From Nocardioides sp. Root140 (GTDB lineage Bacteria; Actinomycetota; Actinomycetes; Propionibacteriales; Nocardioidaceae): a DNA stretch of 64,000 bases. Below, piece by piece: positions 1 to 64,000 of the stretch; the first letter of the stretch is position 1, and every line of letters starts with the position of its first letter. The notes beneath the pieces are model-generated. The model ran no database searches. It was not told the DNA's origin and saw only the letters and a program-made list of their open reading frames with translations. The position numbers were made by a program, and so were the translations under genes. The stretch covers positions 310,001-374,000 of the forward strand of contig NZ_LMFI01000001.1 in NCBI RefSeq assembly GCF_001426745.1, given 5' to 3'.

Positions 1-1053
1 GGCGGCTCGATCCGCCAGCCCGGTGCGGTCACCGGCACCGTCGGCGTGAAGCCGACGTACGGCGGGGTGTCGCGCTACGGCCTCGTGGCGATGGCCAACT
101 CACTCGACCAGGCCGGCCCGGTCTCGCGCACCGTGCTCGACTCTGCCCTGCTGCACGAGGTGATCGGCGGTCACGACCCGCGCGACTCCACCTCGATCAA
201 GGAGCCGGTGGGTGCGCTCGCCGAGGCCGCCCGTCAGGGTGCGTCCGGAGACCTGAGTGGGCTCCGCGTCGGCGTCATCAAGGAGCTCGGAGGCGAGGGC
301 TACCAGGCAGGCGTCGAGGCCAGCTTCCGGGAGTCGCTCGACCTGCTCGTCTCGGCCGGCGCCGAGCTGGTGGAGGTCTCCTGCCCGAGTTTCGTGCACG
401 CCTTGGCGGCGTACTACCTGATCATGCCGTCGGAGGCGTCCTCCAACCTGGCGAAGTTCGACGCGATGCGTTACGGCCTGCGGGTCGTGCCCGACGGCGA
501 CCCGTCGGCCGAGGACGTCATGCGCGCCTCGCGTGATGCCGGGTTCGGCGACGAGGTCAAGCGCCGCATCATCCTCGGCACCTACGCCCTGTCGAGCGGC
601 TACTACGACGCCTACTACGGCCAGGCGCAGAAGGTGCGCACGCTGATCAGCCGCGACTTCGAGGCCGCGTTCGAGAAGGCCGACGTGCTGGTCTCGCCGA
701 CCGCGCCGACCACGGCGTTCAAGCTGGGGGAGAAGCTCGACGACCCGCTGGCGATGTACCTCAACGACCTCGCCACGATCCCCGCCAACCTGGCCGGGGT
801 CCCGGGCATCTCGCTGCCCAGCGGCCTGGCCTCCGAGGACGGCCTGCCCGCCGGGTTCCAGGTGCTGGCACCGGCCCTGGCCGACGACCGGCTCTACCGC
901 GTGGGTGCTGCCCTCGAGACGTTGCTGGAGAAGAAGTGGGGCGGCCCGTTGCTGGCGCAGGCCCCCAGTCTCGACACGGGTCCCGGTGGTCGAGTAGGGC
1001 GCTCTGCGCCCGTATCGAGACCTCCCTACTCGACCACCGGAGAAATGGCATGA
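1..1053 (+). CDS. gatA: Glutamyl-tRNA(Gln)/aspartyl-tRNA(Asn) amidotransferase subunit A, 5' truncated by window
   Basis: This is the C-terminal 350 residues of the amidase subunit of GatCAB, which releases ammonia from glutamine to amidate misacylated Glu-tRNA(Gln) or Asp-tRNA(Asn). The reading frame is open from base 1 and starts with the amidase-signature motif GGSIRQP; its serine codon (bases 7-9) is the nucleophile position of the family. The catalytic lysine lies upstream of the window. A GTG at 46 is internal and not the real start. The stop overlaps the gatB start as ATGA, so the two are co-transcribed and probably translationally coupled. The last 23 or so residues are encoded by a palindromic repeat (985-1038) and look unlike the normal GatA end, so the C-terminus has probably been extended by the repeat. 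Confidence 0.95.
985..1038. repeat. REP-like nested palindrome inside the gatA 3' end
   Basis: Two perfectly complementary 15-bp arms, GGTGGTCGAGTAGGG at 985-999 and its complement at 1024-1038, enclose a second perfect hairpin (GGGCGC at 997-1002, GCGCCC at 1006-1011) and a TATCGAGACC segment. Elements pairing GGTCGAGTA with TATCGAGACC recur between genes in many actinobacterial chromosomes (my recollection of the family). Here it lies inside coding sequence and ends just before the gatB start. Confidence 0.75.
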
Positions 1054-2549
1054 GCACCGACACGTTGCTGTCCTTCGAGGAGTCCCTCGAGAAGTTCGAC
1101 CCGGCGATGGGCCTCGAGGTCCACGTCGAGCTGAACACCAACACCAAGATGTTCTGCGGCTGCCCGGCCGTGTTCGGCGGAGAGCCCAACAGCCAGGTCT
1201 GCCCGACCTGCCTGGGCCTGCCCGGCGCGATGCCGGTGGTCAACGCCAAGGCCGTCGAGTCGGCGATGCGCATCGGCCTCGCGCTGAACTGCGAGATCGC
1301 CGAGTGGTGCCGCTTCGCGCGCAAGAACTACTTCTACCCGGACATGCCGAAGAACTTCCAGACCTCGCAGTACGACGAGCCGATCGCGTTCGAGGGCTAC
1401 CTCGACGTCGAGCTCGAGGGGGGCGAGATCGTGCGCGTCGAGATCGAGCGCGCCCACATGGAGGAGGACACCGGCAAGTCGCTGCACGTCGGTGGAGCCA
1501 CCGGGCGCATCCACGGCGCCGACCACTCGCTGGTCGACTACAACCGGGCCGGCATCCCCCTGATCGAGATCGTCACCAAGCCGATCATGGGCTCACGGGA
1601 GAAGGCCCCCGAGGTGGCCAAGGCGTACGTCGCGCAGCTGCGTGAGCTGATCGTGGCCCTGGGTGTCTCCGATGCCCGCATGGACCAGGGCTCGATCCGC
1701 GCCGACGTGAACCTGTCGCTGGCCCCGGTCGGCACCGGCTCGCTCGGCACCCGCACCGAGACGAAGAACGTGAACTCGCTGCGCTCGGTCGAGCGTGCGG
1801 TCCGCTACGAGATGCAGCGTCACGCCGCGATCCTCGACGGGGGTGGCTCGATCCTGCAGGAGACCCGGCACTGGCACGAGGACACCGGCGTCACGACCAG
1901 CGGTCGCCCGAAGTCCGACGCCGACGACTACCGCTACTTCCCCGAGCCCGACCTGGTGCCGGTGGCGCCGTCGCGTGAGTGGGTCGAGGAGCTCAAGGGC
2001 ACCCTGCCCGAGCTGCCCCGCGAGAAGCGCGGCCGCCTGCAGAAGGAGTGGGGCTTCTCCGACCTCGAGATGCGCGACACCGTCGGTGCCGGAGCGCTCG
2101 GGCTGGTCGAGGAGACCATCGCCGCCGGTGCCTCACCGCAGTCGGCGCGCAAGTGGTGGCTCTCCGAGCTGGCCCGCCGTGCCAATGACTCGGGCCAGGA
2201 GATCGCCGATCTGGGCGTGACACCTGCCGACGTTGCCGCCGTACAAGCCCTGGTGGACGCCGGCTCGCTCAACGACAAGCTGGCCCGCCAGGTCTTCGAC
2301 GGCCTGATCGCCGGCGAGGGCACCCCCGCCGAGATCGTCGCCGCCCGTGGCCTCGCCATCGTCTCCGACGACGGTGCCCTGGGTGCCGCCGTCGACAAGG
2401 CGATCGAGGCCAACCCCGACGTCGCCGACAAGATCCGCGACGGCAAGGTCGCCGCCGCCGGTGCCCTCATCGGCGCGGTGATGAAGGAGATGCGCGGTCA
2501 GGCCGACGCCGGCCGGGTCCGCGAGCTCATCATCGAAAAGCTCACCTGA
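1050..2549 (+). CDS. gatB: Glutamyl-tRNA(Gln)/aspartyl-tRNA(Asn) amidotransferase subunit B
   Basis: This is the tRNA-binding and kinase-like subunit of GatCAB, which activates the misacylated tRNA before transamidation. The 499-residue product begins [12 protein letters not shown], followed by the family signature [18 protein letters not shown] and [11 protein letters not shown], with the C-terminal helical/YqeY-like tail. The length is normal. The frame is open further upstream to 936, but the ATG at 1050 is chosen because it gives the usual N-terminus and forms an ATGA overlap with gatA. Immediately after the stop lies an array of AACCGTGG repeats. Confidence 0.97.
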
Positions 2550-2611
2550 CCAACCGTGGGTTCTTGATGCGCGAACCGTGCATCCTTGCGTCGCCAACCG
2601 TGGGTTCTTGA
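2550..2611 (+). repeat. Array of AACCGTGG-type intergenic repeats, left part
   Basis: Three units of about 22 bp follow the gatB stop: CCAACCGTGGGTTCTTGA at 2550-2567, a diverged GAACCGTGCATCCTTGCG at 2573-2590, and again CCAACCGTGGGTTCTTGA at 2594-2611. The same unit recurs at 3575-3638, 25671-25800 and 59789-59853. The third unit is the left arm of a hairpin whose right arm (3575-3592) is now separated from it by an insertion element. Confidence 0.85.
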
Positions 2612-2702
2612 TTTCAGGCTCTTCACAATCGAGGGTGTAGTTGGGGTCGGAAGCCGCCGAAGAGCCCAAAAATAGCCCCGGTGCGAGGGTCGGCCCGCGT
2701 GC

Positions 2703-2708
2703 TATGTT
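2703..2708 (+). promoter_or_regulatory. -10 hexamer for a leaderless DinB transcript
   Basis: TATGTT ends six bases before the ATG at 2715, the geometry expected for an actinobacterial leaderless mRNA starting at the start codon. It lies inside the insertion element, so the passenger carries its own promoter. Confidence 0.5.
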
Positions 2709-2714
2709 CCGGCC

Positions 2715-3224
2715 ATGACTAGACCGGGTGAGATCCTCGGCAGCGTGGTCGCCGCCAGCGAGCGCGAGCAGCTCGAGACGTTCCTGGATTATCTGCGCGA
2801 CGCCGTCGTGCGCAAGGCCCGCGGGGTGTCGGAGGAGGACGCGCGGCGCAGCCCGGTGCCGACCGGCACCAACCTCGGCGGCCTGATCAAACACCTGCGG
2901 TGGGTGGAACTGGGCGGGTTCGCCGAGCAGATCGGGCAGATCCCCGCCGCGGAGCTGCCCACGCCGCCGTGGACCGACGCAGACCCGGAGGCCGACCTGC
3001 GGCTGGAGCCGAACGAGAAGCTCGACGACGTCATCGCCGCCTACCAGGCGGAGTGCGACCGCTCCCGCGAGATCGCCGCCCAGCACAACCTCGACTACGC
3101 CGTCATCACACCGCGGGGCAGGGAACTGACGTGGATGTACCTGCACGTGATCGTGGAGACCGCCCGGCACGCGGGCCACGCGGACATCCTGCGCGAGATG
3201 ATCGACGGCAGCGTCGGCGACTGA
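2715..3224 (+). CDS. DinB-family (DUF664, mycothiol-transferase-like) protein
   Basis: This 169-residue helical protein belongs to the DinB/DUF664 superfamily, whose members are metal-dependent thiol transferases or of unknown function. Visible features are the N-terminal REQLETFLDYLRDAVV helix, the histidine in LGGLIKHLRWVE, and the C-terminal MYLHVIVETARHAGHADILRE, which supplies the usual histidine pair of the metal site. Length is typical. No Shine-Dalgarno sequence precedes the ATG; a TATGTT box lies six bases upstream instead. The gene sits entirely inside an ISL3-type element, so it was probably carried in as a passenger. Its substrate cannot be told from sequence. A role in thiol-dependent detoxification would fit the family but is inference. 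Confidence 0.85.
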   Translation: MTRPGEILGSVVAASEREQLETFLDYLRDAVVRKARGVSEEDARRSPVPTGTNLGGLIKHLRWVELGGFAEQIGQIPAAELPTPPWTDADPEADLRLEPNEKLDDVIAAYQAECDRSREIAAQHNLDYAVITPRGRELTWMYLHVIVETARHAGHADILREMIDGSVGD

Positions 3225-3275
3225 CGGCTCGCGGCGCGTCGTCGGTCCGTGTTCCGGGTCGTCGGAGGCGGCGTT

Positions 3276-3509
3276 ACAACGGTATCGACGGAGGCTGACC
3301 TCCAACACCGTGGGCCGCCACCCGAACGGCTCGTGCGCCAACCGCCGGACCACCGTGTCCCTGGCCGCGCCAGGGCATCCGCAGCGACGACACCATCTGT
3401 CGGGCTCGACAACCCGGCACCGGAGAATCGCCCGATCGGGCTCCAGCCGCTGCCCGAGCACTTCGAGCCCGAGATCATGGTCACCCCCATCCTCGGGAGA
3501 CCTCGACCC
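3276..3509 (-). pseudogene. ISL3-family transposase remnant, N-terminal zinc finger only
   Basis: The minus-strand frame encodes LGQRLEPDRAILRCRV, a CRRCGC zinc-binding cluster, RRLAHEPFGWRPT and RRYRC. This is the N-terminal DNA-binding region of ISL3-family transposases. Homology stops abruptly after RRYRC near 3276, and the downstream frame runs into the DinB gene antisense, so the helix-turn-helix and DDE catalytic domains are gone. About 62-78 residues remain of a protein usually above 400. The remnant is close to one terminal repeat, in the expected position for the transposase 5' end. The exact start cannot be fixed; a stop lies just beyond 3509. Confidence 0.75.
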
Positions 3510-3574
3510 CTACCCGGCCACCGACGCGCCGACCGGACTACACCCTCAACTGCGAAGAGCCTGATTTCAGCACA

Positions 3575-3638
3575 TCAAGAACTCACGGTTGGGCGCGCAA
3601 CAACCCACGGTTCGCGCATCAAAAGCACGCGGCTCGCG
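3575..3638 (-). repeat. Array of AACCGTGG-type repeats, right part
   Basis: Reverse-oriented units: the complement of CCAACCGTGAGTTCTTGA at 3575-3592 (17 of 18 identical to the arm at 2594-2611), then AACCCACGGTTCGCG around 3601-3615 and a diverged copy at 3618-3638 that abuts the stop of the sugar dehydrogenase gene. Before the insertion these units would have lain between the convergent gatB and dehydrogenase genes. Confidence 0.8.
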
Positions 3639-4784
3639 TCAGGAGGGGGAGACGACGAGGATGCGGTCGTCGGCCTCGGCCGGATCACCGCGACCGTCAC
3701 GGTTGGACGTGGTCAGCCACAGGTTGCCGTCGGGAGCGAGTACGACGGTGCGCAGCCGGCCGTACTTCCCGACGAAGAAGTCGGTCGGGTCGCTCGCGAC
3801 ACCGTCCTCGACCTTCACCCGCCACAGGCGTTCACCGCGCAGCGAGGCCATCCACAAGAAGCCGTCCGCCCAGGCCAGTCCGGACGGTGAGGCGTCACTG
3901 GTGCGCCAGACCACCTGCGGGTCGGTGTAGTCGGGGGCGCCGCCGGATCCCTCGAAGAGCGGCCAGCCGTAGTTGGCGCCCTTCTCGATCCGGTTCAGCT
4001 CGTCGAAGGCCTGGGAGCCGAACTCACTGGCCCACAGCTGCCGATCGGAGTCGAAGGCCAGACCCTGCACGTTGCGGTGCCCGGTCGACCAGATCGGCGA
4101 CGACGGGTCGGGGTTGCCCGGCGCCGGCTTGCCCTCGGGGGTGATCCGCAGGATCTTGCCGCCCAGTGCGTCCGGGTCCTGCGCCATGTCCTGGTCGCCG
4201 GTCTCGCCCGTGGAGACGTAGAGGTTGCCGTCGGGCCCGAACACCAGGCGGCCGCCGTCGTGGATGAACCCGTTCGGGATGCCGGTCAGGATCGGCTCGG
4301 TCGCTCCCAGCGTGCTCCCGTCGTACGACGCCCGCACCACCCTGTTGTCCGTCGGGGTCGAGACGTAGAAGTACAACGTGGAGTCGGTGGCGAAGTCGGG
4401 GGAGACCGCGACCCCGAGCAGCCCGGCCTCCTCACGTGGATCGGCCTCGTCGATCACGCCGATCTCACGGGTGCGGCCACTCGAGACCACCAGGACCCGC
4501 CGGGAGTCACGCTCGGTGACGACGGCGTCGCCGTTCGGCAGGAAGTCCAGGCCCCACGGGGCCTCCAGCCCGGTCGCGACCGTGTCGACGACGCGGACCC
4601 CGTCCGCCGACGCGGAGGGACGGGGCTTGCCGGTGAGCACGGGATCCGTCGGACCAGTCCCGGTCGATCCGTCGCCCGAAGGCTGGGCCGGCACCTGTGG
4701 CGTCGACTGCGGGTCGCCGTCGTCCTCGGAGGAACAGGCGGTCAACGCCACCGAAACCATCAGGAGCGACGCCACCAGCCTCAT
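3639..4784 (-). CDS. PQQ-dependent sugar dehydrogenase (glucose/sorbosone dehydrogenase fold), lipoprotein
   Basis: This is an exported beta-propeller protein of the soluble glucose dehydrogenase / GSDH family, predicted to oxidise sugars or related alcohols outside the membrane with PQQ or a related cofactor. The 381 residues start with a lipoprotein signal (MRLVASLLMVSVALTAC; lipid-modified Cys17), then a Ser/Thr/Pro linker, then the domain with ATGLEAPWGLDFLPNGDAVV, FIHDGGRLVFGPDGNLYVSTG, HRNVQGLAF and NYGWPLFEG, all typical of the family. No PQQ synthesis genes are in the window, and many actinobacterial members have no proven cofactor. A TACAGT box lies eight bases upstream of the start. 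Its 3' end meets the repeat array at 3638. Confidence 0.88.
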   Translation of the reverse strand: MRLVASLLMVSVALTACSSEDDGDPQSTPQVPAQPSGDGSTGTGPTDPVLTGKPRPSASADGVRVVDTVATGLEAPWGLDFLPNGDAVVTERDSRRVLVVSSGRTREIGVIDEADPREEAGLLGVAVSPDFATDSTLYFYVSTPTDNRVVRASYDGSTLGATEPILTGIPNGFIHDGGRLVFGPDGNLYVSTGETGDQDMAQDPDALGGKILRITPEGKPAPGNPDPSSPIWSTGHRNVQGLAFDSDRQLWASEFGSQAFDELNRIEKGANYGWPLFEGSGGAPDYTDPQVVWRTSDASPSGLAWADGFLWMASLRGERLWRVKVEDGVASDPTDFFVGKYGRLRTVVLAPDGNLWLTTSNRDGRGDPAEADDRILVVSPS

Positions 4785-4827
4785 GTCAGAAGACTGTAGG
4801 GCACCACGGTGAGGCCCGGGCCGGGGG

Positions 4828-5754
4828 TCAGCGCACCCGGTCGAGGAACTCCAGGAGCAGTTCGTGGAAGCGCTCCGGCTGCTCCATCGCGATGAAGTGG
4901 CTGCCGACGAGTTCGACGTACGTCGCCCCCTCGATGCGCTCCGCGGCGCTGGCCATGTCGCGTGGGCCGGCGAGCAGGTCCCACTTGGCGGCGACGAACG
5001 CGGTCGGCACGTCGATCCGACTGAGCGAGACCCGGCCGTGAGCGGCCGTGGTGAGCGCGAGGTGGAAGTACCAGTCGATCGGCGTGGTGAGGTATTCGCG
5101 GATCGCCTTCGCCGCGAGCTCCGGGTCGGCGACCGGGAACATGAAGCCGCTGTGGCTGACCAGGCTCACTGCCTTCTGCCCGATCGGCAGCCGCTTGGCG
5201 ATCGGCGTGATCGCCTTGCCCGTTGCGGCGACCACGCGCGCCAGGTTGACCGTCAGGGCGCGCGCCACAGGCTTGGGAAGGTGCAGAGGAGCCAGCATCG
5301 TCGAGAAGGTCGCCCCGGGCACACCGGCGTACGCGAACAGCCCCGACACCCGCTCCGGGTGGCGTACGGCGAGCTCGAACATCGTGTTCACGCCCATCGA
5401 CCAGCCCAGCAGCACGGCCTTGTCGAGGCCGACGTGGTCCATCACCGCGACGGCGTCCTCGACGAAATGCTCAATGCCGACGTGCTTGCGGTCGGCGGGA
5501 CGTGCGGAGCCGCCGGTGCCGCGGTGGTTCCAGGACACGACGCGTACGCCGGACCCGGGCCGCAGCAACGACGGCGTGGTCCACGGGTTGGTGCCCAGGC
5601 CGTTGCAGAGCACGACCGTCGGGCCGTCGATCAGGCAGTCGGGGTCGTTGGTCCAGGCGCGCAGGAGCGTGCCGTCCGCGGACTCGACGTCGAAGAAGTA
5701 GACCGACGGGGTCGCGCTGTCGATCGTGCTTTCAGGTTGGGCGATGGCAGCCAT
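4828..5754 (-). CDS. Alpha/beta-fold hydrolase
   Basis: This is a cytoplasmic alpha/beta hydrolase of 308 residues and unknown substrate. The nucleophile elbow is GWSMG (Ser119), the oxyanion region is CNGLGTNPWTTPSLL, and the acid and histidine are most likely the Asp in AAKWDLLAGP and the His in LVGSHFIAMEQPERF. There is no signal peptide. Related proteins are annotated as esterases, epoxide-hydrolase-like enzymes or fatty-acid-related hydrolases in actinobacteria, and nothing here separates them. The gene follows the sugar dehydrogenase on the same strand by 43 bases in reverse order, but no functional link is evident. Confidence 0.88.
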   Translation of the reverse strand: MAAIAQPESTIDSATPSVYFFDVESADGTLLRAWTNDPDCLIDGPTVVLCNGLGTNPWTTPSLLRPGSGVRVVSWNHRGTGGSARPADRKHVGIEHFVEDAVAVMDHVGLDKAVLLGWSMGVNTMFELAVRHPERVSGLFAYAGVPGATFSTMLAPLHLPKPVARALTVNLARVVAATGKAITPIAKRLPIGQKAVSLVSHSGFMFPVADPELAAKAIREYLTTPIDWYFHLALTTAAHGRVSLSRIDVPTAFVAAKWDLLAGPRDMASAAERIEGATYVELVGSHFIAMEQPERFHELLLEFLDRVR

Positions 5755-5808
5755 GAGGAGGATTGTTCACCAGGCCGGCCCGCCCGTGCGGGAGATGTGA
5801 CCGAGCCC

Positions 5809-5991
5809 TCAGCCGTGGGCGGCCACGACCCGGGTCGGATAGCGGGCGGCGAAGAACTCATCGACCTCGAGGACTTCGGCGCGGTGCTTCGCCAGGGTGG
5901 TGCAGGCGAGCATGGCGTTGCGGCGGGCGGTGGACTGGGACCGGACGGCCCAGTCGTCAAGCAGGTTCCGGACAGTGCGCAGGGGATTCAT
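5809..5991 (-). CDS. Small uncharacterised protein (60 aa)
   Basis: This short minus-strand frame encodes MNPLRTVRNLLDDWAVRSQS followed by a mostly helical Ala/Arg/Glu-rich segment (RRNAMLACTTLAKHRAEVLEV) and a tail ending VVAAHG. The frame extends upstream to 6189, but the upstream part has the Arg-rich look of non-coding GC-rich sequence, so the ATG at 5991 is preferred. It lies between two minus-strand genes. Similar short helical proteins occur in actinobacteria (my recollection), but I recognise no function. Confidence 0.55.
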   Translation of the reverse strand: MNPLRTVRNLLDDWAVRSQSTARRNAMLACTTLAKHRAEVLEVDEFFAARYPTRVVAAHG

Positions 5992-6104
5992 GATCCGCTC
6001 CAGGCGGCTCGATGGCGGGGACGACTCCCAACCTAGGCCTGCGGGGGCGACCCTTGCGTCAACGTCGTGTGACATCTGGGTGAACGAGCACGCGGCGGGG
6101 ACCT

Positions 6105-6950
6105 TCAGTCCGGCACCGGCTCGTGGAGCTGCGCCCCGGACCGCGTGGCGCCGACACTTGCCGCGATCACGCAGGCCATCGCGACCCATTGCATCGGCTC
6201 CAGGAACTCCTGGAGGACGACGATCGCGGCGAGGGCCGCGGCGGCCGGCTCGAGGCTCATCATGATGCCGAACACGGCCGGGCGCAGGGAGCGCAGGGCG
6301 GCCAGCTCGAGGCTGTAGGGAACCACGGAGCTGAGCATGCCGACGGCGGCGCCGAGCAGGAGGATGTCACCGTGCAGCAGGTCGCCGACGCCACCACTCA
6401 CGACGGCGGGCACCAGCAGTGCGGTCGCCACCGCGCTGGCCACGGCGAGGCCGTCGATGCCCGGCCAGCGTCGACCGGTGCTCGCGCTCAGCAGGATGTA
6501 GGACCCCCACGCGGCGCCCGCGAGCAGGGCGAACAGCACCCCGGCCAGGGTGACCCCGGTCGGCTGGAAGCCGAGCAGCAGCACGCCGGCTGCGGCCAGG
6601 CCGACCCAGACCAGGTCACGCGGCCGCCGGGAGCCGAACACCGCGATGGCCAGCGGTCCGACGAACTCGATCGTCACCGCCAACCCGAGCGGGATGCGCG
6701 CGAACGCCTGGTAGATCGACCAGTTCATCACCCCGAGGCTGAGCCCGAAGCCGAGCACGACCACCCAGTCCTCGCGTGAGCGACCGCGCAGGTCGGGCCG
6801 GGCGATGGCGAGGAACACGAGCGTGCTCGTCACCAGGCGGAGGAAGACCATGGCTGTGGGGTCGATCCGGTCGAACAGGCCCTTGGCCACGGCCGCGCCG
6901 AGCTGCACGGAGAGGATGCCGCCCAGCACCAGCCAGATTGCCCTGCGCAT
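6105..6950 (-). CDS. rhtA: EamA/RhtA-family inner-membrane exporter
   Basis: This 281-residue, ten-helix drug/metabolite transporter most resembles RhtA, the threonine/homoserine exporter of enterobacteria. Shared blocks are GGILSVQLGAAVAKGLFD at the N-terminus, IPLGLAVTIEFVGPLAIAVF, and SSVVPYSLELAALRSLRPAVFGIMMSLEPA near the C-terminus. The frame is open further upstream, but that part overlaps the divergent gene at 6991; the ATG at 6950 begins directly with the first helix. The actual substrate is inferred from family only, so the symbol is a resemblance call. Confidence 0.85.
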   Translation of the reverse strand: MRRAIWLVLGGILSVQLGAAVAKGLFDRIDPTAMVFLRLVTSTLVFLAIARPDLRGRSREDWVVVLGFGLSLGVMNWSIYQAFARIPLGLAVTIEFVGPLAIAVFGSRRPRDLVWVGLAAAGVLLLGFQPTGVTLAGVLFALLAGAAWGSYILLSASTGRRWPGIDGLAVASAVATALLVPAVVSGGVGDLLHGDILLLGAAVGMLSSVVPYSLELAALRSLRPAVFGIMMSLEPAAAALAAIVVLQEFLEPMQWVAMACVIAASVGATRSGAQLHEPVPD

Positions 6951-6978
6951 GCCTCTCCCCTCGAACGTGATCCGGTCG

Positions 6979-6984
6979 TAGGGT
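6979..6984 (+). promoter_or_regulatory. -10 hexamer, leaderless
   Basis: TAGGGT ends six bases before the ATG at 6991, and no Shine-Dalgarno sequence is present. Confidence 0.5.
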
Positions 6985-6990
6985 CGAAGC

Positions 6991-8076
6991 ATGGCATCGA
7001 CAGTGCTCCTCGTCGGAACCCGCAAGGGCCTCTGGATCGGTACGTCGGACGCGGCGCGCGTCGACTGGCAGTGGACCGGTCCCCACTTCGACATGGAGGA
7101 GGTCTACTCCTGCATGGTCGACACACGTGGCGACAACCCGCGTCTCCTGGTGGGTGCCTCGTCGAGCTGGACCGGCCCCCAGGTCTGGCGCTCCGACGAC
7201 CTCGGCGCCTCGTGGCAGGAGACGCCGGGTGGCGCCGTACGCATGCCCGACGACATCGACGCCAGCGTCGAGCGGGTGTGGCAGCTGGTCCCCGGCACCC
7301 AACCGGGTGTCGTGTACGCCGGCACGGAGCCGGGCGCGGTGTTCAGGTCGACCGATGGCGGCGAGTCCTTCGAGCTGCTCCGGGGCCTGTGGAACCACCC
7401 GCACCGCACCCAGTGGGGCGAGGGGTTCGGCGGACAGGCCTTCCACACGATCCTTCCGCACCCAGCCGACCCACAGTCGCTGACCGTCGCCATCTCGACC
7501 GGCGGTGTCTACCAGACCGACGACGGCGGCGAGACCTGGCAGCCCCGCAACGACGGCATCCGGGCCGAGTTCCTGCCCGAGGGGCAGCAGTACCCGGAGT
7601 TCGGCCAGTGCGTGCACAAGGTGGCCCGCCACCCGGACGCACCCGACCGGCTGTTCCTCCAGAACCACGGCGGCGTCTATCGCTCCGACGACCAGGGCGG
7701 CCGCTGGGAGTCCATCGCCGACGGGCTGCCGGCCGACTTCGGGTTCCCGATGGTCGTGCACCCCCACGACCCGGAGACGATCTTCGTCTTCCCGATCCAG
7801 GGCGGCGACGCGCGTTACCCGGTGGACGCGAAGGCGCGGGTCTGGCGCTCCACCGACGCCGGCGCGTCCTGGCAGGAGCTGGGCACCGGCCTGCCCGAGG
7901 GCTTCTTCGTGGCGGTCATGCGCGACGCGATGGACGCCGACAGCCACGATCCGGCGGGCCTCTACTTCGGCGGTCGCAACGGCGGAGTCTTCGCCTCCGC
8001 GGACGCGGGGGAGACCTGGCGCGAGATCGTGCAGAACCTCCCCGACGTGATGGTGGTCCGCGCCGCGACCCTGTGA
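6991..8076 (+). CDS. BNR/Asp-box beta-propeller protein (sialidase/VPS10-like fold)
   Basis: This 361-residue protein is built from Asp-box repeats: RSDDLGASWQE, RSTDGGESFE, QTDDGGETWQP, RSDDQGGRWE, RSTDAGASWQE and ASADAGETWRE, about one per 50-60 residues, as expected for a six- or seven-bladed propeller. It starts MASTVLLVGTRKGLWIG, typical of the cytoplasmic group annotated as 'glycosyl hydrolase, WD40/YVTN/BNR-like'. There is no signal peptide. No catalytic role has been shown for this group, and the glycosidase label should not be taken as activity. It is divergent from the exporter at 6950 with a 40-bp shared control region. Confidence 0.85.
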   Translation: MASTVLLVGTRKGLWIGTSDAARVDWQWTGPHFDMEEVYSCMVDTRGDNPRLLVGASSSWTGPQVWRSDDLGASWQETPGGAVRMPDDIDASVERVWQLVPGTQPGVVYAGTEPGAVFRSTDGGESFELLRGLWNHPHRTQWGEGFGGQAFHTILPHPADPQSLTVAISTGGVYQTDDGGETWQPRNDGIRAEFLPEGQQYPEFGQCVHKVARHPDAPDRLFLQNHGGVYRSDDQGGRWESIADGLPADFGFPMVVHPHDPETIFVFPIQGGDARYPVDAKARVWRSTDAGASWQELGTGLPEGFFVAVMRDAMDADSHDPAGLYFGGRNGGVFASADAGETWREIVQNLPDVMVVRAATL

Positions 8077-8157
8077 GTCCCTCCGCGAAAGGGTCGTGCT
8101 CGCGCGTTCTTTCTGACACGATCCCTTGCGTTGGGAACATGTGTGAGGGGTTGGACG

Positions 8158-8619
8158 ATGTCCGAGTTCAAGGTTGAGCGCTCAACCGTGGTGGTGGCCG
8201 ATCCGCCGAGGATCCACGGGCTGATCAACGATTTCCGTCAATGGCAGGGCTGGTCGCCGTGGGAGGGACTCGACCCCGACCTCGACCGGACCTACTCAGG
8301 GCCGGAGAGCGGCGAGGGCTCCCACTACGCCTGGTCCGGCAACAAGCGGGCCGGCAGCGGCACCATGGTGATCACCGCCTCGGAACCCGACCGGATCGGG
8401 GTGGCGCTGAGGTTCCTCAAGCCGTGGAAGGCGACCAACGCCGTCACGTTCACACTGCGCCCGGTGGCGGCCGGAACCGAGGTGACCTGGGCGATGCAGG
8501 GTGAGCAGAAGGGCCTGATGGGCCTGGTCGGCCGGGTCATCCCGATGGACAAGCTGGTCGGCAAGGACTTCGAGAAGGGCCTGGCCAACCTCAAGGCACG
8601 CGCCGAAGAGCCGGCCTGA
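8158..8619 (+). CDS. SRPBCC-family (START/polyketide-cyclase-like) protein
   Basis: The 153-residue protein has the helix-grip START-like fold. It begins MSEFKVERSTVVVADP, then a conserved FRQWQGWSPWEGLDPDLDRTYSG block and TEVTWAMQGEQKGLMGLVGRVI before the long C-terminal helix. Members bind hydrophobic small molecules in a deep pocket; the ligand here is unknown. The ATG at 8158 is used rather than an earlier in-frame GTG-type start because GAGGGG lies at a suitable distance upstream. It is single and in the same direction as its neighbours. Confidence 0.85.
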   Translation: MSEFKVERSTVVVADPPRIHGLINDFRQWQGWSPWEGLDPDLDRTYSGPESGEGSHYAWSGNKRAGSGTMVITASEPDRIGVALRFLKPWKATNAVTFTLRPVAAGTEVTWAMQGEQKGLMGLVGRVIPMDKLVGKDFEKGLANLKARAEEPA

Positions 8620-8675
8620 GTCACCAGACGCGGCGTCGGGCTGAGACACCCCGCCCGGCGCCGAGCCCCGCGGAT

Positions 8676-8681
8676 TAGGCT
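8676..8681 (+). promoter_or_regulatory. -10 hexamer for ilvD, leaderless
   Basis: TAGGCT ends six bases before the ilvD ATG. The surrounding CCGAGCC...GGCTCGG (8660s-8680s) is an inverted repeat covering the box, which could be an operator. No leader peptide precedes ilvD, unlike the other branched-chain genes here. Confidence 0.5.
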
Positions 8682-8687
8682 CGGGGC

Positions 8688-10370
8688 ATGACCGACGCAC
8701 CTGACATGAAGCCCCGCAGCCGCGACGTCACCGACGGACTGGAGAAGGCCGCTGCCCGCGGCATGCTCCGTGCCGTGGGCATGGGCGACGACGACTGGGT
8801 CAAGCCTCAGATCGGTGTCGCCTCGTCGTGGAACGAGATCACCCCCTGCAACCTCTCGCTGGACCGGCTGGCCAAGGCCGCCAAGAAGGGTGTCCACGCG
8901 GCCGGCGGCTTCCCGCTCGAGTTCGGCACCATCTCCGTCTCCGACGGCATCTCGATGGGCCACGAGGGCATGCACTTCTCGCTGGTCTCCCGCGAGGTGA
9001 TCGCCGACTCCGTGGAGACGGTGATGATGGCCGAGCGCCTCGACGGCTCCGTGCTGCTGGCCGGCTGCGACAAGTCACTGCCCGGCATGCTGATGGCCGC
9101 GGCCCGCCTCGACCTTGCCTCGGTCTTCCTGTACGCCGGGTCGACGCTGCCTGGCCAGATCGACGGCAAGGACGTCACCATCATCGACGCGTTCGAGGCC
9201 GTCGGAGCCTGCCTGGCCGGCAAGATCACCCGCGCGGAGGTCGACCGTGTCGAGAAGGCGATCTGTCCCGGTGAGGGTGCCTGTGGCGGCATGTACACCG
9301 CGAACACGATGGCCTCCGTGGGTGAGGCGCTCGGCATGTCCCTCCCCGGCTCCGCTGCTCCGCCCGCGCCCGACCGTCGCCGCGACACCTTCGCGATCAA
9401 GTCGGGCGAGGCCGTCGTCGAGATGCTGCGCCAGGGCCTCACCGCCCGCGACATCATGACCATGGACGCCTTCGAGAACGCCATCGCCGTCGTGATGGCG
9501 CTCGGCGGCTCCACCAACGCCGTGCTCCACCTGCTGGCGATCGCCCGCGAGGCCGACGTCGACCTCACCATCGACGACTTCAACCGCATCGGCGACAAGG
9601 TCCCGCACCTGGCCGACCTCAAGCCGTTCGGCAAGTACGTCATGACCGACGTCGACCGGGTCGGTGGCATCCCGATGGTGATGAAGGCGCTTCTCGACGC
9701 CGGCCTCATGCACGGCGACGCGATGACCGTCACCGGCAAGACGCTCGCCGAGAACCTCGAGTCGATCGCCCCGCCGGCCCTCGACGGCGACGTCATCCAC
9801 ACCATGGACAACGCGATCCACAAGTCCGGCGGCCTGACCATCCTGAAGGGGTCGCTGGCCCCCGAGGGTGCGGTCGTGAAGAGCGCAGGCTTCGACAACG
9901 ACGTCTTCACCGGCACGGCCCGGGTCTTCGACGGCGAGCGCGCGGCACTCGACGCGTTGACGCAGGGCACGATCGTGGCCAACGACGTGGTCGTGATCCG
10001 CTACGAGGGCCCCAAGGGCGGTCCGGGCATGCGCGAGATGCTCGCCATCACCGGTGCCATCAAGGGCGCTGGCCTCGGCAAGGACGTCCTGCTGATCACC
10101 GACGGTCGTTTCTCCGGCGGTACGACGGGCCTGTGTGTCGGGCACATCGCGCCCGAGGCCGTGGACGCCGGTCCGATCGCGTTCGTCCGCGACGGTGACC
10201 AGATCACCCTCGACGTGGCCAACCGCCTGCTCGAGGTGGAGATCGACGACGCCGAGCTCGAGAAGCGCAAGGTGGGCTGGGAGCCGAACCCGCCGAAGTA
10301 CACCCGCGGCGTCCTCGGCAAGTACGCCAAGACGGTGCAGTCGGCGGCGCACGGAGCCGTCACCAGCTGA
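8688..10370 (+). CDS. ilvD: Dihydroxy-acid dehydratase
   Basis: IlvD is the iron-sulfur dehydratase that makes 2-oxoisovalerate and 2-oxo-3-methylvalerate, the third common step of valine and isoleucine synthesis. The 560 residues include the cluster cysteines in [15 protein letters not shown] and [14 protein letters not shown], and the C-terminal [24 protein letters not shown] signature. Length is normal for the long-type enzyme. The ATG is preceded by TAGGCT at six bases and no ribosome-binding site. The other branched-chain genes of the window lie at 22213-25666, 46543-48768 and 51590. A 74-bp interspersed repeat follows the stop. Confidence 0.97.
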
Positions 10371-10382
10371 CTCAGCGGTCGT

Positions 10383-10456
10383 CCTGTGCGGTGCTGTTGA
10401 CGGTTCGTCCGTGGCACAACGCGTGTGGAGCGACCGTAACCCCGCGTTGCATCGGG
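10383..10456 (+). repeat. 74-bp interspersed repeat, copy A
   Basis: This copy starts CCTGTGCGGTG and contains the 16-bp core ACGCGTGTGGAGCGAC, then GTAACCCCGCGTT. Copies B (24524-24597, reverse) and C (38861-38936) share the whole length with scattered changes. It lies between the ilvD stop and the next gene. AACGCG and CGCGTT near the two ends of the core could pair. Confidence 0.85.
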
Positions 10457-10479
10457 TGGGGAGGGTGTAGGAATGGCCC

Positions 10480-11382
10480 ATGGAGCGAGAGCCGGGACGA
10501 CTGGTGCGGCACCTGCCCACCGGTGAGGAGGGCACCGCGTTCCCGGTGTTCCGCGACCACCACGTCCACCTCGGCCTGGTCGGGTACGACGCACTGTCCG
10601 ACGGCGGCATCGGTGCCGTGGTGGATCTCGGCTGGTCGCCGGACATCGTAGACCTCGCCGATGCCGCCAGGATCCCGGTGGCGTACGCCGGCTGCTTCCT
10701 GACCGCGCCCGGTGGCTATCCGAGTGACCGCGCCTGGGCGCCGGAGGGCAGCACCCGGACCGTGGCCGACCCGTCGCAGGCCGCGGCCGCCGTGGCGGAG
10801 CAGGTCGACCTGGGTGCCTCGCTGGTCAAGGTGGTGCTCAACAACGAGGCCGGGCCGGTGCTGGACACGGCCACGCTGGCCGCGGTGGTCGACGCGTCGC
10901 CGGTTCCGGTGGTCGCCCACGTGCAGGGGCCCGGCATGCTCCGGGTCGCACTCGACGCCGGGGTCGCCGTACTCGCGCACACGCCCTGGACCGAGCGGGC
11001 GTCCGACGACGAGATCGCCCGCTCGGCCCGCAGCCAGCGGTGGATCAGCACGCTCGACATCCACGGCTACGGCACGTCCTCCCCGGAACAGGACACGGCC
11101 GTGGACAACCTGAGTCGCTTCCACGCGGCCGGGGGAGAGGTGCTCTACGGCACCGACCTCGGCAACGGCGACCTGCCGGTCGGACTCAACGAACGTGAGC
11201 TGGCGCTGCTCGTCCGGGCCGGGCTGCGCCCGAGGGCCCTGGTCCACGCGCTGGTCGCGCCGTTCGCCGGACCAGCGGTGAGCGATCGCCTCAGCTTCGT
11301 GCCGGGAAGCCCCGGCCACGACGCGGCCGCCTGGCTGTCGCGAGCCAGGGTGGTGGCCGCTGACGAGACGGCTGCGGGGTGA
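10480..11382 (+). CDS. Amidohydrolase-family protein next to the kynurenine cluster
   Basis: This 300-residue TIM-barrel amidohydrolase shows the metal-site pattern of the superfamily: DHHVHLG (HxH) at about residues 26-32, a lysine in LVKVVLN, histidines in VVAHVQG and LAHTPW, and the aspartate in LYGTDLGNG. Substrate is unknown. It lies 100 bases upstream of kynU in the same direction. A role in the kynurenine pathway, for example as a hydrolase for N-formylkynurenine or a side product, is possible but is only guilt by association; known formamidases belong to other families. A TAGGAA-like sequence lies six bases before the ATG. Confidence 0.75.
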   Translation: MEREPGRLVRHLPTGEEGTAFPVFRDHHVHLGLVGYDALSDGGIGAVVDLGWSPDIVDLADAARIPVAYAGCFLTAPGGYPSDRAWAPEGSTRTVADPSQAAAAVAEQVDLGASLVKVVLNNEAGPVLDTATLAAVVDASPVPVVAHVQGPGMLRVALDAGVAVLAHTPWTERASDDEIARSARSQRWISTLDIHGYGTSSPEQDTAVDNLSRFHAAGGEVLYGTDLGNGDLPVGLNERELALLVRAGLRPRALVHALVAPFAGPAVSDRLSFVPGSPGHDAAAWLSRARVVAADETAAG

Positions 11383-11447
11383 GCCGGTTCCCGGGCGGCA
11401 CCGGGTGGGCGGCGACTGGACGCGGACGACACCGGGCCGCCAGAGTG

Positions 11448-11460
11448 TCCGGTGACCGGA
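11448..11460. promoter_or_regulatory. Palindrome upstream of kynU, possible operator
   Basis: TCCGGT and ACCGGA flank a single base in the gap upstream of the kynurenine genes. It is short and GC-rich, so chance is a serious alternative. Confidence 0.25.
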
Positions 11461-11484
11461 TGGATGTGACCGATTGACGAGAAC

Positions 11485-12774
11485 ATGGAGGCCCCACGCG
11501 TGACCGTCGACGAAGCAGGCGCCCTGGCGCTGGATGCCGCAGACCCCTGCGCGCGCGACCAGTTCCTGGTGCCACCCGTGCCCGAGCAGCCGGGAACCGA
11601 GACGGCCTACCTGGCCGGCAACTCGTTGGGGCTGCAGCCCCGGGTGACCGCCGAGCGACTCAAGGGAGAGCTCGACGACTGGGCGCGTCTCGGGGTCGAG
11701 GGTCACCTCGAGGCGCAACGGCCCTGGTTGCCCTACCACGAGCTGCTGCGGGAACCGGCCGCCCGCCTCGTGGGTGCGCTCCCCGCCGAGGTGGTCGCGA
11801 TGAACTCGTTGACCGTCAACCTGCACCTGCTGATGCTGAGCTTCTACCGGCCGACACCCGACCGGCACGCGATCGTCATCGAGGACGCCGCCTTCCCCTC
11901 CGACAGCTACGCAGTCCGCAGCCAGGCCGCCCTCCACGGGTACGACGCGGACGAGGCAGTGATCCGGCTGCGCCCCCGCGACGGCGAGGCCGGGTTGCGC
12001 AGCGACGACGTCGTCAGCTTCCTTGCCGAGCACGGGGAGAAGGTGGCGCTGGTCCTGCTGGGCGGCGTCAACTACTACAGCGGCGAGCTGCTCGACATCG
12101 AGTCGATCACCCGCGCCGGGCGGGCCGCGGGCGCCGTGGTCGGCTGGGACCTCGCGCACGCGGCCGGCAACGTGCCGCTGCGACTGCACGACTGGGACGT
12201 CGACTGGGCCGCCTGGTGCACCTACAAGTACCTCAACAGCGGGCCCGGTGCGGTTGCCGGCGCGTTCGTGCACGAGCGCCACCTGGCTGACCGGTCGCTG
12301 CCGCGCCTCGCCGGCTGGTGGAGCACCGACCCGGCCACCCGCTTCCGCATGGGGCCCGAGGTCACCCCGGTGGACACCGCCGACGCCTGGCAGCTCTCCA
12401 ACCCACCGATCCTGGCGATGGCGCCGGTGCTCGCGTCGCTGGAGATGTTCGACAGCGTGGGCATGGGCGCGCTGCGGGCCCGCAGTCTCCGGCTCACGGC
12501 GTACCTCGAGCGGGCCGTCGACGAGCTCTGCGCCGACCGTGCGCTCGAGATCATCACCCCGCGTGACCCCGCCCAGCGTGGCGCGCAGCTGTCGGTCCGG
12601 CTGCAGGCCGACGACGCCGGCGAGGTGACCCGCGGGCTGCGACAGCGTGGCGTCATCGCCGACGCCCGCCAGCCGGACGTGGTGCGGTTCGCGCCCGTCC
12701 CGATGTATTCGACCCATCACGACTGCTGGCGTGCGGCGACGGCGCTGGCCGAGGTGGTGAGCGCACGTGCCTGA
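11485..12774 (+). CDS. kynU: Kynureninase
   Basis: This PLP enzyme cleaves kynurenine or 3-hydroxykynurenine to (3-hydroxy)anthranilate and alanine. The 429 residues carry YLAGNSLGLQP near the N-terminus, the VGWDLAHAAGN aspartate that contacts the PLP ring, and the Schiff-base lysine in WCTYKYLNSGPG (Lys248). Length is close to the family norm of about 415. The ATG at 11485 is used; a GTG at 11500 is an alternative. It starts a tight same-strand run through nbaD, with an 8-bp overlap into kmo, indicating one operon. Confidence 0.95.
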   Translation: MEAPRVTVDEAGALALDAADPCARDQFLVPPVPEQPGTETAYLAGNSLGLQPRVTAERLKGELDDWARLGVEGHLEAQRPWLPYHELLREPAARLVGALPAEVVAMNSLTVNLHLLMLSFYRPTPDRHAIVIEDAAFPSDSYAVRSQAALHGYDADEAVIRLRPRDGEAGLRSDDVVSFLAEHGEKVALVLLGGVNYYSGELLDIESITRAGRAAGAVVGWDLAHAAGNVPLRLHDWDVDWAAWCTYKYLNSGPGAVAGAFVHERHLADRSLPRLAGWWSTDPATRFRMGPEVTPVDTADAWQLSNPPILAMAPVLASLEMFDSVGMGALRARSLRLTAYLERAVDELCADRALEIITPRDPAQRGAQLSVRLQADDAGEVTRGLRQRGVIADARQPDVVRFAPVPMYSTHHDCWRAATALAEVVSARA

Positions 12775-14119
12775 GACCCGAGCCGACCAGGACGTGGCGG
12801 TCATCGGCGCCGGACTGGCCGGCTGCCTGGCCGCGACCCTGCTCGGCCGCAGCGGCCGCCGGGTCACGCTCTACGAACGCCGTGCGGACCCGCGCGCCAC
12901 CGGTGCCGAGCGCGGCCGCTCGATCAACCTGGCCCTGTCGGCACGCGGCCTCAGTGCGCTCGAGCAGGTCGGGCTCCGCGACGAGGTGCTGGCCCAGGCG
13001 CTGCCCATGCAGGGGCGCATGGTGCACGCGAAGGACGCGGCGGCACAGCTCCAGCCCTACAGTGCGGACCGGGTGCGGGCGATCCACTCGGTCAGTCGCG
13101 GCCGGCTCAACGAGCTCCTGCTCGACGCCGCCGAGGCGACGCCCGGAGTCACTCTCGAGTTCGGGCACGAGCTCGAGTCCGTCGACCTGGACGGCGGCGT
13201 GCTGCGCTTCCGGACCGACACCGGCCCTGTCGAGAGGCCTGCCGGCCTCGTGCTCGGTGCCGACGGGTCGTACGCCGCCTCGCGCCGGGCCGTGACCTTC
13301 CGGGCCGGCTTCGACTTCAGCCAGGACTTCCTCAGCCACGGCTACAAGGAGCTGACCATCCCGGCCGTCGACGGCGACTTCGCCCTCGACCCCGGCGCCC
13401 TCCACATCTGGCCCCAGGGCTCGTCGATGATGATCGCCCTGCCCAACCTCGACCGGTCGTTCACCTGCACGCTCTTCTGGACCCGCGAGGAGTTCGACGC
13501 GCTGGGCACCGACGACGAGATCCGGAGCCACTTCGCCCGGCACTACCCGGACGTGGCGGACCTGATCCCGGACCTGGTCGACGACTTCAGGCGTAACCCG
13601 ATCGGGTCCCTGGTCACCATCCGCTGCAGCCCCTGGGTGCACCACGGCGAGCGTGCCTCGCTGGCCCTGCTCGGCGACGCCGCCCATGCGATCGTCCCGT
13701 TCTTCGGCCAGGGCGCGAACTGCGCCTTCGAGGACTGCATCGAGCTGGACCGGCTCCTCGCAGAGGCGGGGGACGACCTGACCGGCGCCCTCGACGCCTA
13801 CCAACAGGCCCGCAAGGCGAACTGCGACGCGATCGCCGAGATGGCCCTGGACAACTTCGTCGAGATGCGCGACCGGGTCAGCTCGCCGGTGTTCCGGCTG
13901 CGCTCGCGCGCCCAGCACGCGCTGGAGCGGGCCGTCCCGGGCCGCTACCAGTCCCGCTACGAGATGGTGTCCTTCACGACGATCCCCTACGTCGAGATCG
14001 AGCACCGCATGCGCCGTCAGAACCTCGGCCTGCTCGCCACCGGTGCCACCGGATCAGGTGCCGCCCTTCTCGCCGTACGCCGACTGCTCAGAGGCCGCGG
14101 GTCTAGGGTCGGATCATGA
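12767..14119 (+). CDS. kmo: Kynurenine 3-monooxygenase
   Basis: This FAD monooxygenase hydroxylates L-kynurenine with NADPH and oxygen. The 450 residues have the N-terminal dinucleotide fold (VIGAGLAGCLAATLLGRSGRRVTLYERR), a GRSINLALSARG block, and the second FAD motif GDAAHAIVPFFGQGANCAFEDC around residue 303. The C-terminal hydrophobic anchor of the eukaryotic enzyme is lacking. The start is a GTG at 12767, overlapping the kynU stop, and the stop overlaps the next gene as ATGA. Confidence 0.94.
   Translation: MPETRADQDVAVIGAGLAGCLAATLLGRSGRRVTLYERRADPRATGAERGRSINLALSARGLSALEQVGLRDEVLAQALPMQGRMVHAKDAAAQLQPYSADRVRAIHSVSRGRLNELLLDAAEATPGVTLEFGHELESVDLDGGVLRFRTDTGPVERPAGLVLGADGSYAASRRAVTFRAGFDFSQDFLSHGYKELTIPAVDGDFALDPGALHIWPQGSSMMIALPNLDRSFTCTLFWTREEFDALGTDDEIRSHFARHYPDVADLIPDLVDDFRRNPIGSLVTIRCSPWVHHGERASLALLGDAAHAIVPFFGQGANCAFEDCIELDRLLAEAGDDLTGALDAYQQARKANCDAIAEMALDNFVEMRDRVSSPVFRLRSRAQHALERAVPGRYQSRYEMVSFTTIPYVEIEHRMRRQNLGLLATGATGSGAALLAVRRLLRGRGSRVGS
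14104..14109 (+). promoter_or_regulatory. Possible internal -10 hexamer within the kmo 3' end
   Basis: TAGGGT ends six bases before the ATG of the semialdehyde dehydrogenase gene. The same geometry is seen at other leaderless genes here, so part of the operon might also be transcribed separately. Because it is in coding sequence it may be chance. Confidence 0.3.
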
Positions 14120-15573
14120 GCACGACGTTCCGGAATTTCGTGGACGGGTCCTACGTCGACGGAGTCGCGGAGTTCGACAAGATCGACCCGGTCGACGGTT
14201 CCCTGGTGGGCACGGTCAGCGAGGCCGGTGCCGAGACGGTGGACGCCGCCGTACGCGCCGCCCGCCGGGCCCTCGACGGTGCCTGGGGCCGCACCCGGAC
14301 GGCCGACCGCGTCGCCCTCATGCGCAGGGTCGCCGACCGCATCGACGAACGGTTCGAGGACTTCGTCGCCGCCGAGGTGAGGGACACCGGCAAGCCGGTC
14401 TCGCTGGTGCGTGAGCTCGACGTGGCCCGTGCCGCGATGAACTTCAGGTCCTTCGCCGACACGGTCGCCTCGGCCGGGCAGGACTCCTTCCTGACCGAGC
14501 TGCCCGACGGGCGACAGGCGCTCAACTACGCGGTGCACAAGCCGCTGGGCGTGGTCGCGGTGATCGTCCCGTGGAACCTCCCGCTCCTCCTGCTCACCTG
14601 GAAGGTGGCGCCGGCCCTGGCCTGCGGCAACGCCGTGGTGGTCAAGCCGTCCGAGGAGACACCGGCCACCGCCACCCTGCTGGCCGAGGTGATCGCCGAG
14701 GCCGGGGTGCCCGACGGCGTCTACAACGTCGTGCACGGCTTCGGCCCGGGCTCGGCGGGTGAGCACCTGACCAGTCATCGCGGCATCGACGGGGTCACCT
14801 TCACCGGTGAGTCGTCCACGGGCTCGGCGATCATGCGCTCCGTGGCCCCCGCCGTACGCCCGGTGTCGTTCGAGCTCGGCGGCAAGAACGCGGCGGTGGT
14901 CTTCGCCGACGCCGACCTCGACAAGGCGATCCCCGGCCTGGCCCGCTCGACGTTCCTCAACACCGGCCAGGTCTGCCTGTGCACCGAGCGGGTCTACGTC
15001 GAGCGGCCGGTCTTCGACGACGTCGTCGCGGGGCTGGCCAAGGAGGCGGGTCGGCTGCGCCTGGGTCGCCCCGACGACCCGGGCACCACGACCGGGCCGC
15101 TGATCTCGCGGGTGCACCGCGAGAAGGTGCAGTCCTACTTCGACCTCGCGGTCACGGAGGGCGCCGAGGTGGTGGTCGGGGGAGGCGTCCCCGACCTGGG
15201 CGACGACCTGGCGGCCGGTGCCTGGATCCAACCGACCCTGTGGACCGGGCTCGACAACAGTCACCGGGTGGTGCGCGAGGAGGTCTTCGGTCCGGTGGCC
15301 GCACTGATCCCGTTCGACACCGAGGAGGAAGCCGTGAAGATGGCCAACGACACCGACTACGGCCTGGCCGCGGTCACCTGGACCAGCGACCTGTCCCGCG
15401 GGCACCGGGTCGCGCAACGGATGAGGGTGGGCATGTCCTGGGTGAACACGTGGTACCTCCGCGACCTGAGGTCGCCGTTCGGCGGCGTGGGACTCTCCGG
15501 CATCGGCCGCGAGGGCGGCCTGCACTCGCTGCACTTCTACACCGAGCCGACGAACGTGTGCGTGCAGCTGTGA
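14116..15573 (+). CDS. amnC: 2-aminomuconate-6-semialdehyde (2-hydroxymuconate semialdehyde) dehydrogenase
   Basis: This NAD-dependent aldehyde dehydrogenase of 485 residues is predicted to oxidise 2-aminomuconate 6-semialdehyde, the product of the ACMSD step, to 2-aminomuconate. It shows VAVIVPWNLPLLLLTWKVAPALACGN, the active-site glutamate in SFELGGKNAA and the nucleophilic cysteine in FLNTGQVCLCTERVYVE. The C-terminal FGGVGLSGIGREGG is typical of the hydroxymuconic-semialdehyde branch. The assignment rests on family plus the neighbouring kmo, haaO and nbaD genes. The start overlaps kmo (ATGA), and the stop overlaps the next gene (GTGA). Confidence 0.92.
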   Translation: MSTTFRNFVDGSYVDGVAEFDKIDPVDGSLVGTVSEAGAETVDAAVRAARRALDGAWGRTRTADRVALMRRVADRIDERFEDFVAAEVRDTGKPVSLVRELDVARAAMNFRSFADTVASAGQDSFLTELPDGRQALNYAVHKPLGVVAVIVPWNLPLLLLTWKVAPALACGNAVVVKPSEETPATATLLAEVIAEAGVPDGVYNVVHGFGPGSAGEHLTSHRGIDGVTFTGESSTGSAIMRSVAPAVRPVSFELGGKNAAVVFADADLDKAIPGLARSTFLNTGQVCLCTERVYVERPVFDDVVAGLAKEAGRLRLGRPDDPGTTTGPLISRVHREKVQSYFDLAVTEGAEVVVGGGVPDLGDDLAAGAWIQPTLWTGLDNSHRVVREEVFGPVAALIPFDTEEEAVKMANDTDYGLAAVTWTSDLSRGHRVAQRMRVGMSWVNTWYLRDLRSPFGGVGLSGIGREGGLHSLHFYTEPTNVCVQL

Positions 15574-16361
15574 GCGAAGCGAGAGACCGCATCGAAGAGC
15601 TCGCCGTCCGCCTCGACGACGCCGTGCGCACGGCCACGGCCATCCCTCAGCTGTCCGCCGACGAACCACTCACCCTCGACGAGGCGTACGCCGTACAACG
15701 GGGAGGCATCGCCCTGCGGGTCGGACGCGGCGACCTCGTCGTCGGGGTGAAGCTCGGCTTCACCAGTGAGGCAAAGGCGCGCCAGATGGGCGTCTCCGAC
15801 GTGATCATCGGCCAGCTCACGGCGAGCACCGAGGTGTCCGACGGCGGCACCGTCGACCTCGCCACGATGGTGCATCCACGCGTCGAGCCGGAGGTCGCCT
15901 TCCGGCTCGGTGCGGACCTGCCGCCCGACCTCGAGGATCCCCTGTCGACCGTCTCCGACGTCGCGGCGGCCCTCGAGATCATCGACAGCCGCTACCGCGA
16001 CTTCCGGTTCAGCCTCGAGGACGTGGTCGCCGACAACACCTCGGCGGCCGGCTTCGTGCTCGGCGAGTGGCTGCCGTTCGCCGACCACCGCGAGCGTCTC
16101 GCCGGTGCCGAGGTCACGCTCGCCTTCGACGGGGAGACCCGCGAGCAGGGCAGCACCTCGGCGATCCTCGGCGATCCGCTGCGTGCCGTCGCCGCGGCGC
16201 AACGGATGGCGGCGCACTACGACCTCGCCCTGCCGGCCGGCTCGATCATCCTGGCCGGGGCGGCCACCGCGGCCGTGGCCATGGAGCCCGGCGTGCTCGT
16301 CGAGGGCACCGTGGCCGGGCTCGGCCTGGTCTCCGTGCGGACGGGAGGAGACCGTGCCTGA
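15570..16361 (+). CDS. amnE: 4-oxalocrotonate decarboxylase / 2-oxopent-4-enoate hydratase family
   Basis: This 263-residue metal-dependent enzyme belongs to the hydratase/decarboxylase family. Shared blocks are [74 protein letters not shown] and [18 protein letters not shown]. In this context it most likely decarboxylates 2-oxo-3-hexenedioate made from 2-aminomuconate. The sister hydratase is not in the window, so either this enzyme or a distant gene does the next step. Decarboxylase and hydratase are close paralogues and cannot be separated with certainty by eye. Translation starts at GTG 15570. Confidence 0.88.
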
Positions 16362-16803
16362 GGGCGTCGTCGTACCAGGCAAGGCGACCCCGCGCGGCGC
16401 CTTCCCACACGTGAAGGTCGCCGGCGACCTCGTCTACGTGTCGGGCACCAGCAGCCGCCGCCCCGACAACAGCTTCGCCGGCGTCGAGGTCGACGAGCTC
16501 GGGTTGGTCGACCTCGACATCCGCGCGCAGACCCGGGCGGTGATCGAGAACATCCGTGACCTGCTGACTGCCGTCGGGGCAGGGCTGGACGACCTGGTCC
16601 AGGTGACGACGTACCTCGTCAGCATGAACGACTTCGGCGGCTACAACGAGGTGTGGGCCGAGTTCTTCGACCACACCGGCCCGACGCGTACGACGGTCGC
16701 GGTGCACCAGCTGCCGCACCCGCACCTGCTCATCGAGATCCAGGCCGTCGCCACCCTGGCCGGCACCGCCCGAACCGACCGCACCACGGAGGAGAGCCCA
16801 TGA
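16354..16803 (+). CDS. amnD: RidA-family 2-aminomuconate deaminase
   Basis: This 149-residue YjgF/RidA-fold protein is predicted to remove the amino group of 2-aminomuconate. The fold signatures are [56 protein letters not shown], and [22 protein letters not shown] near the end, where the canonical arginine of generic RidA enamine deaminases (RxxVxVxxLP) is replaced in a way typical of the aminomuconate deaminase group. The GTG at 16354 is preceded by GGGAGGAG and overlaps the previous gene by 8 bp; the end overlaps haaO as ATGA. Confidence 0.9.
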
Positions 16804-17324
16804 CCGACATCCCACCCGTCTTCAACTTCGAGTCGTGGATCAACGAGAACGAGCACCTGCTCAAGCCGCCGGTCAACAACAAGCAGATGTACGACGCCAC
16901 CGGCGACTTCATCGTGATGGTGGTCGGCGGGCCGAACAGCCGCACCGACTTCCACTTCGAGCCCTACGAGGAGTGGTTCTACCAGTACCGCGGCAACATG
17001 CACGTCGACCTGATGACCGACGAGGGCCCGCACCGCGTCGACATCACCGAGGGGTCGATGTGGAAGCTGCCGGGCAGCACCTACCACTCACCGCAGCGAC
17101 CGGAGGCCGGCTCGATCGGACTGGTCATCGAGCGCATCCGTGAGGAGGGCACCCTCGAGAAGTTCGCCTGGTTCTGCCAGCAGTGCAACGCGAAGGTGCA
17201 CGAGGCGGAGTTGCAGGTGCGTGACATCGTGTCGGACCTGCCGCCGGTCTTCGAGGCGTTCTACTCCTCCGAGGAGGCGCGCACCTGCGACGCGTGCGGC
17301 GCACTGCACCCGGGGAAGGGCTGA
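16800..17324 (+). CDS. haaO: 3-hydroxyanthranilate 3,4-dioxygenase
   Basis: This cupin ring-cleavage dioxygenase opens 3-hydroxyanthranilate to 2-amino-3-carboxymuconate 6-semialdehyde. All residues of the catalytic iron site are present: His52, Glu58 ([20 protein letters not shown]) and His96 ([12 protein letters not shown]). The bacterial-type second, rubredoxin-like iron site is complete in the C-terminus (CQQC at 126-129 and CDAC at 163-166). The 174-residue length is standard. The ATG at 16800 overlaps the preceding stop. The same gene is called nbaC in 2-nitrobenzoate degraders. Confidence 0.96.
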
Positions 17325-17329
17325 CCGGC

Positions 17330-18310
17330 TTGGACGCGATCGACGTCCACACCCACTACGTGCCCGCGGGTTGGCCGGACCTGGGTGAGGAGCGGCCGTG
17401 GCTGCGGGTCGACTCCGAGCGTGCGGCGATGATCATGGTCGGCTCGACGGAGTTCCGGCCGGTCTGGTCGAACGCCTGGGACGCCGACGTACGCGTGGCT
17501 GACATGGAGTCCGACGGCGTCGCGAAGCAGGTGGTCTCGCCGACCCCGCTGTTCTTCGGCTACGACCTGCCGGGCGCCGAGGCGGCGAAGGTGGCCCGCA
17601 TCTTCAACGACCTGGCCCTCGAGATCTGTGCGCCGTCCGCGGGGAGGCTGCTGCCGTTCGCACAGGTGCCGCTGCAGGACACCGACGAGGCCTGCCGCGA
17701 GCTCGACCGTTGCCGGGACTCGGGCCACCTCGGGGTCGAGATCGGCAACCACGTGGGAGACCGCGACCTCGACGACGAAGGGGTCGTGACGTTCCTGCAG
17801 CACGCGGCCTCGATCGACATGCCGGTGTTCGTGCACCCGTGGGACATGCCCGAGTCGCCGCGCCTCGACCGGTGGATGGCCCGGTGGTTGACCGGGATGC
17901 CGGCCGAGACCCACCTGTCCGTGCTGGCGATGATCCTCGGCGGCGCGTTCGACCGGCTGCCCGACTCGCTGCGGATCTGCTTCGCGCACGGCGGTGGCTC
18001 CTTCGCGTTCTGGCTGGGACGCCTCGAGAACGCCTGGCACCGCCGGGGCGACCTGGTCGCGAAGTCCGAGCTGCCGCCCTCGTCGTACGTCGACCGGTTC
18101 AGCGTCGACTCCGTGGTCTTCGAGCCCGCGGCGCTGCGGTTGCTGGTCGACACCCTGGGTGCCTCGCAGGTGATGCTCGGCAGCGACTATCCCTACCCAC
18201 TGGGCGAACGGCCGGTCGGCGAGGTGGTGCACCGCGCCGACTTCCTGACCGACCCCGACCGGGCGGCGATCCTCCACGGCAACGCCGAGCGATTCCTCGG
18301 GCTGCCCTGA
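17330..18310 (+). CDS. nbaD: 2-amino-3-carboxymuconate-6-semialdehyde decarboxylase (ACMSD)
   Basis: This amidohydrolase-fold decarboxylase diverts the ring-cleavage product away from quinolinate/NAD and towards catabolism. It shows the metal pair HxH in IDVHTHYVP, then VFVHPWDMPESPRL, CFAHGGGSFAFWLGR and the catalytic aspartate in LGSDYPYPLGE. With a TTG start at 17330 the protein has 326 residues and begins LDAIDVHTHY, the usual N-terminus; GGGGAAGGG lies about ten bases upstream. A GTG at 17294 would overlap haaO by 31 bases and is less likely. Its presence indicates that the cluster is for degradation rather than NAD synthesis. Confidence 0.93.
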   Translation: MDAIDVHTHYVPAGWPDLGEERPWLRVDSERAAMIMVGSTEFRPVWSNAWDADVRVADMESDGVAKQVVSPTPLFFGYDLPGAEAAKVARIFNDLALEICAPSAGRLLPFAQVPLQDTDEACRELDRCRDSGHLGVEIGNHVGDRDLDDEGVVTFLQHAASIDMPVFVHPWDMPESPRLDRWMARWLTGMPAETHLSVLAMILGGAFDRLPDSLRICFAHGGGSFAFWLGRLENAWHRRGDLVAKSELPPSSYVDRFSVDSVVFEPAALRLLVDTLGASQVMLGSDYPYPLGERPVGEVVHRADFLTDPDRAAILHGNAERFLGLP

Positions 18311-18413
18311 CCTGTCTCGCAATCGTCGGATTCCCGGCGCGGGGCAACCTCGTGGCACGGTGGCGCGTGAAACAGTTCGAACAGCGCAATCGTCACCAAC
18401 GGGGAGCAGTGCA

Positions 18414-18830
18414 TTGGACCAGCGGATCAGCCTCGTCACCCTCGCAGTGGCCGACCTCGACGCCACCCGGGCGTTCTACCTCGACGGCCTCGGCTGGACC
18501 GCCGAGATGGACGTGCCCGGTGAGGTGCTGATGATCAAGGCGGGGGAGCACCTCCTGCTCTCCCTGTGGGCCGAGGCCGAGTTCGAGGCCGAGGTCGGCC
18601 CGATCCGGCGCGGTGACGGCGTGGCGCCACTGACCCTGGCCCACAACGTGGCCACCCGCGACGAGGTCGACGCGGTGCTGACCACCGCGCGTGCGGCCGG
18701 CGCCGATCCGGTCAGCGACGCGGTCGAACGCGACTGGGGTGGCTACACCGGCTACTTCGGCGACCCTGACGGCTTCCGGTGGGAGATCGCCTTCAACCCG
18801 GGCGCCGTCGCGGACCTGGTCCTGCCGTGA
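18414..18830 (+). CDS. VOC-family (glyoxalase/bleomycin-resistance fold) protein
   Basis: This 138-residue vicinal-oxygen-chelate protein shows LVTLAVADLDATRAFYLDGLGW in the first beta-alpha-beta module and GYTGYFGDPDGFRWEIAFNP in the second. No substrate can be assigned. The TTG at 18414 is favoured because GGGGAG lies seven bases upstream and the next codons give the standard DQRISLVTL start; a GTG at 18360 in frame is the alternative. It follows nbaD by about 100 bases and may or may not belong to the kynurenine operon. Confidence 0.8.
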   Translation: MDQRISLVTLAVADLDATRAFYLDGLGWTAEMDVPGEVLMIKAGEHLLLSLWAEAEFEAEVGPIRRGDGVAPLTLAHNVATRDEVDAVLTTARAAGADPVSDAVERDWGGYTGYFGDPDGFRWEIAFNPGAVADLVLP

Positions 18831-19819
18831 GGGAGACGATCGCGCCCACGCACGCGATCCTCGGTGTGCTCGCGGGCCTGGTGGTCCTCGTCCTGACCGC
18901 CGGCATCGTCGGCCACCCGGGCACGGACGCCGGTGACGTGTCGGAGATCGCGGTGGCCGGGGCCGCCGCCGAGCCGGGCGCCGAACCCGGCAAGGACAGT
19001 GGCTCCGCACCCGTCATCGCGAAGCTGCCCACGATCCCGGCGCTCCCGCACGGGGGCACCAGGGTCTTCGACGGCCGGATGCTGGTGGCCTACTACGGCA
19101 CGGCCGGCACGCCCGTGCTCGGCGTGCTGGGGGAGACCTCGCCCGAGCAGGCCGTCCGGCGGGTACGCCGAGCGGCCCGGCCGTTCGACCGCCCCGGCAA
19201 GCCGGCCGTACCGGTGATGGAGCTGATCGTGACCGTGGCCGACGGACACCCCGGGCCGGGCCGGGACTTCAGCCACGACATCGACCAATCCGCGGTGGCC
19301 GAGTACGTGCGCGCGGCCCGCCGCCACAAGGTGATGCTCGTGCTCGACCTGCAGACCGGCCGCAGCGACTTCCTGAAGGTCGCCAAGCGCTGGGAGTGGG
19401 CGCTCAAGCACCCGTGGGTCGGCCTCGCGCTCGACCCCGAGTGGCGGATGGGCCGTGGAGACGTGCCGGGTCGTCGCATCGGGTCGGTCAACGCGAGCGA
19501 GGTGAACCGCACCTCGGCCTGGCTCGAGGGGCTGGTCCGTCGTGAACGCCTGCCGCAGAAGATCTTCATGCTCCACCAGTTCCGCCGGGAGATGATCCGC
19601 GGCATCGACCGGGTCAGGGCCCGCCCGCACCTGGCGATGGTGCAGCACGTCGACGGCTTCGGTACGCCGGGCCAGAAGATGTCGACCTACCTCCATGTGG
19701 CGAAGGCGAAGCAGTTCCACATGGGCTTCAAGCTGTTCTACGACGAAGACATCCGCCGCATGTCGGCCGCCAAGGTGCTGCGGATCCGGCCGCGCGTGCA
19801 GTTCGTCAGCTTCCAGTAG
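18827..19819 (+). CDS. Membrane-anchored or secreted protein of unknown function (TIM-barrel-like)
   Basis: The 330-residue protein starts with one hydrophobic segment (THAILGVLAGLVVLVLTAGIVG), then an Ala/Gly/Pro linker, then a globular domain with MLVAYYGTAGTPVLGVLGE, PVMELIVTVADG, YVRAARRHKVMLVLDLQTGRS, HPWVGLALDPEWRM and KIFMLHQFRREMI. The alternation of strands and helices, each strand ending in an acidic or polar residue, suggests a glycosidase-like barrel, but I do not recognise a named family. The GTG at 18827 overlaps the VOC stop (GTGA). The conserved-looking LALDPEWRM acidic pair is the best candidate for an active site. Confidence 0.75.
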   Translation: MRETIAPTHAILGVLAGLVVLVLTAGIVGHPGTDAGDVSEIAVAGAAAEPGAEPGKDSGSAPVIAKLPTIPALPHGGTRVFDGRMLVAYYGTAGTPVLGVLGETSPEQAVRRVRRAARPFDRPGKPAVPVMELIVTVADGHPGPGRDFSHDIDQSAVAEYVRAARRHKVMLVLDLQTGRSDFLKVAKRWEWALKHPWVGLALDPEWRMGRGDVPGRRIGSVNASEVNRTSAWLEGLVRRERLPQKIFMLHQFRREMIRGIDRVRARPHLAMVQHVDGFGTPGQKMSTYLHVAKAKQFHMGFKLFYDEDIRRMSAAKVLRIRPRVQFVSFQ

Positions 19820-19873
19820 CCGCCGCGGTTTACTCGGTGGCCTGCCGACCACCGCGGTGACATGCTGGCGCGC

Positions 19874-20920
19874 ATGCCTTCCGTCCCTGACACACGCCGT
19901 CCGCAGCTGCAGTTCCCGCGCCCGTTGAAGCCCGGCGACCTGATCGGGGTGACCTCGCCCTCGAGCGGCGTCGACGCTCGCATGCAGCCTCGGCTCGAGG
20001 TCGCCCTGGCCGACCTGCGCCGGCGCGGGTACGACGTACGCGTCGGCGAGTGCATGTCCGGCGACCGGCACGTCTCGGCGCCCAAGCAGCAGCGCGCCGA
20101 CGAGCTGACCGCGATGCTGCTCGACCCGGAGATCCGTGCGGTTGCGCCGCCGTGGGGCGGCGAGCTGGCGATCGACCTGCTCGACCTGGTCGACTGGGAC
20201 GCCCTCGCCGCGGCCGAGCCGACGTGGTTGGTGGGCTACTCCGACATGACCACGGTGATGCTGCCGCTGACCCTGCGTTCTGGTTGGGCCACCCTGCACG
20301 GTGCGAACCTGATGGACTCGCCGTACACCCCGCCGGAGGGGCTGCTGCACTGGACCGACGTCGCCGCGGCGAACGGGCCCGTGGTGCAGCGCAGCCCGGG
20401 GCGCTACCGCACGGCCGCGCACGGCGACTACGTCGGCAACCCGGGGGTGAACACCTTCGACCTCGACGGGGAGGGCGGGTGGAGCGTGCTCGGTGGTGGC
20501 AACCTCGAGGTGGGTGGCCGGCTGATCGGCGGCTGCGTCGAGACGCTGGGCGCGATCTCCGGCACGCCGTACGCCGACGTCGCCGGCTTCGGGCGCGACC
20601 ATGCCGACGACGGGCTGATCGTCTATCTCGAGGCCTGCGACTTCGGTGCCTACGACGTGGCCCGGATCCTCCACGGCTTCCGGCTGGCCGGCTGGTTCGA
20701 CGAGGCGTCGGCGATCCTGATCGGCCGCACCCCGGCACCTGCGTCGGGCGACTTCACCCAGCACGACGCCGTCGCCGACGCGCTCGGCGGCCTCGACATC
20801 CCCGTCGTGCTCGACGTCGACTGCGGCCACGTCGCACCGTTCATGCCGCTGGTCAACGGCGCCGACACCCGCATCGTCGTCCACAACGGCCAGGGCGAGG
20901 TGTCGCAGACCCTTGCGTGA
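19874..20920 (+). CDS. S66-family peptidase (LD-carboxypeptidase / MccF-like)
   Basis: This 348-residue serine peptidase has the nucleophile in LVGYSDMTTVML (Ser123), RPGDLIGVTSPSS-type N-terminal strand (PLKPGDLIGVTSPSSGVD), LIGGCVETLG and LIVYLEACDFGAYDVARILHGFRL. Members cleave murein LD-bonds or detoxify microcin-C-type peptide nucleotides; the length and end resemble the MccF-like branch. No signal peptide is seen, which favours a cytoplasmic role. The ATG at 19874 follows CATGCT by seven bases, as at the pterin dehydratase gene; an ATG at 19862 is the other in-frame choice. Confidence 0.85.
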   Translation: MPSVPDTRRPQLQFPRPLKPGDLIGVTSPSSGVDARMQPRLEVALADLRRRGYDVRVGECMSGDRHVSAPKQQRADELTAMLLDPEIRAVAPPWGGELAIDLLDLVDWDALAAAEPTWLVGYSDMTTVMLPLTLRSGWATLHGANLMDSPYTPPEGLLHWTDVAAANGPVVQRSPGRYRTAAHGDYVGNPGVNTFDLDGEGGWSVLGGGNLEVGGRLIGGCVETLGAISGTPYADVAGFGRDHADDGLIVYLEACDFGAYDVARILHGFRLAGWFDEASAILIGRTPAPASGDFTQHDAVADALGGLDIPVVLDVDCGHVAPFMPLVNGADTRIVVHNGQGEVSQTLA

Positions 20921-20924
20921 TCAC

Positions 20925-20930
20925 TAGTCT
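20925..20930 (+). promoter_or_regulatory. -10 hexamer, leaderless
   Basis: TAGTCT ends seven bases before the GTG at 20938. Confidence 0.45.
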
Positions 20931-20937
20931 CGAGATC

Positions 20938-21639
20938 GTGAGCGATGTGCAGGGCAACGACGAGCAGCCCGTCGGGCCCCCGGTGCCCGACTGGCACGGG
21001 TGCCCCTTCCCGGACGTCGCGGTCCTGAAGGGCCGCTGGTGCCGGGTCGAGCCCTTGCTGCCCGAGCACGCCGACGAGCTGTACGACGAGCTGTGCGGGC
21101 CCGACGACGACTCGCTGTGGACCTACCTCCCACGTGAGAAGCCGCTCGACCGGGCCGACTTCGCCGCACACGTCGAAGCGCGGTCGGAGGCGACCGACTC
21201 GGTGACGGTCGTGGTGCGCGACGGCTCGGGCGTGGCCGCCGGCATGCTCAGCCTGATGCGCATCGACCGGGCCAACGGCTCGGTCGAGATCGGGTGGATC
21301 GTGCTGGGCCGTCGCCTGCAGCGCACGACGGCGGCCACCGAGGCGCAGTTCCTGCTGGCCCGGCACGTGTTCTCGCTGGGCTACCGGCGCTACGAGTGGA
21401 AGTGCGACGCACTCAACGAACCTTCGCGGAAGGCTGCCGCCCGACTCGGTTTCACCTACGAGGGACGCTTCCGCCAGGCGCTGGTCTACAAGGACCGCAA
21501 CCGCGACACCGACTGGTTCTCGATCACCGACGGTGAGTGGCCCGCGCTCGAGTCGGCGTACCTCGCCTGGCTCGACCCGGCCAACCACGACGGCGGCCGG
21601 CAGGTGCGCACGCTGGGGGAGATCCGCGCGGCCGGGTGA
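20938..21639 (+). CDS. GNAT-family N-acetyltransferase (RimJ/RimL-like)
   Basis: This 233-residue acetyltransferase resembles the RimJ/RimL subgroup. It shows LKGRWCRVEPLLPEHADELYDEL, the core EIGWIVLGRRLQRTTAATEAQFLLARHVF and the acceptor-side motif YRRYEWKCDALNEPSRKAAARLGFTYEGRFRQALVYKDRNRDTDWFS. The acceptor is unknown. Start is the GTG at 20938, 17 bases after the peptidase stop and directly behind a TAGTCT box; the frame is open far upstream but antisense-like. Confidence 0.88.
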   Translation: MSDVQGNDEQPVGPPVPDWHGCPFPDVAVLKGRWCRVEPLLPEHADELYDELCGPDDDSLWTYLPREKPLDRADFAAHVEARSEATDSVTVVVRDGSGVAAGMLSLMRIDRANGSVEIGWIVLGRRLQRTTAATEAQFLLARHVFSLGYRRYEWKCDALNEPSRKAAARLGFTYEGRFRQALVYKDRNRDTDWFSITDGEWPALESAYLAWLDPANHDGGRQVRTLGEIRAAG

Positions 21640-21679
21640 GTCTCCCGCCGGTGCCCTCCCGAGTGGCATGCTGGGCACC

Positions 21680-21982
21680 ATGAGCGAGAAGCTGACTGAT
21701 CAGCAGGTGCTCGATGCAGGACTCACCGGCTGGGCCACGCACGACGACGCACTCCACGTCCGGTTCGACACCGGCGATTTCGCCAAGGCACTGGCGCTGG
21801 TCGACGCGATCGGCGCGGTCGCCGAGGAGCTGAACCACCACCCCGACCTCGAGCTCGGCTGGGGGCGGGTGGAGGTGCACCTGACCAGCCACGACGTCGG
21901 TGGCATCACCGGGCGTGATCTCACCCTGGCCCGACGCATCGACGAGCTCGCGACGGAGGCCGGCGTACGCGCGTCGCCCTGA
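21680..21982 (+). CDS. 4a-hydroxytetrahydrobiopterin dehydratase-like protein
   Basis: This 100-residue protein has the pterin-4a-carbinolamine dehydratase signature EELNHHPDLELGWGRVEVHLTSHDVGGITGRDLTLARRID, including the histidine pair and the following histidine of the active site. It would recycle a hydroxylated pterin cofactor or act in molybdopterin-related metabolism; no pterin-dependent hydroxylase is nearby. ATG at 21680, with CATGCT seven bases upstream and no ribosome-binding site. Confidence 0.88.
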   Translation: MSEKLTDQQVLDAGLTGWATHDDALHVRFDTGDFAKALALVDAIGAVAEELNHHPDLELGWGRVEVHLTSHDVGGITGRDLTLARRIDELATEAGVRASP

Positions 21983-22071
21983 GCGCCATATGCTGGGACT
22001 CGGGTACCACGATGTGGGATTACTGTTGTACTTGGTTGACGCCGGCGGGCGTCGGCAGCGAACGTAGGCGC

Positions 22072-22113
22072 ATGCGCAAGGACCTTCTTGTATGCACGCG
22101 ACGCGTGAGTTGA
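22072..22113 (+). CDS. ilvB leader peptide (13 aa, Leu-Leu-Val)
   Basis: The short frame ATG...TGA encodes MRKDLLVCTRRVS. The consecutive Leu-Leu-Val codons are the products of the downstream pathway. It is preceded by AACGTAGG and followed at once by the stem-loops of an attenuator, so ribosome stalling at scarce Leu/Val tRNA would alter RNA folding. Its codons 10-13 are part of the first stem. Confidence 0.8.
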   Translation: MRKDLLVCTRRVS

Positions 22114-22176
22114 GACCACACAGGTCTCATCGCCCACGCGTCATCCCCTCGTTGCCGAAACCGGCCGGGGGGTTTT
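22100..22176 (+). terminator. ilvB transcription attenuator
   Basis: A long stem pairs GACGCGTG (22100-22107) and TGAGACC (22111-22117) with GGTCTCA (22123-22129) and CACGCGTC (22135-22142). A second hairpin pairs CCCC (22145-22148) and GCCG (22154-22157) with CGGC (22162-22165) and GGGG (22167-22170), then runs into GG and six T. This is the leader-peptide / pause-stem / intrinsic-terminator layout of classical attenuation, known for actinobacterial ilvB genes. Confidence 0.8.
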
Positions 22177-22212
22177 TTGTTGCAGTCGAACCCATGAGGA
22201 CAGGAAGCAAGG

Positions 22213-23973
22213 ATGAGCGAGCAGGGCGAGACCGGGGCACAGGTCACCGGTGCCCAGAGCCTGATCAAGTCGCTGGAGAGCGCGGGCGTCGAGAACATCT
22301 TCGGCATTCCGGGAGGCGCGATCCTCCCGGCGTACGACCCGCTCTTCGACAGCAAGATCCGCCACATCCTCGTACGCCACGAGCAGGGTGCCGGCCACGC
22401 TGCGCAGGGGTACGCCGCGGCCACGGGCAAGGTCGGCGTCTGCATGGCGACCTCTGGCCCGGGTGCGACCAACCTGGTCACCCCGATCGCCGACGCGCAC
22501 ATGGACTCGCTGCCGATGGTCGCGGTGACCGGACAGGTCGGCGCCGCGCAGATCGGCACCGACGCCTTCCAGGAAGCCGACATCCGCGGCATCACGATGC
22601 CGATCACCAAGCACAACTTCCTGATCACCGACCCGGCCCAGATCCCGCAGACTGTGGCCGAGGCGTTCCACATCGCCTCGACCGGTCGCCCCGGCCCGGT
22701 CCTGGTCGACGTGGCCAAGTCCGCGCTGCAGGCGATGACCACGTTCCAGTGGCCGACCGAGCTGAACCTGCCCGGCTACCGCCCGGTGACCCGGCCGCAC
22801 AGCAAGCAGATCCGTGAGGCCTCCAAGCTGATCCTCGAGGCTCGTCGCCCGGTGCTGTACGTCGGCGGCGGCGTGATCCGCGCAGGTGCCTCCAAGGAGC
22901 TGCGCGTGCTGGCCGAGGCGACCGGCATGCCCGTCGTGACCACGTTGATGGCCCGGGGAGCGTTCCCCGACAGCCACGTGCAGCACCTCGGCATGCCCGG
23001 CATGCACGGCACCGTCGCGGCGGTGGCCGGCCTGCAGAAGAGCGACCTGATCATCAGCCTGGGTGCCCGCTTCGACGACCGGGTGACCGGCAACCTCGAC
23101 TCGTTCGCACCCGGCGCCAAGGTGATCCACGCCGACATCGACCCGGCCGAGATCGGCAAGAACCGCCACGCCGACGTGCCGATCGTGGGTGACTGCCGCG
23201 AGGTGATCGCCGACCTGATCATCGCGCTCAACGCCGAGGCGGAGCAGGGCAACCGTGGCGACTACGAGGCCTGGGTCGGGTTCCTGGCCGGCATCAAGAA
23301 GCAGTACCCGCTGGCCTACGACACCCCGCCGAACGGCGCCCTCGCCCCGCAGTACGTCCTCGAGCGCCTGGGCAAGATCGCCGGGCCCGAGGCGATCTAC
23401 TGCTCGGGGGTCGGGCAGCACCAGATGTGGGCCGCCCACTTCGTCGGCTACGAGAACCCGAACACCTGGCTCAACTCCGGAGGCCTCGGCACCATGGGCT
23501 TCGCGGTGCCTGCCGCCATGGGGGCCAAGGTCGGCATGCCCGACAGCACCGTCTGGGCGATCGACGGCGACGGGTGCTTCCAGATGACCAACCAGGAGCT
23601 GGCCACCTGTGCGATCAACGACATCCCGATCAAGGTGGCGGTGATCAACAACGAGTCGCTCGGCATGGTGCGCCAGTGGCAGACGTTGTTCTACAACGAG
23701 CGCTACTCCAACACCGACCTGCACAGCAAGCGGATCCCCGACTTCGTGAAGCTCGCAGACGCCTACGGCTGTGTCGGCCTGGCCTGCGACTCGCCCGACG
23801 ACGTGGACGCCACGATCGAGAAGGCGATGTCGATCGACGACCAGCCGGTCGTCGTCGACTTCCGGGTCCACCGCGACGCCATGGTGTGGCCGATGGTGGC
23901 CGCCGGCACCAGCAACGACGAGATCAAGTACGCCCGGGACCTGGCTCCCCAGTTCGATGAGGATGACCTGTGA
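22213..23973 (+). CDS. ilvB: Acetolactate synthase large (catalytic) subunit
   Basis: This ThDP- and FAD-dependent enzyme makes acetolactate and acetohydroxybutyrate, the first common step of valine, leucine and isoleucine synthesis. The 586 residues include [20 protein letters not shown], the ThDP-activating glutamate in [14 protein letters not shown], and the cofactor-binding block [32 protein letters not shown]. The ATG at 22213 has GGAAGCAAGG upstream. It is preceded by a complete attenuator and overlaps ilvN by GTGA, so ilvB-ilvN-ilvC form a coordinated group. Confidence 0.98.
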
Positions 23974-24509
23974 GCAAGCACACCCTGTCCGTCCTGGTCG
24001 AGAACAAGCCGGGCGTCCTGGCCCGGATCGCCGGCCTCTTCAGCCGCCGCGGCTTCAACATCGACAGCCTCGCGGTCGGCCCGACCGAGAGTCCCGACGT
24101 GTCCCGCATGACGATCGTGGTCTCGGTCGACGAGAGCCCGCTCGAGCAGGTCACCAAGCAGCTCAACAAGCTGATCGAGGTGATCAAGATCGTCGAGCTC
24201 GACGGCTCGTCCTCGATCAGCCGCGAGCTGCTGCTGGTCAAGGTCCGCGCCGACGCCGAGACGCGCGGCCAGGTCCTCGACGCCGTCCAGCTGTTCAAGG
24301 CCAAGGTGGTCGACGTCGCCACCGACGCCCTGACCATCCAGGTCACCGGCAATGCCGACAAGCTGGGCGACTTCCTGCGGGTCCTCGAGCCGTTCGGGGT
24401 CCGTGAGATCGTGCAGTCCGGCATGGTCGCCATCGGTCGTGGCTCCCGCTCGATCTCCGAGCGCAACCTGCGCCCGGTCGCCGTACCGGCCCCGCCGCCG
24501 GCCGTCTGA
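23970..24509 (+). CDS. ilvN: Acetolactate synthase small (regulatory) subunit
   Basis: This is the ACT-domain partner that stimulates IlvB and confers feedback inhibition by branched-chain amino acids. The 179 residues start [37 protein letters not shown], with the glycine-rich effector loop, and end with the ALSS-type C-terminal domain ([19 protein letters not shown]). The start is a GTG overlapping the ilvB stop. Length is slightly above the usual 165-170 because of an Ala/Pro tail. Confidence 0.97.
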
Positions 24510-24523
24510 ACCACCCGTCCCCG

Positions 24524-24597
24524 CCCGGTGTAACGCGGGGTTACGGTCGCTCCACACGCGTCATGACACCGCACCACCGTCAACACCACCGCACAAG
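24524..24597 (-). repeat. 74-bp interspersed repeat, copy B
   Basis: Reverse-oriented copy of the element at 10383-10456, holding the complement of ACGCGTGTGGAGCGAC and of GTAACCCCGCGTT. It fills the gap between ilvN and ilvC, so it is probably transcribed within the ilv operon. Confidence 0.85.
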
Positions 24598-24640
24598 TCC
24601 CCAAGATCCAAGCTCAACACCAACCTGAAGGAGAGCCCCA

Positions 24641-25666
24641 GTGGCTGAGATGTACTACGACGACGACGCCGACCTGTCCCTGATCCAGGGCAAGAATGTC
24701 GCGGTCATCGGCTACGGCAGCCAGGGCCACGCGCACGCGCTCAACCTGCGCGACTCGGGCGTCGACGTGCGCATTGGCCTGCAGCCCGGCTCCAAGAGCC
24801 GCGCCAAGGCGGAGGACGAGGGCCTGCGCGTGCTGACCCCCGCCGAGGCCGTCGAGGAGTCCGACGTCGTCGTGATCCTCGCCCCCGACCAGCACCAGCG
24901 CAAGCTGTACGCCGAGGAGATCGAGCCGCACCTCACCGAGGGCGACACCCTGGTCTTCGGCCACGGCTTCAACATCCGCTTCGGCTACATCAAGGCGCCG
25001 GCCGGCGTCGACGTGATCATGGTCGCGCCCAAGGCGCCGGGTCACACCGTGCGTCGTGAGTACGTCGCGGGTCGCGGCATCCCCGACATCATCGCGGTCG
25101 AGCAGGACGCCTCCGGCAATGCCTGGGACCTCGCGAAGTCCTACGCCAAGGCCATCGGCGGCACCCGCGCCGGCGTCATCAAGACCACCTTCACCGAGGA
25201 GACCGAGACCGACCTGTTCGGTGAGCAGGCCGTGCTCTGTGGCGGCATGTCGCACCTCGTGCAGGCGGGCTTCGAGACCCTGACCGAGGCCGGCTACCAG
25301 CCCGAGATCGCCTACTTCGAGGTGCTCCACGAGCTCAAGCTGATCGTCGACCTGATGTGGGAGGGCGGCATCGCCAAGCAGCGCTGGTCGATCTCAGACA
25401 CCGCCGAGTACGGCGACTACGTCAGCGGCCCGCGGGTCGTGTCGCCCGACGTCAAGGAGTCGATGAAGGCGATCCTGGCCGACATCCAGAGCGGCGCGTT
25501 CGCGCAGCGGTTCATCGACGACCAGGACAACGGCGCCAAGGAGTTCAACGAGCTGCGCGAGAAGGAGGCCGGTCACCCGATCGAGGCCACCGGCAAGACC
25601 CTGCGCGCCCAGTTCGCCTGGTCGCAGGCGGACGACGACTACACCGAGGGTTCCGCAGCACGCTGA
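24641..25666 (+). CDS. ilvC: Ketol-acid reductoisomerase (NADP+), class I
   Basis: This enzyme isomerises and reduces acetolactate or acetohydroxybutyrate to the dihydroxy acids used by IlvD. The 341 residues match the short class I enzyme: NADPH-binding [35 protein letters not shown], and the metal/substrate residues in [19 protein letters not shown] and [18 protein letters not shown]. It starts with GTG behind a strong GAAGGAGAG. It lies 131 bases after ilvN. Confidence 0.98.
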
Positions 25667-25670
25667 TCCT

Positions 25671-25800
25671 GCGCCAACCGCGTGCTCTTGATGCGCCAAC
25701 CGTGGGTTCTTGATGTCCGAACACCGGATTGTTGATCCGGTCGAGGACGACGTACGTCAAGAACCCACGGTTCGAGGCGCAAGAATCCACGGTTCGCGAT
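25671..25800. repeat. Array of AACCGTGG-type repeats between ilvC and efeU
   Basis: Two direct units (25671-25692 and 25693-25714, GCGCCAACCG...CTTGAT), one diverged unit (25715-25737), then two units in reverse orientation (25756-25774 and 25777-25798, ending CCCACGGTTCG and TCCACGGTTCG). The opposed units can fold into a hairpin after ilvC, so the array may act as its terminator. Confidence 0.85.
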
Positions 25801-25833
25801 GAGGAGTCGCACGTTCCTGTTTCGCTCCTCGAC

Positions 25834-25852
25834 CAAGGTTAGGCACTCCTAA
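25834..25852. promoter_or_regulatory. DtxR/IdeR-type iron box upstream of efeU
   Basis: CAAGGTTAGGCACTCCTAA matches the 19-bp DtxR/IdeR consensus (TTAGGTTAGGCTAACCTAA) at 15 positions and keeps the TTAGG...CCTAA symmetry. It overlaps the -35 region of the promoter whose -10 is at 25863, so iron-loaded DtxR should block transcription of efeUOB. Family knowledge plus location; no experiment. Confidence 0.75.
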
Positions 25853-25862
25853 GGCGCAGGCG

Positions 25863-25868
25863 TATTCT
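25863..25868 (+). promoter_or_regulatory. -10 hexamer for efeU, leaderless
   Basis: TATTCT ends six bases before the GTG start at 25875, and there is no Shine-Dalgarno sequence. Confidence 0.6.
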
Positions 25869-25874
25869 GCGTCC

Positions 25875-26738
25875 GTGCTCTCCAACTACCTGATCGGCTT
25901 GCGCGAAGGCCTCGAGGCGGCCCTCGTGGTCAGCATCCTGGTCGCGTACCTCGTCAAGTCCGGCCGGACGAACCTGCTGCCCCGCATCTGGGCCGGTGTC
26001 GGCATCGCCGTCCTGATCTCGCTCTGCTTCGGCGCCCTGCTGACCTACGGCCCCCGCGGGCTGACCTTCGAGGCGCAGGAGTTCATCGGCGGCACCCTCT
26101 CGATCATCGCGGTCGGCTTCGTGACGTGGATGGTCTTCTGGATGGCCCGTGCCGCCCGCGGGCTCGGCGGCGAGCTGCGGGGCCAGATCGACGAGGCCGC
26201 CGACGGAAGTCGCTGGGGCCTGGTCGTCGTGGCGATGTTCGCGGTCGGTCGCGAAGGCCTGGAGACCGCGCTCTTCATCTGGGCGGCCACCCAGGCCGGC
26301 ACCCGTGAAGAGGTCGGCTCGGTGACCCCCACCTGGGAGCCGTTGCTCGGTGCCGCGCTGGGAATCCTCACCGCGATCGTCCTCGGCTACCTCATCTACC
26401 GCGGCGCGATCAGCATCAACCTGAGCAAGTTCTTCACCTGGACCGGTGCGTTCCTGATCGTCGTCGCCGCCGGCGTACTCGCCTATGGCGTGCACGACCT
26501 GCAGGAGGCGCGCTTCCTGCCGGGACTGCACGACCTGCTCTTCGACATCTCCGACACGATCGATCCCGCCGGCTGGCTCGGCACGCTGATCAAGGGCGTC
26601 TTCAACATCTCGATGGCCACCACCAAGCTCGAAGGGGCCGTGTGGGTGCTCTACCTGGTCCCGGTGATGACCCTCTTCCTCCGCGGTGCCCGCCGGCGTA
26701 CCGCCCCCAAGGACGCCGCCACGGTGGCAACGTCCTGA
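25875..26738 (+). CDS. efeU: Iron permease EfeU (FTR1 family)
   Basis: This seven-helix FTR1-type permease imports iron across the cytoplasmic membrane. Both iron-binding REGLE motifs are present: GLREGLEAALVVSI near residue 10 and VGREGLETALFIW near residue 130. The 287-residue length is typical. Translation starts at a GTG without a ribosome-binding site. It is the first gene of a complete efeUOB operon under an apparent DtxR box. Confidence 0.96.
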   Translation: MLSNYLIGLREGLEAALVVSILVAYLVKSGRTNLLPRIWAGVGIAVLISLCFGALLTYGPRGLTFEAQEFIGGTLSIIAVGFVTWMVFWMARAARGLGGELRGQIDEAADGSRWGLVVVAMFAVGREGLETALFIWAATQAGTREEVGSVTPTWEPLLGAALGILTAIVLGYLIYRGAISINLSKFFTWTGAFLIVVAAGVLAYGVHDLQEARFLPGLHDLLFDISDTIDPAGWLGTLIKGVFNISMATTKLEGAVWVLYLVPVMTLFLRGARRRTAPKDAATVATS

Positions 26739-26767
26739 GCACCACCCCACTCCACAGAAGGACGACG

Positions 26768-27940
26768 ATGCGCAACAGAAGACTGGCCGTTCTGGTCCCC
26801 CTGCTCGTGGCCGCACCGCTGGTGGCCTCGTGCACGGAGAACACGGAGCCCGACGAGGGCAACCCGCGTTCCATCCAGGTGGTCTCCACCGAGGACGGCT
26901 GCGACGTCTCGAAGGTCGAGGCGCCCGCGGGGACGCTGACCTTCGACGTCACCAACGCCGGCAAGCAGGTCACCGAGTTCTACCTGCTCGCCGAAGACGG
27001 CCTGCGCATCATCGGTGAGGTCGAGAACATCGGGGAGAACCTCGACAGCCGCCTCACCGTGCAGGTGCCCGAGGGCAAGTACGTCACCGCCTGCAAGCCG
27101 GGCATGAAGGGCGACGGCATCCGCTCCGACTTCGCGGTCACCGCCTCCGACGAGAAGGTCGAGGTCACCGAGGACGAGCAGGCGCTGGTCGACACAGCCA
27201 ACGCGAACTACCTCGCCTACGTGCAGGACCAGACCGACCAGCTGCTCACCAAGACCACCCAGTTCGTCAACCTCTACAAGGCGGGCAAGGACGACGAGGC
27301 GCGGGCCCTGTACGCCGACGCGCGCGTGCACTGGGAGCGCATCGAGCCGGTGGCCGAGTCGTTCGGTGACCTCGACCCGAAGATGGACCTCCGCGAGGCC
27401 GACGTCGCCGAGGGTGACGACTTCACCGGCTGGCACCGGATCGAGAAGGACCTCTGGCCGGCCCGGGCCGAGGGCTACAAGGCCATGACGCCCAAGCAGC
27501 GCGCGTTCTACGCCGACGACCTGCTCAAGAACACCAAGACGCTGGACACGAAGGTCGACGGCGATCTCAGCTTCACGATCGACGGCATCGCCAACGGTGC
27601 CACCGGTCTCCTCGAAGAGGTGGCCGAGGGCAAGGTCACCGGCGAGGAGGAGTTCTGGTCGCGCACCGACCTGTGGGACTTCCAGGCCAACGTCGACGGC
27701 GCACGCGTCGCCTTCGAGGGCGTCAAGCCGCTGCTCGAGACCAAGGACGCCGCCCTCTCGAAGACGCTGACCGACCGGTTCGCCGCGTTGCAGAAGCTCC
27801 TCGACGCGCAGAGGACCGACTCGGGTTTCACCTACTACAACGAGCTCACGCAGCCCGAGATCAAGGCGCTCAAGGTCGCAGTCGAGGCCCTTGCCGAGCC
27901 CCTCTCGAAGCTGACGGGCACGATCCTGTCCCGGTCATGA
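26768..27940 (+). CDS. efeO: Iron-uptake lipoprotein EfeO (cupredoxin + M75 domains)
   Basis: This is the extracytoplasmic iron-binding partner of EfeU. The 390 residues have a lipoprotein signal ending LVASC (Cys22), an N-terminal cupredoxin-like domain (about residues 35-130) and a C-terminal M75 helical domain with the metal-binding HxxE motif in GWHRIEKDLW (His223, Glu226). The frame is open upstream, but only the ATG at 26768 gives the signal peptide and has AGAAGGACG before it. It overlaps efeB as ATGA. Confidence 0.96.
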   Translation: MRNRRLAVLVPLLVAAPLVASCTENTEPDEGNPRSIQVVSTEDGCDVSKVEAPAGTLTFDVTNAGKQVTEFYLLAEDGLRIIGEVENIGENLDSRLTVQVPEGKYVTACKPGMKGDGIRSDFAVTASDEKVEVTEDEQALVDTANANYLAYVQDQTDQLLTKTTQFVNLYKAGKDDEARALYADARVHWERIEPVAESFGDLDPKMDLREADVAEGDDFTGWHRIEKDLWPARAEGYKAMTPKQRAFYADDLLKNTKTLDTKVDGDLSFTIDGIANGATGLLEEVAEGKVTGEEEFWSRTDLWDFQANVDGARVAFEGVKPLLETKDAALSKTLTDRFAALQKLLDAQRTDSGFTYYNELTQPEIKALKVAVEALAEPLSKLTGTILSRS

Positions 27941-29196
27941 AGCAGCCCATCGTCTCTCGGCGCACCCTCTTCACGGGGGGTGCGGCAGTCGTGGGTGTGG
28001 CCGGCGGCCTCGCCGCGGCCCAGGCCCTCGAGACCGACACCAGCCAGACCGCCGGACCGCACGCCTACGCCCTGCGTGGCGCCCACCAGCCGGGCATCAC
28101 CACGCCTGCCCAGGACCGCCTGCACTTCGCCGCGTTCGACGTCGTCACCGACGACCGCGACGCACTCATCGCGCTGCTGACCGCCTGGACCGAGGCGGCC
28201 GAGCGCATGATGGCCGGCGGCTCGGCCGGACCCGTCGGTCCGACGGAGGGCGACACCGACCTGCCGCCCGACGACACCGGCGAGGCGATCGGGTTGCCGC
28301 CCTCGAAGCTCACCCTCACGTTCGGGTTCGGGCCTACGCTCTTCCGCGACGCCAAGGGCAAGGACCGCTTCGGCATCGCCGACCAGCAGCCCGCGTCACT
28401 CGAGCCGCTGCCGCACTTCCCGGCCGACGCCCTCGACCCCGAGCGCTCCGGGGGCGACCTCTGCGTCCAGGCCTGCGCCGACGACCCGCAGGTCGCCGTG
28501 CACGCGATCCGCAACCTCGCGCGCATCGGGTTCGGCACGGTCTCGGTGCGCTGGTCGCAGCTCGGCTTCGGCCGTACGTCGAGCACCTCGACGTCGCAGG
28601 AGACGCCGCGCAACCTGTTCGGCTTCAAGGACGGCACCGCCAACGTGAAGGCAGAGGAGGCCAAGGCGCTCGACGAGCACATCTGGGTCTCCGACACCGA
28701 CGACGCGAAGTCGGGTTGGCTGGCTGGCGGTTCCTACCTCGTCGCGCGCAGGATCAACATGCGCATCGAGACCTGGGACCGGCAGTCGCTGGGCGACCAG
28801 CAGATGTTCATCGGCCGCACCAAGGAGTCCGGCGCGCCACTCTCGGGTGGCGAGGAGTTCAGTGACCCCGACTTCAAGATGCCCGGCCGCGGCGGCCCGA
28901 TCATCCCGGTCGACGCCCACGTCCGCGTCGTGCACCCCGAGCAGAACGACGGGGTCCGGATGCTGCGCCGCGGCTACAACTTCGTCGACGGCAGCGATGC
29001 GCTCGGTGGCCTGAACGCGGGGCTGTTCTTCATCGCCTACGTGCGTGACCCGGCCACCCAGTTCATCCCGATGCAGACCCGGATGGCGCAGAGTGACGCA
29101 CTGATGGAGTACCTCAAGTTCACCGGCTCGGCCCTGTTCGCCGTACCCCCGGGAGCTGGCAAGGGCGAGTACGTCGGCCAGGCGCTGTTCGCCTGA
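27937..29196 (+). CDS. efeB: Dye-decolourising haem peroxidase EfeB, Tat-exported
   Basis: This is the peroxidase component of EfeUOB, exported folded with haem by the Tat system and thought to oxidise ferrous iron or release iron from haem. The 419 residues begin with a twin-arginine signal (VSRRTLFTGGAAVVG) and contain the Dyp motif GFKDGT at 229-234. The proximal haem histidine is probably the one in VDAHVRVVHP. Length and order match the family. Confidence 0.96.
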   Translation: MKQPIVSRRTLFTGGAAVVGVAGGLAAAQALETDTSQTAGPHAYALRGAHQPGITTPAQDRLHFAAFDVVTDDRDALIALLTAWTEAAERMMAGGSAGPVGPTEGDTDLPPDDTGEAIGLPPSKLTLTFGFGPTLFRDAKGKDRFGIADQQPASLEPLPHFPADALDPERSGGDLCVQACADDPQVAVHAIRNLARIGFGTVSVRWSQLGFGRTSSTSTSQETPRNLFGFKDGTANVKAEEAKALDEHIWVSDTDDAKSGWLAGGSYLVARRINMRIETWDRQSLGDQQMFIGRTKESGAPLSGGEEFSDPDFKMPGRGGPIIPVDAHVRVVHPEQNDGVRMLRRGYNFVDGSDALGGLNAGLFFIAYVRDPATQFIPMQTRMAQSDALMEYLKFTGSALFAVPPGAGKGEYVGQALFA

Positions 29197-29217
29197 CCGA
29201 CGTACGACGCGTGGAGG

Positions 29218-30057
29218 TCAGTCCTCGACGAAGTACCAGGTGCCGTCCTTCTTGACGACGTCGGTCTTCTCGCTGTCGTTCTCGGTCTTGCCGTTGTAGG
29301 TGAAGCTGGTCTTCATCATCACGGTGCCCTTGTCGCCGTTCACGGTGATGGCGCCGGGGGAGAACGTGAAGGCGTTGTCGCCGCTGCCCAGCTGGGCCAT
29401 CGAGGTCCGGCAGCTCTTGATGTCCTCGGCCTTGGGGTCCACGAAGTAGTCGCCCATGTTCGCGCACTGCGCGGAGTCGCCGGCGAAGATCGCCTGCAAC
29501 CACGTGTCGACGTCGTGGACCAGCTGGCGGATCTGCTCCTCGTCGGAACCGGTCGGCGGCGTGCGCACCACGGGTGTGCCGGAGGTCTGCGGGCCGGTCG
29601 GGCTCGGGTCCGTGGACGGGTCGTCGGTCGACTCGGTGCTCGGGTCGTCCGTCGGCTCGTCGGTGGGGTCCTCGGTCGACTCGGTGCTCGGGTCATCGGT
29701 CGGCTCGTCGGTGGGGTCCTCGGTCGACTGGCTGGACGTGTCGTCACCGGCCACGTCGTCCTTGTCGTCGTCGCCCTGGGTCAGGAAGAAGACCAATGCG
29801 GCCATGCCTGCGGCGATCAGCAGGGCGCCGATCACACCGGCGGCGACCAGGCCACGCCTGCGCGGCGGCTTCCCGCCCGGCGCCGGCGCCCCGGGCTGTA
29901 CGCCGTACGCCGGCGGGGCGGGGGGATAGGCGTTGCCCGGGGGCACCGCGCCGTACGCCGGGGGCGCGGCCTGCCCCAGGGGGAGGCCGCATCGGCCGCA
30001 GGCCGTGAGGCCCGGGGCCAGGGGAGTGCCGCAGCGGGGGCAGACCGGAGAGTTCAT
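29218..30057 (-). CDS. Zinc-ribbon membrane protein with acidic repeat linker
   Basis: The 279-residue protein has four parts: an N-terminal zinc ribbon (CPRCG...CGRCG), a Pro/Tyr/Gly-rich stretch, one transmembrane helix (GLVAAGVIGALLIAAGMAALVFFL), and an extracytoplasmic tail. The tail begins with tandem Asp/Glu/Thr/Pro/Ser repeats of the type TEDPTDEPTDDPSTES, then ends with a small domain resembling NTF2/DUF4878 lumenal domains (EEQIRQLVHDVDTWLQAI...GTWYFVED). The start at 30057 places the ribbon at the N-terminus. A similar architecture is encoded at 32725-33816. No function is known; membrane sensing or cell-envelope roles are guesses. Confidence 0.8.
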   Translation of the reverse strand: MNSPVCPRCGTPLAPGLTACGRCGLPLGQAAPPAYGAVPPGNAYPPAPPAYGVQPGAPAPGGKPPRRRGLVAAGVIGALLIAAGMAALVFFLTQGDDDKDDVAGDDTSSQSTEDPTDEPTDDPSTESTEDPTDEPTDDPSTESTDDPSTDPSPTGPQTSGTPVVRTPPTGSDEEQIRQLVHDVDTWLQAIFAGDSAQCANMGDYFVDPKAEDIKSCRTSMAQLGSGDNAFTFSPGAITVNGDKGTVMMKTSFTYNGKTENDSEKTDVVKKDGTWYFVED

Positions 30058-30158
30058 GGCCGGATCCTTCCCCAGCTCGAGCCGGCTCAATCAGGGGAGA
30101 TGGCCGAGCGGCCGGACCCCGGCGAGGGTCCGACCGGCAGCCACCTGGAGGCGCAGGG

Positions 30159-30965
30159 TCACTTCACCTCGGACTTGCGGATCAGGAACAGTCCGACGAC
30201 CAGCGGGATGATCAGCCAGATCGTGGTGGTGACCGCGAGGTGTGCCCAGTCCTCACCGCTCGGGTCGCCGTTGAACAGCGCGCCCTGCGCGTAGGCGAAG
30301 TCGACCCACGGCCACAGGTCGCGGAACCACTCCTGCAGGTTGCCCAGCGTCATGAACAGCGTCGGCAGCAGGGCGTTGTAGACGAAGTAGCCCACGATGG
30401 CGCCGGCGGAGTTGCGGATCAGCACGCCGAGCATCGAGCCGATCAGCATGCCGAGCACGTTGGCCAGCACGATCAGGGAGAGCTCGTAGGCGCTCACGTT
30501 CCACGTCGTGTCCACGCCGGCGATCGCCGTACCGACGATGTTGCCGACCGCGCCGATGGCCATCGCCAGGAACATCGAGACCACGCCGATGCCGACCGCG
30601 ACGAGGAGCTTGGCGTTGATCACCAGACTGCGGTTGGGCAGCAGGGTGAACGTGGTCAGGCCGGTGCGCTGGCTCCACTCACTCGTGACCGAGAGGAGGC
30701 CGATGATCGGCAGGATGATCGCGATGGGGAAGCCGATGGCCGTCGCGAAGGCCTCGTAGTCGAGCTCGGACTCGGGGGCGAAGATGATCGTCGCGGCGGT
30801 GGCGAGGACGGCCGCGATGCCGATGCTGGCCATCAGCCAGAAGCCGGAACGCGTGTCGAACATCTTGATCAGCTCGACGCGCATGATGCGGGACAGGGGG
30901 ATGGGCGCGTGCTTGGCCGGACGGGTGCCCGAGGTGACGGGGGCCTCCTGGGTCAGCGTGGTCAT
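30159..30965 (-). CDS. ABC-2-type transporter permease
   Basis: This 268-residue six-helix integral membrane protein begins with a cytoplasmic ISRIMRVELIKMFDTRSGFW-like segment (LSRIMRVELIKMFDTRSGFW) typical of ABC-2 permeases. It is encoded 4 bp overlapped by the ATPase at 30962 and would form a homodimeric exporter with it. Substrate unknown; similar pairs give bacitracin or lantibiotic-like resistance or export lipids, but nothing here decides. Confidence 0.88.
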   Translation of the reverse strand: MTTLTQEAPVTSGTRPAKHAPIPLSRIMRVELIKMFDTRSGFWLMASIGIAAVLATAATIIFAPESELDYEAFATAIGFPIAIILPIIGLLSVTSEWSQRTGLTTFTLLPNRSLVINAKLLVAVGIGVVSMFLAMAIGAVGNIVGTAIAGVDTTWNVSAYELSLIVLANVLGMLIGSMLGVLIRNSAGAIVGYFVYNALLPTLFMTLGNLQEWFRDLWPWVDFAYAQGALFNGDPSGEDWAHLAVTTTIWLIIPLVVGLFLIRKSEVK

Positions 30966-31861
30966 GCTGCTGCTCCTTCACGTTGGGTCTCGGCGGTGAG
31001 CTCGAGGAACATCTCTTCGAGACCCGCGTTGTCGGAGGACCGCAGCTCGGTGAGCGCGATCCGGGCGTTGAGCGCGATCTGGCCGACCTGGTCGGCGGGC
31101 GCGTCCGTGCGCAGTGCGCCGTCGTTCGACTGGGTGACCACGATCCCCGCGTTGCGCAGGGCCTGGGCCAGCTCGGCTGCGGCGGTGGTGCGCACGGTGG
31201 TGCCGGCGGCGTGCAACAGTTCGGCCTTCGTCCCCTCGGCGACGATGCGGCCGTTGCCGATCATCACGAGGTCGTCGGCGATCACCTCGATCTCGTGCAG
31301 GAGGTGGCTGGAGAGCAGCACCGTGCCGCCCTGGTTGGCGTATCCCCGCAGCAGGTCGCGCATCCAGCGGATGCCGGCCGGGTCGAGTCCGTTGGCCGGC
31401 TCGTCGAGGATCAGCACCTCAGGGTCGCCGATCAGGGCGGTCGCGATGCCGAGGCGCTGGCGCATGCCGAGCGAGTAGTTCCTCACCCGGCGCTCCGACT
31501 CGCTCTCGGTCAGGCTGACCAGGGAGAGCATCTCGTCGACCCTTGCCTTCGGCAGGCCCATCGTGCGCTGGGCGATGGCCAGGATCTCCCGACCGGTGCG
31601 GCCGGCGTGCTGGGCCGAGGCGTCGAGGAGTACGCCGACCTGCCGGCCCGGGTTGGGCAGTTCGGCGAACGGCTGGCCCTGGATGGTGGCGCTGCCCGAG
31701 GTGGCCTCGGTCAATCCGACCATCACGCGCATGGTGGTGGACTTGCCGGCGCCGTTGGGCCCGAGGAACCCCGTGACGCGGCCGGGTCGGGCGACGAAGG
31801 AGACGTCGTCGACGGCGGTGAATCCGCGGTACCGCTTGGTGAGTGAGTCAACAGTGATCAT
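30962..31861 (-). CDS. ABC transporter ATP-binding protein
   Basis: This 299-residue ATPase has Walker A GPNGAGKST, signature YSLGMRQRLGIA and Walker B VLILDEPANGLDP, followed by the C-terminal extension seen in DrrA/CcmA-type exporters. The ATG at 31861 starts MITVDSLTKRYRGFTAVDDV; upstream in-frame sequence is Arg-rich and unlikely to be coding. It precedes and overlaps the permease gene, so the two are one operon. Confidence 0.93.
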   Translation of the reverse strand: MITVDSLTKRYRGFTAVDDVSFVARPGRVTGFLGPNGAGKSTTMRVMVGLTEATSGSATIQGQPFAELPNPGRQVGVLLDASAQHAGRTGREILAIAQRTMGLPKARVDEMLSLVSLTESESERRVRNYSLGMRQRLGIATALIGDPEVLILDEPANGLDPAGIRWMRDLLRGYANQGGTVLLSSHLLHEIEVIADDLVMIGNGRIVAEGTKAELLHAAGTTVRTTAAAELAQALRNAGIVVTQSNDGALRTDAPADQVGQIALNARIALTELRSSDNAGLEEMFLELTAETQREGAAA

Positions 31862-32003
31862 GGCCAGAAGCCTCGCGGTGAACAGGCCTCGCCCGCATCG
31901 GGGAAGCCGGGCGCTTCGTCCCCCACTCGACCCTGACTCGACCCTGAGGCCCGCCTCACGCCGGGTCCGGGAATCCCCGGCTCGGGGGGTGCGTTGACCC
32001 GAC

Positions 32004-32714
32004 ATGCGAATTGATGTGTGGTCCGACGTCGTGTGTCCGTGGTGCTACATCGGCAAGCGTCGACTCGAGACGGCGTTGCAGGGCTTCGAGCATGCCGACC
32101 AGGTCGAGGTGGTCTGGCACTCCTACGAGCTGGACCCGGCCGCGCCGCCGGTGCCGGTGGAGCGCACGGTCGACGTCCTGGCCCGCAAGTACGGCGGCGG
32201 CGTCGAGAACGCACAGCGGATGATGGACCAGGTCGAGGCCGTCGCGGCGGAGGAGGGGCTGCTCTACCGCCTCTCGCAGACCCAGCGGGTCAACACCGTC
32301 GACGCGCACCGGCTGCTCCACCTGGCGCTGCACGACGCGGGCGCCGTCGTACAGGGGGAGCTGAAGGAGGCCCTGCTCGCCGCCAACTTCGTCGAGGTGC
32401 GCAACGTCGCCGACCACGCCACCCTCACCGAGATCGCGGTCGGCGTCGGCCTGGACGCCGCGCGAGTGGCCACCGTGCTGTCCGGCGACGAGTTCCGCGA
32501 CGAGGTCCACGCCGACGTCGCGCAGGCCGGCGCGTTCGGCGCGACCGGGGTGCCGTTCTTCGTGGTGGACGACAAGTACGGCATCTCGGGCGCACAGCCC
32601 GCCGAGGTCTTCAGCCAGGCACTGACCCGCGCCTGGAGCGACTCCCACCCGTCACTGCAGATGGTCGCCGGCGCAGCCGATCAGGCCTGTGGGCCCGACG
32701 GCTGCGCCATCTGA
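32004..32714 (+). CDS. DsbA-family oxidoreductase, FrnE-like
   Basis: This cytoplasmic thioredoxin-fold protein of 236 residues carries CPWC at residues 11-14, directly after the first strand (MRIDVWSDVVCPWCYIGK), and the cis-proline loop ATGVPFFVVDDKYGISGAQP. FrnE-type members act as disulfide isomerases or glutathione-transferase-like enzymes and occur in polyketide and stress contexts. The C-terminus has an extra CGPDGC pair. It stands alone, divergent from the ABC genes. Confidence 0.9.
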   Translation: MRIDVWSDVVCPWCYIGKRRLETALQGFEHADQVEVVWHSYELDPAAPPVPVERTVDVLARKYGGGVENAQRMMDQVEAVAAEEGLLYRLSQTQRVNTVDAHRLLHLALHDAGAVVQGELKEALLAANFVEVRNVADHATLTEIAVGVGLDAARVATVLSGDEFRDEVHADVAQAGAFGATGVPFFVVDDKYGISGAQPAEVFSQALTRAWSDSHPSLQMVAGAADQACGPDGCAI

Positions 32715-32724
32715 CGCTGGTCGG

Positions 32725-35358
<2,634 letters not shown>

Positions 35359-35375
35359 ACCCACTCCTGCTGCAA

Positions 35376-35415
35376 ACAGTGGAGGTTCTCCGGCGTCTGG
35401 CGCCGGAGAACCTCC
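35376..35415. repeat. Palindrome after argG, left copy of an inverted pair
   Basis: ACAGT is followed by GGAGGTTCTCCGGCG (35381-35395), a short loop and CGCCGGAGAACCTCC (35401-35415), then a T-rich run, so it can end argG transcription. An inverted near-copy is at 36521-36560 with a compensatory change in both arms. Confidence 0.8.
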
Positions 35416-35521
35416 TTCTTCTTCTGGGTGAGTGCGTCTGGCGGCGCCTCCATTGCGCTCCCATCCACAGGCGGCCGAGCGAGCCGTTGCTGCGGTCCGA
35501 TGTGCGATTCAGGCTCATCGG

Positions 35522-36577
35522 ATGGAATCCACTGCTGCCCTCGCCTCGCTCCTGCGTCTGCAGGACGGTGTCATCTCTCGTCGACAGATCCTCGAGCTCG
35601 GCGGCACGGACAATGACATCGAGCGATGGTGCCGTCGAGCGAGGCTGGCACGCGTTCATGAGGGTGTCTACGTCGAGCACACCGGACCGTTGACCCGCGA
35701 GCAACGGTGGTGGTCCGCGGTTCTCTGCCACGAACCGGCCGCACTGACCGGTCTCTCGGCGCTACGTGCGCACCGGATCCGTGGCCCCTGGCTCGGTCGA
35801 GAGGAGAAGGTGGTCCAACTCCTCGTGAGCCGCACCAGGCGACTCCATCCCGCGCCGGGCGTCGAACTGCACCGCAGCCAGCACTTCGACCAGATCGCGC
35901 AGCTCCATCTGTCGCCACCGCGGGTCGCGGTCGAACACGCGGCACTGGGCGCGGCCTCCAGTGCCCGAGACGATGCTGCGGCGGTGGCAGTGCTCGCCGA
36001 TCTGTGCCAGCAGCGCCGTACCACGGTGGGGCGGTTGCTCGAGGCGATCGAGTTGCGACCACGCCTGCCTCGTCGTCGACTCCTGGTCGAGATCCTCGTC
36101 GACATCGACGCCGGAGCCTTCTCGGTTCTCGAGCGCCGCTACCTCTCCGACGTCGAGCGCAAGCACGGTCTTCCTCGGGGGCATCGCCAGCGCCGCGTCG
36201 ATCGAGACCGTCCGATCAGTCGTGCACCTGCGGGGCCCGGAGGAGTGATCTTCCGGGACGTCGAGTACTTGGCTCACCTGCTGCTGGTCGAGCTCGACGG
36301 ACGACTCGGCCACGAGTGGTCCGAGGATCGATGGCTCGATCTGGATCGCGACATCGGAGCGGCGATCAGCAATCGGCTGACGATCCGTCCGGGGTGGAGG
36401 CAGGTGCTCGAGCCGTGCCGGCTCGCGGCGGCGGTCGCGCTGATCCTGCGCGCCCGGGGCTGGGCAGGTTGGCCGGTCGCGTGTGGTCCGGACTGCACGA
36501 TACGAACGTGGCTCAACATAGGAGATTCTCCGGCGCGTGGCGCCGGAGAATCTCCACTGTCGAGGCGAACCGCCTGA
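35522..36577 (+). CDS. AbiEi-like antitoxin-domain / DUF559-related protein
   Basis: This 351-residue protein has an N-terminal winged-helix AbiEi-type domain (LLRLQDGVISRRQILELGGTDNDIERWCRRARLARVHEGVYV). A central region is followed by a C-terminal segment with EYLAHLLLVELDGRLGHEWSEDRWLDLDRD, which resembles the restriction-endonuclease-like DUF559 fold (VELDG...). Many actinobacterial genomes hold several such stand-alone genes. No AbiEii toxin partner is adjacent, so a toxin-antitoxin role is not supported here. The ATG at 35522 is used; the frame is open to 35432. Its last codons and stop region are formed by the palindrome at 36521-36560. Confidence 0.75.
   Translation: MESTAALASLLRLQDGVISRRQILELGGTDNDIERWCRRARLARVHEGVYVEHTGPLTREQRWWSAVLCHEPAALTGLSALRAHRIRGPWLGREEKVVQLLVSRTRRLHPAPGVELHRSQHFDQIAQLHLSPPRVAVEHAALGAASSARDDAAAVAVLADLCQQRRTTVGRLLEAIELRPRLPRRRLLVEILVDIDAGAFSVLERRYLSDVERKHGLPRGHRQRRVDRDRPISRAPAGPGGVIFRDVEYLAHLLLVELDGRLGHEWSEDRWLDLDRDIGAAISNRLTIRPGWRQVLEPCRLAAAVALILRARGWAGWPVACGPDCTIRTWLNIGDSPARGAGESPLSRRTA
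36521..36560. repeat. Palindrome at the AbiEi-like gene 3' end, right inverted copy
   Basis: GGAGATTCTCCGGCGC (36521-36536) pairs perfectly with its complement at 36540-36555 and is followed by ACTGT, the inverse of the ACAGT that begins the left copy. Read in reverse it matches the left copy at about 34 of 40 positions. Confidence 0.8.
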
Positions 36578-36589
36578 GTCGGCCGCTGA

Positions 36590-37069
36590 TCAGTTCAGCG
36601 GGCACCCCAACTCGTTCGCGGCCGCCAGTTCGTCCTTCACGGCCAGCATCGCGGCCGGGTCTCCGCTCGCGATGGCCGCGTTCACGGTCCCCACGATGTT
36701 GTACGGGTCCGTGAAGCGACGGTACGGGTACCCGAGGTCCTCCGTGGCCGCGTTCAGCCAGGCGGCGGCCGCGTGCCGCATCAGGTTGCGCTCGGCGCCG
36801 GCCGCTCCGGCTCCGCCCTTGTAGTTCAGGGCGTCGAGCAGTGAGTCGCCCACCAGAGCCGCGGTCGTGTGGAACTTGACCTGGTTCGAGTTGAGCAAGG
36901 TCGTGCTGGCGATCGGCTGCCCCGGCCCCTCCGACCAGCTGTCGGTGTGGTTCTTCCAGTAGCCCGGCGTACAGCCTTCGTCGCCGATCCGCTCGGCCTG
37001 CGCCGGCATCGCGGCAAACACGACGCCGACCAGGCCCATGACCAGCCCCAACACCCATGTTCTCTTCAT
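36590..37069 (-). CDS. Secreted protein with GCTPGYWKNH motif
   Basis: This 159-residue exported protein has a Sec signal peptide (MKRTWVLGLVMGLVGVVFAAMPAQA, cleavage expected after AQA). Its mature start contains the GCTPGYWKNHTDSW motif seen in many secreted actinobacterial and cyanobacterial proteins of unknown function. The rest is helical (ALVGDSLLDALNYKGG, ERNLMRHAAAAWLNAA). No anchor or catalytic motif is visible. It stands alone between convergent and divergent neighbours. Confidence 0.82.
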   Translation of the reverse strand: MKRTWVLGLVMGLVGVVFAAMPAQAERIGDEGCTPGYWKNHTDSWSEGPGQPIASTTLLNSNQVKFHTTAALVGDSLLDALNYKGGAGAAGAERNLMRHAAAAWLNAATEDLGYPYRRFTDPYNIVGTVNAAIASGDPAAMLAVKDELAAANELGCPLN

Positions 37070-37150
37070 GTCCCCGACTTCCGTTCAGTGTGGTCCCCTG
37101 TTCGAAAATCTAGGTACCCGGAAGCGGTCGTGTCGCGACGATGGCCCGAC

Positions 37151-38734
37151 TTACCCAATACGGGGTACGTCGTGCAGCGAGATCCTGCGGTGGACGTCGA
37201 TCTCGTCGAGGAACGCCTCGTCGTGGCTGACCACGAGCAGGGCACCCCGGTAGCCGCCCAACGCCGAGACGAGCGCGTCGTACGAACTGAAGTCGAGGTT
37301 GTTCGTCGGCTCGTCGAGCAGCAGCAGCTGCGGCGCCGGGTCGGCCAGCAGTACCGCGGCCAGGGTCGCCCGGAAGCGCTCGCCACCGGACAGCGTGCCG
37401 GCCACCTGGTCACCCTTGGAGCCGCGGAAGAGGAAGCGGGCCAGGCGGGCACGCACCTCGTTCGGGTCCGAGGCCGGTGCCCGCGCGGCCACGTTCTCGA
37501 AGACCGTGAGCGAGTCGTCGAGGGTGTCGAGGCGCTGGTCGAGCAGGCCGAACGGCACCTTCACCTGCATGTCACCCTCCGGGGCCAGGGACCCGATGAT
37601 CGTGTGCAGGAGCGTGGTCTTGCCGCTCCCGTTGGCACCGGTCACCGCGATCCGTTCCGGCCCGCGGAGGTCGAGGTCGACCCGCGCACCGGTGCGCAGG
37701 TGCAGGTCGAGCCGGAGCACCTCGCGACCGCGTGGCACCTCGGTCTCCGGCAGGTCGATCCGGATCTCCCGGTCGTCGCGCACCCGCGACTCGGCGTCGT
37801 CGAGGCGCTCCCGCGCGGACTCGAGCCGGTCCTCGTGGAGCTGGCGGTACTTGCCGGCGGAGACCTGGGCGGAGCGCTTGCGCAGCTTCATCACCGCCCG
37901 CGGTTCCCGCTTGTTGGCATACATCTTGTCGGCGTAGCGCTTGCGCCCGGAGAGGATCCGCTGGGTCTCGACGAGGTCGTTCTTCTGCTTGCGGAGGTCC
38001 TCCCGCGCGGTCGTGGCTGCCTGTGCGGCTGCGGCCTGCTCGGCCTCCACCTGCTCGGCGTACGACGAGTAGCCGCCGCCGTACCACGTGACGGAGTTGT
38101 CGTGGAGGTCTCCGACCCGGTCGACCAGCTCGAGCAGCTCGCGGTCGTGGCTGACCACGACCAAGGTGCCGCGCCACGACTCGACCACCGCGTGGAGCCG
38201 TTCGCGGGCGCGGGCGTCGAGGTTGTTGGTGGGCTCGTCGAGCAGCAGGATGTCGGGGCGCTGCAGGAGCAGGCGGGTCAGCCCGAGCTGGACGGTCTCG
38301 CCGCCGGACAGCTGGCCGAGGCGGCGGTCGAGGATGTCCGCAGGCAGGCCGACCCGGGCCAGCTCGGCGCCGGCGCGTTCCTCGATGTCCCAGGCGTCGC
38401 CGACGGTCTCGTAGTCGGACTCGTCGACGGAGCCGGCCTCGATGGACCGGATCGCGTCACGGATCCGGCGTACGCCGAGGTGGTCGTCGACGCGTTCGTC
38501 GGAGCGCAGGGTGAGGTCCTGGCGCAGCCAGCCGACCCGGCCCTCGGCGCGGATGCTGCCGCCGGTCGGGGCGAGGTCGCCCGCGGCGAGTCGGAGCAGG
38601 GTGGACTTGCCGGAGCCGTTGGCGCCGACCAGCCCCGAGCGTCCGGACGGGACGAGCAGGTTCAGGTCGTCGATCACCGGTGACCCGTCGGGCCAGGCGA
38701 AGGAGACGTGGGAGAAGCGAAGCGGAGATGACAA
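37151..38734 (-). CDS. ABC-F family ATPase
   Basis: This soluble protein of 527 residues has two ATP-binding domains and no membrane segment. Walker A motifs are GANGSGKSTLLRLAAG and GANGSGKTTLLHTIIG; signature sequences are LSGGETVQLGLTRLLLQRPD and LSGGERFRATLAAVLLADP; the charged linker of the ABC-F type lies between (about residues 225-310). Members act on ribosomes, some giving resistance to ribosome-targeting antibiotics. Which role applies cannot be read from sequence. Confidence 0.92.
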   Translation of the reverse strand: MSSPLRFSHVSFAWPDGSPVIDDLNLLVPSGRSGLVGANGSGKSTLLRLAAGDLAPTGGSIRAEGRVGWLRQDLTLRSDERVDDHLGVRRIRDAIRSIEAGSVDESDYETVGDAWDIEERAGAELARVGLPADILDRRLGQLSGGETVQLGLTRLLLQRPDILLLDEPTNNLDARARERLHAVVESWRGTLVVVSHDRELLELVDRVGDLHDNSVTWYGGGYSSYAEQVEAEQAAAAQAATTAREDLRKQKNDLVETQRILSGRKRYADKMYANKREPRAVMKLRKRSAQVSAGKYRQLHEDRLESARERLDDAESRVRDDREIRIDLPETEVPRGREVLRLDLHLRTGARVDLDLRGPERIAVTGANGSGKTTLLHTIIGSLAPEGDMQVKVPFGLLDQRLDTLDDSLTVFENVAARAPASDPNEVRARLARFLFRGSKGDQVAGTLSGGERFRATLAAVLLADPAPQLLLLDEPTNNLDFSSYDALVSALGGYRGALLVVSHDEAFLDEIDVHRRISLHDVPRIG

Positions 38735-39090
38735 GAGCGAGCCTCGGAATCGGGGCAGGGAACCACCCGTCGACGACGGGCTTCACGGGCGCTCTCAGAA
38801 CTTCACGCGGATCAGTATGCCAAGGTCGGGTGCGTCGTACAAACGAATTTCGAGGCCGCTCCTGTGCGGTGCCGTGGACGGTTTGCCCGTGTCGCGACGC
38901 GTGTGGAGCGACGGTGACCCCGCGTTGCTTCCGGGAGGGGGCGGTCTCGATGCGGACGGACTCGGCCATCCGTGGGAGGTCGGGTAGCATTGCCGGTCCG
39001 GGCACAGCGTCGTGCACGACCTCCTGAACGGCCGCAACTTGGCCGTCGGACGAGTCCCGCAAATCCGCGACACAAATCGAGGAATCCGCT
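38735..39090. other. 356-bp divergent intergenic region (ABC-F / serA)
   Basis: The region holds repeat copy C (38861-38936) and the promoters of both flanking genes, which I cannot place with confidence. No leader peptide or terminator is seen before serA, and no small gene is supported. Confidence 0.6.
38861..38936 (+). repeat. 74-bp interspersed repeat, copy C
   Basis: It starts CCTGTGCGGTG and contains the invariant ACGCGTGTGGAGCGAC core, with GTGACCCCGCGTT in place of GTAACCCCGCGTT. It lies about 155 bases upstream of serA in the same direction. Confidence 0.8.
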
Positions 39091-40677
39091 GTGAGCAAGC
39101 CCGTCGTTCTCATCGCCGAAGAGCTGAGCCCCGCCACCGTCGAGGCGCTCGGCCCCGACTTCGAGATCCGCCACTGCAACGGTGCCGACCGCGCCGAGCT
39201 GCTGCCGGCCATCGCCGACGTCGACGCGATCCTGGTCCGCTCGGCCACCAAGGTCGACGCCGAGGCCCTGGCCGCCGCCAAGAAGCTGAAGGTCGTCGCC
39301 CGCGCGGGCGTCGGTCTCGACAACGTAGACGTCAAGGCCTCCACCCAGGCCGGCGTCATGGTCGTCAACGCGCCGACGTCCAACATCGTCTCCGCCGCCG
39401 AGCTGGCCGTCGGCCTGATGCTCGCCGCCGCGCGCAACATCAGCCCCGGCCACGCGGGCCTGCGCAACGGCGAGTGGAAGCGCAGCAAGTACACCGGCAT
39501 CGAGCTCTACGAGAAGACCGTCGGCATCGTCGGCCTCGGCCGCATCGGCGTGCTCGTCGCCCAGCGCCTGAGCGCGTTCGGCATGAAGGTCATCGCCTAC
39601 GACCCCTACGTGCAGGCCGGCCGGGCCGCGCAGATGGGCGTCCGCCTGGTCGACCTCGACACCCTGCTCGCCGAGTCCGACTTCATGAGCGTGCACCTCC
39701 CCAAGACCCCCGAGACCGTGGGCCTGATCGGCGCCGAGCAGCTGGCCAAGGCCAAGTCCAACCTGGTGCTGGTCAACGCCGCCCGCGGTGGCATCGTCGA
39801 CGAGGCCGCGCTGTACGACGCCCTCAAGACCGGGCGCATCGCGGCTGCCGGCCTCGACGTGTTCGCCAAGGAGCCGTGCACCGACAGCCCGCTGTTCGAG
39901 CTCGAGACCGTCGTCGCCACCCCGCACCTGGGTGCCTCGACCGACGAGGCGCAGGAGAAGGCCGGCATCGCGGTCGCCAAGTCCGTGCGCCTCGCGCTCT
40001 CCGGTGAGCTCGTCCCCGACGCGGTCAACGTCCAGGGCGGCGTCATCGCCGAGGACGTGCGTCCCGGCATCCCGCTCACCGAGAAGCTCGGCCGCGTCTT
40101 CACCGCGCTGGCCGGCGAGGTCGCGCAGTCGATCGACGTCGAGGTCCGTGGCGAGATCACCGAGTACGACGTCAAGGTGCTCGAGCTGGCCGCCCTCAAG
40201 GGTGTCTTCACCGACATCATCGAGGACCAGGTCTCCTACGTGAACGCGCCGCTGCTCGCGGCCGAGCGCGGCACCGCCGTACGCCTGGTCACCGAGGCGG
40301 AGAGCCCCGACCACCGCAACCTGATCACGATCCGCGGCACGCTGGCCGACGGCTCGCAGGTCTCGGTCTCGGGCACCCTGGTCGGCCTCGCGCAGAAGGA
40401 GCGCCTCGTCGAGGTCAACGGCTTCGACGTCGACATCGAGCCCACCGACCACCTGGCCTTCTTCTCCTACGAAGACCGCCCGGGCATGGTCGGCACCGTC
40501 GGCGGCATCCTCGGCACGGCCGAGGTCAACATCGCCGGCATGCAGGTGGCCCGCGACGGCAAGGGCGGCCAGGCGCTGGTCGCGCTCTCGGTCGACTCCG
40601 CGATCCCGGCCGACACCCTCGCCGAGATCGAGCAGGCGATGACCGCGCAGACCGTGCGCGCCGTCGACCTGTCCTGA
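39091..40677 (+). CDS. serA: D-3-phosphoglycerate dehydrogenase
   Basis: This NAD-dependent enzyme starts serine synthesis. The 528-residue form contains the catalytic domain (VVARAGVGLDNVDVKA), the nucleotide-binding GIVGLGRIGVLVAQRL, an intervening ASB domain and a C-terminal ACT domain (FFSYEDRPGMVGTVGGILG) for serine inhibition, as in mycobacteria. Start is a GTG at 39091 with GAGGAA upstream. It is single; a terminator-like hairpin follows. Confidence 0.97.
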   Translation: MSKPVVLIAEELSPATVEALGPDFEIRHCNGADRAELLPAIADVDAILVRSATKVDAEALAAAKKLKVVARAGVGLDNVDVKASTQAGVMVVNAPTSNIVSAAELAVGLMLAAARNISPGHAGLRNGEWKRSKYTGIELYEKTVGIVGLGRIGVLVAQRLSAFGMKVIAYDPYVQAGRAAQMGVRLVDLDTLLAESDFMSVHLPKTPETVGLIGAEQLAKAKSNLVLVNAARGGIVDEAALYDALKTGRIAAAGLDVFAKEPCTDSPLFELETVVATPHLGASTDEAQEKAGIAVAKSVRLALSGELVPDAVNVQGGVIAEDVRPGIPLTEKLGRVFTALAGEVAQSIDVEVRGEITEYDVKVLELAALKGVFTDIIEDQVSYVNAPLLAAERGTAVRLVTEAESPDHRNLITIRGTLADGSQVSVSGTLVGLAQKERLVEVNGFDVDIEPTDHLAFFSYEDRPGMVGTVGGILGTAEVNIAGMQVARDGKGGQALVALSVDSAIPADTLAEIEQAMTAQTVRAVDLS

Positions 40678-40688
40678 CCTCTTGAACA

Positions 40689-40731
40689 CAGCGGCGTCCT
40701 GGTGCGAGTGTGGCACCAGGACGCTGTTGTG
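40689..40731 (+). terminator. serA terminator
   Basis: CAGCGGCGTCCTGGTG (40689-40704) pairs, with a small bulge, with GCACCAGGACGCTG (40713-40726), followed by TTGTGATTTT. Confidence 0.7.
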
Positions 40732-40770
40732 ATTTTCCTGCACTCTCGGACGAAACGCTGTGGAGGAGCC

Positions 40771-41910
40771 ATGCGCCGTACGACTCGGGTCGTGACGTTG
40801 TTGGCGATGCTGGTCATGGTCGTCGGACTTTTGCTCACCCCCGCCACGGGACCGGTCGCCGTCGCCGCCGAAGCCGCCCCCACGCTCAAGGTCTCCGCGC
40901 GCAACCTCGGCACGGTCTACCTCACTGGTCGTACGGCGCACCGCGCGGACCGCGTGGTCCTGCAGAGGCGAGCGGGCACGCGATGGGTGCGGGTGCGCTC
41001 GCTCACGAGTCGGCGGCACGCGTTCCGCACGGTCGTCTGGAAGAGTTCCCGCAAGACCGGGTACCGGGTGGTCGACGCCTCGAGCCGTCGACGGTCCGCG
41101 ACCCGCTACGTGCCGCGGCTGCTGGTCACCCGCGATGCCTGCGGGGTGCGGCCGCTCAAGGCCGACGGCACTCCATGGCGCTGCACGTTCCGCGACGACT
41201 TCAGCGGTACGGCGCTCGACACCACCAAGTGGGTTCCGCAGACCGACGGCTTCATCACCGGCGACCCGCCCGGGGCGGCAGCCTGTTACCGCGGCGACAA
41301 CGTGAGCGTGGGCAACGGGGCGCTGCGTCTCGTCGCCCGACCGGCCACCCTGGCCGAGTGTCCGGGGCTCGAAGGCATCTTCAAGATCTTCACGTCGGGC
41401 ATGGTCTCGACCTACCACAAGTGGTCGCAGCGCTATGGCAGGTTCGAGGCTCGCGTCTTCACCACGGCCACCGAGGCGCCGGGCCTGCACGAGGCCTACT
41501 GGCTGTGGCCCGACGATCGTGAGGTCGAACTGAACTGGCCGACGACCGGCGAGATCGACGTCTCCGAGACCTACTCGGTCTACCCGGACCTCTCGATCCC
41601 GTTCCTGCACTACCGCAACGACGTCAACGGCTCCGTCACCAGTGGTGCGCACACGAACACGGCGTACGACTGTGTCGCGCACCGTGGCCGGTGGAACACC
41701 TACCGCCTGGAGTGGTCGGCCACCCGGATCCGGATCTACGTCAACGACAGGCTGTGCCTGACCAACACCTCCGGCGACCCGGCGTTCCGCCAGAAGTACA
41801 TCGTCATGTTCACCCAGGCGCTGGGCTCCGGGACGAACGGCTACGACCCGCTGGATCCGCCGCCCCTGCCCGCGACCATGCGCGTCGACTACGCCAGGGT
41901 CTGGCGCTAG
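40771..41910 (+). CDS. Secreted family 16 glycoside hydrolase (beta-glucanase-like)
   Basis: This 379-residue exported protein has a signal peptide (MRRTTRVVTLLAMLVMVVGLLL...VAA), a 100-residue N-terminal beta-rich module (LKVSARNLGTVYLTGRTAHRADRVVLQRR) and a C-terminal GH16 lectin-like domain. The catalytic pattern ExDxxE is intact in GEIDVSE (Glu261, Asp263, Glu266), and FRDDFSGTALDTTKW and YGRFEARV are typical of the family. It would cleave beta-1,3 or mixed-linkage glucans or a related polysaccharide. The ATG at 40771 follows GGAGGAG. Its stop shares a CTAG with the convergent MocR gene. Confidence 0.88.
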   Translation: MRRTTRVVTLLAMLVMVVGLLLTPATGPVAVAAEAAPTLKVSARNLGTVYLTGRTAHRADRVVLQRRAGTRWVRVRSLTSRRHAFRTVVWKSSRKTGYRVVDASSRRRSATRYVPRLLVTRDACGVRPLKADGTPWRCTFRDDFSGTALDTTKWVPQTDGFITGDPPGAAACYRGDNVSVGNGALRLVARPATLAECPGLEGIFKIFTSGMVSTYHKWSQRYGRFEARVFTTATEAPGLHEAYWLWPDDREVELNWPTTGEIDVSETYSVYPDLSIPFLHYRNDVNGSVTSGAHTNTAYDCVAHRGRWNTYRLEWSATRIRIYVNDRLCLTNTSGDPAFRQKYIVMFTQALGSGTNGYDPLDPPPLPATMRVDYARVWR

Positions 41911-43349
41911 GCCACCATCACCCGTTCGGCAGTCTTGCGGGCGTCGCCGGAGTCGCCGCTTCGCCAGGCCTGGGCGATGCGGGCCACGGCCTCCTCGAGC
42001 TCGTCGGCGGGGCGGGTCCACGGGATCCGGAGGAACCGTTCGTAGCCACCCGTCGGTGAGAAGACCGGACCGGGCGCGACCACGACGCCACGCGCCTCGG
42101 CCTCGGCGGCCACCTGTGAGGCACGCGGTGACGGCAGCTCGCACCACATGGCCAGGCCGCCGGCGGGAACCCGGAAGGTCCACTCGGGCAGCTGCTCGGC
42201 AAGGGCGGAGGCGAGGGCGTCACGCTGCTCCCGCAGCCGGGTTCGCTGCGCGGCCAGCACGCTGCCGTCATCGCGCAGCAGGGTGGCCGCGACGAGCTGC
42301 TCGACCACGGGCACACCGAGGTCGAGCGCCAGGCGCGCCTCGGTGAGGGCGTCGAGCCGGGCGCGGGGAGCCCGCAACCAGCCGACGCGCAGGCCGCCCC
42401 ACAGCATCTTGCTGGCGCTGCCCAGCGTGATCGCCTCACCGCCGGCCGCCTCGACGTGCGCGGCCATCGGCAGGGGCATCTCCTGGCCTTCGAGCGAGAG
42501 CGCCTGGTGTGCCTCGTCGATGATCGCCAACGTGCGCGAGGCGGCCAGCTGGGCGGCGTACTCCTCGCGCTGCGCGTCGAGCATGAGGTGGCCGGTCGGG
42601 TTCTGGAAGTCGGGGATGAGGTACGCCGCACGCGGTGCGCTCTGCCGGATCGTCGCGCCGATGCCTGCGAGGTCCCAGCCGTCGGCATCGACGCCGGCGC
42701 CCACCAGCCGGGTGGAGCGCATGGTCAGCGCCCGGGTGGCGTTGGGGTAGACCGGCACCTCGGCCATGATCCGGTCCCCGGGGTCGGTGCAGGCCAGGGC
42801 CACGACACCGGTCGCGGCCAGCGCGCCGGGCGTGACCATGATCTGCTCGGGATCGGTCGGCAGTCCGCGCGCGTCGTACAGCGCGGCGATCGCCTCGCGC
42901 AGCTCGGGCAGCCCGACGGGGTAGTAGCCGTGGCCGGTGAGATACGCGGGCAGCTCGGCGACGGCGCGTTCGTAGGCCGCGGCGATGCCCGGCGGGGCGG
43001 GGGCTGCGGCACAGTTGAGGTCGATCAGGTCCTCGCCGTCGACGCGCGGGGTGAGCACCCGGTCGGGCGCCCGCGTCGGTCCGCCCGGCACACAGGTGAA
43101 CGTGCCGGCGCCGCGCCTCGCCTCGGCGTAGCCGCGCCCACGGAGCTCGGCGTACGCCCGGGTGACGGTGGTGCGGCTGACGGCGAGCGCGTCGGTGAGC
43201 TCGCGCTCGCTGGGCAGGCGGGTGCCGTGGGCGATCCGGCCGTCGGCGACCAGGCTGCGCAGTGCTTCGGCGAGGCCGGCGTACGCCGGGGAGCGGTCGA
43301 AGTCGGCGACGAGAGTGGCCACGGTGTGGGCCGATATGACGCGTGACAT
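41907..43349 (-). CDS. MocR-type regulator (GntR HTH + aminotransferase domain), YczR-like
   Basis: The 480 residues combine an N-terminal GntR winged helix (SERELTDALAVSRTTVTRAYAELRGRGY) with a fold-type I aminotransferase domain that binds PLP through the lysine in GSASKMLWGGLRVGW. Such proteins act as PLP- or ligand-sensing regulators. It is divergent from a YczE-like membrane protein with a palindrome between them, the arrangement typical of YczR/YczE pairs. The start at 43349 excludes an upstream in-frame extension into the control region. Confidence 0.9.
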   Translation of the reverse strand: MSRVISAHTVATLVADFDRSPAYAGLAEALRSLVADGRIAHGTRLPSERELTDALAVSRTTVTRAYAELRGRGYAEARRGAGTFTCVPGGPTRAPDRVLTPRVDGEDLIDLNCAAAPAPPGIAAAYERAVAELPAYLTGHGYYPVGLPELREAIAALYDARGLPTDPEQIMVTPGALAATGVVALACTDPGDRIMAEVPVYPNATRALTMRSTRLVGAGVDADGWDLAGIGATIRQSAPRAAYLIPDFQNPTGHLMLDAQREEYAAQLAASRTLAIIDEAHQALSLEGQEMPLPMAAHVEAAGGEAITLGSASKMLWGGLRVGWLRAPRARLDALTEARLALDLGVPVVEQLVAATLLRDDGSVLAAQRTRLREQRDALASALAEQLPEWTFRVPAGGLAMWCELPSPRASQVAAEAEARGVVVAPGPVFSPTGGYERFLRIPWTRPADELEEAVARIAQAWRSGDSGDARKTAERVMVA

Positions 43350-43365
43350 ACAGGCCACTATTCCA

Positions 43366-43394
43366 CGATTGGCTATTTGTTCAAGGGCCAATCG
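43366..43394. promoter_or_regulatory. Inverted repeat between MocR and YczE genes, probable MocR operator
   Basis: CGATTGGC (43366-43373) and GCCAATCG (43387-43394) are perfectly complementary and 13 bases apart in the 62-bp divergent gap. Position suggests control of both genes by the MocR protein. Confidence 0.6.
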
Positions 43395-43411
43395 AGACCA
43401 GAATGGTGGGC

Positions 43412-44074
43412 ATGTCCCTCAGCACCACGTTCCCGCGACGCCAGCTCTCCGACCTCGGCCCCCTCGAACAGCTCCGCGCCGGACGCCTCGCGCGGCGCCT
43501 GCCGCAGCTGATGATCGGACTCGTGCTGTACGGCGTCTCGCTGGCGATGATGGTGCGCGGGGCACTCGGTCTGGCCCCGTGGGACGTGTTCCACTCGGGC
43601 TTCATCCAGCACGTGCCGATCACCCTCGGCCAGGCCGTCGTGCTGTTCAGCTTCGTGGTGCTGCTGCTGTGGATCCCGCTGCGCGAGGTTCCTGGACTCG
43701 GCACGATCGCCAACGCCTTCGTGGTCGGCTTCTCCGCCGACGCCACGCTGGCCGTGCTCGCCGAGCCCGACGGTTGGGCGCCGCGGATCGCCCTGCTGGT
43801 CGTCGGTGTCGTCGGCAACGGGCTGGCCACCGCCCTCTACATGGGGGCGCAGTTCGGCCGGGGTCCCCGCGACGGGCTGATGACCGGCCTGGCCCGGCGG
43901 ACCGGCCGCTCGCTCCGGCTCGTGCGCACCGGACTCGAGGTCGCCGTCGTCGTCCTGGGCCTGCTCCTCGGCGGTGCTCTCGGCGTGGGCACGGTGCTCT
44001 ACGCGCTGGCCATCGGGCCGCTGGCCCAGGCGATGCTGCCGTGGTTCACCGTCGAGCTACCCGACACGCCCTAG
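43412..44074 (+). CDS. YczE/YyaS/YitT-like integral membrane protein
   Basis: This 220-residue, five- to six-helix membrane protein shows the family pattern LPQLMIGLVLYGVSLAMMVRGALGLAPWDVFHSGF, ANAFVVGFSADATLAVL and LYMGAQFGRGPRDGLMTGLARR. Transport substrate unknown. ATGs at 43403 and 43412 are in frame and the second is chosen for spacing from the operator. Its neighbour at 41907 is the cognate MocR-type regulator. Confidence 0.85.
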   Translation: MSLSTTFPRRQLSDLGPLEQLRAGRLARRLPQLMIGLVLYGVSLAMMVRGALGLAPWDVFHSGFIQHVPITLGQAVVLFSFVVLLLWIPLREVPGLGTIANAFVVGFSADATLAVLAEPDGWAPRIALLVVGVVGNGLATALYMGAQFGRGPRDGLMTGLARRTGRSLRLVRTGLEVAVVVLGLLLGGALGVGTVLYALAIGPLAQAMLPWFTVELPDTP

Positions 44075-44077
44075 TCT
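44072..44077 (+). promoter_or_regulatory. -10 hexamer for galE, leaderless
   Basis: TAGTCT, overlapping the preceding gene's stop, ends six bases before the galE ATG. Confidence 0.5.
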
Positions 44078-44083
44078 TCTCCC

Positions 44084-45103
44084 ATGCGCGTTCTCGTCTC
44101 CGGCGGTGCCGGCTACATCGGCTCCCACACTGTCCTCTCCCTGATCGAAGCCGGCCACGACGTGCTCGTGGTCGACGACTTCTCCAACAGCAAGCCCAGC
44201 GTGGTCGGCCGCATCGAGTCGCTCTCGGGCGCCCACGTGCCGGTGCACGCGTTCGACCTGACCGACGTCGACAAGACCGAGCGGCTGTTCGCCAACGAGA
44301 AGATCGACGCGGTGATCCACTTCGCCGGCTTCAAGGCGGTGGGGGAGAGCGTCGGCAAGCCGTTGGAGTACTACGCCAACAACCTCGGCTCGACCTTCGC
44401 GCTCGCCAACGCGATGCGCCGCCACGACGTCCACCGTCTGGTGTTCTCCTCCTCTGCGACCGTGTACGGCGACCACGCGCCGGTGCCCTACCACGAGGAC
44501 TACCAGCCGCTCTCCGCCGCGAGCCCCTACGGCCGCACCAAGGTGATGCAGGAGCAGGTGCTCTCCGACGTGGCCACCGCCGGCGGACTGAAGGTCGCTC
44601 TGCTGCGCTACTTCAACCCGGTCGGCGCGCACAGCTCGGGCACGATGGGCGAGGACCCGCAGGGTGTGCCCAACAACCTGATGCCGTTCATCGCGCAGGT
44701 GGCGGTCGGTCGACGCGACAAGCTGTCCATCTTCGGCGACGACTATCCGACCGCCGACGGCACCTGCGAGCGCGACTACATCCACGTCGAGGACCTCGCC
44801 GCCGGCCACGTGGCGGCGCTCGAGCACCTCGACGCGATGGTCGAACCGGTCCGCGCGTTCAACCTCGGTGGCGGCACCGGCACCAGCGTGTTCGAGCTGT
44901 TCCACGCGTTCGAGCGTGCGGTCGGCCGCGAGCTCCCGCACGAGGTCGTCGGTCGACGTGCCGGCGATCTGCCCGCCTACTGGGCCGACACGGCTCGCGC
45001 GGCCGACGAACTCGGCTGGCGGGCCACCCGCACCATCGACGACATGTGCGCCGACACCTGGCGCTGGCAGTCGGGCAACCCGCAGGGCTACCCGGAGGCG
45101 TGA
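44084..45103 (+). CDS. galE: UDP-glucose 4-epimerase
   Basis: This short-chain dehydrogenase interconverts UDP-glucose and UDP-galactose. The 339 residues include the NAD motif VSGGAGYIGSHTVLSLIEAGHDVLVVDDFSN, the catalytic serine region LVFSSSATVYGDH and YxxxK in SPYGRTKVMQE, plus RYFNPVGAHSSG typical of GalE. The ATG follows a TAGTCT box by six bases. Isolated from other galactose genes; likely supplies galactose for envelope glycans. Confidence 0.95.
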   Translation: MRVLVSGGAGYIGSHTVLSLIEAGHDVLVVDDFSNSKPSVVGRIESLSGAHVPVHAFDLTDVDKTERLFANEKIDAVIHFAGFKAVGESVGKPLEYYANNLGSTFALANAMRRHDVHRLVFSSSATVYGDHAPVPYHEDYQPLSAASPYGRTKVMQEQVLSDVATAGGLKVALLRYFNPVGAHSSGTMGEDPQGVPNNLMPFIAQVAVGRRDKLSIFGDDYPTADGTCERDYIHVEDLAAGHVAALEHLDAMVEPVRAFNLGGGTGTSVFELFHAFERAVGRELPHEVVGRRAGDLPAYWADTARAADELGWRATRTIDDMCADTWRWQSGNPQGYPEA

Positions 45104-45459
45104 GCCTGCCTCCAGTCTGAGCCGTGACCCGCGGACCACGACCGGTGGTGCGGGCCCTGGCCAGCGGGAGGCGAACCGTGACCCGCGGCCGACGAGACGG
45201 GTGTTGAGTGGGCACTGGTGTCGGGCCGTTGCCTTGCCCCGAGCTGATCATCTCGCTCCGAAGGCGTGGGGAACTGCGGCAGTTGGTGCTGGCACGTCAC
45301 ACATGCGGCGGGCGAGCGCCGGCGTGAGCGCCAACTGCCGCACTTACCGACGCTTCCATGGAGTCGTGCCGTTGCGCTGATGCGCGACCTGTCGAGCGCC
45401 GGCGCTGACGGACAGCAGGCTGCCGCGCAGCAGCAGGGGCGCGGCCGGCCGGGTTGCTC
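45104..45459. other. 356-bp intergenic region with short repeats
   Basis: Between galE and the convergent methyltransferase. It holds two direct copies of CCGTGACCCGCGG (45122-45134 and 45176-45188) and two inverted 18-bp elements around GGCAGTTGG (45269-45286 and 45331-45348, 16 of 18 matched), the first containing the palindrome AACTGC-G-GCAGTT. Open frames here have no protein-like composition, and I support no gene. Confidence 0.5.
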
Positions 45460-46026
45460 CTACCGGCGGGTGGCGATGATCGCCGACGCGTCGGAGGCGA
45501 TCATCACCTCGACCGCGGTGAAGCGATCGTCGGTGAGCCACTGCTCGCGCAGGGTGTCGACGCGTCCGCCGGTGATCGGCGGCCACAGCTCGCAGGGCAC
45601 GAAGTCGTCGAGCACGACGATGCCGCCCGGCTCGACCAGCTCGGCGATCGAGTCGACGCCGACCGCGGACGGCGTACCGGAGTCGAGGAACAGCAGCGAG
45701 AACGGTCCCTGGTCGCGCAGGGTCGACCAGTCGGCGGCCAGCACCTCCACGGAGTCGTCGTCGACGAAGATCTCGGCGGCGGCATCGGCCAGCTTGGCAT
45801 CGAGCTCGGCCGTGACGATGCGGACGTCGCCGCGCACGCCCGAGCGCAGCCATGCGGTGCCCACGCCGCAGCCGGTGCCGAACTCGGCCAAGGTGCCGGT
45901 GCGGGTGGCGGCCAGGGTGGCCAGGAGTCGTCCGGTCTCGTTGCGGCAGAACGACACGTAGCCCGACTTGCGGGACACGTCGAACGCACGGGACACGATG
46001 GAAGGAAGGTCGGGCGGGGCGCTCAT
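45460..46026 (-). CDS. Class I SAM-dependent methyltransferase (O-methyltransferase-like)
   Basis: This 188-residue methyltransferase has motif I in LAEFGTGCGVGTAWL, an acidic residue at the end of the second strand (RIVTAELD), FSLLFLDSG and GGIVVLDDFVP, the last typical of the O-methyltransferase family with a metal-binding aspartate. Start at 46026 (MSAPPDLPSIV); the upstream in-frame part is composition-like noise. Substrate unknown. Confidence 0.82.
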   Translation of the reverse strand: MSAPPDLPSIVSRAFDVSRKSGYVSFCRNETGRLLATLAATRTGTLAEFGTGCGVGTAWLRSGVRGDVRIVTAELDAKLADAAAEIFVDDDSVEVLAADWSTLRDQGPFSLLFLDSGTPSAVGVDSIAELVEPGGIVVLDDFVPCELWPPITGGRVDTLREQWLTDDRFTAVEVMIASDASAIIATRR

Positions 46027-46125
46027 GGCGTCGAGTCTTTCATCCTGGGAAAGTCGTCTCGCATGGTGAGCGGATCCGGGAAGTCGGATGCGCACTCACG
46101 CGAGGCGTCGTACGGTTTCTCCATC

Positions 46126-46170
46126 ATGCGGAGCGTTCTCGTACTCATTCACTGCCGCGGCGAGGCCTGA
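46126..46170 (+). CDS. leuB leader peptide (14 aa, Val-Leu-Val-Leu-Ile)
   Basis: The frame encodes MRSVLVLIHCRGEA; codons 4-8 are Val-Leu-Val-Leu-Ile, all branched-chain. A stem-loop region follows the stop immediately, and leuB lies 370 bases downstream after a 41-aa gene. No T-run terminator is visible, so control may act on translation or through another RNA fold, as described for actinobacterial leucine leaders. Confidence 0.7.
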   Translation: MRSVLVLIHCRGEA

Positions 46171-46172
46171 CA

Positions 46173-46218
46173 GAAGGCCACCTCGCCGTGGCGAGTGGTG
46201 TTTGTACGACGGGCCTTC
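46173..46218 (+). promoter_or_regulatory. Stem-loop region after the leuB leader peptide
   Basis: An outer stem pairs GAAGGCC (46173-46179) with GGCCTTC (46212-46218); an inner one pairs CTCGCC (46182-46187) with GGCGAG (46190-46195) across a 2-base loop. They share bases at the edges, which would allow switching. Confidence 0.55.
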
Positions 46219-46406
46219 TTCCACCTGAAGACGCCCCGCGGCGGATCGCCAGAAGTTTCAGCGTGATCCGCAATCTCTCTGGTCCTGATGGACCGTGTCG
46301 GTGCCCGTGCGATCCACGGCTCGGCACCCGTCTCCCCGTCGCGGGGCGTGGCTTCGTTGCACCACCCACGCCCGATCAACCGATGCGACACCGAACGGAG
46401 AGACCC

Positions 46407-46532
46407 ATGTACGACATGTACCCCGAGTGGGGACCTGCCAGCCACAACCCCGAGAACCCACGCAGCATGGAGGCCGTCCAGGCCGCTCTTGACCTGCGAG
46501 ACAACGGCGGCCCGCGCCCCGACGACAACTAG
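46407..46532 (+). CDS. Small conserved-type protein (41 aa) upstream of leuB
   Basis: This 41-residue frame starts [16 protein letters not shown] and ends with [21 protein letters not shown] 46407 has AACGGAGAGACCC upstream, a good ribosome-binding site, and the stop TAG also forms part of the -10 box of leuB. I recall similar short [10 protein letters not shown] proteins in actinobacteria, so it is probably real. Function unknown. It lies inside the leu leader transcript and could itself be regulated with leuB. Confidence 0.7.
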
Positions 46533-46535
46533 ATT
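46530..46535 (+). promoter_or_regulatory. -10 hexamer directly before leuB
   Basis: TAGATT ends seven bases before the leuB ATG. If used, it would bypass the leader-peptide control. Confidence 0.4.
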
Positions 46536-46542
46536 CATCGTC

Positions 46543-47604
46543 ATGACCACGACTCCTCCCCAGACCGTCCGCCTCGCCGTCATCCCTGGCGACGGCATCG
46601 GCCCCGAAGTCACCGCCGAAGCACTCAAGGTGCTCGAGGTGGCTGCCCCCGTGAAGTTCGAGCAGACCCGCTACGACCTGGGCGCCGAGCGCTACCTCGC
46701 CACCGGTGAGGTCCTTCCGGAGAGCACGCTGGAGGAGATCCGCGGCCACGACGCGATCCTGCTCGGCGCCGTCGGCGGCAAGCCGAACGACCCGAACCTG
46801 CCCCCCGGCATCCTCGAGCGCGGCCTGCTGCTCAAGCTGCGCTTCGAGCTCGACCACTACGTGAACCTGCGCCCCTCGCGGATCTTCCCCGGTGTCACCT
46901 CGCCGCTGGCCGAGCCGGGCGAGGTCGACTTCGTGGTCGTGCGTGAGGGCACCGAGGGTCCCTACACCGGCAACGGCGGCGCGCTGCGGGTCGGCACACC
47001 GGCCGAGGTCGCCACCGAGGTCTCGGTCAACACCGCCTTCGGTGTGGAGCGCGTGATCCGCGACGCCTTCGCCCGGGCCGAGCGCCGCCCCCGCAAGAAG
47101 CTCACCCTGGTCCACAAGACCAACGTGCTGGTCAACGCCGGCTCCGTGTGGTGGCGCCTCTTCGAGTCCGTGGCCGCCGAGCATCCCGACGTCACGACCG
47201 ACTACATGCACATCGACGCGGCGATGATCTTCATGACCACCGACCCGTCCCGCTTCGACGTGATCGTCACCGACAACCTCTTCGGCGACATCATCACCGA
47301 CCTGGCCGCCGCCATCACCGGTGGCATCGGGCTGGCCGCCTCCGGCAACGTGAACCCGGACCGCACCGCCCCCTCCATGTTCGAACCCGTGCACGGCTCT
47401 GCTCCCGACATCGCGGGCCAGCAGAAGGCCGACCCGACCGCGGCGATCCTCTCGGTCTCCCTCATGCTCGACCACCTGGGCTTCGACGACGCGGCCCGGT
47501 CCATCGAGTCCGCCGTCCTCGCGGACCTGTCCGAGCGCACGGCCGGCGTTGCCCGCCCTACGTCCGAGATCGGCGACGCGATCGCCGCGCGAGTAGCCGG
47601 CTGA
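46543..47604 (+). CDS. leuB: 3-isopropylmalate dehydrogenase
   Basis: This NAD-dependent enzyme performs the third step of leucine synthesis. The 353 residues show [65 protein letters not shown] and the metal-binding [20 protein letters not shown]-like block [20 protein letters not shown]. The length matches the actinobacterial form. Other leu genes are elsewhere. ilvE follows on the same strand by 84 bases. Confidence 0.97.
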
Positions 47605-47688
47605 CACGTACTTCGCCAGCCTCTGGCGCCGGGTACGTCGCTTCGACGTGCCCGGCGTCGCTCATTTCACAGAAGGTCAGATAGTTTG

Positions 47689-48768
47689 ATGTCCATGGAG
47701 ATCAGCACCACCCTGAGCGACAAGATCGTCGACGACGCCCGCCTCGCCGAGATCCTCGCGGCCCCCGGCTTCGGCACGTTCTTCACCGACCACATGTTCA
47801 CCGCCGAGTGGACCCCCGACGAGGGTTGGCACGCGGCCCGCGTCACGCCGTACGGCCCGTTGACGATGGACCCGGCGACCGCAGTCCTGCACTACGCGCA
47901 GGAGACCTTCGAGGGCATGAAGGCCTACCGCCAGCCCGACGGTTCGATCGCCACGTTCCGTCCCGAGGCCAACGCGCAGCGCATGGTGCGCTCGTCCGGA
48001 CGCCTGGCCTTCCCCGAGCTGCCGGTCGACGACTTCGTGCAGGCCGTCGACGCCCTGGTGAAGGTCGACGAGCGGTGGGTGCCCGAGGCGGCGGGGGAGA
48101 AGAGCCTCTACCTGCGCCCGTTCATGATCGCCACCGAGGTGTTCCTCGGCGTGCGTCCCAGCCAGCACGTCACGTTCATGGTGATCGCCTCGCCGGCCGG
48201 GTCCTACTTCAAGGGTGGCATCAAGCCGGTCAGCCTGTGGCTCACCGAGGAGTACACCCGCGCCGGACGTGGTGGCATGGGTGCCGCCAAGACCGGTGGC
48301 AACTACGCCAGCTCGCTGGTCGCCCAGCAGGAGGCCAGCGGCCACGGCTGCGACCAGGTCGTCTTCCTCGACGCCCAGGAGGGGAAGTACGTCGAGGAGC
48401 TCGGCGGCATGAACATGTACTTCGTCTTCGACGACGGACGCATCGTCACCCCCGAGACCGGCACCATCCTCGAGGGCATCACCCGCTCCAGCGTGATCGA
48501 GCTGGCCGAGCAGCTCGGCCACAAGGTCGAGGAGCGCAAGTTCTCCATCGACGAGTGGCGCGAGGGCGTCACCAGCGGTGCGATCACCGAGATCTTCGCC
48601 TGCGGCACGGCCGCCGTGATCACCCCGGTCGGTGCCCTGAAGTGGGACGGCGGCGAGGTCCCGGCGCCGGCGTCGACCGACCTGACGATGAAGATCCGGC
48701 AGTCGCTGGTCGACATCCAGTACGGCCGCGCCGACGACTCCTTCGGCTGGATGCACCAGGTCGTCTGA
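47689..48768 (+). CDS. ilvE: Branched-chain amino-acid aminotransferase
   Basis: This fold-type IV PLP enzyme performs the last step of leucine, isoleucine and valine synthesis. The 359 residues carry the PLP lysine in MGAAKTGGNYASSLVAQ, LRPFMIATEVFLGV, and GITRSSVIELAEQLG near the C-terminus, and match the longer BCAT type found in actinobacteria. Start options are TTG 47686, ATG 47689 and ATG 47695; AGAAGG lies upstream. A CGCCAG-CCT-CTGGCG hairpin (47611-47625 region) separates it from leuB and may attenuate or end the leuB transcript. Confidence 0.96.
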   Translation: MSMEISTTLSDKIVDDARLAEILAAPGFGTFFTDHMFTAEWTPDEGWHAARVTPYGPLTMDPATAVLHYAQETFEGMKAYRQPDGSIATFRPEANAQRMVRSSGRLAFPELPVDDFVQAVDALVKVDERWVPEAAGEKSLYLRPFMIATEVFLGVRPSQHVTFMVIASPAGSYFKGGIKPVSLWLTEEYTRAGRGGMGAAKTGGNYASSLVAQQEASGHGCDQVVFLDAQEGKYVEELGGMNMYFVFDDGRIVTPETGTILEGITRSSVIELAEQLGHKVEERKFSIDEWREGVTSGAITEIFACGTAAVITPVGALKWDGGEVPAPASTDLTMKIRQSLVDIQYGRADDSFGWMHQVV

Positions 48769-48937
48769 TCCGGCGTGCGTACGCCGTACCGAATCGGGCA
48801 CTTGGGCGCCCTTGTTGACACTTCTGCACCCGCCGGCAGGGGGCTAGGTCAATCGGTCTAAGCAACGGTCATGCTGCTGCCGGGTGCAAAGCGTCACGGA
48901 CAGCGCGTTACACGGGGTTCGGGGCGGTGGGCACGGG

Positions 48938-48943
48938 TAATCT
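48938..48943 (+). promoter_or_regulatory. -10 hexamer for the kinase gene, leaderless
   Basis: TAATCT ends six bases before the GTG at 48950, the closest match to TATAAT in the set. Confidence 0.55.
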
Positions 48944-48949
48944 CACGAC

Positions 48950-50638
48950 GTGACGACGACTCCGGGCCGGCAGGCCCCACCTGGAATGCGCGTGGGGGAC
49001 TACACCCTCCTCTCGCGCATCGGCGAGGGCGGCATGGGCGTCGTGCACCTCGCCCGCAAGCCCGGGGGAGAGCGCGTGGCGCTCAAGGTGCTGCGCCCGC
49101 ACGTCGTCGGCGACGACGAGGCCCGCGCCCGGCTGGCCCGCGAGGTCAACTCGCTCAGCCGGGTGCGCAGTGTCCGGGTCGCCGAGATCGTCGACTCCGA
49201 CCCGTGGGGGCCGGTGCCGTTCGTGGCCACCCGCTACGTGCCCGGGCTCTCGCTGCACGACCACGTGCGCGAGGAGGGTCCGCTGACCGGAGACGACCTG
49301 GCGTGGTTCGCCCAGGGCCTGGCCGAGGCGCTGCAGGCCGTGCACCGGGTGGGCGTTCTGCACCGCGACATCAAGCCGTCGAACGTGCTGATGGAAGGTC
49401 GCAACCCGGTCCTGATCGACTTCGGCCTGGCCCGGGTCGCCGACGACGCGAACATCACCCGCACCGGCTGGCTTCTCGGCACACCGGGCTACCTCGCCCC
49501 CGAGATCCTCTACGGCATCGAGCCCACCACCGCGGCCGACGTGCACTCGTGGGCGGCGACCGTGGCCTTCGCCGGAACCGGTCGTGCGCCGTACGGCAAG
49601 GGGCCGTCGGTGGCGGTGATGGACCGCGTGCGCCGCGGCGAGCACGACCTGACCGGCCTGGACCCCGTGGTCCTCTCGCTGGTGACCTCCGCGCTCGCTC
49701 CCGAACCGGACCAGCGACCGAGCCTGCCGCAGGTGATCGAGACCCTCGGTGGCTCGCCGACCGCCGAACGCCCCGCCGTCCCCGGACCGGCGCCCACGAT
49801 GACGATGCCGATCACCCCCGGGTTCGCGCAGGCCGCCCAGGAGGCGCTCGACGTCGCCGCCCCGCAGACCCGCAGGTTTGAGGACGACCCGACCCGCAGG
49901 CAGCCGCCCCCGGCGCCGCCGTCGCAATCACTGAACCAACCGCTGGCCGGCCCGGCGACCGAGGCGGCCCCGCCGCGGCCGGACCACACCCTGCCGCCGC
50001 CGATGCGCGAGCCCTACCAGGTGCCTGCCCCGGCGGGTGCGGCACCGGCGCGGGTGTCGTGGACCGAGCGCCTCCGCCGCTGGATCCTGGGTGCTGCCGT
50101 CCTCGGTGCGGTCGCCGGGGGACTCGTGCTGGCGCCGTACGTCGTGAGCGTGTCGATCGCGGTCGTGACCGTGGTGCTGCGCAGCCTGTCGCTCTCCGCG
50201 AGCGCGGCCACCGATCGACGTGGTCGCCGCGGCCCGAAGTGGTACGACGGGGTGCTCAACCTGATGGCCGCGCCGTGGCACTTCCTCGTCTCGCTGCCTG
50301 CGTCGATCATGCTGCTGGTCTGGACCGCTCTGTTGGTGGGCTGCGTCGGACTGGTGATGGTGGCCCTCGACGTCGACGACCTCACGGCGCTCGGGGTCTC
50401 GGGCGTGTTCCTCGGTGTCGTGCACTGGACCGGCCCGGGCAGCTCCCGGCTGAGGTCACCCCTGCGTCGGATCGGGTTGCCCCTGGCCCGCACCCCGGTG
50501 CCCTGGCTGGTCGGCGTGCTGCTGCTTGTCGCCGCCTCCGCCCTCATGGTGTGGTGGGCGGTGGGCCACGACCCGGTGTGGGCGCCGTTCGACGAGTCGC
50601 CGTGGGCCCCCGGCACCTGGTTGGGCCGCCACCTCTGA
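48950..50638 (+). CDS. Membrane-bound eukaryotic-type Ser/Thr protein kinase
   Basis: The 562-residue protein has an N-terminal kinase domain (about residues 17-270): glycine loop IGEGGMGVVHLA, Lys46 in VALKVL, catalytic loop HRDIKPSN (Asp140) and DFG at 157-159, so it should be active. A Pro/Thr-rich linker follows, then a C-terminal region of about five transmembrane helices instead of the extracellular PASTA repeats of PknB. It is therefore not the cell-wall kinase. Target unknown. Starts at GTG 48950 behind TAATCT. Confidence 0.9.
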   Translation: MTTTPGRQAPPGMRVGDYTLLSRIGEGGMGVVHLARKPGGERVALKVLRPHVVGDDEARARLAREVNSLSRVRSVRVAEIVDSDPWGPVPFVATRYVPGLSLHDHVREEGPLTGDDLAWFAQGLAEALQAVHRVGVLHRDIKPSNVLMEGRNPVLIDFGLARVADDANITRTGWLLGTPGYLAPEILYGIEPTTAADVHSWAATVAFAGTGRAPYGKGPSVAVMDRVRRGEHDLTGLDPVVLSLVTSALAPEPDQRPSLPQVIETLGGSPTAERPAVPGPAPTMTMPITPGFAQAAQEALDVAAPQTRRFEDDPTRRQPPPAPPSQSLNQPLAGPATEAAPPRPDHTLPPPMREPYQVPAPAGAAPARVSWTERLRRWILGAAVLGAVAGGLVLAPYVVSVSIAVVTVVLRSLSLSASAATDRRGRRGPKWYDGVLNLMAAPWHFLVSLPASIMLLVWTALLVGCVGLVMVALDVDDLTALGVSGVFLGVVHWTGPGSSRLRSPLRRIGLPLARTPVPWLVGVLLLVAASALMVWWAVGHDPVWAPFDESPWAPGTWLGRHL

Positions 50639-50668
50639 CGGGTCCGTGCGCTGGATCAGCGACCGGGT

Positions 50669-51331
50669 TCAGGCGCTGGCGGCGGGCTGACGCGGTCCGG
50701 GCAGGTGGCGGGCCCCGCGCGGAACACCCCGGGAGTCGACCGGGTCGTTCTCCATGGCCAGCCGGTGGAGCGCGATCAGCACCTGGTCGAGCAGGACGGT
50801 GGTGGCCGCCACCGTCGTGGGCAGGTTCTCGGCGGACGTCTCGCTGATCGCGGTGCGGTCGCTGTGCGCGGCGAGTGCCGCCGCCTCGGCGTACGCCGAG
50901 AAGTGGTCGGGGTCGATCTCCAGGCCGACGGACTCGGCGGCCCACAAGGCACGGGCCAGGGCCGGGAGGTGAGGAGACGTGGCGGCCACGTGCCACCCGA
51001 GGTCGGCCAGGAGATCCTGCGCGGCGGTCACGTCGATGCTGTCGGAGACGCCGGACGAGGCCGCGATCGCCGCGCGGACCCGGGTGACCCGGGACTCCGT
51101 ATCGACGTCGGGAAGGTCCATCGCATCAAGGATCTCGTGGATGTCGGACAGCGAGAGCCGGCCGACCTCGAGCAGTGCGCGAATCAGGCGCAGGCGCTTC
51201 AGGTGCGTCTCGTCGTACAACGCCTGCGTGGCACTGGTCGCCCGGCCGGCGTGGAGGAGCCCCGAGCGAAGGTAGAACTTGACCGTGCCGACCGGCAGGC
51301 CGGCGCGCTCGCTGAGCTTGCTGATGCGCAT
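50669..51331 (-). CDS. MerR-family transcriptional regulator
   Basis: The 220-residue regulator has an N-terminal MerR helix-turn-helix (MRISKLSERAGLPVGTVKFYLRSGLLHAGRATSATQALYDETHLKRLRLIRALLEVGRLSLSDIHEIL) and a long C-terminal helical effector domain without the cysteines of metal sensors. It probably senses a drug-like or hydrophobic ligand. The start at 51331 is fixed by the HTH. Divergent from the cimA leader; no obvious partner gene is adjacent. Confidence 0.88.
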   Translation of the reverse strand: MRISKLSERAGLPVGTVKFYLRSGLLHAGRATSATQALYDETHLKRLRLIRALLEVGRLSLSDIHEILDAMDLPDVDTESRVTRVRAAIAASSGVSDSIDVTAAQDLLADLGWHVAATSPHLPALARALWAAESVGLEIDPDHFSAYAEAAALAAHSDRTAISETSAENLPTTVAATTVLLDQVLIALHRLAMENDPVDSRGVPRGARHLPGPRQPAASA

Positions 51332-51472
51332 GGGTGGGGAGTTCCTCAAAGCTGTCCGGATGTTGGATCGCCCAAGAGTAGGTCGGCTCCCGGGTGCCGC
51401 GCAGAAGAATGGGGAAGGTCGGATTCCGAGACGGCAGGCTTCGGGCACGTGGTTCCGTGGCAAACTGGGCAC

Positions 51473-51502
51473 GTGCAGCAGATCGCGATCATTATCGACT
51501 AG
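51473..51502 (+). CDS. cimA leader peptide (9 aa, four Ile)
   Basis: GTG...TAG encodes MQQIAIIID; codons are Ile-Ala-Ile-Ile-Ile. Isoleucine is the end product of the pathway that CimA feeds. The stop codon is directly followed by the first stem of an attenuator. The ribosome-binding site is weak. Confidence 0.75.
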   Translation: MQQIAIIID

Positions 51503-51554
51503 CGCGTCAGGGACTCCCCGACGCGCAACCTCTCGTACTCCGGGAGGTTTTTTT
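51503..51554 (+). terminator. cimA transcription attenuator
   Basis: The first hairpin pairs GCGCGTC (51503-51509) with GACGCGC (51520-51526), with GGG/CCC inside. The second pairs AACCTC (51527-51532) with GAGGTT (51544-51549) and runs into seven T. The layout mirrors that of ilvB at 22100-22176, including a TTGTTGC end. Confidence 0.8.
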
Positions 51555-51589
51555 GTTGCCACACCCCCGAACCGGACAACCGAAGCGAG

Positions 51590-53182
51590 ATGAGACGAAT
51601 GGACCTCCACGGGGCCTTCCACGTCTACGACACCACGATGCGCGACGGCGCACAGCAGGAAGGGTTGAACCTGTCGGTCGCCGACAAGCTCAACATCGCC
51701 CGGCTGCTGGACGAGCTCGGTGTCGGCTTCATCGAGGGCGGCTGGCCCGGCGCGAACCCGAAGGACACCGAGTTCTTCGCCCGCGCCGCCGACGAGCTCG
51801 ACCTGCGCCACGCCAGGCTGGCCGCGTTCGGCAGCACCCGCAAGGCTGGCCTGGCCGCCGCTGACGACCCGCAGGTCGCCGCGCTCCGCGACAGCCGCGC
51901 GCCGTACGTCACGCTGGTGGCCAAGTCGCACACCCGCCACGTCGAGCTGGCGCTGCGCACCACGCTCGAGGAGAACCTCGCGATGGTGCGCGACACCGTG
52001 GCCCACCTGGCCGGCGAGGGACAGCGCGTGTTCCTCGACGCCGAGCACTTCTTCGACGGCTACAGGCTCGACCGTTCCTACGCGCTCGAGGTGCTGCGCA
52101 CGGCGTACGACGCGGGCGCCGACGTGGTCGCGCTGTGCGACACCAACGGCGGCATGCTGCCGCACTGGGTGGGTGAGATCGTCGCCGACGTGATCGCCGA
52201 GACCGGCGGACGCGTGGGCATCCACGCCCACAACGACACCGGGTGCGCGGTCGCCAACTCGATCGCGGCCGTGCAGGCCGGCGCCACCCACGTGCAGGGT
52301 TGCATGAACGGGTACGGCGAGCGCACCGGCAACGCCGACCTCGTCTCGGTGATCGCCAACCTCGAGCTGAAGCTGGAGCGCCGGGTGCTGCCCGAGGGCG
52401 CCCTGGCCGAGGCGACCAGGATCGCCCACGCCGTCGCCGACATCACCAACTTCCCGCCCGCCTCACGCCAGCCGTACGTCGGCACCTCGGCGTTCGCTCA
52501 CAAGGCCGGGCTGCACGCCTCGGCGATCAAGGTCGACCCCAACCTCTACCAGCACCTCGACCCGATGCAGGTCGGCAACGACATGCGGCTGCTGGTCTCC
52601 GACATGGCCGGCCGGGCGACCGTCGAGCTCAAGGGCAAGGAGCTCGGCTACGACCTCTCCAGCGACAAGGACCTTGTCACCCGCCTGACCAACCGGGTCA
52701 AGGAGATGGAGTCGCGCGGCTACACGTTCGAGGCGGCCGACGCGTCGTTCGAGCTGCTGCTCGTCGAGGAGGCCGAGGGAGTGCGCCCGGCGTACTTCGA
52801 GGTCGAGTCGTGGCGGGTGATCACCGAGACCTCGCCCGGCGGCGAGGCGATCTCCGAGGCGACCGTCAAGCTGCGCGCCGGCGGCGAGCGGTTCGTGGTG
52901 ACCGGTGAGGGCAACGGCCCGGTCAACGCGCTCGACCACGCCCTGCGCCAGGCCATCGGCCAGGCCTATCCGGAGGTCGCGAAGTTCGAGCTGATCGACT
53001 ACAAGGTGCGCATCTTCGACCAGGGCCACGGCACCGACGCGACTACGCGGGTGCTGATCGAGACCACCGACGGCGAGTCGTCCTGGGTCACCGTCGGGGT
53101 CGGCCACAACGTCATCGAGGCGTCGTGGGGCGCGCTCGTCGACGGGCTGACGTTCGGGCTGCGCCGCCACCACGTGGAGTGA
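51590..53182 (+). CDS. cimA: Citramalate synthase
   Basis: This enzyme condenses pyruvate and acetyl-CoA to (R)-citramalate, giving 2-oxobutyrate for isoleucine without threonine. The 530 residues show YDTTMRDGAQQEGLNLSVADKL, FIEGGWPGANPKD, the metal histidines in IHAHNDTGCAVANS, GCMNGYGERTGNADL and a C-terminal LeuA-type allosteric dimer domain. The FIEGGWPG motif separates CimA from isopropylmalate synthase. ATG 51590 or 51599. The Ile-rich attenuator upstream agrees with the assignment. Confidence 0.95.
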   Translation: MRRMDLHGAFHVYDTTMRDGAQQEGLNLSVADKLNIARLLDELGVGFIEGGWPGANPKDTEFFARAADELDLRHARLAAFGSTRKAGLAAADDPQVAALRDSRAPYVTLVAKSHTRHVELALRTTLEENLAMVRDTVAHLAGEGQRVFLDAEHFFDGYRLDRSYALEVLRTAYDAGADVVALCDTNGGMLPHWVGEIVADVIAETGGRVGIHAHNDTGCAVANSIAAVQAGATHVQGCMNGYGERTGNADLVSVIANLELKLERRVLPEGALAEATRIAHAVADITNFPPASRQPYVGTSAFAHKAGLHASAIKVDPNLYQHLDPMQVGNDMRLLVSDMAGRATVELKGKELGYDLSSDKDLVTRLTNRVKEMESRGYTFEAADASFELLLVEEAEGVRPAYFEVESWRVITETSPGGEAISEATVKLRAGGERFVVTGEGNGPVNALDHALRQAIGQAYPEVAKFELIDYKVRIFDQGHGTDATTRVLIETTDGESSWVTVGVGHNVIEASWGALVDGLTFGLRRHHVE

Positions 53183-53206
53183 CTGCGGGCCGGGTGCGCG
53201 GCTGGT

Positions 53207-53845
53207 TCAGCCCGCGAGGATGCGCCGGACCAGGTCGTCCCACCCGGCGATGATGCGCTCCTCGCCCACGCCCTCGGCCCTGTGCTGGCGCAGGATCTCG
53301 GCCTCGAGCGGCGCGAGCACCGCCGTGGTCAACAGGTGCAGGTCTCCGGTGGCGCCGAGCTCGGTGAGCAGGTAGCGGACGTGCATCGCGGCGAACGAGT
53401 AGGCGGCGTACGACCGGCCGTAGGAGGAGATCGCTGCCTCGATGAGGTCGGCGTGGCGCAGGTTCAGGTCGAGGCGGGAGCGTCCGAAGGCCCGGAGTCG
53501 TTCGAGTGGGGGAGCGCCCGGCCCGAGCGGCGGCGGACCGGAGATGACGGCGTTCTGCCAGGCCGACTCGGAGTGGTCGAGCACCGCGCCCATCAGGCCG
53601 GCCCGGCTCTCGAAACGCCGGAACACCGTGCCCTTGCCGACTCCCGCGGCCTCGGCCACCGCTTCCATGGTGACCGCGCAGGCGCCGTTGGCCTCGACGA
53701 GTCGCAGGGCCGCGTTCAGCACCGCGTCGCGGTTGCGCGCGGCGTCGCGGCGCTCCGGTGCCGGCTGGCCGAGCAGCGGCAGCTCGGCCCTGACCTGCCG
53801 GTCGTCGGCAGCTCGGGGCTTCGTGGGCGGTGTCACAACACTCAT
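53207..53845 (-). CDS. TetR-family transcriptional regulator
   Basis: The 212-residue repressor has the HTH GACAVTMEAVAEAAGVGKGTVFRRFESRAGLMGAVL in its N-terminal third and an alpha-helical ligand domain. It is divergent from an FMN reductase with a perfect palindrome between, so it probably represses itself and that gene in response to a quinone, electrophile or drug. The start at 53845 gives MSVVTPPTKPRAADD; upstream in-frame sequence overlaps the operator. Confidence 0.9.
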   Translation of the reverse strand: MSVVTPPTKPRAADDRQVRAELPLLGQPAPERRDAARNRDAVLNAALRLVEANGACAVTMEAVAEAAGVGKGTVFRRFESRAGLMGAVLDHSESAWQNAVISGPPPLGPGAPPLERLRAFGRSRLDLNLRHADLIEAAISSYGRSYAAYSFAAMHVRYLLTELGATGDLHLLTTAVLAPLEAEILRQHRAEGVGEERIIAGWDDLVRRILAG

Positions 53846-53862
53846 CCTAGAGGCCCGGAATA

Positions 53863-53882
53863 AAGCGGACCGCGGTCCGCTT
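53863..53882. promoter_or_regulatory. TetR operator palindrome
   Basis: AAGCGGACCG followed by its exact complement CGGTCCGCTT forms a perfect 20-bp palindrome centred between the two divergent starts. Confidence 0.8.
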
Positions 53883-53924
53883 ATGCCCTCTGTTCGTCCA
53901 ACAAACCTCTGAGGAGACAGCTCC

Positions 53925-54473
53925 ATGTCTGACACCCGCGTGCTCGTCCTCGTCGGCAGCCTCCGCGCCGACTCCCTGAACCGCCGCATCGCCGAGACCC
54001 TCCAGGCCCAGGCCCCGGCCGGCGTCACCATCGACATCGCCGACGGCCTCGGTGAGATCCCGTTCTACAACGAGGACATCGACGGCGAGACCGCGCCCGA
54101 GGCAGCCACCCGCCTGCGCGCCGACGTCGCCGCCGCCGACCGCGTCCTGGTCGTCACCCCCGAGTACAACGGCACCATGCCCGCCGTGCTCAACAACGCC
54201 ATCGACTGGCTGTCCCGCCCGTACGGCGCCGGCGCCGTCGTGGGCAAGCCGTTCGCCGTGGTCGGCGCCACCCCCACGCCGTACGGCGGCAAGTGGGCCC
54301 ACGAGCACGCCCGCCACTCGGCCACCATCGCCGGTGCCCAGGTGCTCCAGGAGATCGTCGTGTCGCAGTCCGCGATGGAGGGGGACATCCTCGCCGACGA
54401 CGAGGTCGTGGCCCGTCTGGTCAGCGCCGTCGAAGCCCTGGTCGCCGCCGAGACCGAGACCTCCGCAGCCTGA
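53925..54473 (+). CDS. NAD(P)H-dependent FMN reductase / quinone reductase
   Basis: This flavodoxin-like reductase of 182 residues has LVGSLRADSLNRRIAETL (phosphate loop), VVTPEYNGTMPAVLNNAIDWLSRP and the following VGATPTPYGGKWAHEHAR block of the NADPH-dependent FMN reductase / azoreductase family. It likely reduces quinones, chromate or azo compounds with FMN. Ribosome-binding site GAGGAGAC precedes ATG 53925. Controlled by the TetR gene next to it, by inference. A very strong hairpin follows the stop. Confidence 0.92.
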   Translation: MSDTRVLVLVGSLRADSLNRRIAETLQAQAPAGVTIDIADGLGEIPFYNEDIDGETAPEAATRLRADVAAADRVLVVTPEYNGTMPAVLNNAIDWLSRPYGAGAVVGKPFAVVGATPTPYGGKWAHEHARHSATIAGAQVLQEIVVSQSAMEGDILADDEVVARLVSAVEALVAAETETSAA

Positions 54474-54480
54474 CATTTCC

Positions 54481-54534
54481 GATACTCCCTGACGTTCCGG
54501 TCCCCAAGGAGGGGCCGGAACGTCAGGGAGTATC
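54481..54534. terminator. Strong bidirectional hairpin between FMN reductase and lipoprotein genes
   Basis: GATACTCCCTGACGTTCCGG (54481-54500) is perfectly complementary to 54515-54534, with CCCC/GGGG extending the stem to a 5-base loop. It can serve both convergent genes. Its CTCCCTGACG part recurs at 55315-55360. Confidence 0.8.
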
Positions 54535-54541
54535 TGCGTCT

Positions 54542-55249
54542 TCAGCGCCAGAGCAGGGCGCTGGTGTAGTCGGCGTTCGTGTAGTGGAGGTAGTCCTTCA
54601 CCTGCTTGGCGGTGACGCCCTTGCCGCCGGTGACCACCGTGAACACGGCGTACTTCCCGGCGCTGCGCACGCGCCACTGGCCCTTGTCGAAGCCCGGGAC
54701 GATGTCGGCCTTCTGGTAGTTGAAGTCTCCGTCGGTCAGCGTCTTGTCGTTGGAGAACGTCTTGGCCTTCTTGTCGCTCTTCATCTCCAGGATCATGTGC
54801 GTGATCATCACCCGGCCGCCCAGTGCCTTGAGCGTCACCTTGACGCCGTACACGCATCCGCGCTTGGTGAGCGCGCCCTTGACCTCGAGGCCCGAGCAGT
54901 CCGGGTAGTCCTTGCCGCGCACGTGGTCGGCCGCCATGCGTACGCCGTCCAGCTTGAAGTCCCAGTCGTGGGCGTACTCCGCGGCGGTGAGTCGGCCGCC
55001 GGGCGGCGGCGTGGTGCTCGGGTCCGTGGTGGAGGGGGCGTCGGTCGGCGTCGTGCTGGGTGACTCGGTGGGGTCCGTCGACGGGTCGTCGGTGGGAGTG
55101 CTGCTCGGCGCCACCGCCGGATCTCCGGCCACCACGCTGGACTTCTCGTCGGAGTCGCACCCGACGAGCAGCCCGGCCACCAGGAGCGCCAGGACGATCG
55201 GCCCGGCGACCGCGCGCCGGCGACGGTTGCTCTGGATGGTTGAACGCAT
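54542..55249 (-). CDS. Lipoprotein of unknown function
   Basis: The 235-residue protein has an Arg-rich lipoprotein signal (QSNRRRRAVAGPIVLALLVAGLLVGC, lipid-modified Cys31), a Thr/Pro/Asp/Ser-rich linker of about 60 residues and a globular domain with YAHDWDFKLDGVRMAADHVRG, a cysteine pair (YPDCSGLEVKGALTKRGCVYG), and ending VKDYLHYTNADYTSALLWR. I do not recognise the domain. It is bracketed by two related palindromes. Confidence 0.8.
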   Translation of the reverse strand: MRSTIQSNRRRRAVAGPIVLALLVAGLLVGCDSDEKSSVVAGDPAVAPSSTPTDDPSTDPTESPSTTPTDAPSTTDPSTTPPPGGRLTAAEYAHDWDFKLDGVRMAADHVRGKDYPDCSGLEVKGALTKRGCVYGVKVTLKALGGRVMITHMILEMKSDKKAKTFSNDKTLTDGDFNYQKADIVPGFDKGQWRVRSAGKYAVFTVVTGGKGVTAKQVKDYLHYTNADYTSALLWR

Positions 55250-55314
55250 GACACTCCTCTGTCGGTGACTCCGGAGCACCACCCCTACCCGATGCTCCGC
55301 CCACGCAATCATTC

Positions 55315-55360
55315 CCGACACTCCCGGGACCGCAACCACGGGATCGTCAGGGAGTGTCGG
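55315..55360. terminator. Palindrome at the bioD 3' end
   Basis: CCGACACTCCC (55315-55325) pairs with GGGAGTGTCGG (55350-55360), with a further CCCG/CGGG pairing inside. The bioD stop lies within the right arm, so the last codons (Thr-Asp-Thr-Pro) come from the palindrome. Confidence 0.7.
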
Positions 55361-56027
55361 TGAACCAGGTGGGGACGGCGGCGGTGAAGGACGCGCGGTC
55401 CAGGCCGCCGGCACCTTCGGGGAGTACGGCGACCACGGGTACGCCGGCCGCGCGGGGCAGGTCGTCGAGGTTGCACGACTCGGCAAGGTCGGGGGAGTGC
55501 GGCCAGGCGCCGATGACGAGTCCGGCCGGTTCGAGGCCCCGGGACCGCAGGGCGCCAACGGTGAGCTCGGTGTGGTTCAGGGTGCCCAGCCCGGCCCGCA
55601 CCACGACGTACACCTCGGCGTCGAGGTCGGCGGCCAGGTCGAGCAGCGTGCCGCCGTCGGTGTCGAGACGCACCAACAGGCCGCCGGCTCCCTCGACGAT
55701 CACGGTGTCGACCGCCTCGGCGCGCGCACGCACCCGGACGACGTACTCCGCCACTGCAGGGATCGTGACGCCGGCTCGACGCGCGGCGGTGTCGGGGGCC
55801 AGTGGGTCGGGCAGGCGGGTGTACTCCTCCACCGCGCAGCCGGTGAGGGCACGGACCACGTCGACGTCGCCGGGCTCGTCGGTGTTGGTCGGTCCGATGC
55901 CGGTCTGTGCGGGCTTCACGACGGTGACCGTGCCCCGCGCGGTCGCGCGTACGGCGAGGGCGGCGGTGGCGATCGTCTTGCCCACCCCGGTGTCGGTGCC
56001 GGTGACCACAATGATGCGACCGCTCAC
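55347..56027 (-). CDS. bioD: Dethiobiotin synthetase
   Basis: This ATP-dependent carboxylase makes the ureido ring of dethiobiotin from DAPA. The 226 residues show the P-loop VVTGTDTGVGKTIATAAL, the lysine in VKPAQTG, and VEGAGGLLVRLD. GTG start at 56027 overlaps the bioF stop. It is the last gene of the bioB-A-F-D transcript. Confidence 0.95.
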   Translation of the reverse strand: MSGRIIVVTGTDTGVGKTIATAALAVRATARGTVTVVKPAQTGIGPTNTDEPGDVDVVRALTGCAVEEYTRLPDPLAPDTAARRAGVTIPAVAEYVVRVRARAEAVDTVIVEGAGGLLVRLDTDGGTLLDLAADLDAEVYVVVRAGLGTLNHTELTVGALRSRGLEPAGLVIGAWPHSPDLAESCNLDDLPRAAGVPVVAVLPEGAGGLDRASFTAAVPTWFTDTP

Positions 56028-57172
56028 CGGTGCTCCTTGACGACGCGGCCGATGACGTCGGTGGCGTGCTGCCAGTGCGCCTCCGGCAGTCCGGCGTTGC
56101 AGGTGATGCGCAGCCGTGACACCCCGTCGGGCACCGACGGCGGCCGGAAGCAACCGACACGGATACCCTCGGCGAGGCAGGCGGCCTGGGCGGCGACTGC
56201 CACCCGGGGAGCCCCGAGCGGCACCGAGAGCACGGCGCCGGCCGGGAGGTCGACCTCGAGCGCCTGACCGAGCGTCGCCACCCGGTCGTGGATGGCGCGC
56301 GGCAGTTCGGGGTGCGCCACGAGGTGGCGCAGGGCGGCCAGGGCGCCGGCGGTCGGTGCCGGGGCCAGCGCGGTGTCGAAGATGAACGGGCGGGCACGGT
56401 TGACCAGGTGCTCGCGCAGCGGCGCCGGGCCGAGGACCACGCCGCCCTGCGCGCCGAGCGCCTTCGACAGGGTGGCGGTGACGACGACGTGGGGGTGGTC
56501 GGCCAGGCCGAGCTCACGGACCAGCCCGTGGCCGCCGGTGCCCTTCACCCCGACGCCGTGCGCCTCGTCGACGACGAGCAGGGCGTCGTGCTCCGCACAG
56601 ACGGCGGCCAGGTCGACCAGGGGAGCGGCGTCGCCGAGCACGGAGTAGATCGACTCGGCGAGCACGAGCGCACGTCGGCCGTCGGCCGCCGCGAGCGCGC
56701 TCCGCACCGCGGCGACGTCGTTGTGCGGGGTCACCACGGTCTGGGCGCGGGAGAGGCGGACGGCGTCGATCAGCGAGGCATGGATGTGCGCATCGGAGAC
56801 CACCAGGGCGTCGCGGTCGGCCAGCGCAGTGACCACCGAGAGATTCGCGTGGTAGCCGGTCGAGAAGACCAGGGCGGCCGGCCAGCCGAGGAAGTCGGCC
56901 AGCTCGCGCTCGAGGTCGGCGTGCAGGTCGAGGGTGCCGGTGACCAGTCGCGAGGCGCCCGCTCCGGCACCCCATTGCGTGACCGCGTCGGCTGCCGCCC
57001 GGACCACCTCGGGGTGGCGGGACAGGCCGAGGTAGTCGTTGCCCGCGAGGTCGATGGTGTCGTCGTCCGCCCTGCGTGGGTTGAGGATTCTCGTCAACCC
57101 GGCGTCTTCGCGTGCCTCCGCCTGCTCGGCCAGCCAGGCACTCCAGCCGGTCCCGCTGTTTGCACTGCTCAT
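56024..57172 (-). CDS. bioF: 8-amino-7-oxononanoate synthase
   Basis: This PLP enzyme condenses a pimeloyl thioester with alanine in the first biotin-specific step. The 382 residues have [42 protein letters not shown] and the PLP lysine in [16 protein letters not shown] 57172 overlaps the bioA stop by 4 bp; the stop overlaps bioD. No bioC/bioH-type pimeloyl genes are in the window. Confidence 0.96.
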
Positions 57173-58443
57173 CCCGCGACCGCCGCGGCGTGCAGCGCGG
57201 TGCAGATCCGGGCGACGTCGTCGTCGGACGAGATGTACGGAGGCATCGTGTAGATCAGGTCGCGGAACGGGCGGATCCACACACCGTTCGCGAGTGCGGC
57301 ATCGGTCGCCGCCACCACGTCGACAGGGTGGTCGAGCTGTACGACGCCCACGGCGCCGAGGGTGCGGACGTCGTACACCCCGGGGAGCTGGCGCAGGGGA
57401 GCGAGGCCGCGCTCGAGCGCGGCGTTGATGCGGGCGACGTCGGTCTCCCAGCCGCGACTCAGCAGCAGGTCGATCGAGGCGGAGGCGACCGCGCAGGCCA
57501 GTGGGTTCCCCATGAACGTGGGGCCGTGCATCAGCACGCCGGACTCGCTGGCCGAGATGCCGCCCGCGATGTCGGAGGAGCAGAGCACGGCGGCCAGGGT
57601 GAGGTAGCCGCCGGTCAGCGCCTTGCCCAGGCAGAGGATGTCGGGCGTGACCACCTCGGAGACGAACAGGTGGCCGGTGCGGCCGAAGCCCGTGGCGATC
57701 TCGTCGAAGATCAGCACCAGTCCGAGCCGGTCGGCCACCTCGCGCATGACGGTGAGGCAGGCCGGGTCGTAGGGGTGCATGCCGCCGGCGCCCTGGAGCA
57801 GCGGCTCGACGATGATGCCGGCGAGCTCGTGGGCGTGTGCCTCGGCGAGTGCCGTGAACGAGGCGCTCCAGCCGGCCAGGTCGCCGCCCGGTGCCGGTGG
57901 CTGGTCGGCGAAGACGTGGGAGCGCAGCATGCCGGTGAACATCGTGTGCATGCCGCCCACGGGGTCGCACACGCCCATGCAGCCACAGGTGTCGCCGTGA
58001 TAGCCGCCGCGGACCGTGAGCAGGCGGGTGCGCTCGGGGCGGCTGCGGCCACGCTGGTGCTGCACGGCCATCTTGATCGCCACCTCGACGCTGACCGATC
58101 CGGAGTCGGCCAGGAAGACGTGCTGCAGTGGAGCGGGGGTGATCTCGACCAGCGTGCGAGCCAGGTCGATCGCCGGCCGGTGGGTCAGGCCGCCGAACAT
58201 GACGTGCGCGAACTCCCTTGCCTGGTTGGCGATTGCCTCATCGAGCGCGGGGTGGCGGTAGCCGTGGATCGCCGACCACCACGAGCTCATCGCATCGATC
58301 ACCTCGCCGGAGCCCTCGAGCTCGAGACGTACGCCGGACGCCCCCGTCACGAGTCGCGTCGGAGTGGGGTCGGTCATCGACGTGTAGGGATGCCAGACGT
58401 GCTCGCGGTCGTAGGCGAGCAGGGAGGCGGTGTCGGTGCTCAC
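57169..58443 (-). CDS. bioA: Adenosylmethionine-8-amino-7-oxononanoate aminotransferase
   Basis: This class III PLP aminotransferase uses SAM as amino donor to make DAPA. The 424 residues begin [21 protein letters not shown], then [54 protein letters not shown] and the PLP lysine in [19 protein letters not shown] start at 58443, four bases beyond the bioB stop. Typical length. Confidence 0.96.
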
Positions 58444-58447
58444 GCGG

Positions 58448-59659
58448 TCACGCGTTCGCGGGAGCCTCGGTGCCCGCGCCACGCTTGCGGATCACGGGGT
58501 TGTGGGACGTCTCGCCCACTGCCTCGTCGGCATGCCCCGAGCAGCCGCCGCCACAGGCCGAGCCGCAGCCGGCCCCGTCGGAGGCACTGCCGCACGGGCT
58601 CGCGGATGCCGAGCCGCAGTCACCGGCCGCGGGCTCGAGGGAGTCGAGGGCCGGCAGGCTGCCGTTGGCGAACGCGTCCTCGTTGCCGAGGATCACGAAG
58701 CCGTTGTCGCGCAGCATCTCGAGGTCGGACCTGGCGTCCTGTCCCTCCGAGGTGAGGTAGTCGCCGAGGAAGATCGAGTTGGCCACCTGGAGGGCAGTGG
58801 CCTGCAGGGACCTCAGGTGCATCTCGCGGCCGGCCGCGATGCGGATCTCCTTGTCGGGGCACACGAACCGGGCCATCGTCAGGATCCGCAGGCACCGCAT
58901 CGGCGAGAGCTCCCACGTGTTCTCGTACGGCGTGCCGTCGAAGGGCATCAGGAAGTTCACCGGGATCGAGTCGGCGTCGAGCGCACGGAGGGCGAAGAGC
59001 GCCTCGACCAGCTGCTCGTCGGTCTCGCCGAGTCCGGCGATCAGGCCGGAGCAGGGGGAGAGGCCGGCCGACTTCGCCTTGCCGATGGTGTCGATGCGGT
59101 CGTCGTACGTGTGGGTCTGGACGATGTTGTCGTGGTTGCTCTCGGCGGTGTTGATGTTGTGGTTGTAGGCGTCGACGCCGGCGGCCTTGAGCCGGTCGGC
59201 CTGGCCGTCCTTGAGCAGCCCGAGGCAGGCGCACACCTCGACCCCGTCGTAGGTCTCCTTGATCGCCTCGGTCATCTCCACGACCCTGTCGACGTCGCGG
59301 TCGGAGGGTCCGCGGCCCGACGACACCATGCACACCCGGGTGGCGCCGCCCTTGAGGCCGGCCCCGGCCTGCTGGAGGGCGTCGTCCTTCGTCAGCCAGG
59401 AGTACTTCAGGATCGGTGCCTGCGACCCGAGCGCCTGGGAACAGTAGTTGCAGTTCTCGGGACACAGGCCCGACTTCAGGTTCACCAGGTAGTTCACCTT
59501 GACCGTGTTGCCGAAGTGCTCACGGCGCAGCCGGGCAGCCGCGGAGACCACGGACAGCAGCTCCGCGTCGGTGGTCTGCAGCACGGCGAGGGCATCGGGC
59601 TCGGACGCGGCGCCGCCGTCGAGGATCCGGTCGGCGAGCTGGTCGAAGTGGGTCGTCAT
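58448..59659 (-). CDS. bioB: Biotin synthase with cysteine-rich C-terminal extension
   Basis: This radical-SAM enzyme inserts sulfur into dethiobiotin. The 403 residues carry CPENCNYC (Cys66, Cys70, Cys73) for the radical [4Fe-4S] cluster, and the [29 protein letters not shown] end of the barrel. After about residue 345 there is an unusual Gly/Ser tail with five cysteines (about 348, 356, 365, 369, 373), then [16 protein letters not shown], an ending I associate with actinobacterial BioB. Normal BioB has about 330-350 residues. The tail might hold an accessory cluster; this is inference. ATG 59659, first gene of the operon, behind two BioQ-type operators. Confidence 0.95.
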
Positions 59660-59685
59660 GTGGGTACGTCTCCTGGTCGTCGGCG

Positions 59686-59726
59686 AACCTGAACGGTGTT
59701 CAGGCAACCTGAACGGTGTTCAGGTT
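59686..59726. promoter_or_regulatory. Tandem BioQ-type operators upstream of bioB
   Basis: Two copies of CCTGAAC-GGT-GTTCAGG lie at 59688-59704 and 59708-59724, the second extended to a perfect AACCTGAAC/GTTCAGGTT palindrome with a 3-base centre. A third site of the same kind lies before bioQ/bioY at 61868. Spacing is 20 bp centre to centre, about two helical turns. Confidence 0.88.
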
Positions 59727-59788
59727 AAGCGAGTTCGACGGGACGCCGCAACACACGTCGGGATGATGGACATCCTGCACGTGGGTGG

Positions 59789-59853
59789 TCGAACCGTGGA
59801 CTCTTGCGTCGCGAACCGTGGATCGTTGCGCGTCGAGCCGTGGATCCTTGACG
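59789..59853 (+). repeat. Three tandem AACCGTGG-type repeats between bioN and bioB
   Basis: Units of about 22 bp: 59789-59810 (TCGAACCGTGGACTCTTGCG), 59811-59830 (GCGAACCGTGGATCGTTGCG) and 59831-59853 (CGTCGAGCCGTGGATCCTTG). All point the same way and abut the bioN stop. They resemble a short tandem array but have no spacers. Confidence 0.85.
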
Positions 59854-59855
59854 TA

Positions 59856-60479
59856 TCAGTCGTCGCCGATGCCGCGGGCGTGGAGCGCGTCGCCGGTCTC
59901 CATGGCCCGGGCCACCACCCGGATCACGAACGGCGAGAGGTAGGCGCGCGGATGCCGGCCCAGGCCCCGCGCGCGGGCCGCGTCGCGGGTCTCGTGGGCC
60001 AGGGTGACGGTGCCGGGAAGGGCGCCGATCGCCAGGGCGAAGGCCAGCGCGACCCGTTCGGGCTTCACCCCGATGCGGCGGAACGGTCCGAGCCAGCGGA
60101 CGACGGCATCGAGCATGGCGTTGACCGACGTGGTCGCGGTGACCACCACCGCGGCCAGCGCCAGCGTGACCAGGTCGACGAACGACTCGATTGCCTTCGC
60201 GCCGCCGTACCACCACCACTGGAAGGCGGCCACGAATGCGGCCAGCAGCAGGATGCTGCGGGCCGCCCGCCACAGGGTGCGCAGGCGCACCCGGGCAACG
60301 GAGACCAGCAGCAGGGCCACCGCGAGGAACGCGAACGACGCGGGCATGCTGCGCACCAGCACGATCGAGAGACTGAGCACGCCGAGCGCGACCACCTTCA
60401 CCCCGACCGGCAGGCGGTGCAGCAGCGTCGTGCCGGGTTGATAGATCCCGACCAGGACGCTGCCGGAACCCTGGCTCAT
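59856..60479 (-). CDS. bioN: Energy-coupling factor transporter transmembrane protein (EcfT/BioN)
   Basis: The T component of the ECF biotin transporter, with 207 residues and about five helices. It starts GIYQPGTTLLHRLPVGVKVV, the usual CbiQ/EcfT entry, and has the two coupling ARG motifs in ARARGLG and HARGIG near the C-terminus. ATGA overlap with the ATPase gene. Together with BioM and BioY it forms a dedicated biotin importer. Confidence 0.93.
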   Translation of the reverse strand: MSQGSGSVLVGIYQPGTTLLHRLPVGVKVVALGVLSLSIVLVRSMPASFAFLAVALLLVSVARVRLRTLWRAARSILLLAAFVAAFQWWWYGGAKAIESFVDLVTLALAAVVVTATTSVNAMLDAVVRWLGPFRRIGVKPERVALAFALAIGALPGTVTLAHETRDAARARGLGRHPRAYLSPFVIRVVARAMETGDALHARGIGDD

Positions 60480-61177
60480 GCCGACACCGACGTGACGTAG
60501 TGCTCGACGGCCTCGTCCGCGTCGCCGTCGAAGGTGACCCGGGCGTCGGCGACCACCAGCACCCGGTCGCAGCGCCGCGCCAGGTCGAGGTCGTGGGTGA
60601 CGAGCATGAGTTGTTGCTCGAGGTCGAAGAGCAGGTCGCCGACCCGTCGGGTGTTGGCCAGGTCGAGCAGCGTGGTGGGCTCGTCGGCGACGACCAGCGA
60701 GGGGCGTACGGCGAGCACCCCGGCCAGTGCCAGCATCTGCTTCTGCCCGCCCGAGAGCGAGTGCACCGAGTCGTGCGCGTGCTCGAGCAGTCCGTTCTCG
60801 TCGAGCACCGCCAGGGCGAGCTCGCGTCGCCGAGAGGGCGACTTCTCCTGCCGCCGCAGCGACAGCTCGATGTCCTCCACGCAGGTCGGCATCACCAGCT
60901 GGGCGGCGGGATCGGTGAAGCAGAACCCGACCGTACGACGCACTGCCGCGGCGTCGCGGCGTACGTCGAGGCCGTCGACGCGCACCGACCCGGTCGTGGC
61001 CAGGACCAGCCCGTTGAGCATGCGGGCCAGGGTCGACTTGCCCGATCCGTTGGCGCCGATCACGCCGATCCGGTGCTCGGTGAGCTCGAGCGTGGTGGGT
61101 TCGAGCACGACGCGGGATCCGCCGTCACCGGGAAGGGGGACGACGACGCCCGCCCGGTCGAACTCGATCCGCGGCAC
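60476..61177 (-). CDS. bioM: Energy-coupling factor transporter ATPase (BioM)
   Basis: The A component of the biotin ECF transporter. 233 residues with Walker A GANGSGKSTLARML, Q-loop region GFCFTDPAAQLVMPTCVEDI (the ECF-typical acidic segment), signature SLSGGQKQMLALAGVLAV and Walker B LVVADEPTTLLD. GTG start at 61177, two bases after the bioY stop. Confidence 0.93.
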   Translation of the reverse strand: MPRIEFDRAGVVVPLPGDGGSRVVLEPTTLELTEHRIGVIGANGSGKSTLARMLNGLVLATTGSVRVDGLDVRRDAAAVRRTVGFCFTDPAAQLVMPTCVEDIELSLRRQEKSPSRRRELALAVLDENGLLEHAHDSVHSLSGGQKQMLALAGVLAVRPSLVVADEPTTLLDLANTRRVGDLLFDLEQQLMLVTHDLDLARRCDRVLVVADARVTFDGDADEAVEHYVTSVSA

Positions 61178-61179
61178 GG

Positions 61180-61827
61180 TCAGCCCGCGTCGGGTGCCGC
61201 GTCGCGAAGCGCTGCGTCGGGAGCCGCGTGGCGAGGGGCGCGGGCGAGCAGCTGCGGGAAGGCGCGGTGCACCTCTGCGGCGATCAGTGCGACCAGCGTG
61301 GTCTTGACGAAGTCGCCGAGCCAGAAGGGCAGGTCGTAGGTCATCGCCTCGTGCCAGCTGACGTCGAAGAAGAGCTTCATGCCGACGATGCCCATCGGGT
61401 GGATGACCAGGATGCTGCCCGCGGCGGAGCACAGGAAGATCACCAGCGCGCTGGTGCGGCGCTGGCCGGCGACGTACTTCACCAGTAACCCCGCGACGAG
61501 CGCGGCGACCGGGAACGACCACAGGTAGCCGGCGCTGGCGCCGGTGAAGGTGCCCAGGCCCGAGGAGTGCTCGGCGAAGACCGGCAGGCCGATCGCGCCG
61601 AGGCCGAGGTAGAGCGCCACCGCGAGGAAGCCGCGCACGGGGCCGAGCAGGCAGCCGGTCAGCATCACCGCGAAGGTCTGCAGGGTGATCGGCACGCCGG
61701 CGCCGCCGACCGGGATCGCACCGACGTACGCGCAGGCCGAGATCAGTGCGGCGAACGCCGCGATCAGGGCGATGTCGGTGGTGCTCGAGGTCGTACGCCG
61801 GGTGCTGGTCGGGGTCTGCGTGCTCAA
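61180..61827 (-). CDS. bioY: Biotin transporter substrate-binding subunit BioY
   Basis: The S component that binds biotin in the membrane; 215 residues and six helices. It shows the BioY patterns IPVGGAGVPITLQTFAVMLTGCLLGPVRGFLAVALYLGLGAIGLPVF and SAGYLWSFPVAALVAG. The TTG at 61827 is preferred because the longer GTG start at 61878 lies inside the operator. The C-terminus has a short Ala/Arg/Asp-rich tail. Divergent from bioQ. Confidence 0.93.
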   Translation of the reverse strand: MSTQTPTSTRRTTSSTTDIALIAAFAALISACAYVGAIPVGGAGVPITLQTFAVMLTGCLLGPVRGFLAVALYLGLGAIGLPVFAEHSSGLGTFTGASAGYLWSFPVAALVAGLLVKYVAGQRRTSALVIFLCSAAGSILVIHPMGIVGMKLFFDVSWHEAMTYDLPFWLGDFVKTTLVALIAAEVHRAFPQLLARAPRHAAPDAALRDAAPDAG

Positions 61828-61867
61828 GGTCGTCGTCTCTTCTGCAAGGTGTCGCGGGCCGGAGCCG

Positions 61868-61891
61868 TTGCTGAACACTGTTCAGGTTAAG
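61868..61891. promoter_or_regulatory. BioQ-type operator between bioY and bioQ
   Basis: CTGAAC-ACT-GTTCAG (61871-61885) followed by GTTAAG, sharing the CTGAAC-3-GTTCAGGTTAAG block with the bioB operator. Placed to control both bioYMN and bioQ. Confidence 0.85.
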
Positions 61892-61928
61892 GTCAGTGCA
61901 TCGTAGATCCTCAAGGAGGGGTGGGAAG

Positions 61929-62489
61929 TTGAGCTACCGCAGGGCGGACGTCGTCGAACACGCCATCGTCGTGCTCGACGCCTACGGGCTGGCCGACCTC
62001 TCCATGCGCCGCCTGGCCAGCGAGCTCGGCGTGCAACCCAGCGCGCTCTACCACCACTTCGCCAACAAGCAGACCCTCCTGGCCGCCGTGGCCGACGAGA
62101 TCCTGCACCGTGGCACCCGACCTCGGACGACGACCGCCTGGGACGACCGGGTCGTCGAGGTGTGCGGCCAGCTCCGCGACGCGATGCTGGCCTACCGTGA
62201 CGGAGCCGAGCTCGTGGCGACGGTCAGCGCGTTCGGCCTCGGCGCGGAGGCCCCGGCACTCGAGCTGGCCGAGGCGCTCGCCGACGCCGACCTCGACGCC
62301 GACCTGGCGCCCGTCGCTGCCCGCACGCTGATCCACTTCGTGCTGGGCCACGTCATGGACGAGCAGACCCAGATGCAGGCCAGCAGCGCCGGTGCGATCG
62401 AGGACCGGCCGCGCGAGGAGTCCGACTTCGCGCTGGGGCTGGCGCTGGTTCTCGACGGCATCCGGGTGCGTGCCGCGGTCTCGTCCTGA
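61929..62489 (+). CDS. bioQ: TetR-family biotin regulator, BioQ-like
   Basis: The 186-residue repressor has the HTH GLADLSMRRLASELGVQPSALYHHFANKQTLLAAV. BioQ is the known TetR-type repressor of biotin genes in actinobacteria. Assignment here rests on its position next to bioYMN and three matching operators. A TTG at 61929 has AAGGAGGGG nine bases upstream and is preferred over a GTG at 61896. Convergent with the MFS gene. BioQ proteins usually do not bind biotin directly, so the signal is unclear. Confidence 0.88.
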   Translation: MSYRRADVVEHAIVVLDAYGLADLSMRRLASELGVQPSALYHHFANKQTLLAAVADEILHRGTRPRTTTAWDDRVVEVCGQLRDAMLAYRDGAELVATVSAFGLGAEAPALELAEALADADLDADLAPVAARTLIHFVLGHVMDEQTQMQASSAGAIEDRPREESDFALGLALVLDGIRVRAAVSS

Positions 62490-62517
62490 CCGCAGTCGCC
62501 GCGAGGCGACGTACGAC

Positions 62518-64000
62518 TCACACGGTGAGCCTGCGGGAGACGATGTCGTCGGCCGCGAGGAACGCCTCGCGCTCCCCGGTGAGGGCCGCGAGGAAGTCAT
62601 CACGGCCGAGGGCGTGGAGCACGGTGTCCTCCAACGCAGTGATGGTGGCCGTCCGCGGCACGTCACGCAGCAGGCCGATCTCACCGAAGAAGTCGCCGGG
62701 CCCTTCGCGGCGGAGCACCACGCCGTCCTGGGTGACCTCCACGAGCCCCGACTCGATGACGAAGAACCGGTCGGACTCCTCGCCCTGGCGCAGCACGACC
62801 GACCCGGCCGGCACCGCGAGGCGAACCAGTTGACCGGCCAGGCCCTCGACGACGGAACGGGGAAGTGGTGCGAACATCGGAACGGCGGCGAGCAGATCGG
62901 CTCCGAACGGCGCGGTGAGCCGTGCGTCGAGACGACGCATGCGGGCGATGAACGGTACGACGGCCAGGGCCACGCCCAGCCCGACGACGGCGAGCGCGGT
63001 GCGCAGGCTCCACAGGTCGAGGAGGAACGGCATGGCGAAGGCGCCGAGGGCCATGGTCGCGATCAGGCACGACTCGAGGGCCCCGAACACCCGCCCGAGG
63101 ACCGCGTCCGGGCTGATGCGCTGGACGATGGTGTCGAGGTTGACGTCGACCAGTGGGTTGGCGAGGCCGAGGAGGGCAACGGCTGCGAACACCGTCACGG
63201 GTGAGGGCCACAGCGTGACCAGGACCAGCGGCACGGACCACAGCAGGACGCCCGTCGTGAGGTCCTGGGCGAGGCGCTGCCGGGACGCCCTCGAGATCGC
63301 CAGGAATCCACCCAGGACGGCGCCGACGCCGAGCGCCGACTCGAGGTAGCCGACACCGTGGGCTCCGGTGTCGAGGACCTCCACGGCCATCACCACGAGG
63401 AAGACGGTGGAGGCGCCGGCCACGATCGTCTGCATCGCGACCAGCCAGGTCACCACGACCAGGTCCTTGTCGGCCCAGATGCAGCGGAAGCCACCGGAGA
63501 CCTCGGACAGGAAGCTCTCCCGCGGAGCGTCGTCCCCGTCGTCACCGCCTCCCGCGTCGTCACCGCCTCCCGTGTCGACGCCGGCTTCCTCGTCGGGGCC
63601 GCTGGTGGGGTGCGGGACCCGGATGCCGAGCACCATCGCCATCGACCACACGAACGTGACGACGTTGAGGCAGAACACCACCGACACGCTGGTCGCGCCG
63701 ATCAGCAGCGCTCCGAGGGCGGGACCGACGAAGAAGGACAGGCTCTCGATCGTGCTGGACGACCCGTTGGAGGCGGTCAGCTCCTCCGGGCTGTCGGCCA
63801 GAGTCGGCATCAGGGCTCGCTGCGCGCAGCGGAAAGGTGTCCCCAACAGTGAGGTGAGCGTGGCCAGCACGAAGACCGGTGCGGCGGGAGTGTCCAGGAA
63901 GAGACAGGCCGCGGCGGCGGCCACCAGCGTGGCGCGGCCGATGTCGCACAGGACCATCACCGCCTTGCGCGGGGCCCGGTCCGCCCAGGTGGAGGCGAAG
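62518..64000 (-). CDS. MFS transporter fused to a cyclic-nucleotide-binding domain, 5' truncated by window
   Basis: The visible 494 residues hold most of a 12-helix MFS carrier (RCAQRALMPTLADSPEELTASNGSSSTIESLSFFVGPALGALL typical of the MFS_3/EntS group) with an acidic Gly/Asp loop in the middle. A cytoplasmic cNMP-binding domain follows (VPAGSVVLRQGEESDRFFVIESGLVEV ... GPGDFFGEIGLLRDVPRTATITAL). The phosphate-cassette arginine is present (RTATI). The frame runs to the window end, so the N-terminus is missing. Substrate unknown; cAMP or cGMP control of transport is an inference from the fusion. Confidence 0.88.
   Translation of the reverse strand, partial: FASTWADRAPRKAVMVLCDIGRATLVAAAAACLFLDTPAAPVFVLATLTSLLGTPFRCAQRALMPTLADSPEELTASNGSSSTIESLSFFVGPALGALLIGATSVSVVFCLNVVTFVWSMAMVLGIRVPHPTSGPDEEAGVDTGGGDDAGGGDDGDDAPRESFLSEVSGGFRCIWADKDLVVVTWLVAMQTIVAGASTVFLVVMAVEVLDTGAHGVGYLESALGVGAVLGGFLAISRASRQRLAQDLTTGVLLWSVPLVLVTLWPSPVTVFAAVALLGLANPLVDVNLDTIVQRISPDAVLGRVFGALESCLIATMALGAFAMPFLLDLWSLRTALAVVGLGVALAVVPFIARMRRLDARLTAPFGADLLAAVPMFAPLPRSVVEGLAGQLVRLAVPAGSVVLRQGEESDRFFVIESGLVEVTQDGVVLRREGPGDFFGEIGLLRDVPRTATITALEDTVLHALGRDDFLAALTGEREAFLAADDIVSRRLTV

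Follow-up and report, generated by a model that had tools for sequence, protein, structure and literature searches.

A transposase-less ISL3-type element with a DinB-superfamily cargo gene in Nocardioides sp. Root140 and its full-length relatives in other actinobacteria

Background

How does a single intact gene come to lie between the two ends of an insertion sequence (IS) that has no transposase? This question is raised by an ISL3-type element carrying a DinB-superfamily gene in the 64-kb stretch of Nocardioides sp. Root140 DNA analyzed here (the window). An earlier examination of the letters and translations (the sequence-only reading) had described a transposase-defective element with a DinB passenger that might move when a full-length relative supplies transposase.

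ISPpu12 is a transporter IS of the ISL3 family, and mobile insertion cassettes (MICs) consist of IS ends and a passenger, without a transposase, and are mobilized by a transposase acting in trans. In excerpts of the literature, transporter IS (tIS) form a recognized class (PMC9330008), mobile insertion cassettes of the MIC231 type are named as a class (PMC3129680, PMC6542083), and ISPst2a and ISPst2b are ISL3 elements whose transposase is accompanied by an ArsR regulator and a permease (PMC6305408). DinB-superfamily genes are described as abundant in actinobacteria and little understood in their role (excerpt of PMC10693628).

Results

An ISL3-type element with one intact gene

The element occupies window positions 2617–3561 (945 bp) and has one intact gene inside. 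Its terminal inverted repeats (2617–2640 and, on the minus strand, 3538–3561; 24 bp each) agree at 21 of 24 positions, and a perfect 8-bp target duplication, TGATTTCA, flanks it at 2609–2616 and 3562–3569, both as the sequence-only reading had it. A scan of the 64-kb window for exact 8-bp direct repeats 60–3,000 bp apart, bracketing ends that agree at ≥17 of 24 positions, was passed by this TGATTTCA pair as the sole arrangement, so that chance origin is no serious option. The ends begin with GGCTCTTC, and those of the ISL3 element ISArsp7 start alike in a table of PMC6305408; since the ends of ISPst2, also of the ISL3 family, start differently in the same excerpted source, this start seems typical of an ISL3 subgroup.

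Behind a 42-bp left end (2617–2658, plus strand) stands GAAGAGCC (2659–2666, plus), which comparison with the full-length relative L032 identifies as the final 8 bp of a former inner right end. The passenger gene follows (2715–3224, plus, 169 aa), and then an outer right end (3277–3561, minus) made of a duplicated 5′ part of the transposase gene and the terminal repeat. This transposase scrap is 78 bp shorter inside than the full gene, and a search with an intact relative's transposase placed transposase-derived sequence at 3261–3476 on the minus strand. In the whole genome (5.43 Mb, 99.99% complete), only the scrap matched that transposase at E ≤ 0.001, which bears out the proposed transposase loss, and no second copy of the element was found.

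Full-length relatives in other genomes

Scanning a genome collection (genome_contigs) with the DinB protein gave 121 stretches that matched the peptide pattern, 33 of which encode relatives, a lower bound because the patterns were exact. All but one of these proteins are 83–99% identical to the window DinB, the other being that of Thermocrispum (L062; 67% identity, without IS ends). Several genomes hold a complete form of ~2.3 kb, with different 8-bp duplications, in the order left end, transposase, inner right end, dinB, and second right end. The full element of Murinocardiopsis flavida (L032; 2,324 bp, duplication CGACAAGG), our reference, has a left end, a minus-strand ISL3 transposase frame of 454 aa, a right end, dinB, and a second right end with the transposase 5′ part. 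Its transposase matches PF01610 (7.7e-56) and NF033550 (2.6e-108), so that the assignment to the ISL3 type holds: L032 has the ISL3-type DDE transposase missing from the window copy, and the window copy, like 6 of 13 two-ended loci, shows the exact 8-bp duplication of the family.

The window copy equals reference positions 1–42 joined to 1421–2324 at window position 2658/2659. The deletion thus took 1,378 bp, starting directly behind the left end and sparing the final 8 bp of the inner right end. Identity to L032 is 100% over the 42 bp of the left end and 98.7% over the 904-bp cassette, and the dinB part of L035, from a third order, is 97.8% identical to the window unit. Both ends match this one full-length element and belong to the same lineage. 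The sequence-only reading had asked for full-length relatives and further DinB copies, and these exist, with the DinB passenger as mobile cargo that has ends and duplications of its own. It was also right about the presence of transposase-derived sequence and mistaken in seeing in it what was left of the lost gene, because intact copies carry the same scrap, likewise 78 bp shorter inside, plus a whole transposase beyond dinB.

Ends around a transposase and an unrelated passenger, the arrangement of a tIS, were found in L032, L033, L034, L036, L043, L048, L049, and L052, several of them with an interrupted transposase; the window copy, without transposase, falls outside this arrangement and has the MIC structure of IS ends and passenger. 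In two Streptomyces loci (L044:4192–4959 and L047:4451–4958), a different ISL3 copy, 74–78% identical and in opposite orientation, directly abuts the dinB cassette in place of the inner right end.

These comparisons make it probable, in our judgment, that the window element is a decayed ISL3 tIS. Its ancestor would have had the intact order given above, a design that probably arose when dinB came to lie between two IS copies in the same orientation and the outer copy was cut back to its right end. The element would have reached this genome with its transposase and inserted between two convergent genes, at the tip of the hairpin that their intergenic repeats are predicted to form. An illegitimate deletion may later have removed the transposase, while the DinB cargo, whose product may use mycothiol, would have been kept for its usefulness.

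Transposase loss by several separate junctions

The perfect duplication fits either order of events, insertion then deletion or deletion then insertion, and thus also the view that this is a mobile insertion cassette, which lost its transposase before insertion and was moved here in trans as a 945-bp unit with both ends intact. Four other loci (L039, L046, L055, and L057) likewise keep both ends but hardly any transposase sequence, or none, and three of them have duplications matching at 7 of 8 positions. However, each of the four has its own junction (0–4 bp overlap, by eye), the window's junction (one shared base, by eye) was seen in no other copy examined, and no two copies with a junction read have the same one. 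Eight other sampled genomes match from query base 42 or later, without the window's joined left end, and the window genome lacks a full-length related transposase. No evidence that any deleted form itself moved was found in the copies examined, and the suggestion in the sequence-only reading of movement in trans is thus unsupported; we hold the trans-moved cassette to be unlikely. The different junctions in several deleted copies show that transposase loss recurs, and insertion with a transposase that was later lost remains our preferred reading. Two Brevibacterium loci (L060, L061), considered as possible sharers of the window's junction, have another junction in their letters and no recognizable right end.

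In internally deleted copies, the right-hand breakpoints lie near the inner right end and just short of the dinB promoter, at reference positions 1388–1425 in the window, L039, L046, L055, and L057 and at 1359–1402 in G003, L037, L038, and L058. Copies without any left end start further left, at 1044–1342 (L035, L041, L042, L050, L051, and L054), which speaks against tight clustering of breakpoints. Because the breakpoints are off the end itself and the junctions overlap by 0–4 bp only, erosion of a dead transposase up to the dinB promoter is preferred to transposase-driven deletion (abortive transposition) at the inner right end.

The cargo outlasts the transposase

The dinB frame is complete in 31/33 loci, the exceptions being L058 (frameshifted) and L053 (start displaced); L062 is counted as complete because an in-frame ATG stands just upstream of the aligned part. 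In contrast, the transposase frame is uninterrupted in 5/33 (L032, L034, L040, L043, and L052), including L040, whose alignment covers the full 454 positions although ~20 internal residues are lacking. The cargo therefore outlasts its engine. The median dN/dS of dinB, computed for this gene only, is 0.32 (411 of 528 pairs with dS 0.03–0.8, the pairs being non-independent), from 33 sequences that include the window, G025, and G003 and omit L053, L058, and L062.

If dinB were a neutral hitchhiker of an active IS, spread by the transposase alone, a patchy distribution would be no surprise, and the distribution is patchy: at E ≤ 1e-60, the cassette occurs in 6 other genomes of 390 in a sample of the order and 2 others of 393 in a sample of the class (7/391 and 3/394 with the window genome included; the samples overlap). 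Neutrality fits poorly with the outlasting of the transposase by dinB, the dN/dS of 0.32, and right-hand breakpoints that stop just short of the dinB promoter, and we consider it improbable. A decayed tIS with a cargo retained for its usefulness would account for the same data.

Ends, hosts, and vehicles

Both ends are present in 13 of the 33 loci, one in 12, and neither in 8, with some missing ends explained by contig edges. The duplications of the two-ended loci are exact over 8 bp in 6 (all different), match at 7/8 in 3, and are slipped by one base in L036 and L058; L043 and L057 have no recognizable duplication. Close DinB relatives are scattered across at least six actinobacterial orders: the seven species looked up belong to Streptosporangiales, Micrococcales, Propionibacteriales, Pseudonocardiales, Jiangellales, and Kitasatosporales. 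With its counterpart in another order, the cassette shares 98.7% identity, whereas the gatB of the window genome and that of its congener G003 agree at 88% over 607 bp; we read this as recent acquisition of the cassette by horizontal transfer.

Candidate vehicles were tried and rejected. A pattern scan of viral contigs (viral_contigs) matched 18 stretches, none of which was confirmed as a DinB relative, and DinB protein matches stayed below 60% identity in all 167 plasmid records. Phage DNA matches were right-end or transposase pieces in 3 of 5 records and pieces shorter than 70 bp in the other 2. In the plasmids (20 of 60 records, among the matches listed), the DNA matches are right-end or transposase pieces, of plain ISL3 elements of the ISPfr2/IS204 group whose right end and transposase 5′ part are 67–78% identical; unlike the window element, the plasmid and phage matches of this group have no dinB cargo.

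The insertion site, a predicted repeat hairpin

A long hairpin, predicted to form from 22-nt repeats between two convergent genes (936–2549 and 3639–4784), has the element at its tip. We take the genes to be gatB and a PQQ-type sugar dehydrogenase gene, and the element leaves both uninterrupted. The left half of the target array follows the gatB-like gene at 2550–2612, the right, inverted half lies at 3570–3640, and the array rejoined without the element has a predicted fold of −85.5 kcal/mol. Allowing up to 3 mismatches, the genome contains 142 copies of the unit (~AACCGTGGATTCTTGATGCGCG), 68 on the plus and 74 on the minus strand, against 1 for the reversed control. The copies form tandem and inverted arrays, several of which stand directly after stop codons (by eye); a further window array is at 25676–25794. 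In G003, repeats but no dinB lie between the equivalent two genes, and the dinB cassette of that genome is located elsewhere; this gap (L075:608–829) contains arrays of a different 22-nt unit, GCGAACGGGCAGTTATTGCTGC, with a predicted fold of −140.7 kcal/mol, so that unit length and position are kept and the sequence is changed.

A resident chromosomal dinB that two unrelated ISL3 ends happen to flank, a reading for which no support was found, is refuted by the full-length relatives and has a negligible chance of being correct, given that the unit recurs in other orders (L032, 98.6% DNA identity; L035, 97.8% over the dinB part), that L032 is among the loci where it has duplications of its own, that both ends match one full-length element, and that the G003 gap has no dinB. 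Neither of the two findings that would have refuted the sequence-only reading was made: the ends are of one lineage, and dinB is absent from this site in G003.

The DinB protein

The reported DinB/DUF664 gene is complete: ORF 2715–3224 matches PF04978 (MST, a family that takes its name from mycothiol-S-transferases) with E 3.9e-41 and 141.4 bits against a gathering cut-off of 27, and also DinB_2 (E 1.6e-8). Among the candidate metal-binding histidines, H60, H144, and H155 are invariant in 18/18 aligned proteins, and H152 is found in ≥90%. TATGTT at 2703–2708 (plus strand) ends 6 nt upstream of the ATG, and TATGTT or TACGTT stands at the corresponding position in 26 of 33 database loci (by eye), so that a −10 element of a leaderless dinB promoter is plausible from this conserved upstream stretch.

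Mycothiol is an actinobacterial thiol. The two best fold matches of a weak structure model (mean pLDDT 64) are M. tuberculosis mycothiol-S-transferases (8fx9, 8f5v; best E 5.1e-3); because the model is weak, with no fold match at E ≤ 0.001, this likeness is no more than supportive, and no solved-structure sequence matching the protein was found. In the excerpted PMC10693628, mycothiol-S-transferases come under DUF664, and ClbS, which confers resistance to colibactin and lacks the usual metal site, is a DinB-superfamily member. On the PF04978 naming, this literature, and the two fold matches, we tentatively predict mycothiol-dependent neutralization of an electrophile, a function we would put a little short of an even prospect; the protein would use mycothiol to conjugate or otherwise neutralize an electrophilic toxicant.

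A doubled right end and a second cargo

Most dinB-type copies that keep the inner right end have an extra CTGCGA before GAAGAGCC. The same doubled-end layout carries a second cargo, an AraC/DJ-1-type regulator and a small ORF, in the window's genus and family, and in three such copies (L031, L091, and L092) GAAGAGCC is missing from the inner right end. The L092 element (1739–5815; 4,077 bp; duplication GGTAAAGG) has a complete transposase of the ISL3 family, an inner right end lacking GAAGAGCC, the regulator (PF12833, PF01965), a 103-aa ORF without a Pfam match, and an outer right end with transposase sequence worth 37 codons. The 103-aa ORF is presumably ABM-like. Further examples are L102:1318–5394 (duplication CTCAATCG, otherwise as L092), L103:2164–5880 (no duplication seen), and L105:1791–5786 (duplication 7/8). 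Same-strand right-end pairs ~2.28 or 2.63 kb apart occur in at least 11 of 391 genomes of the order, counted from the rows listed with two candidates scored per genome, and the AraC/103-aa pair is the cargo in all four inspected (L091, L102, L103, and L105).

That the two cargoes come with inner ends altered in different ways suggests selection for the doubled-end design, perhaps since an IS whose inner end still worked could abandon its cargo. Tandem right ends in L100 and L101 were rejected as cargo elements, being neighboring or nested plain IS copies. In L101 (1364–4473), two direct-orientation ISL3 copies with equal match statistics lie 208 bp apart, and such a pair could be a sort of precursor for a doubled-end transposon.

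Discussion

The element resembles ISPst2a/b in its ISL3 family, 8-bp duplication, and passengers between the ends, and differs from them, as they appear in the excerpted source, in its cargo, which is not an ArsR regulator and a permease. The DinB cargo is placed outside the inner IS and closed by a second, truncated right end, with the inner right end altered. Like a MIC231-type cassette, the window copy has IS ends and a passenger without a transposase, while here there is one copy, and trans-mobilization and multiplication are unsupported. The protein shares with the DUF664/PF04978 thiol transferases the family model, the conserved histidines, and an actinobacterial host; the members treated in the excerpt of PMC10693628 are ordinary mycobacterial genes, whereas the window dinB is transposon cargo. 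At the level of titles, abstract beginnings, and term counts, neither DinB as IS cargo nor the doubled-end layout was found among the papers listed. The window element is probably a decayed member of a tIS lineage, a class already recognized, whose DinB cargo seems to be new and whose design doubles the right end.

More speculatively, and with real doubt, actinobacteria might share a family of ISL3 transposons in which the inner right end has been put out of action, the outer one serves instead, and the cargo always travels. These transposons might shuttle small detoxification modules, with a mycothiol-transferase-like DinB in one lineage and an AraC/DJ-1 regulator plus a small ABM-like ORF in the other, as mobile resistance to electrophilic natural products.

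Conclusions

Since dinB stays intact while the transposon decays, and changes little across orders, there is a strong hint of selectable function. The window DinB thus offers one named protein of a little-understood superfamily to which such a hint attaches. The doubled-end layout with two cargoes suggests a route from a simple IS to a cargo transposon, by way of two direct copies, one of them trimmed to its end.
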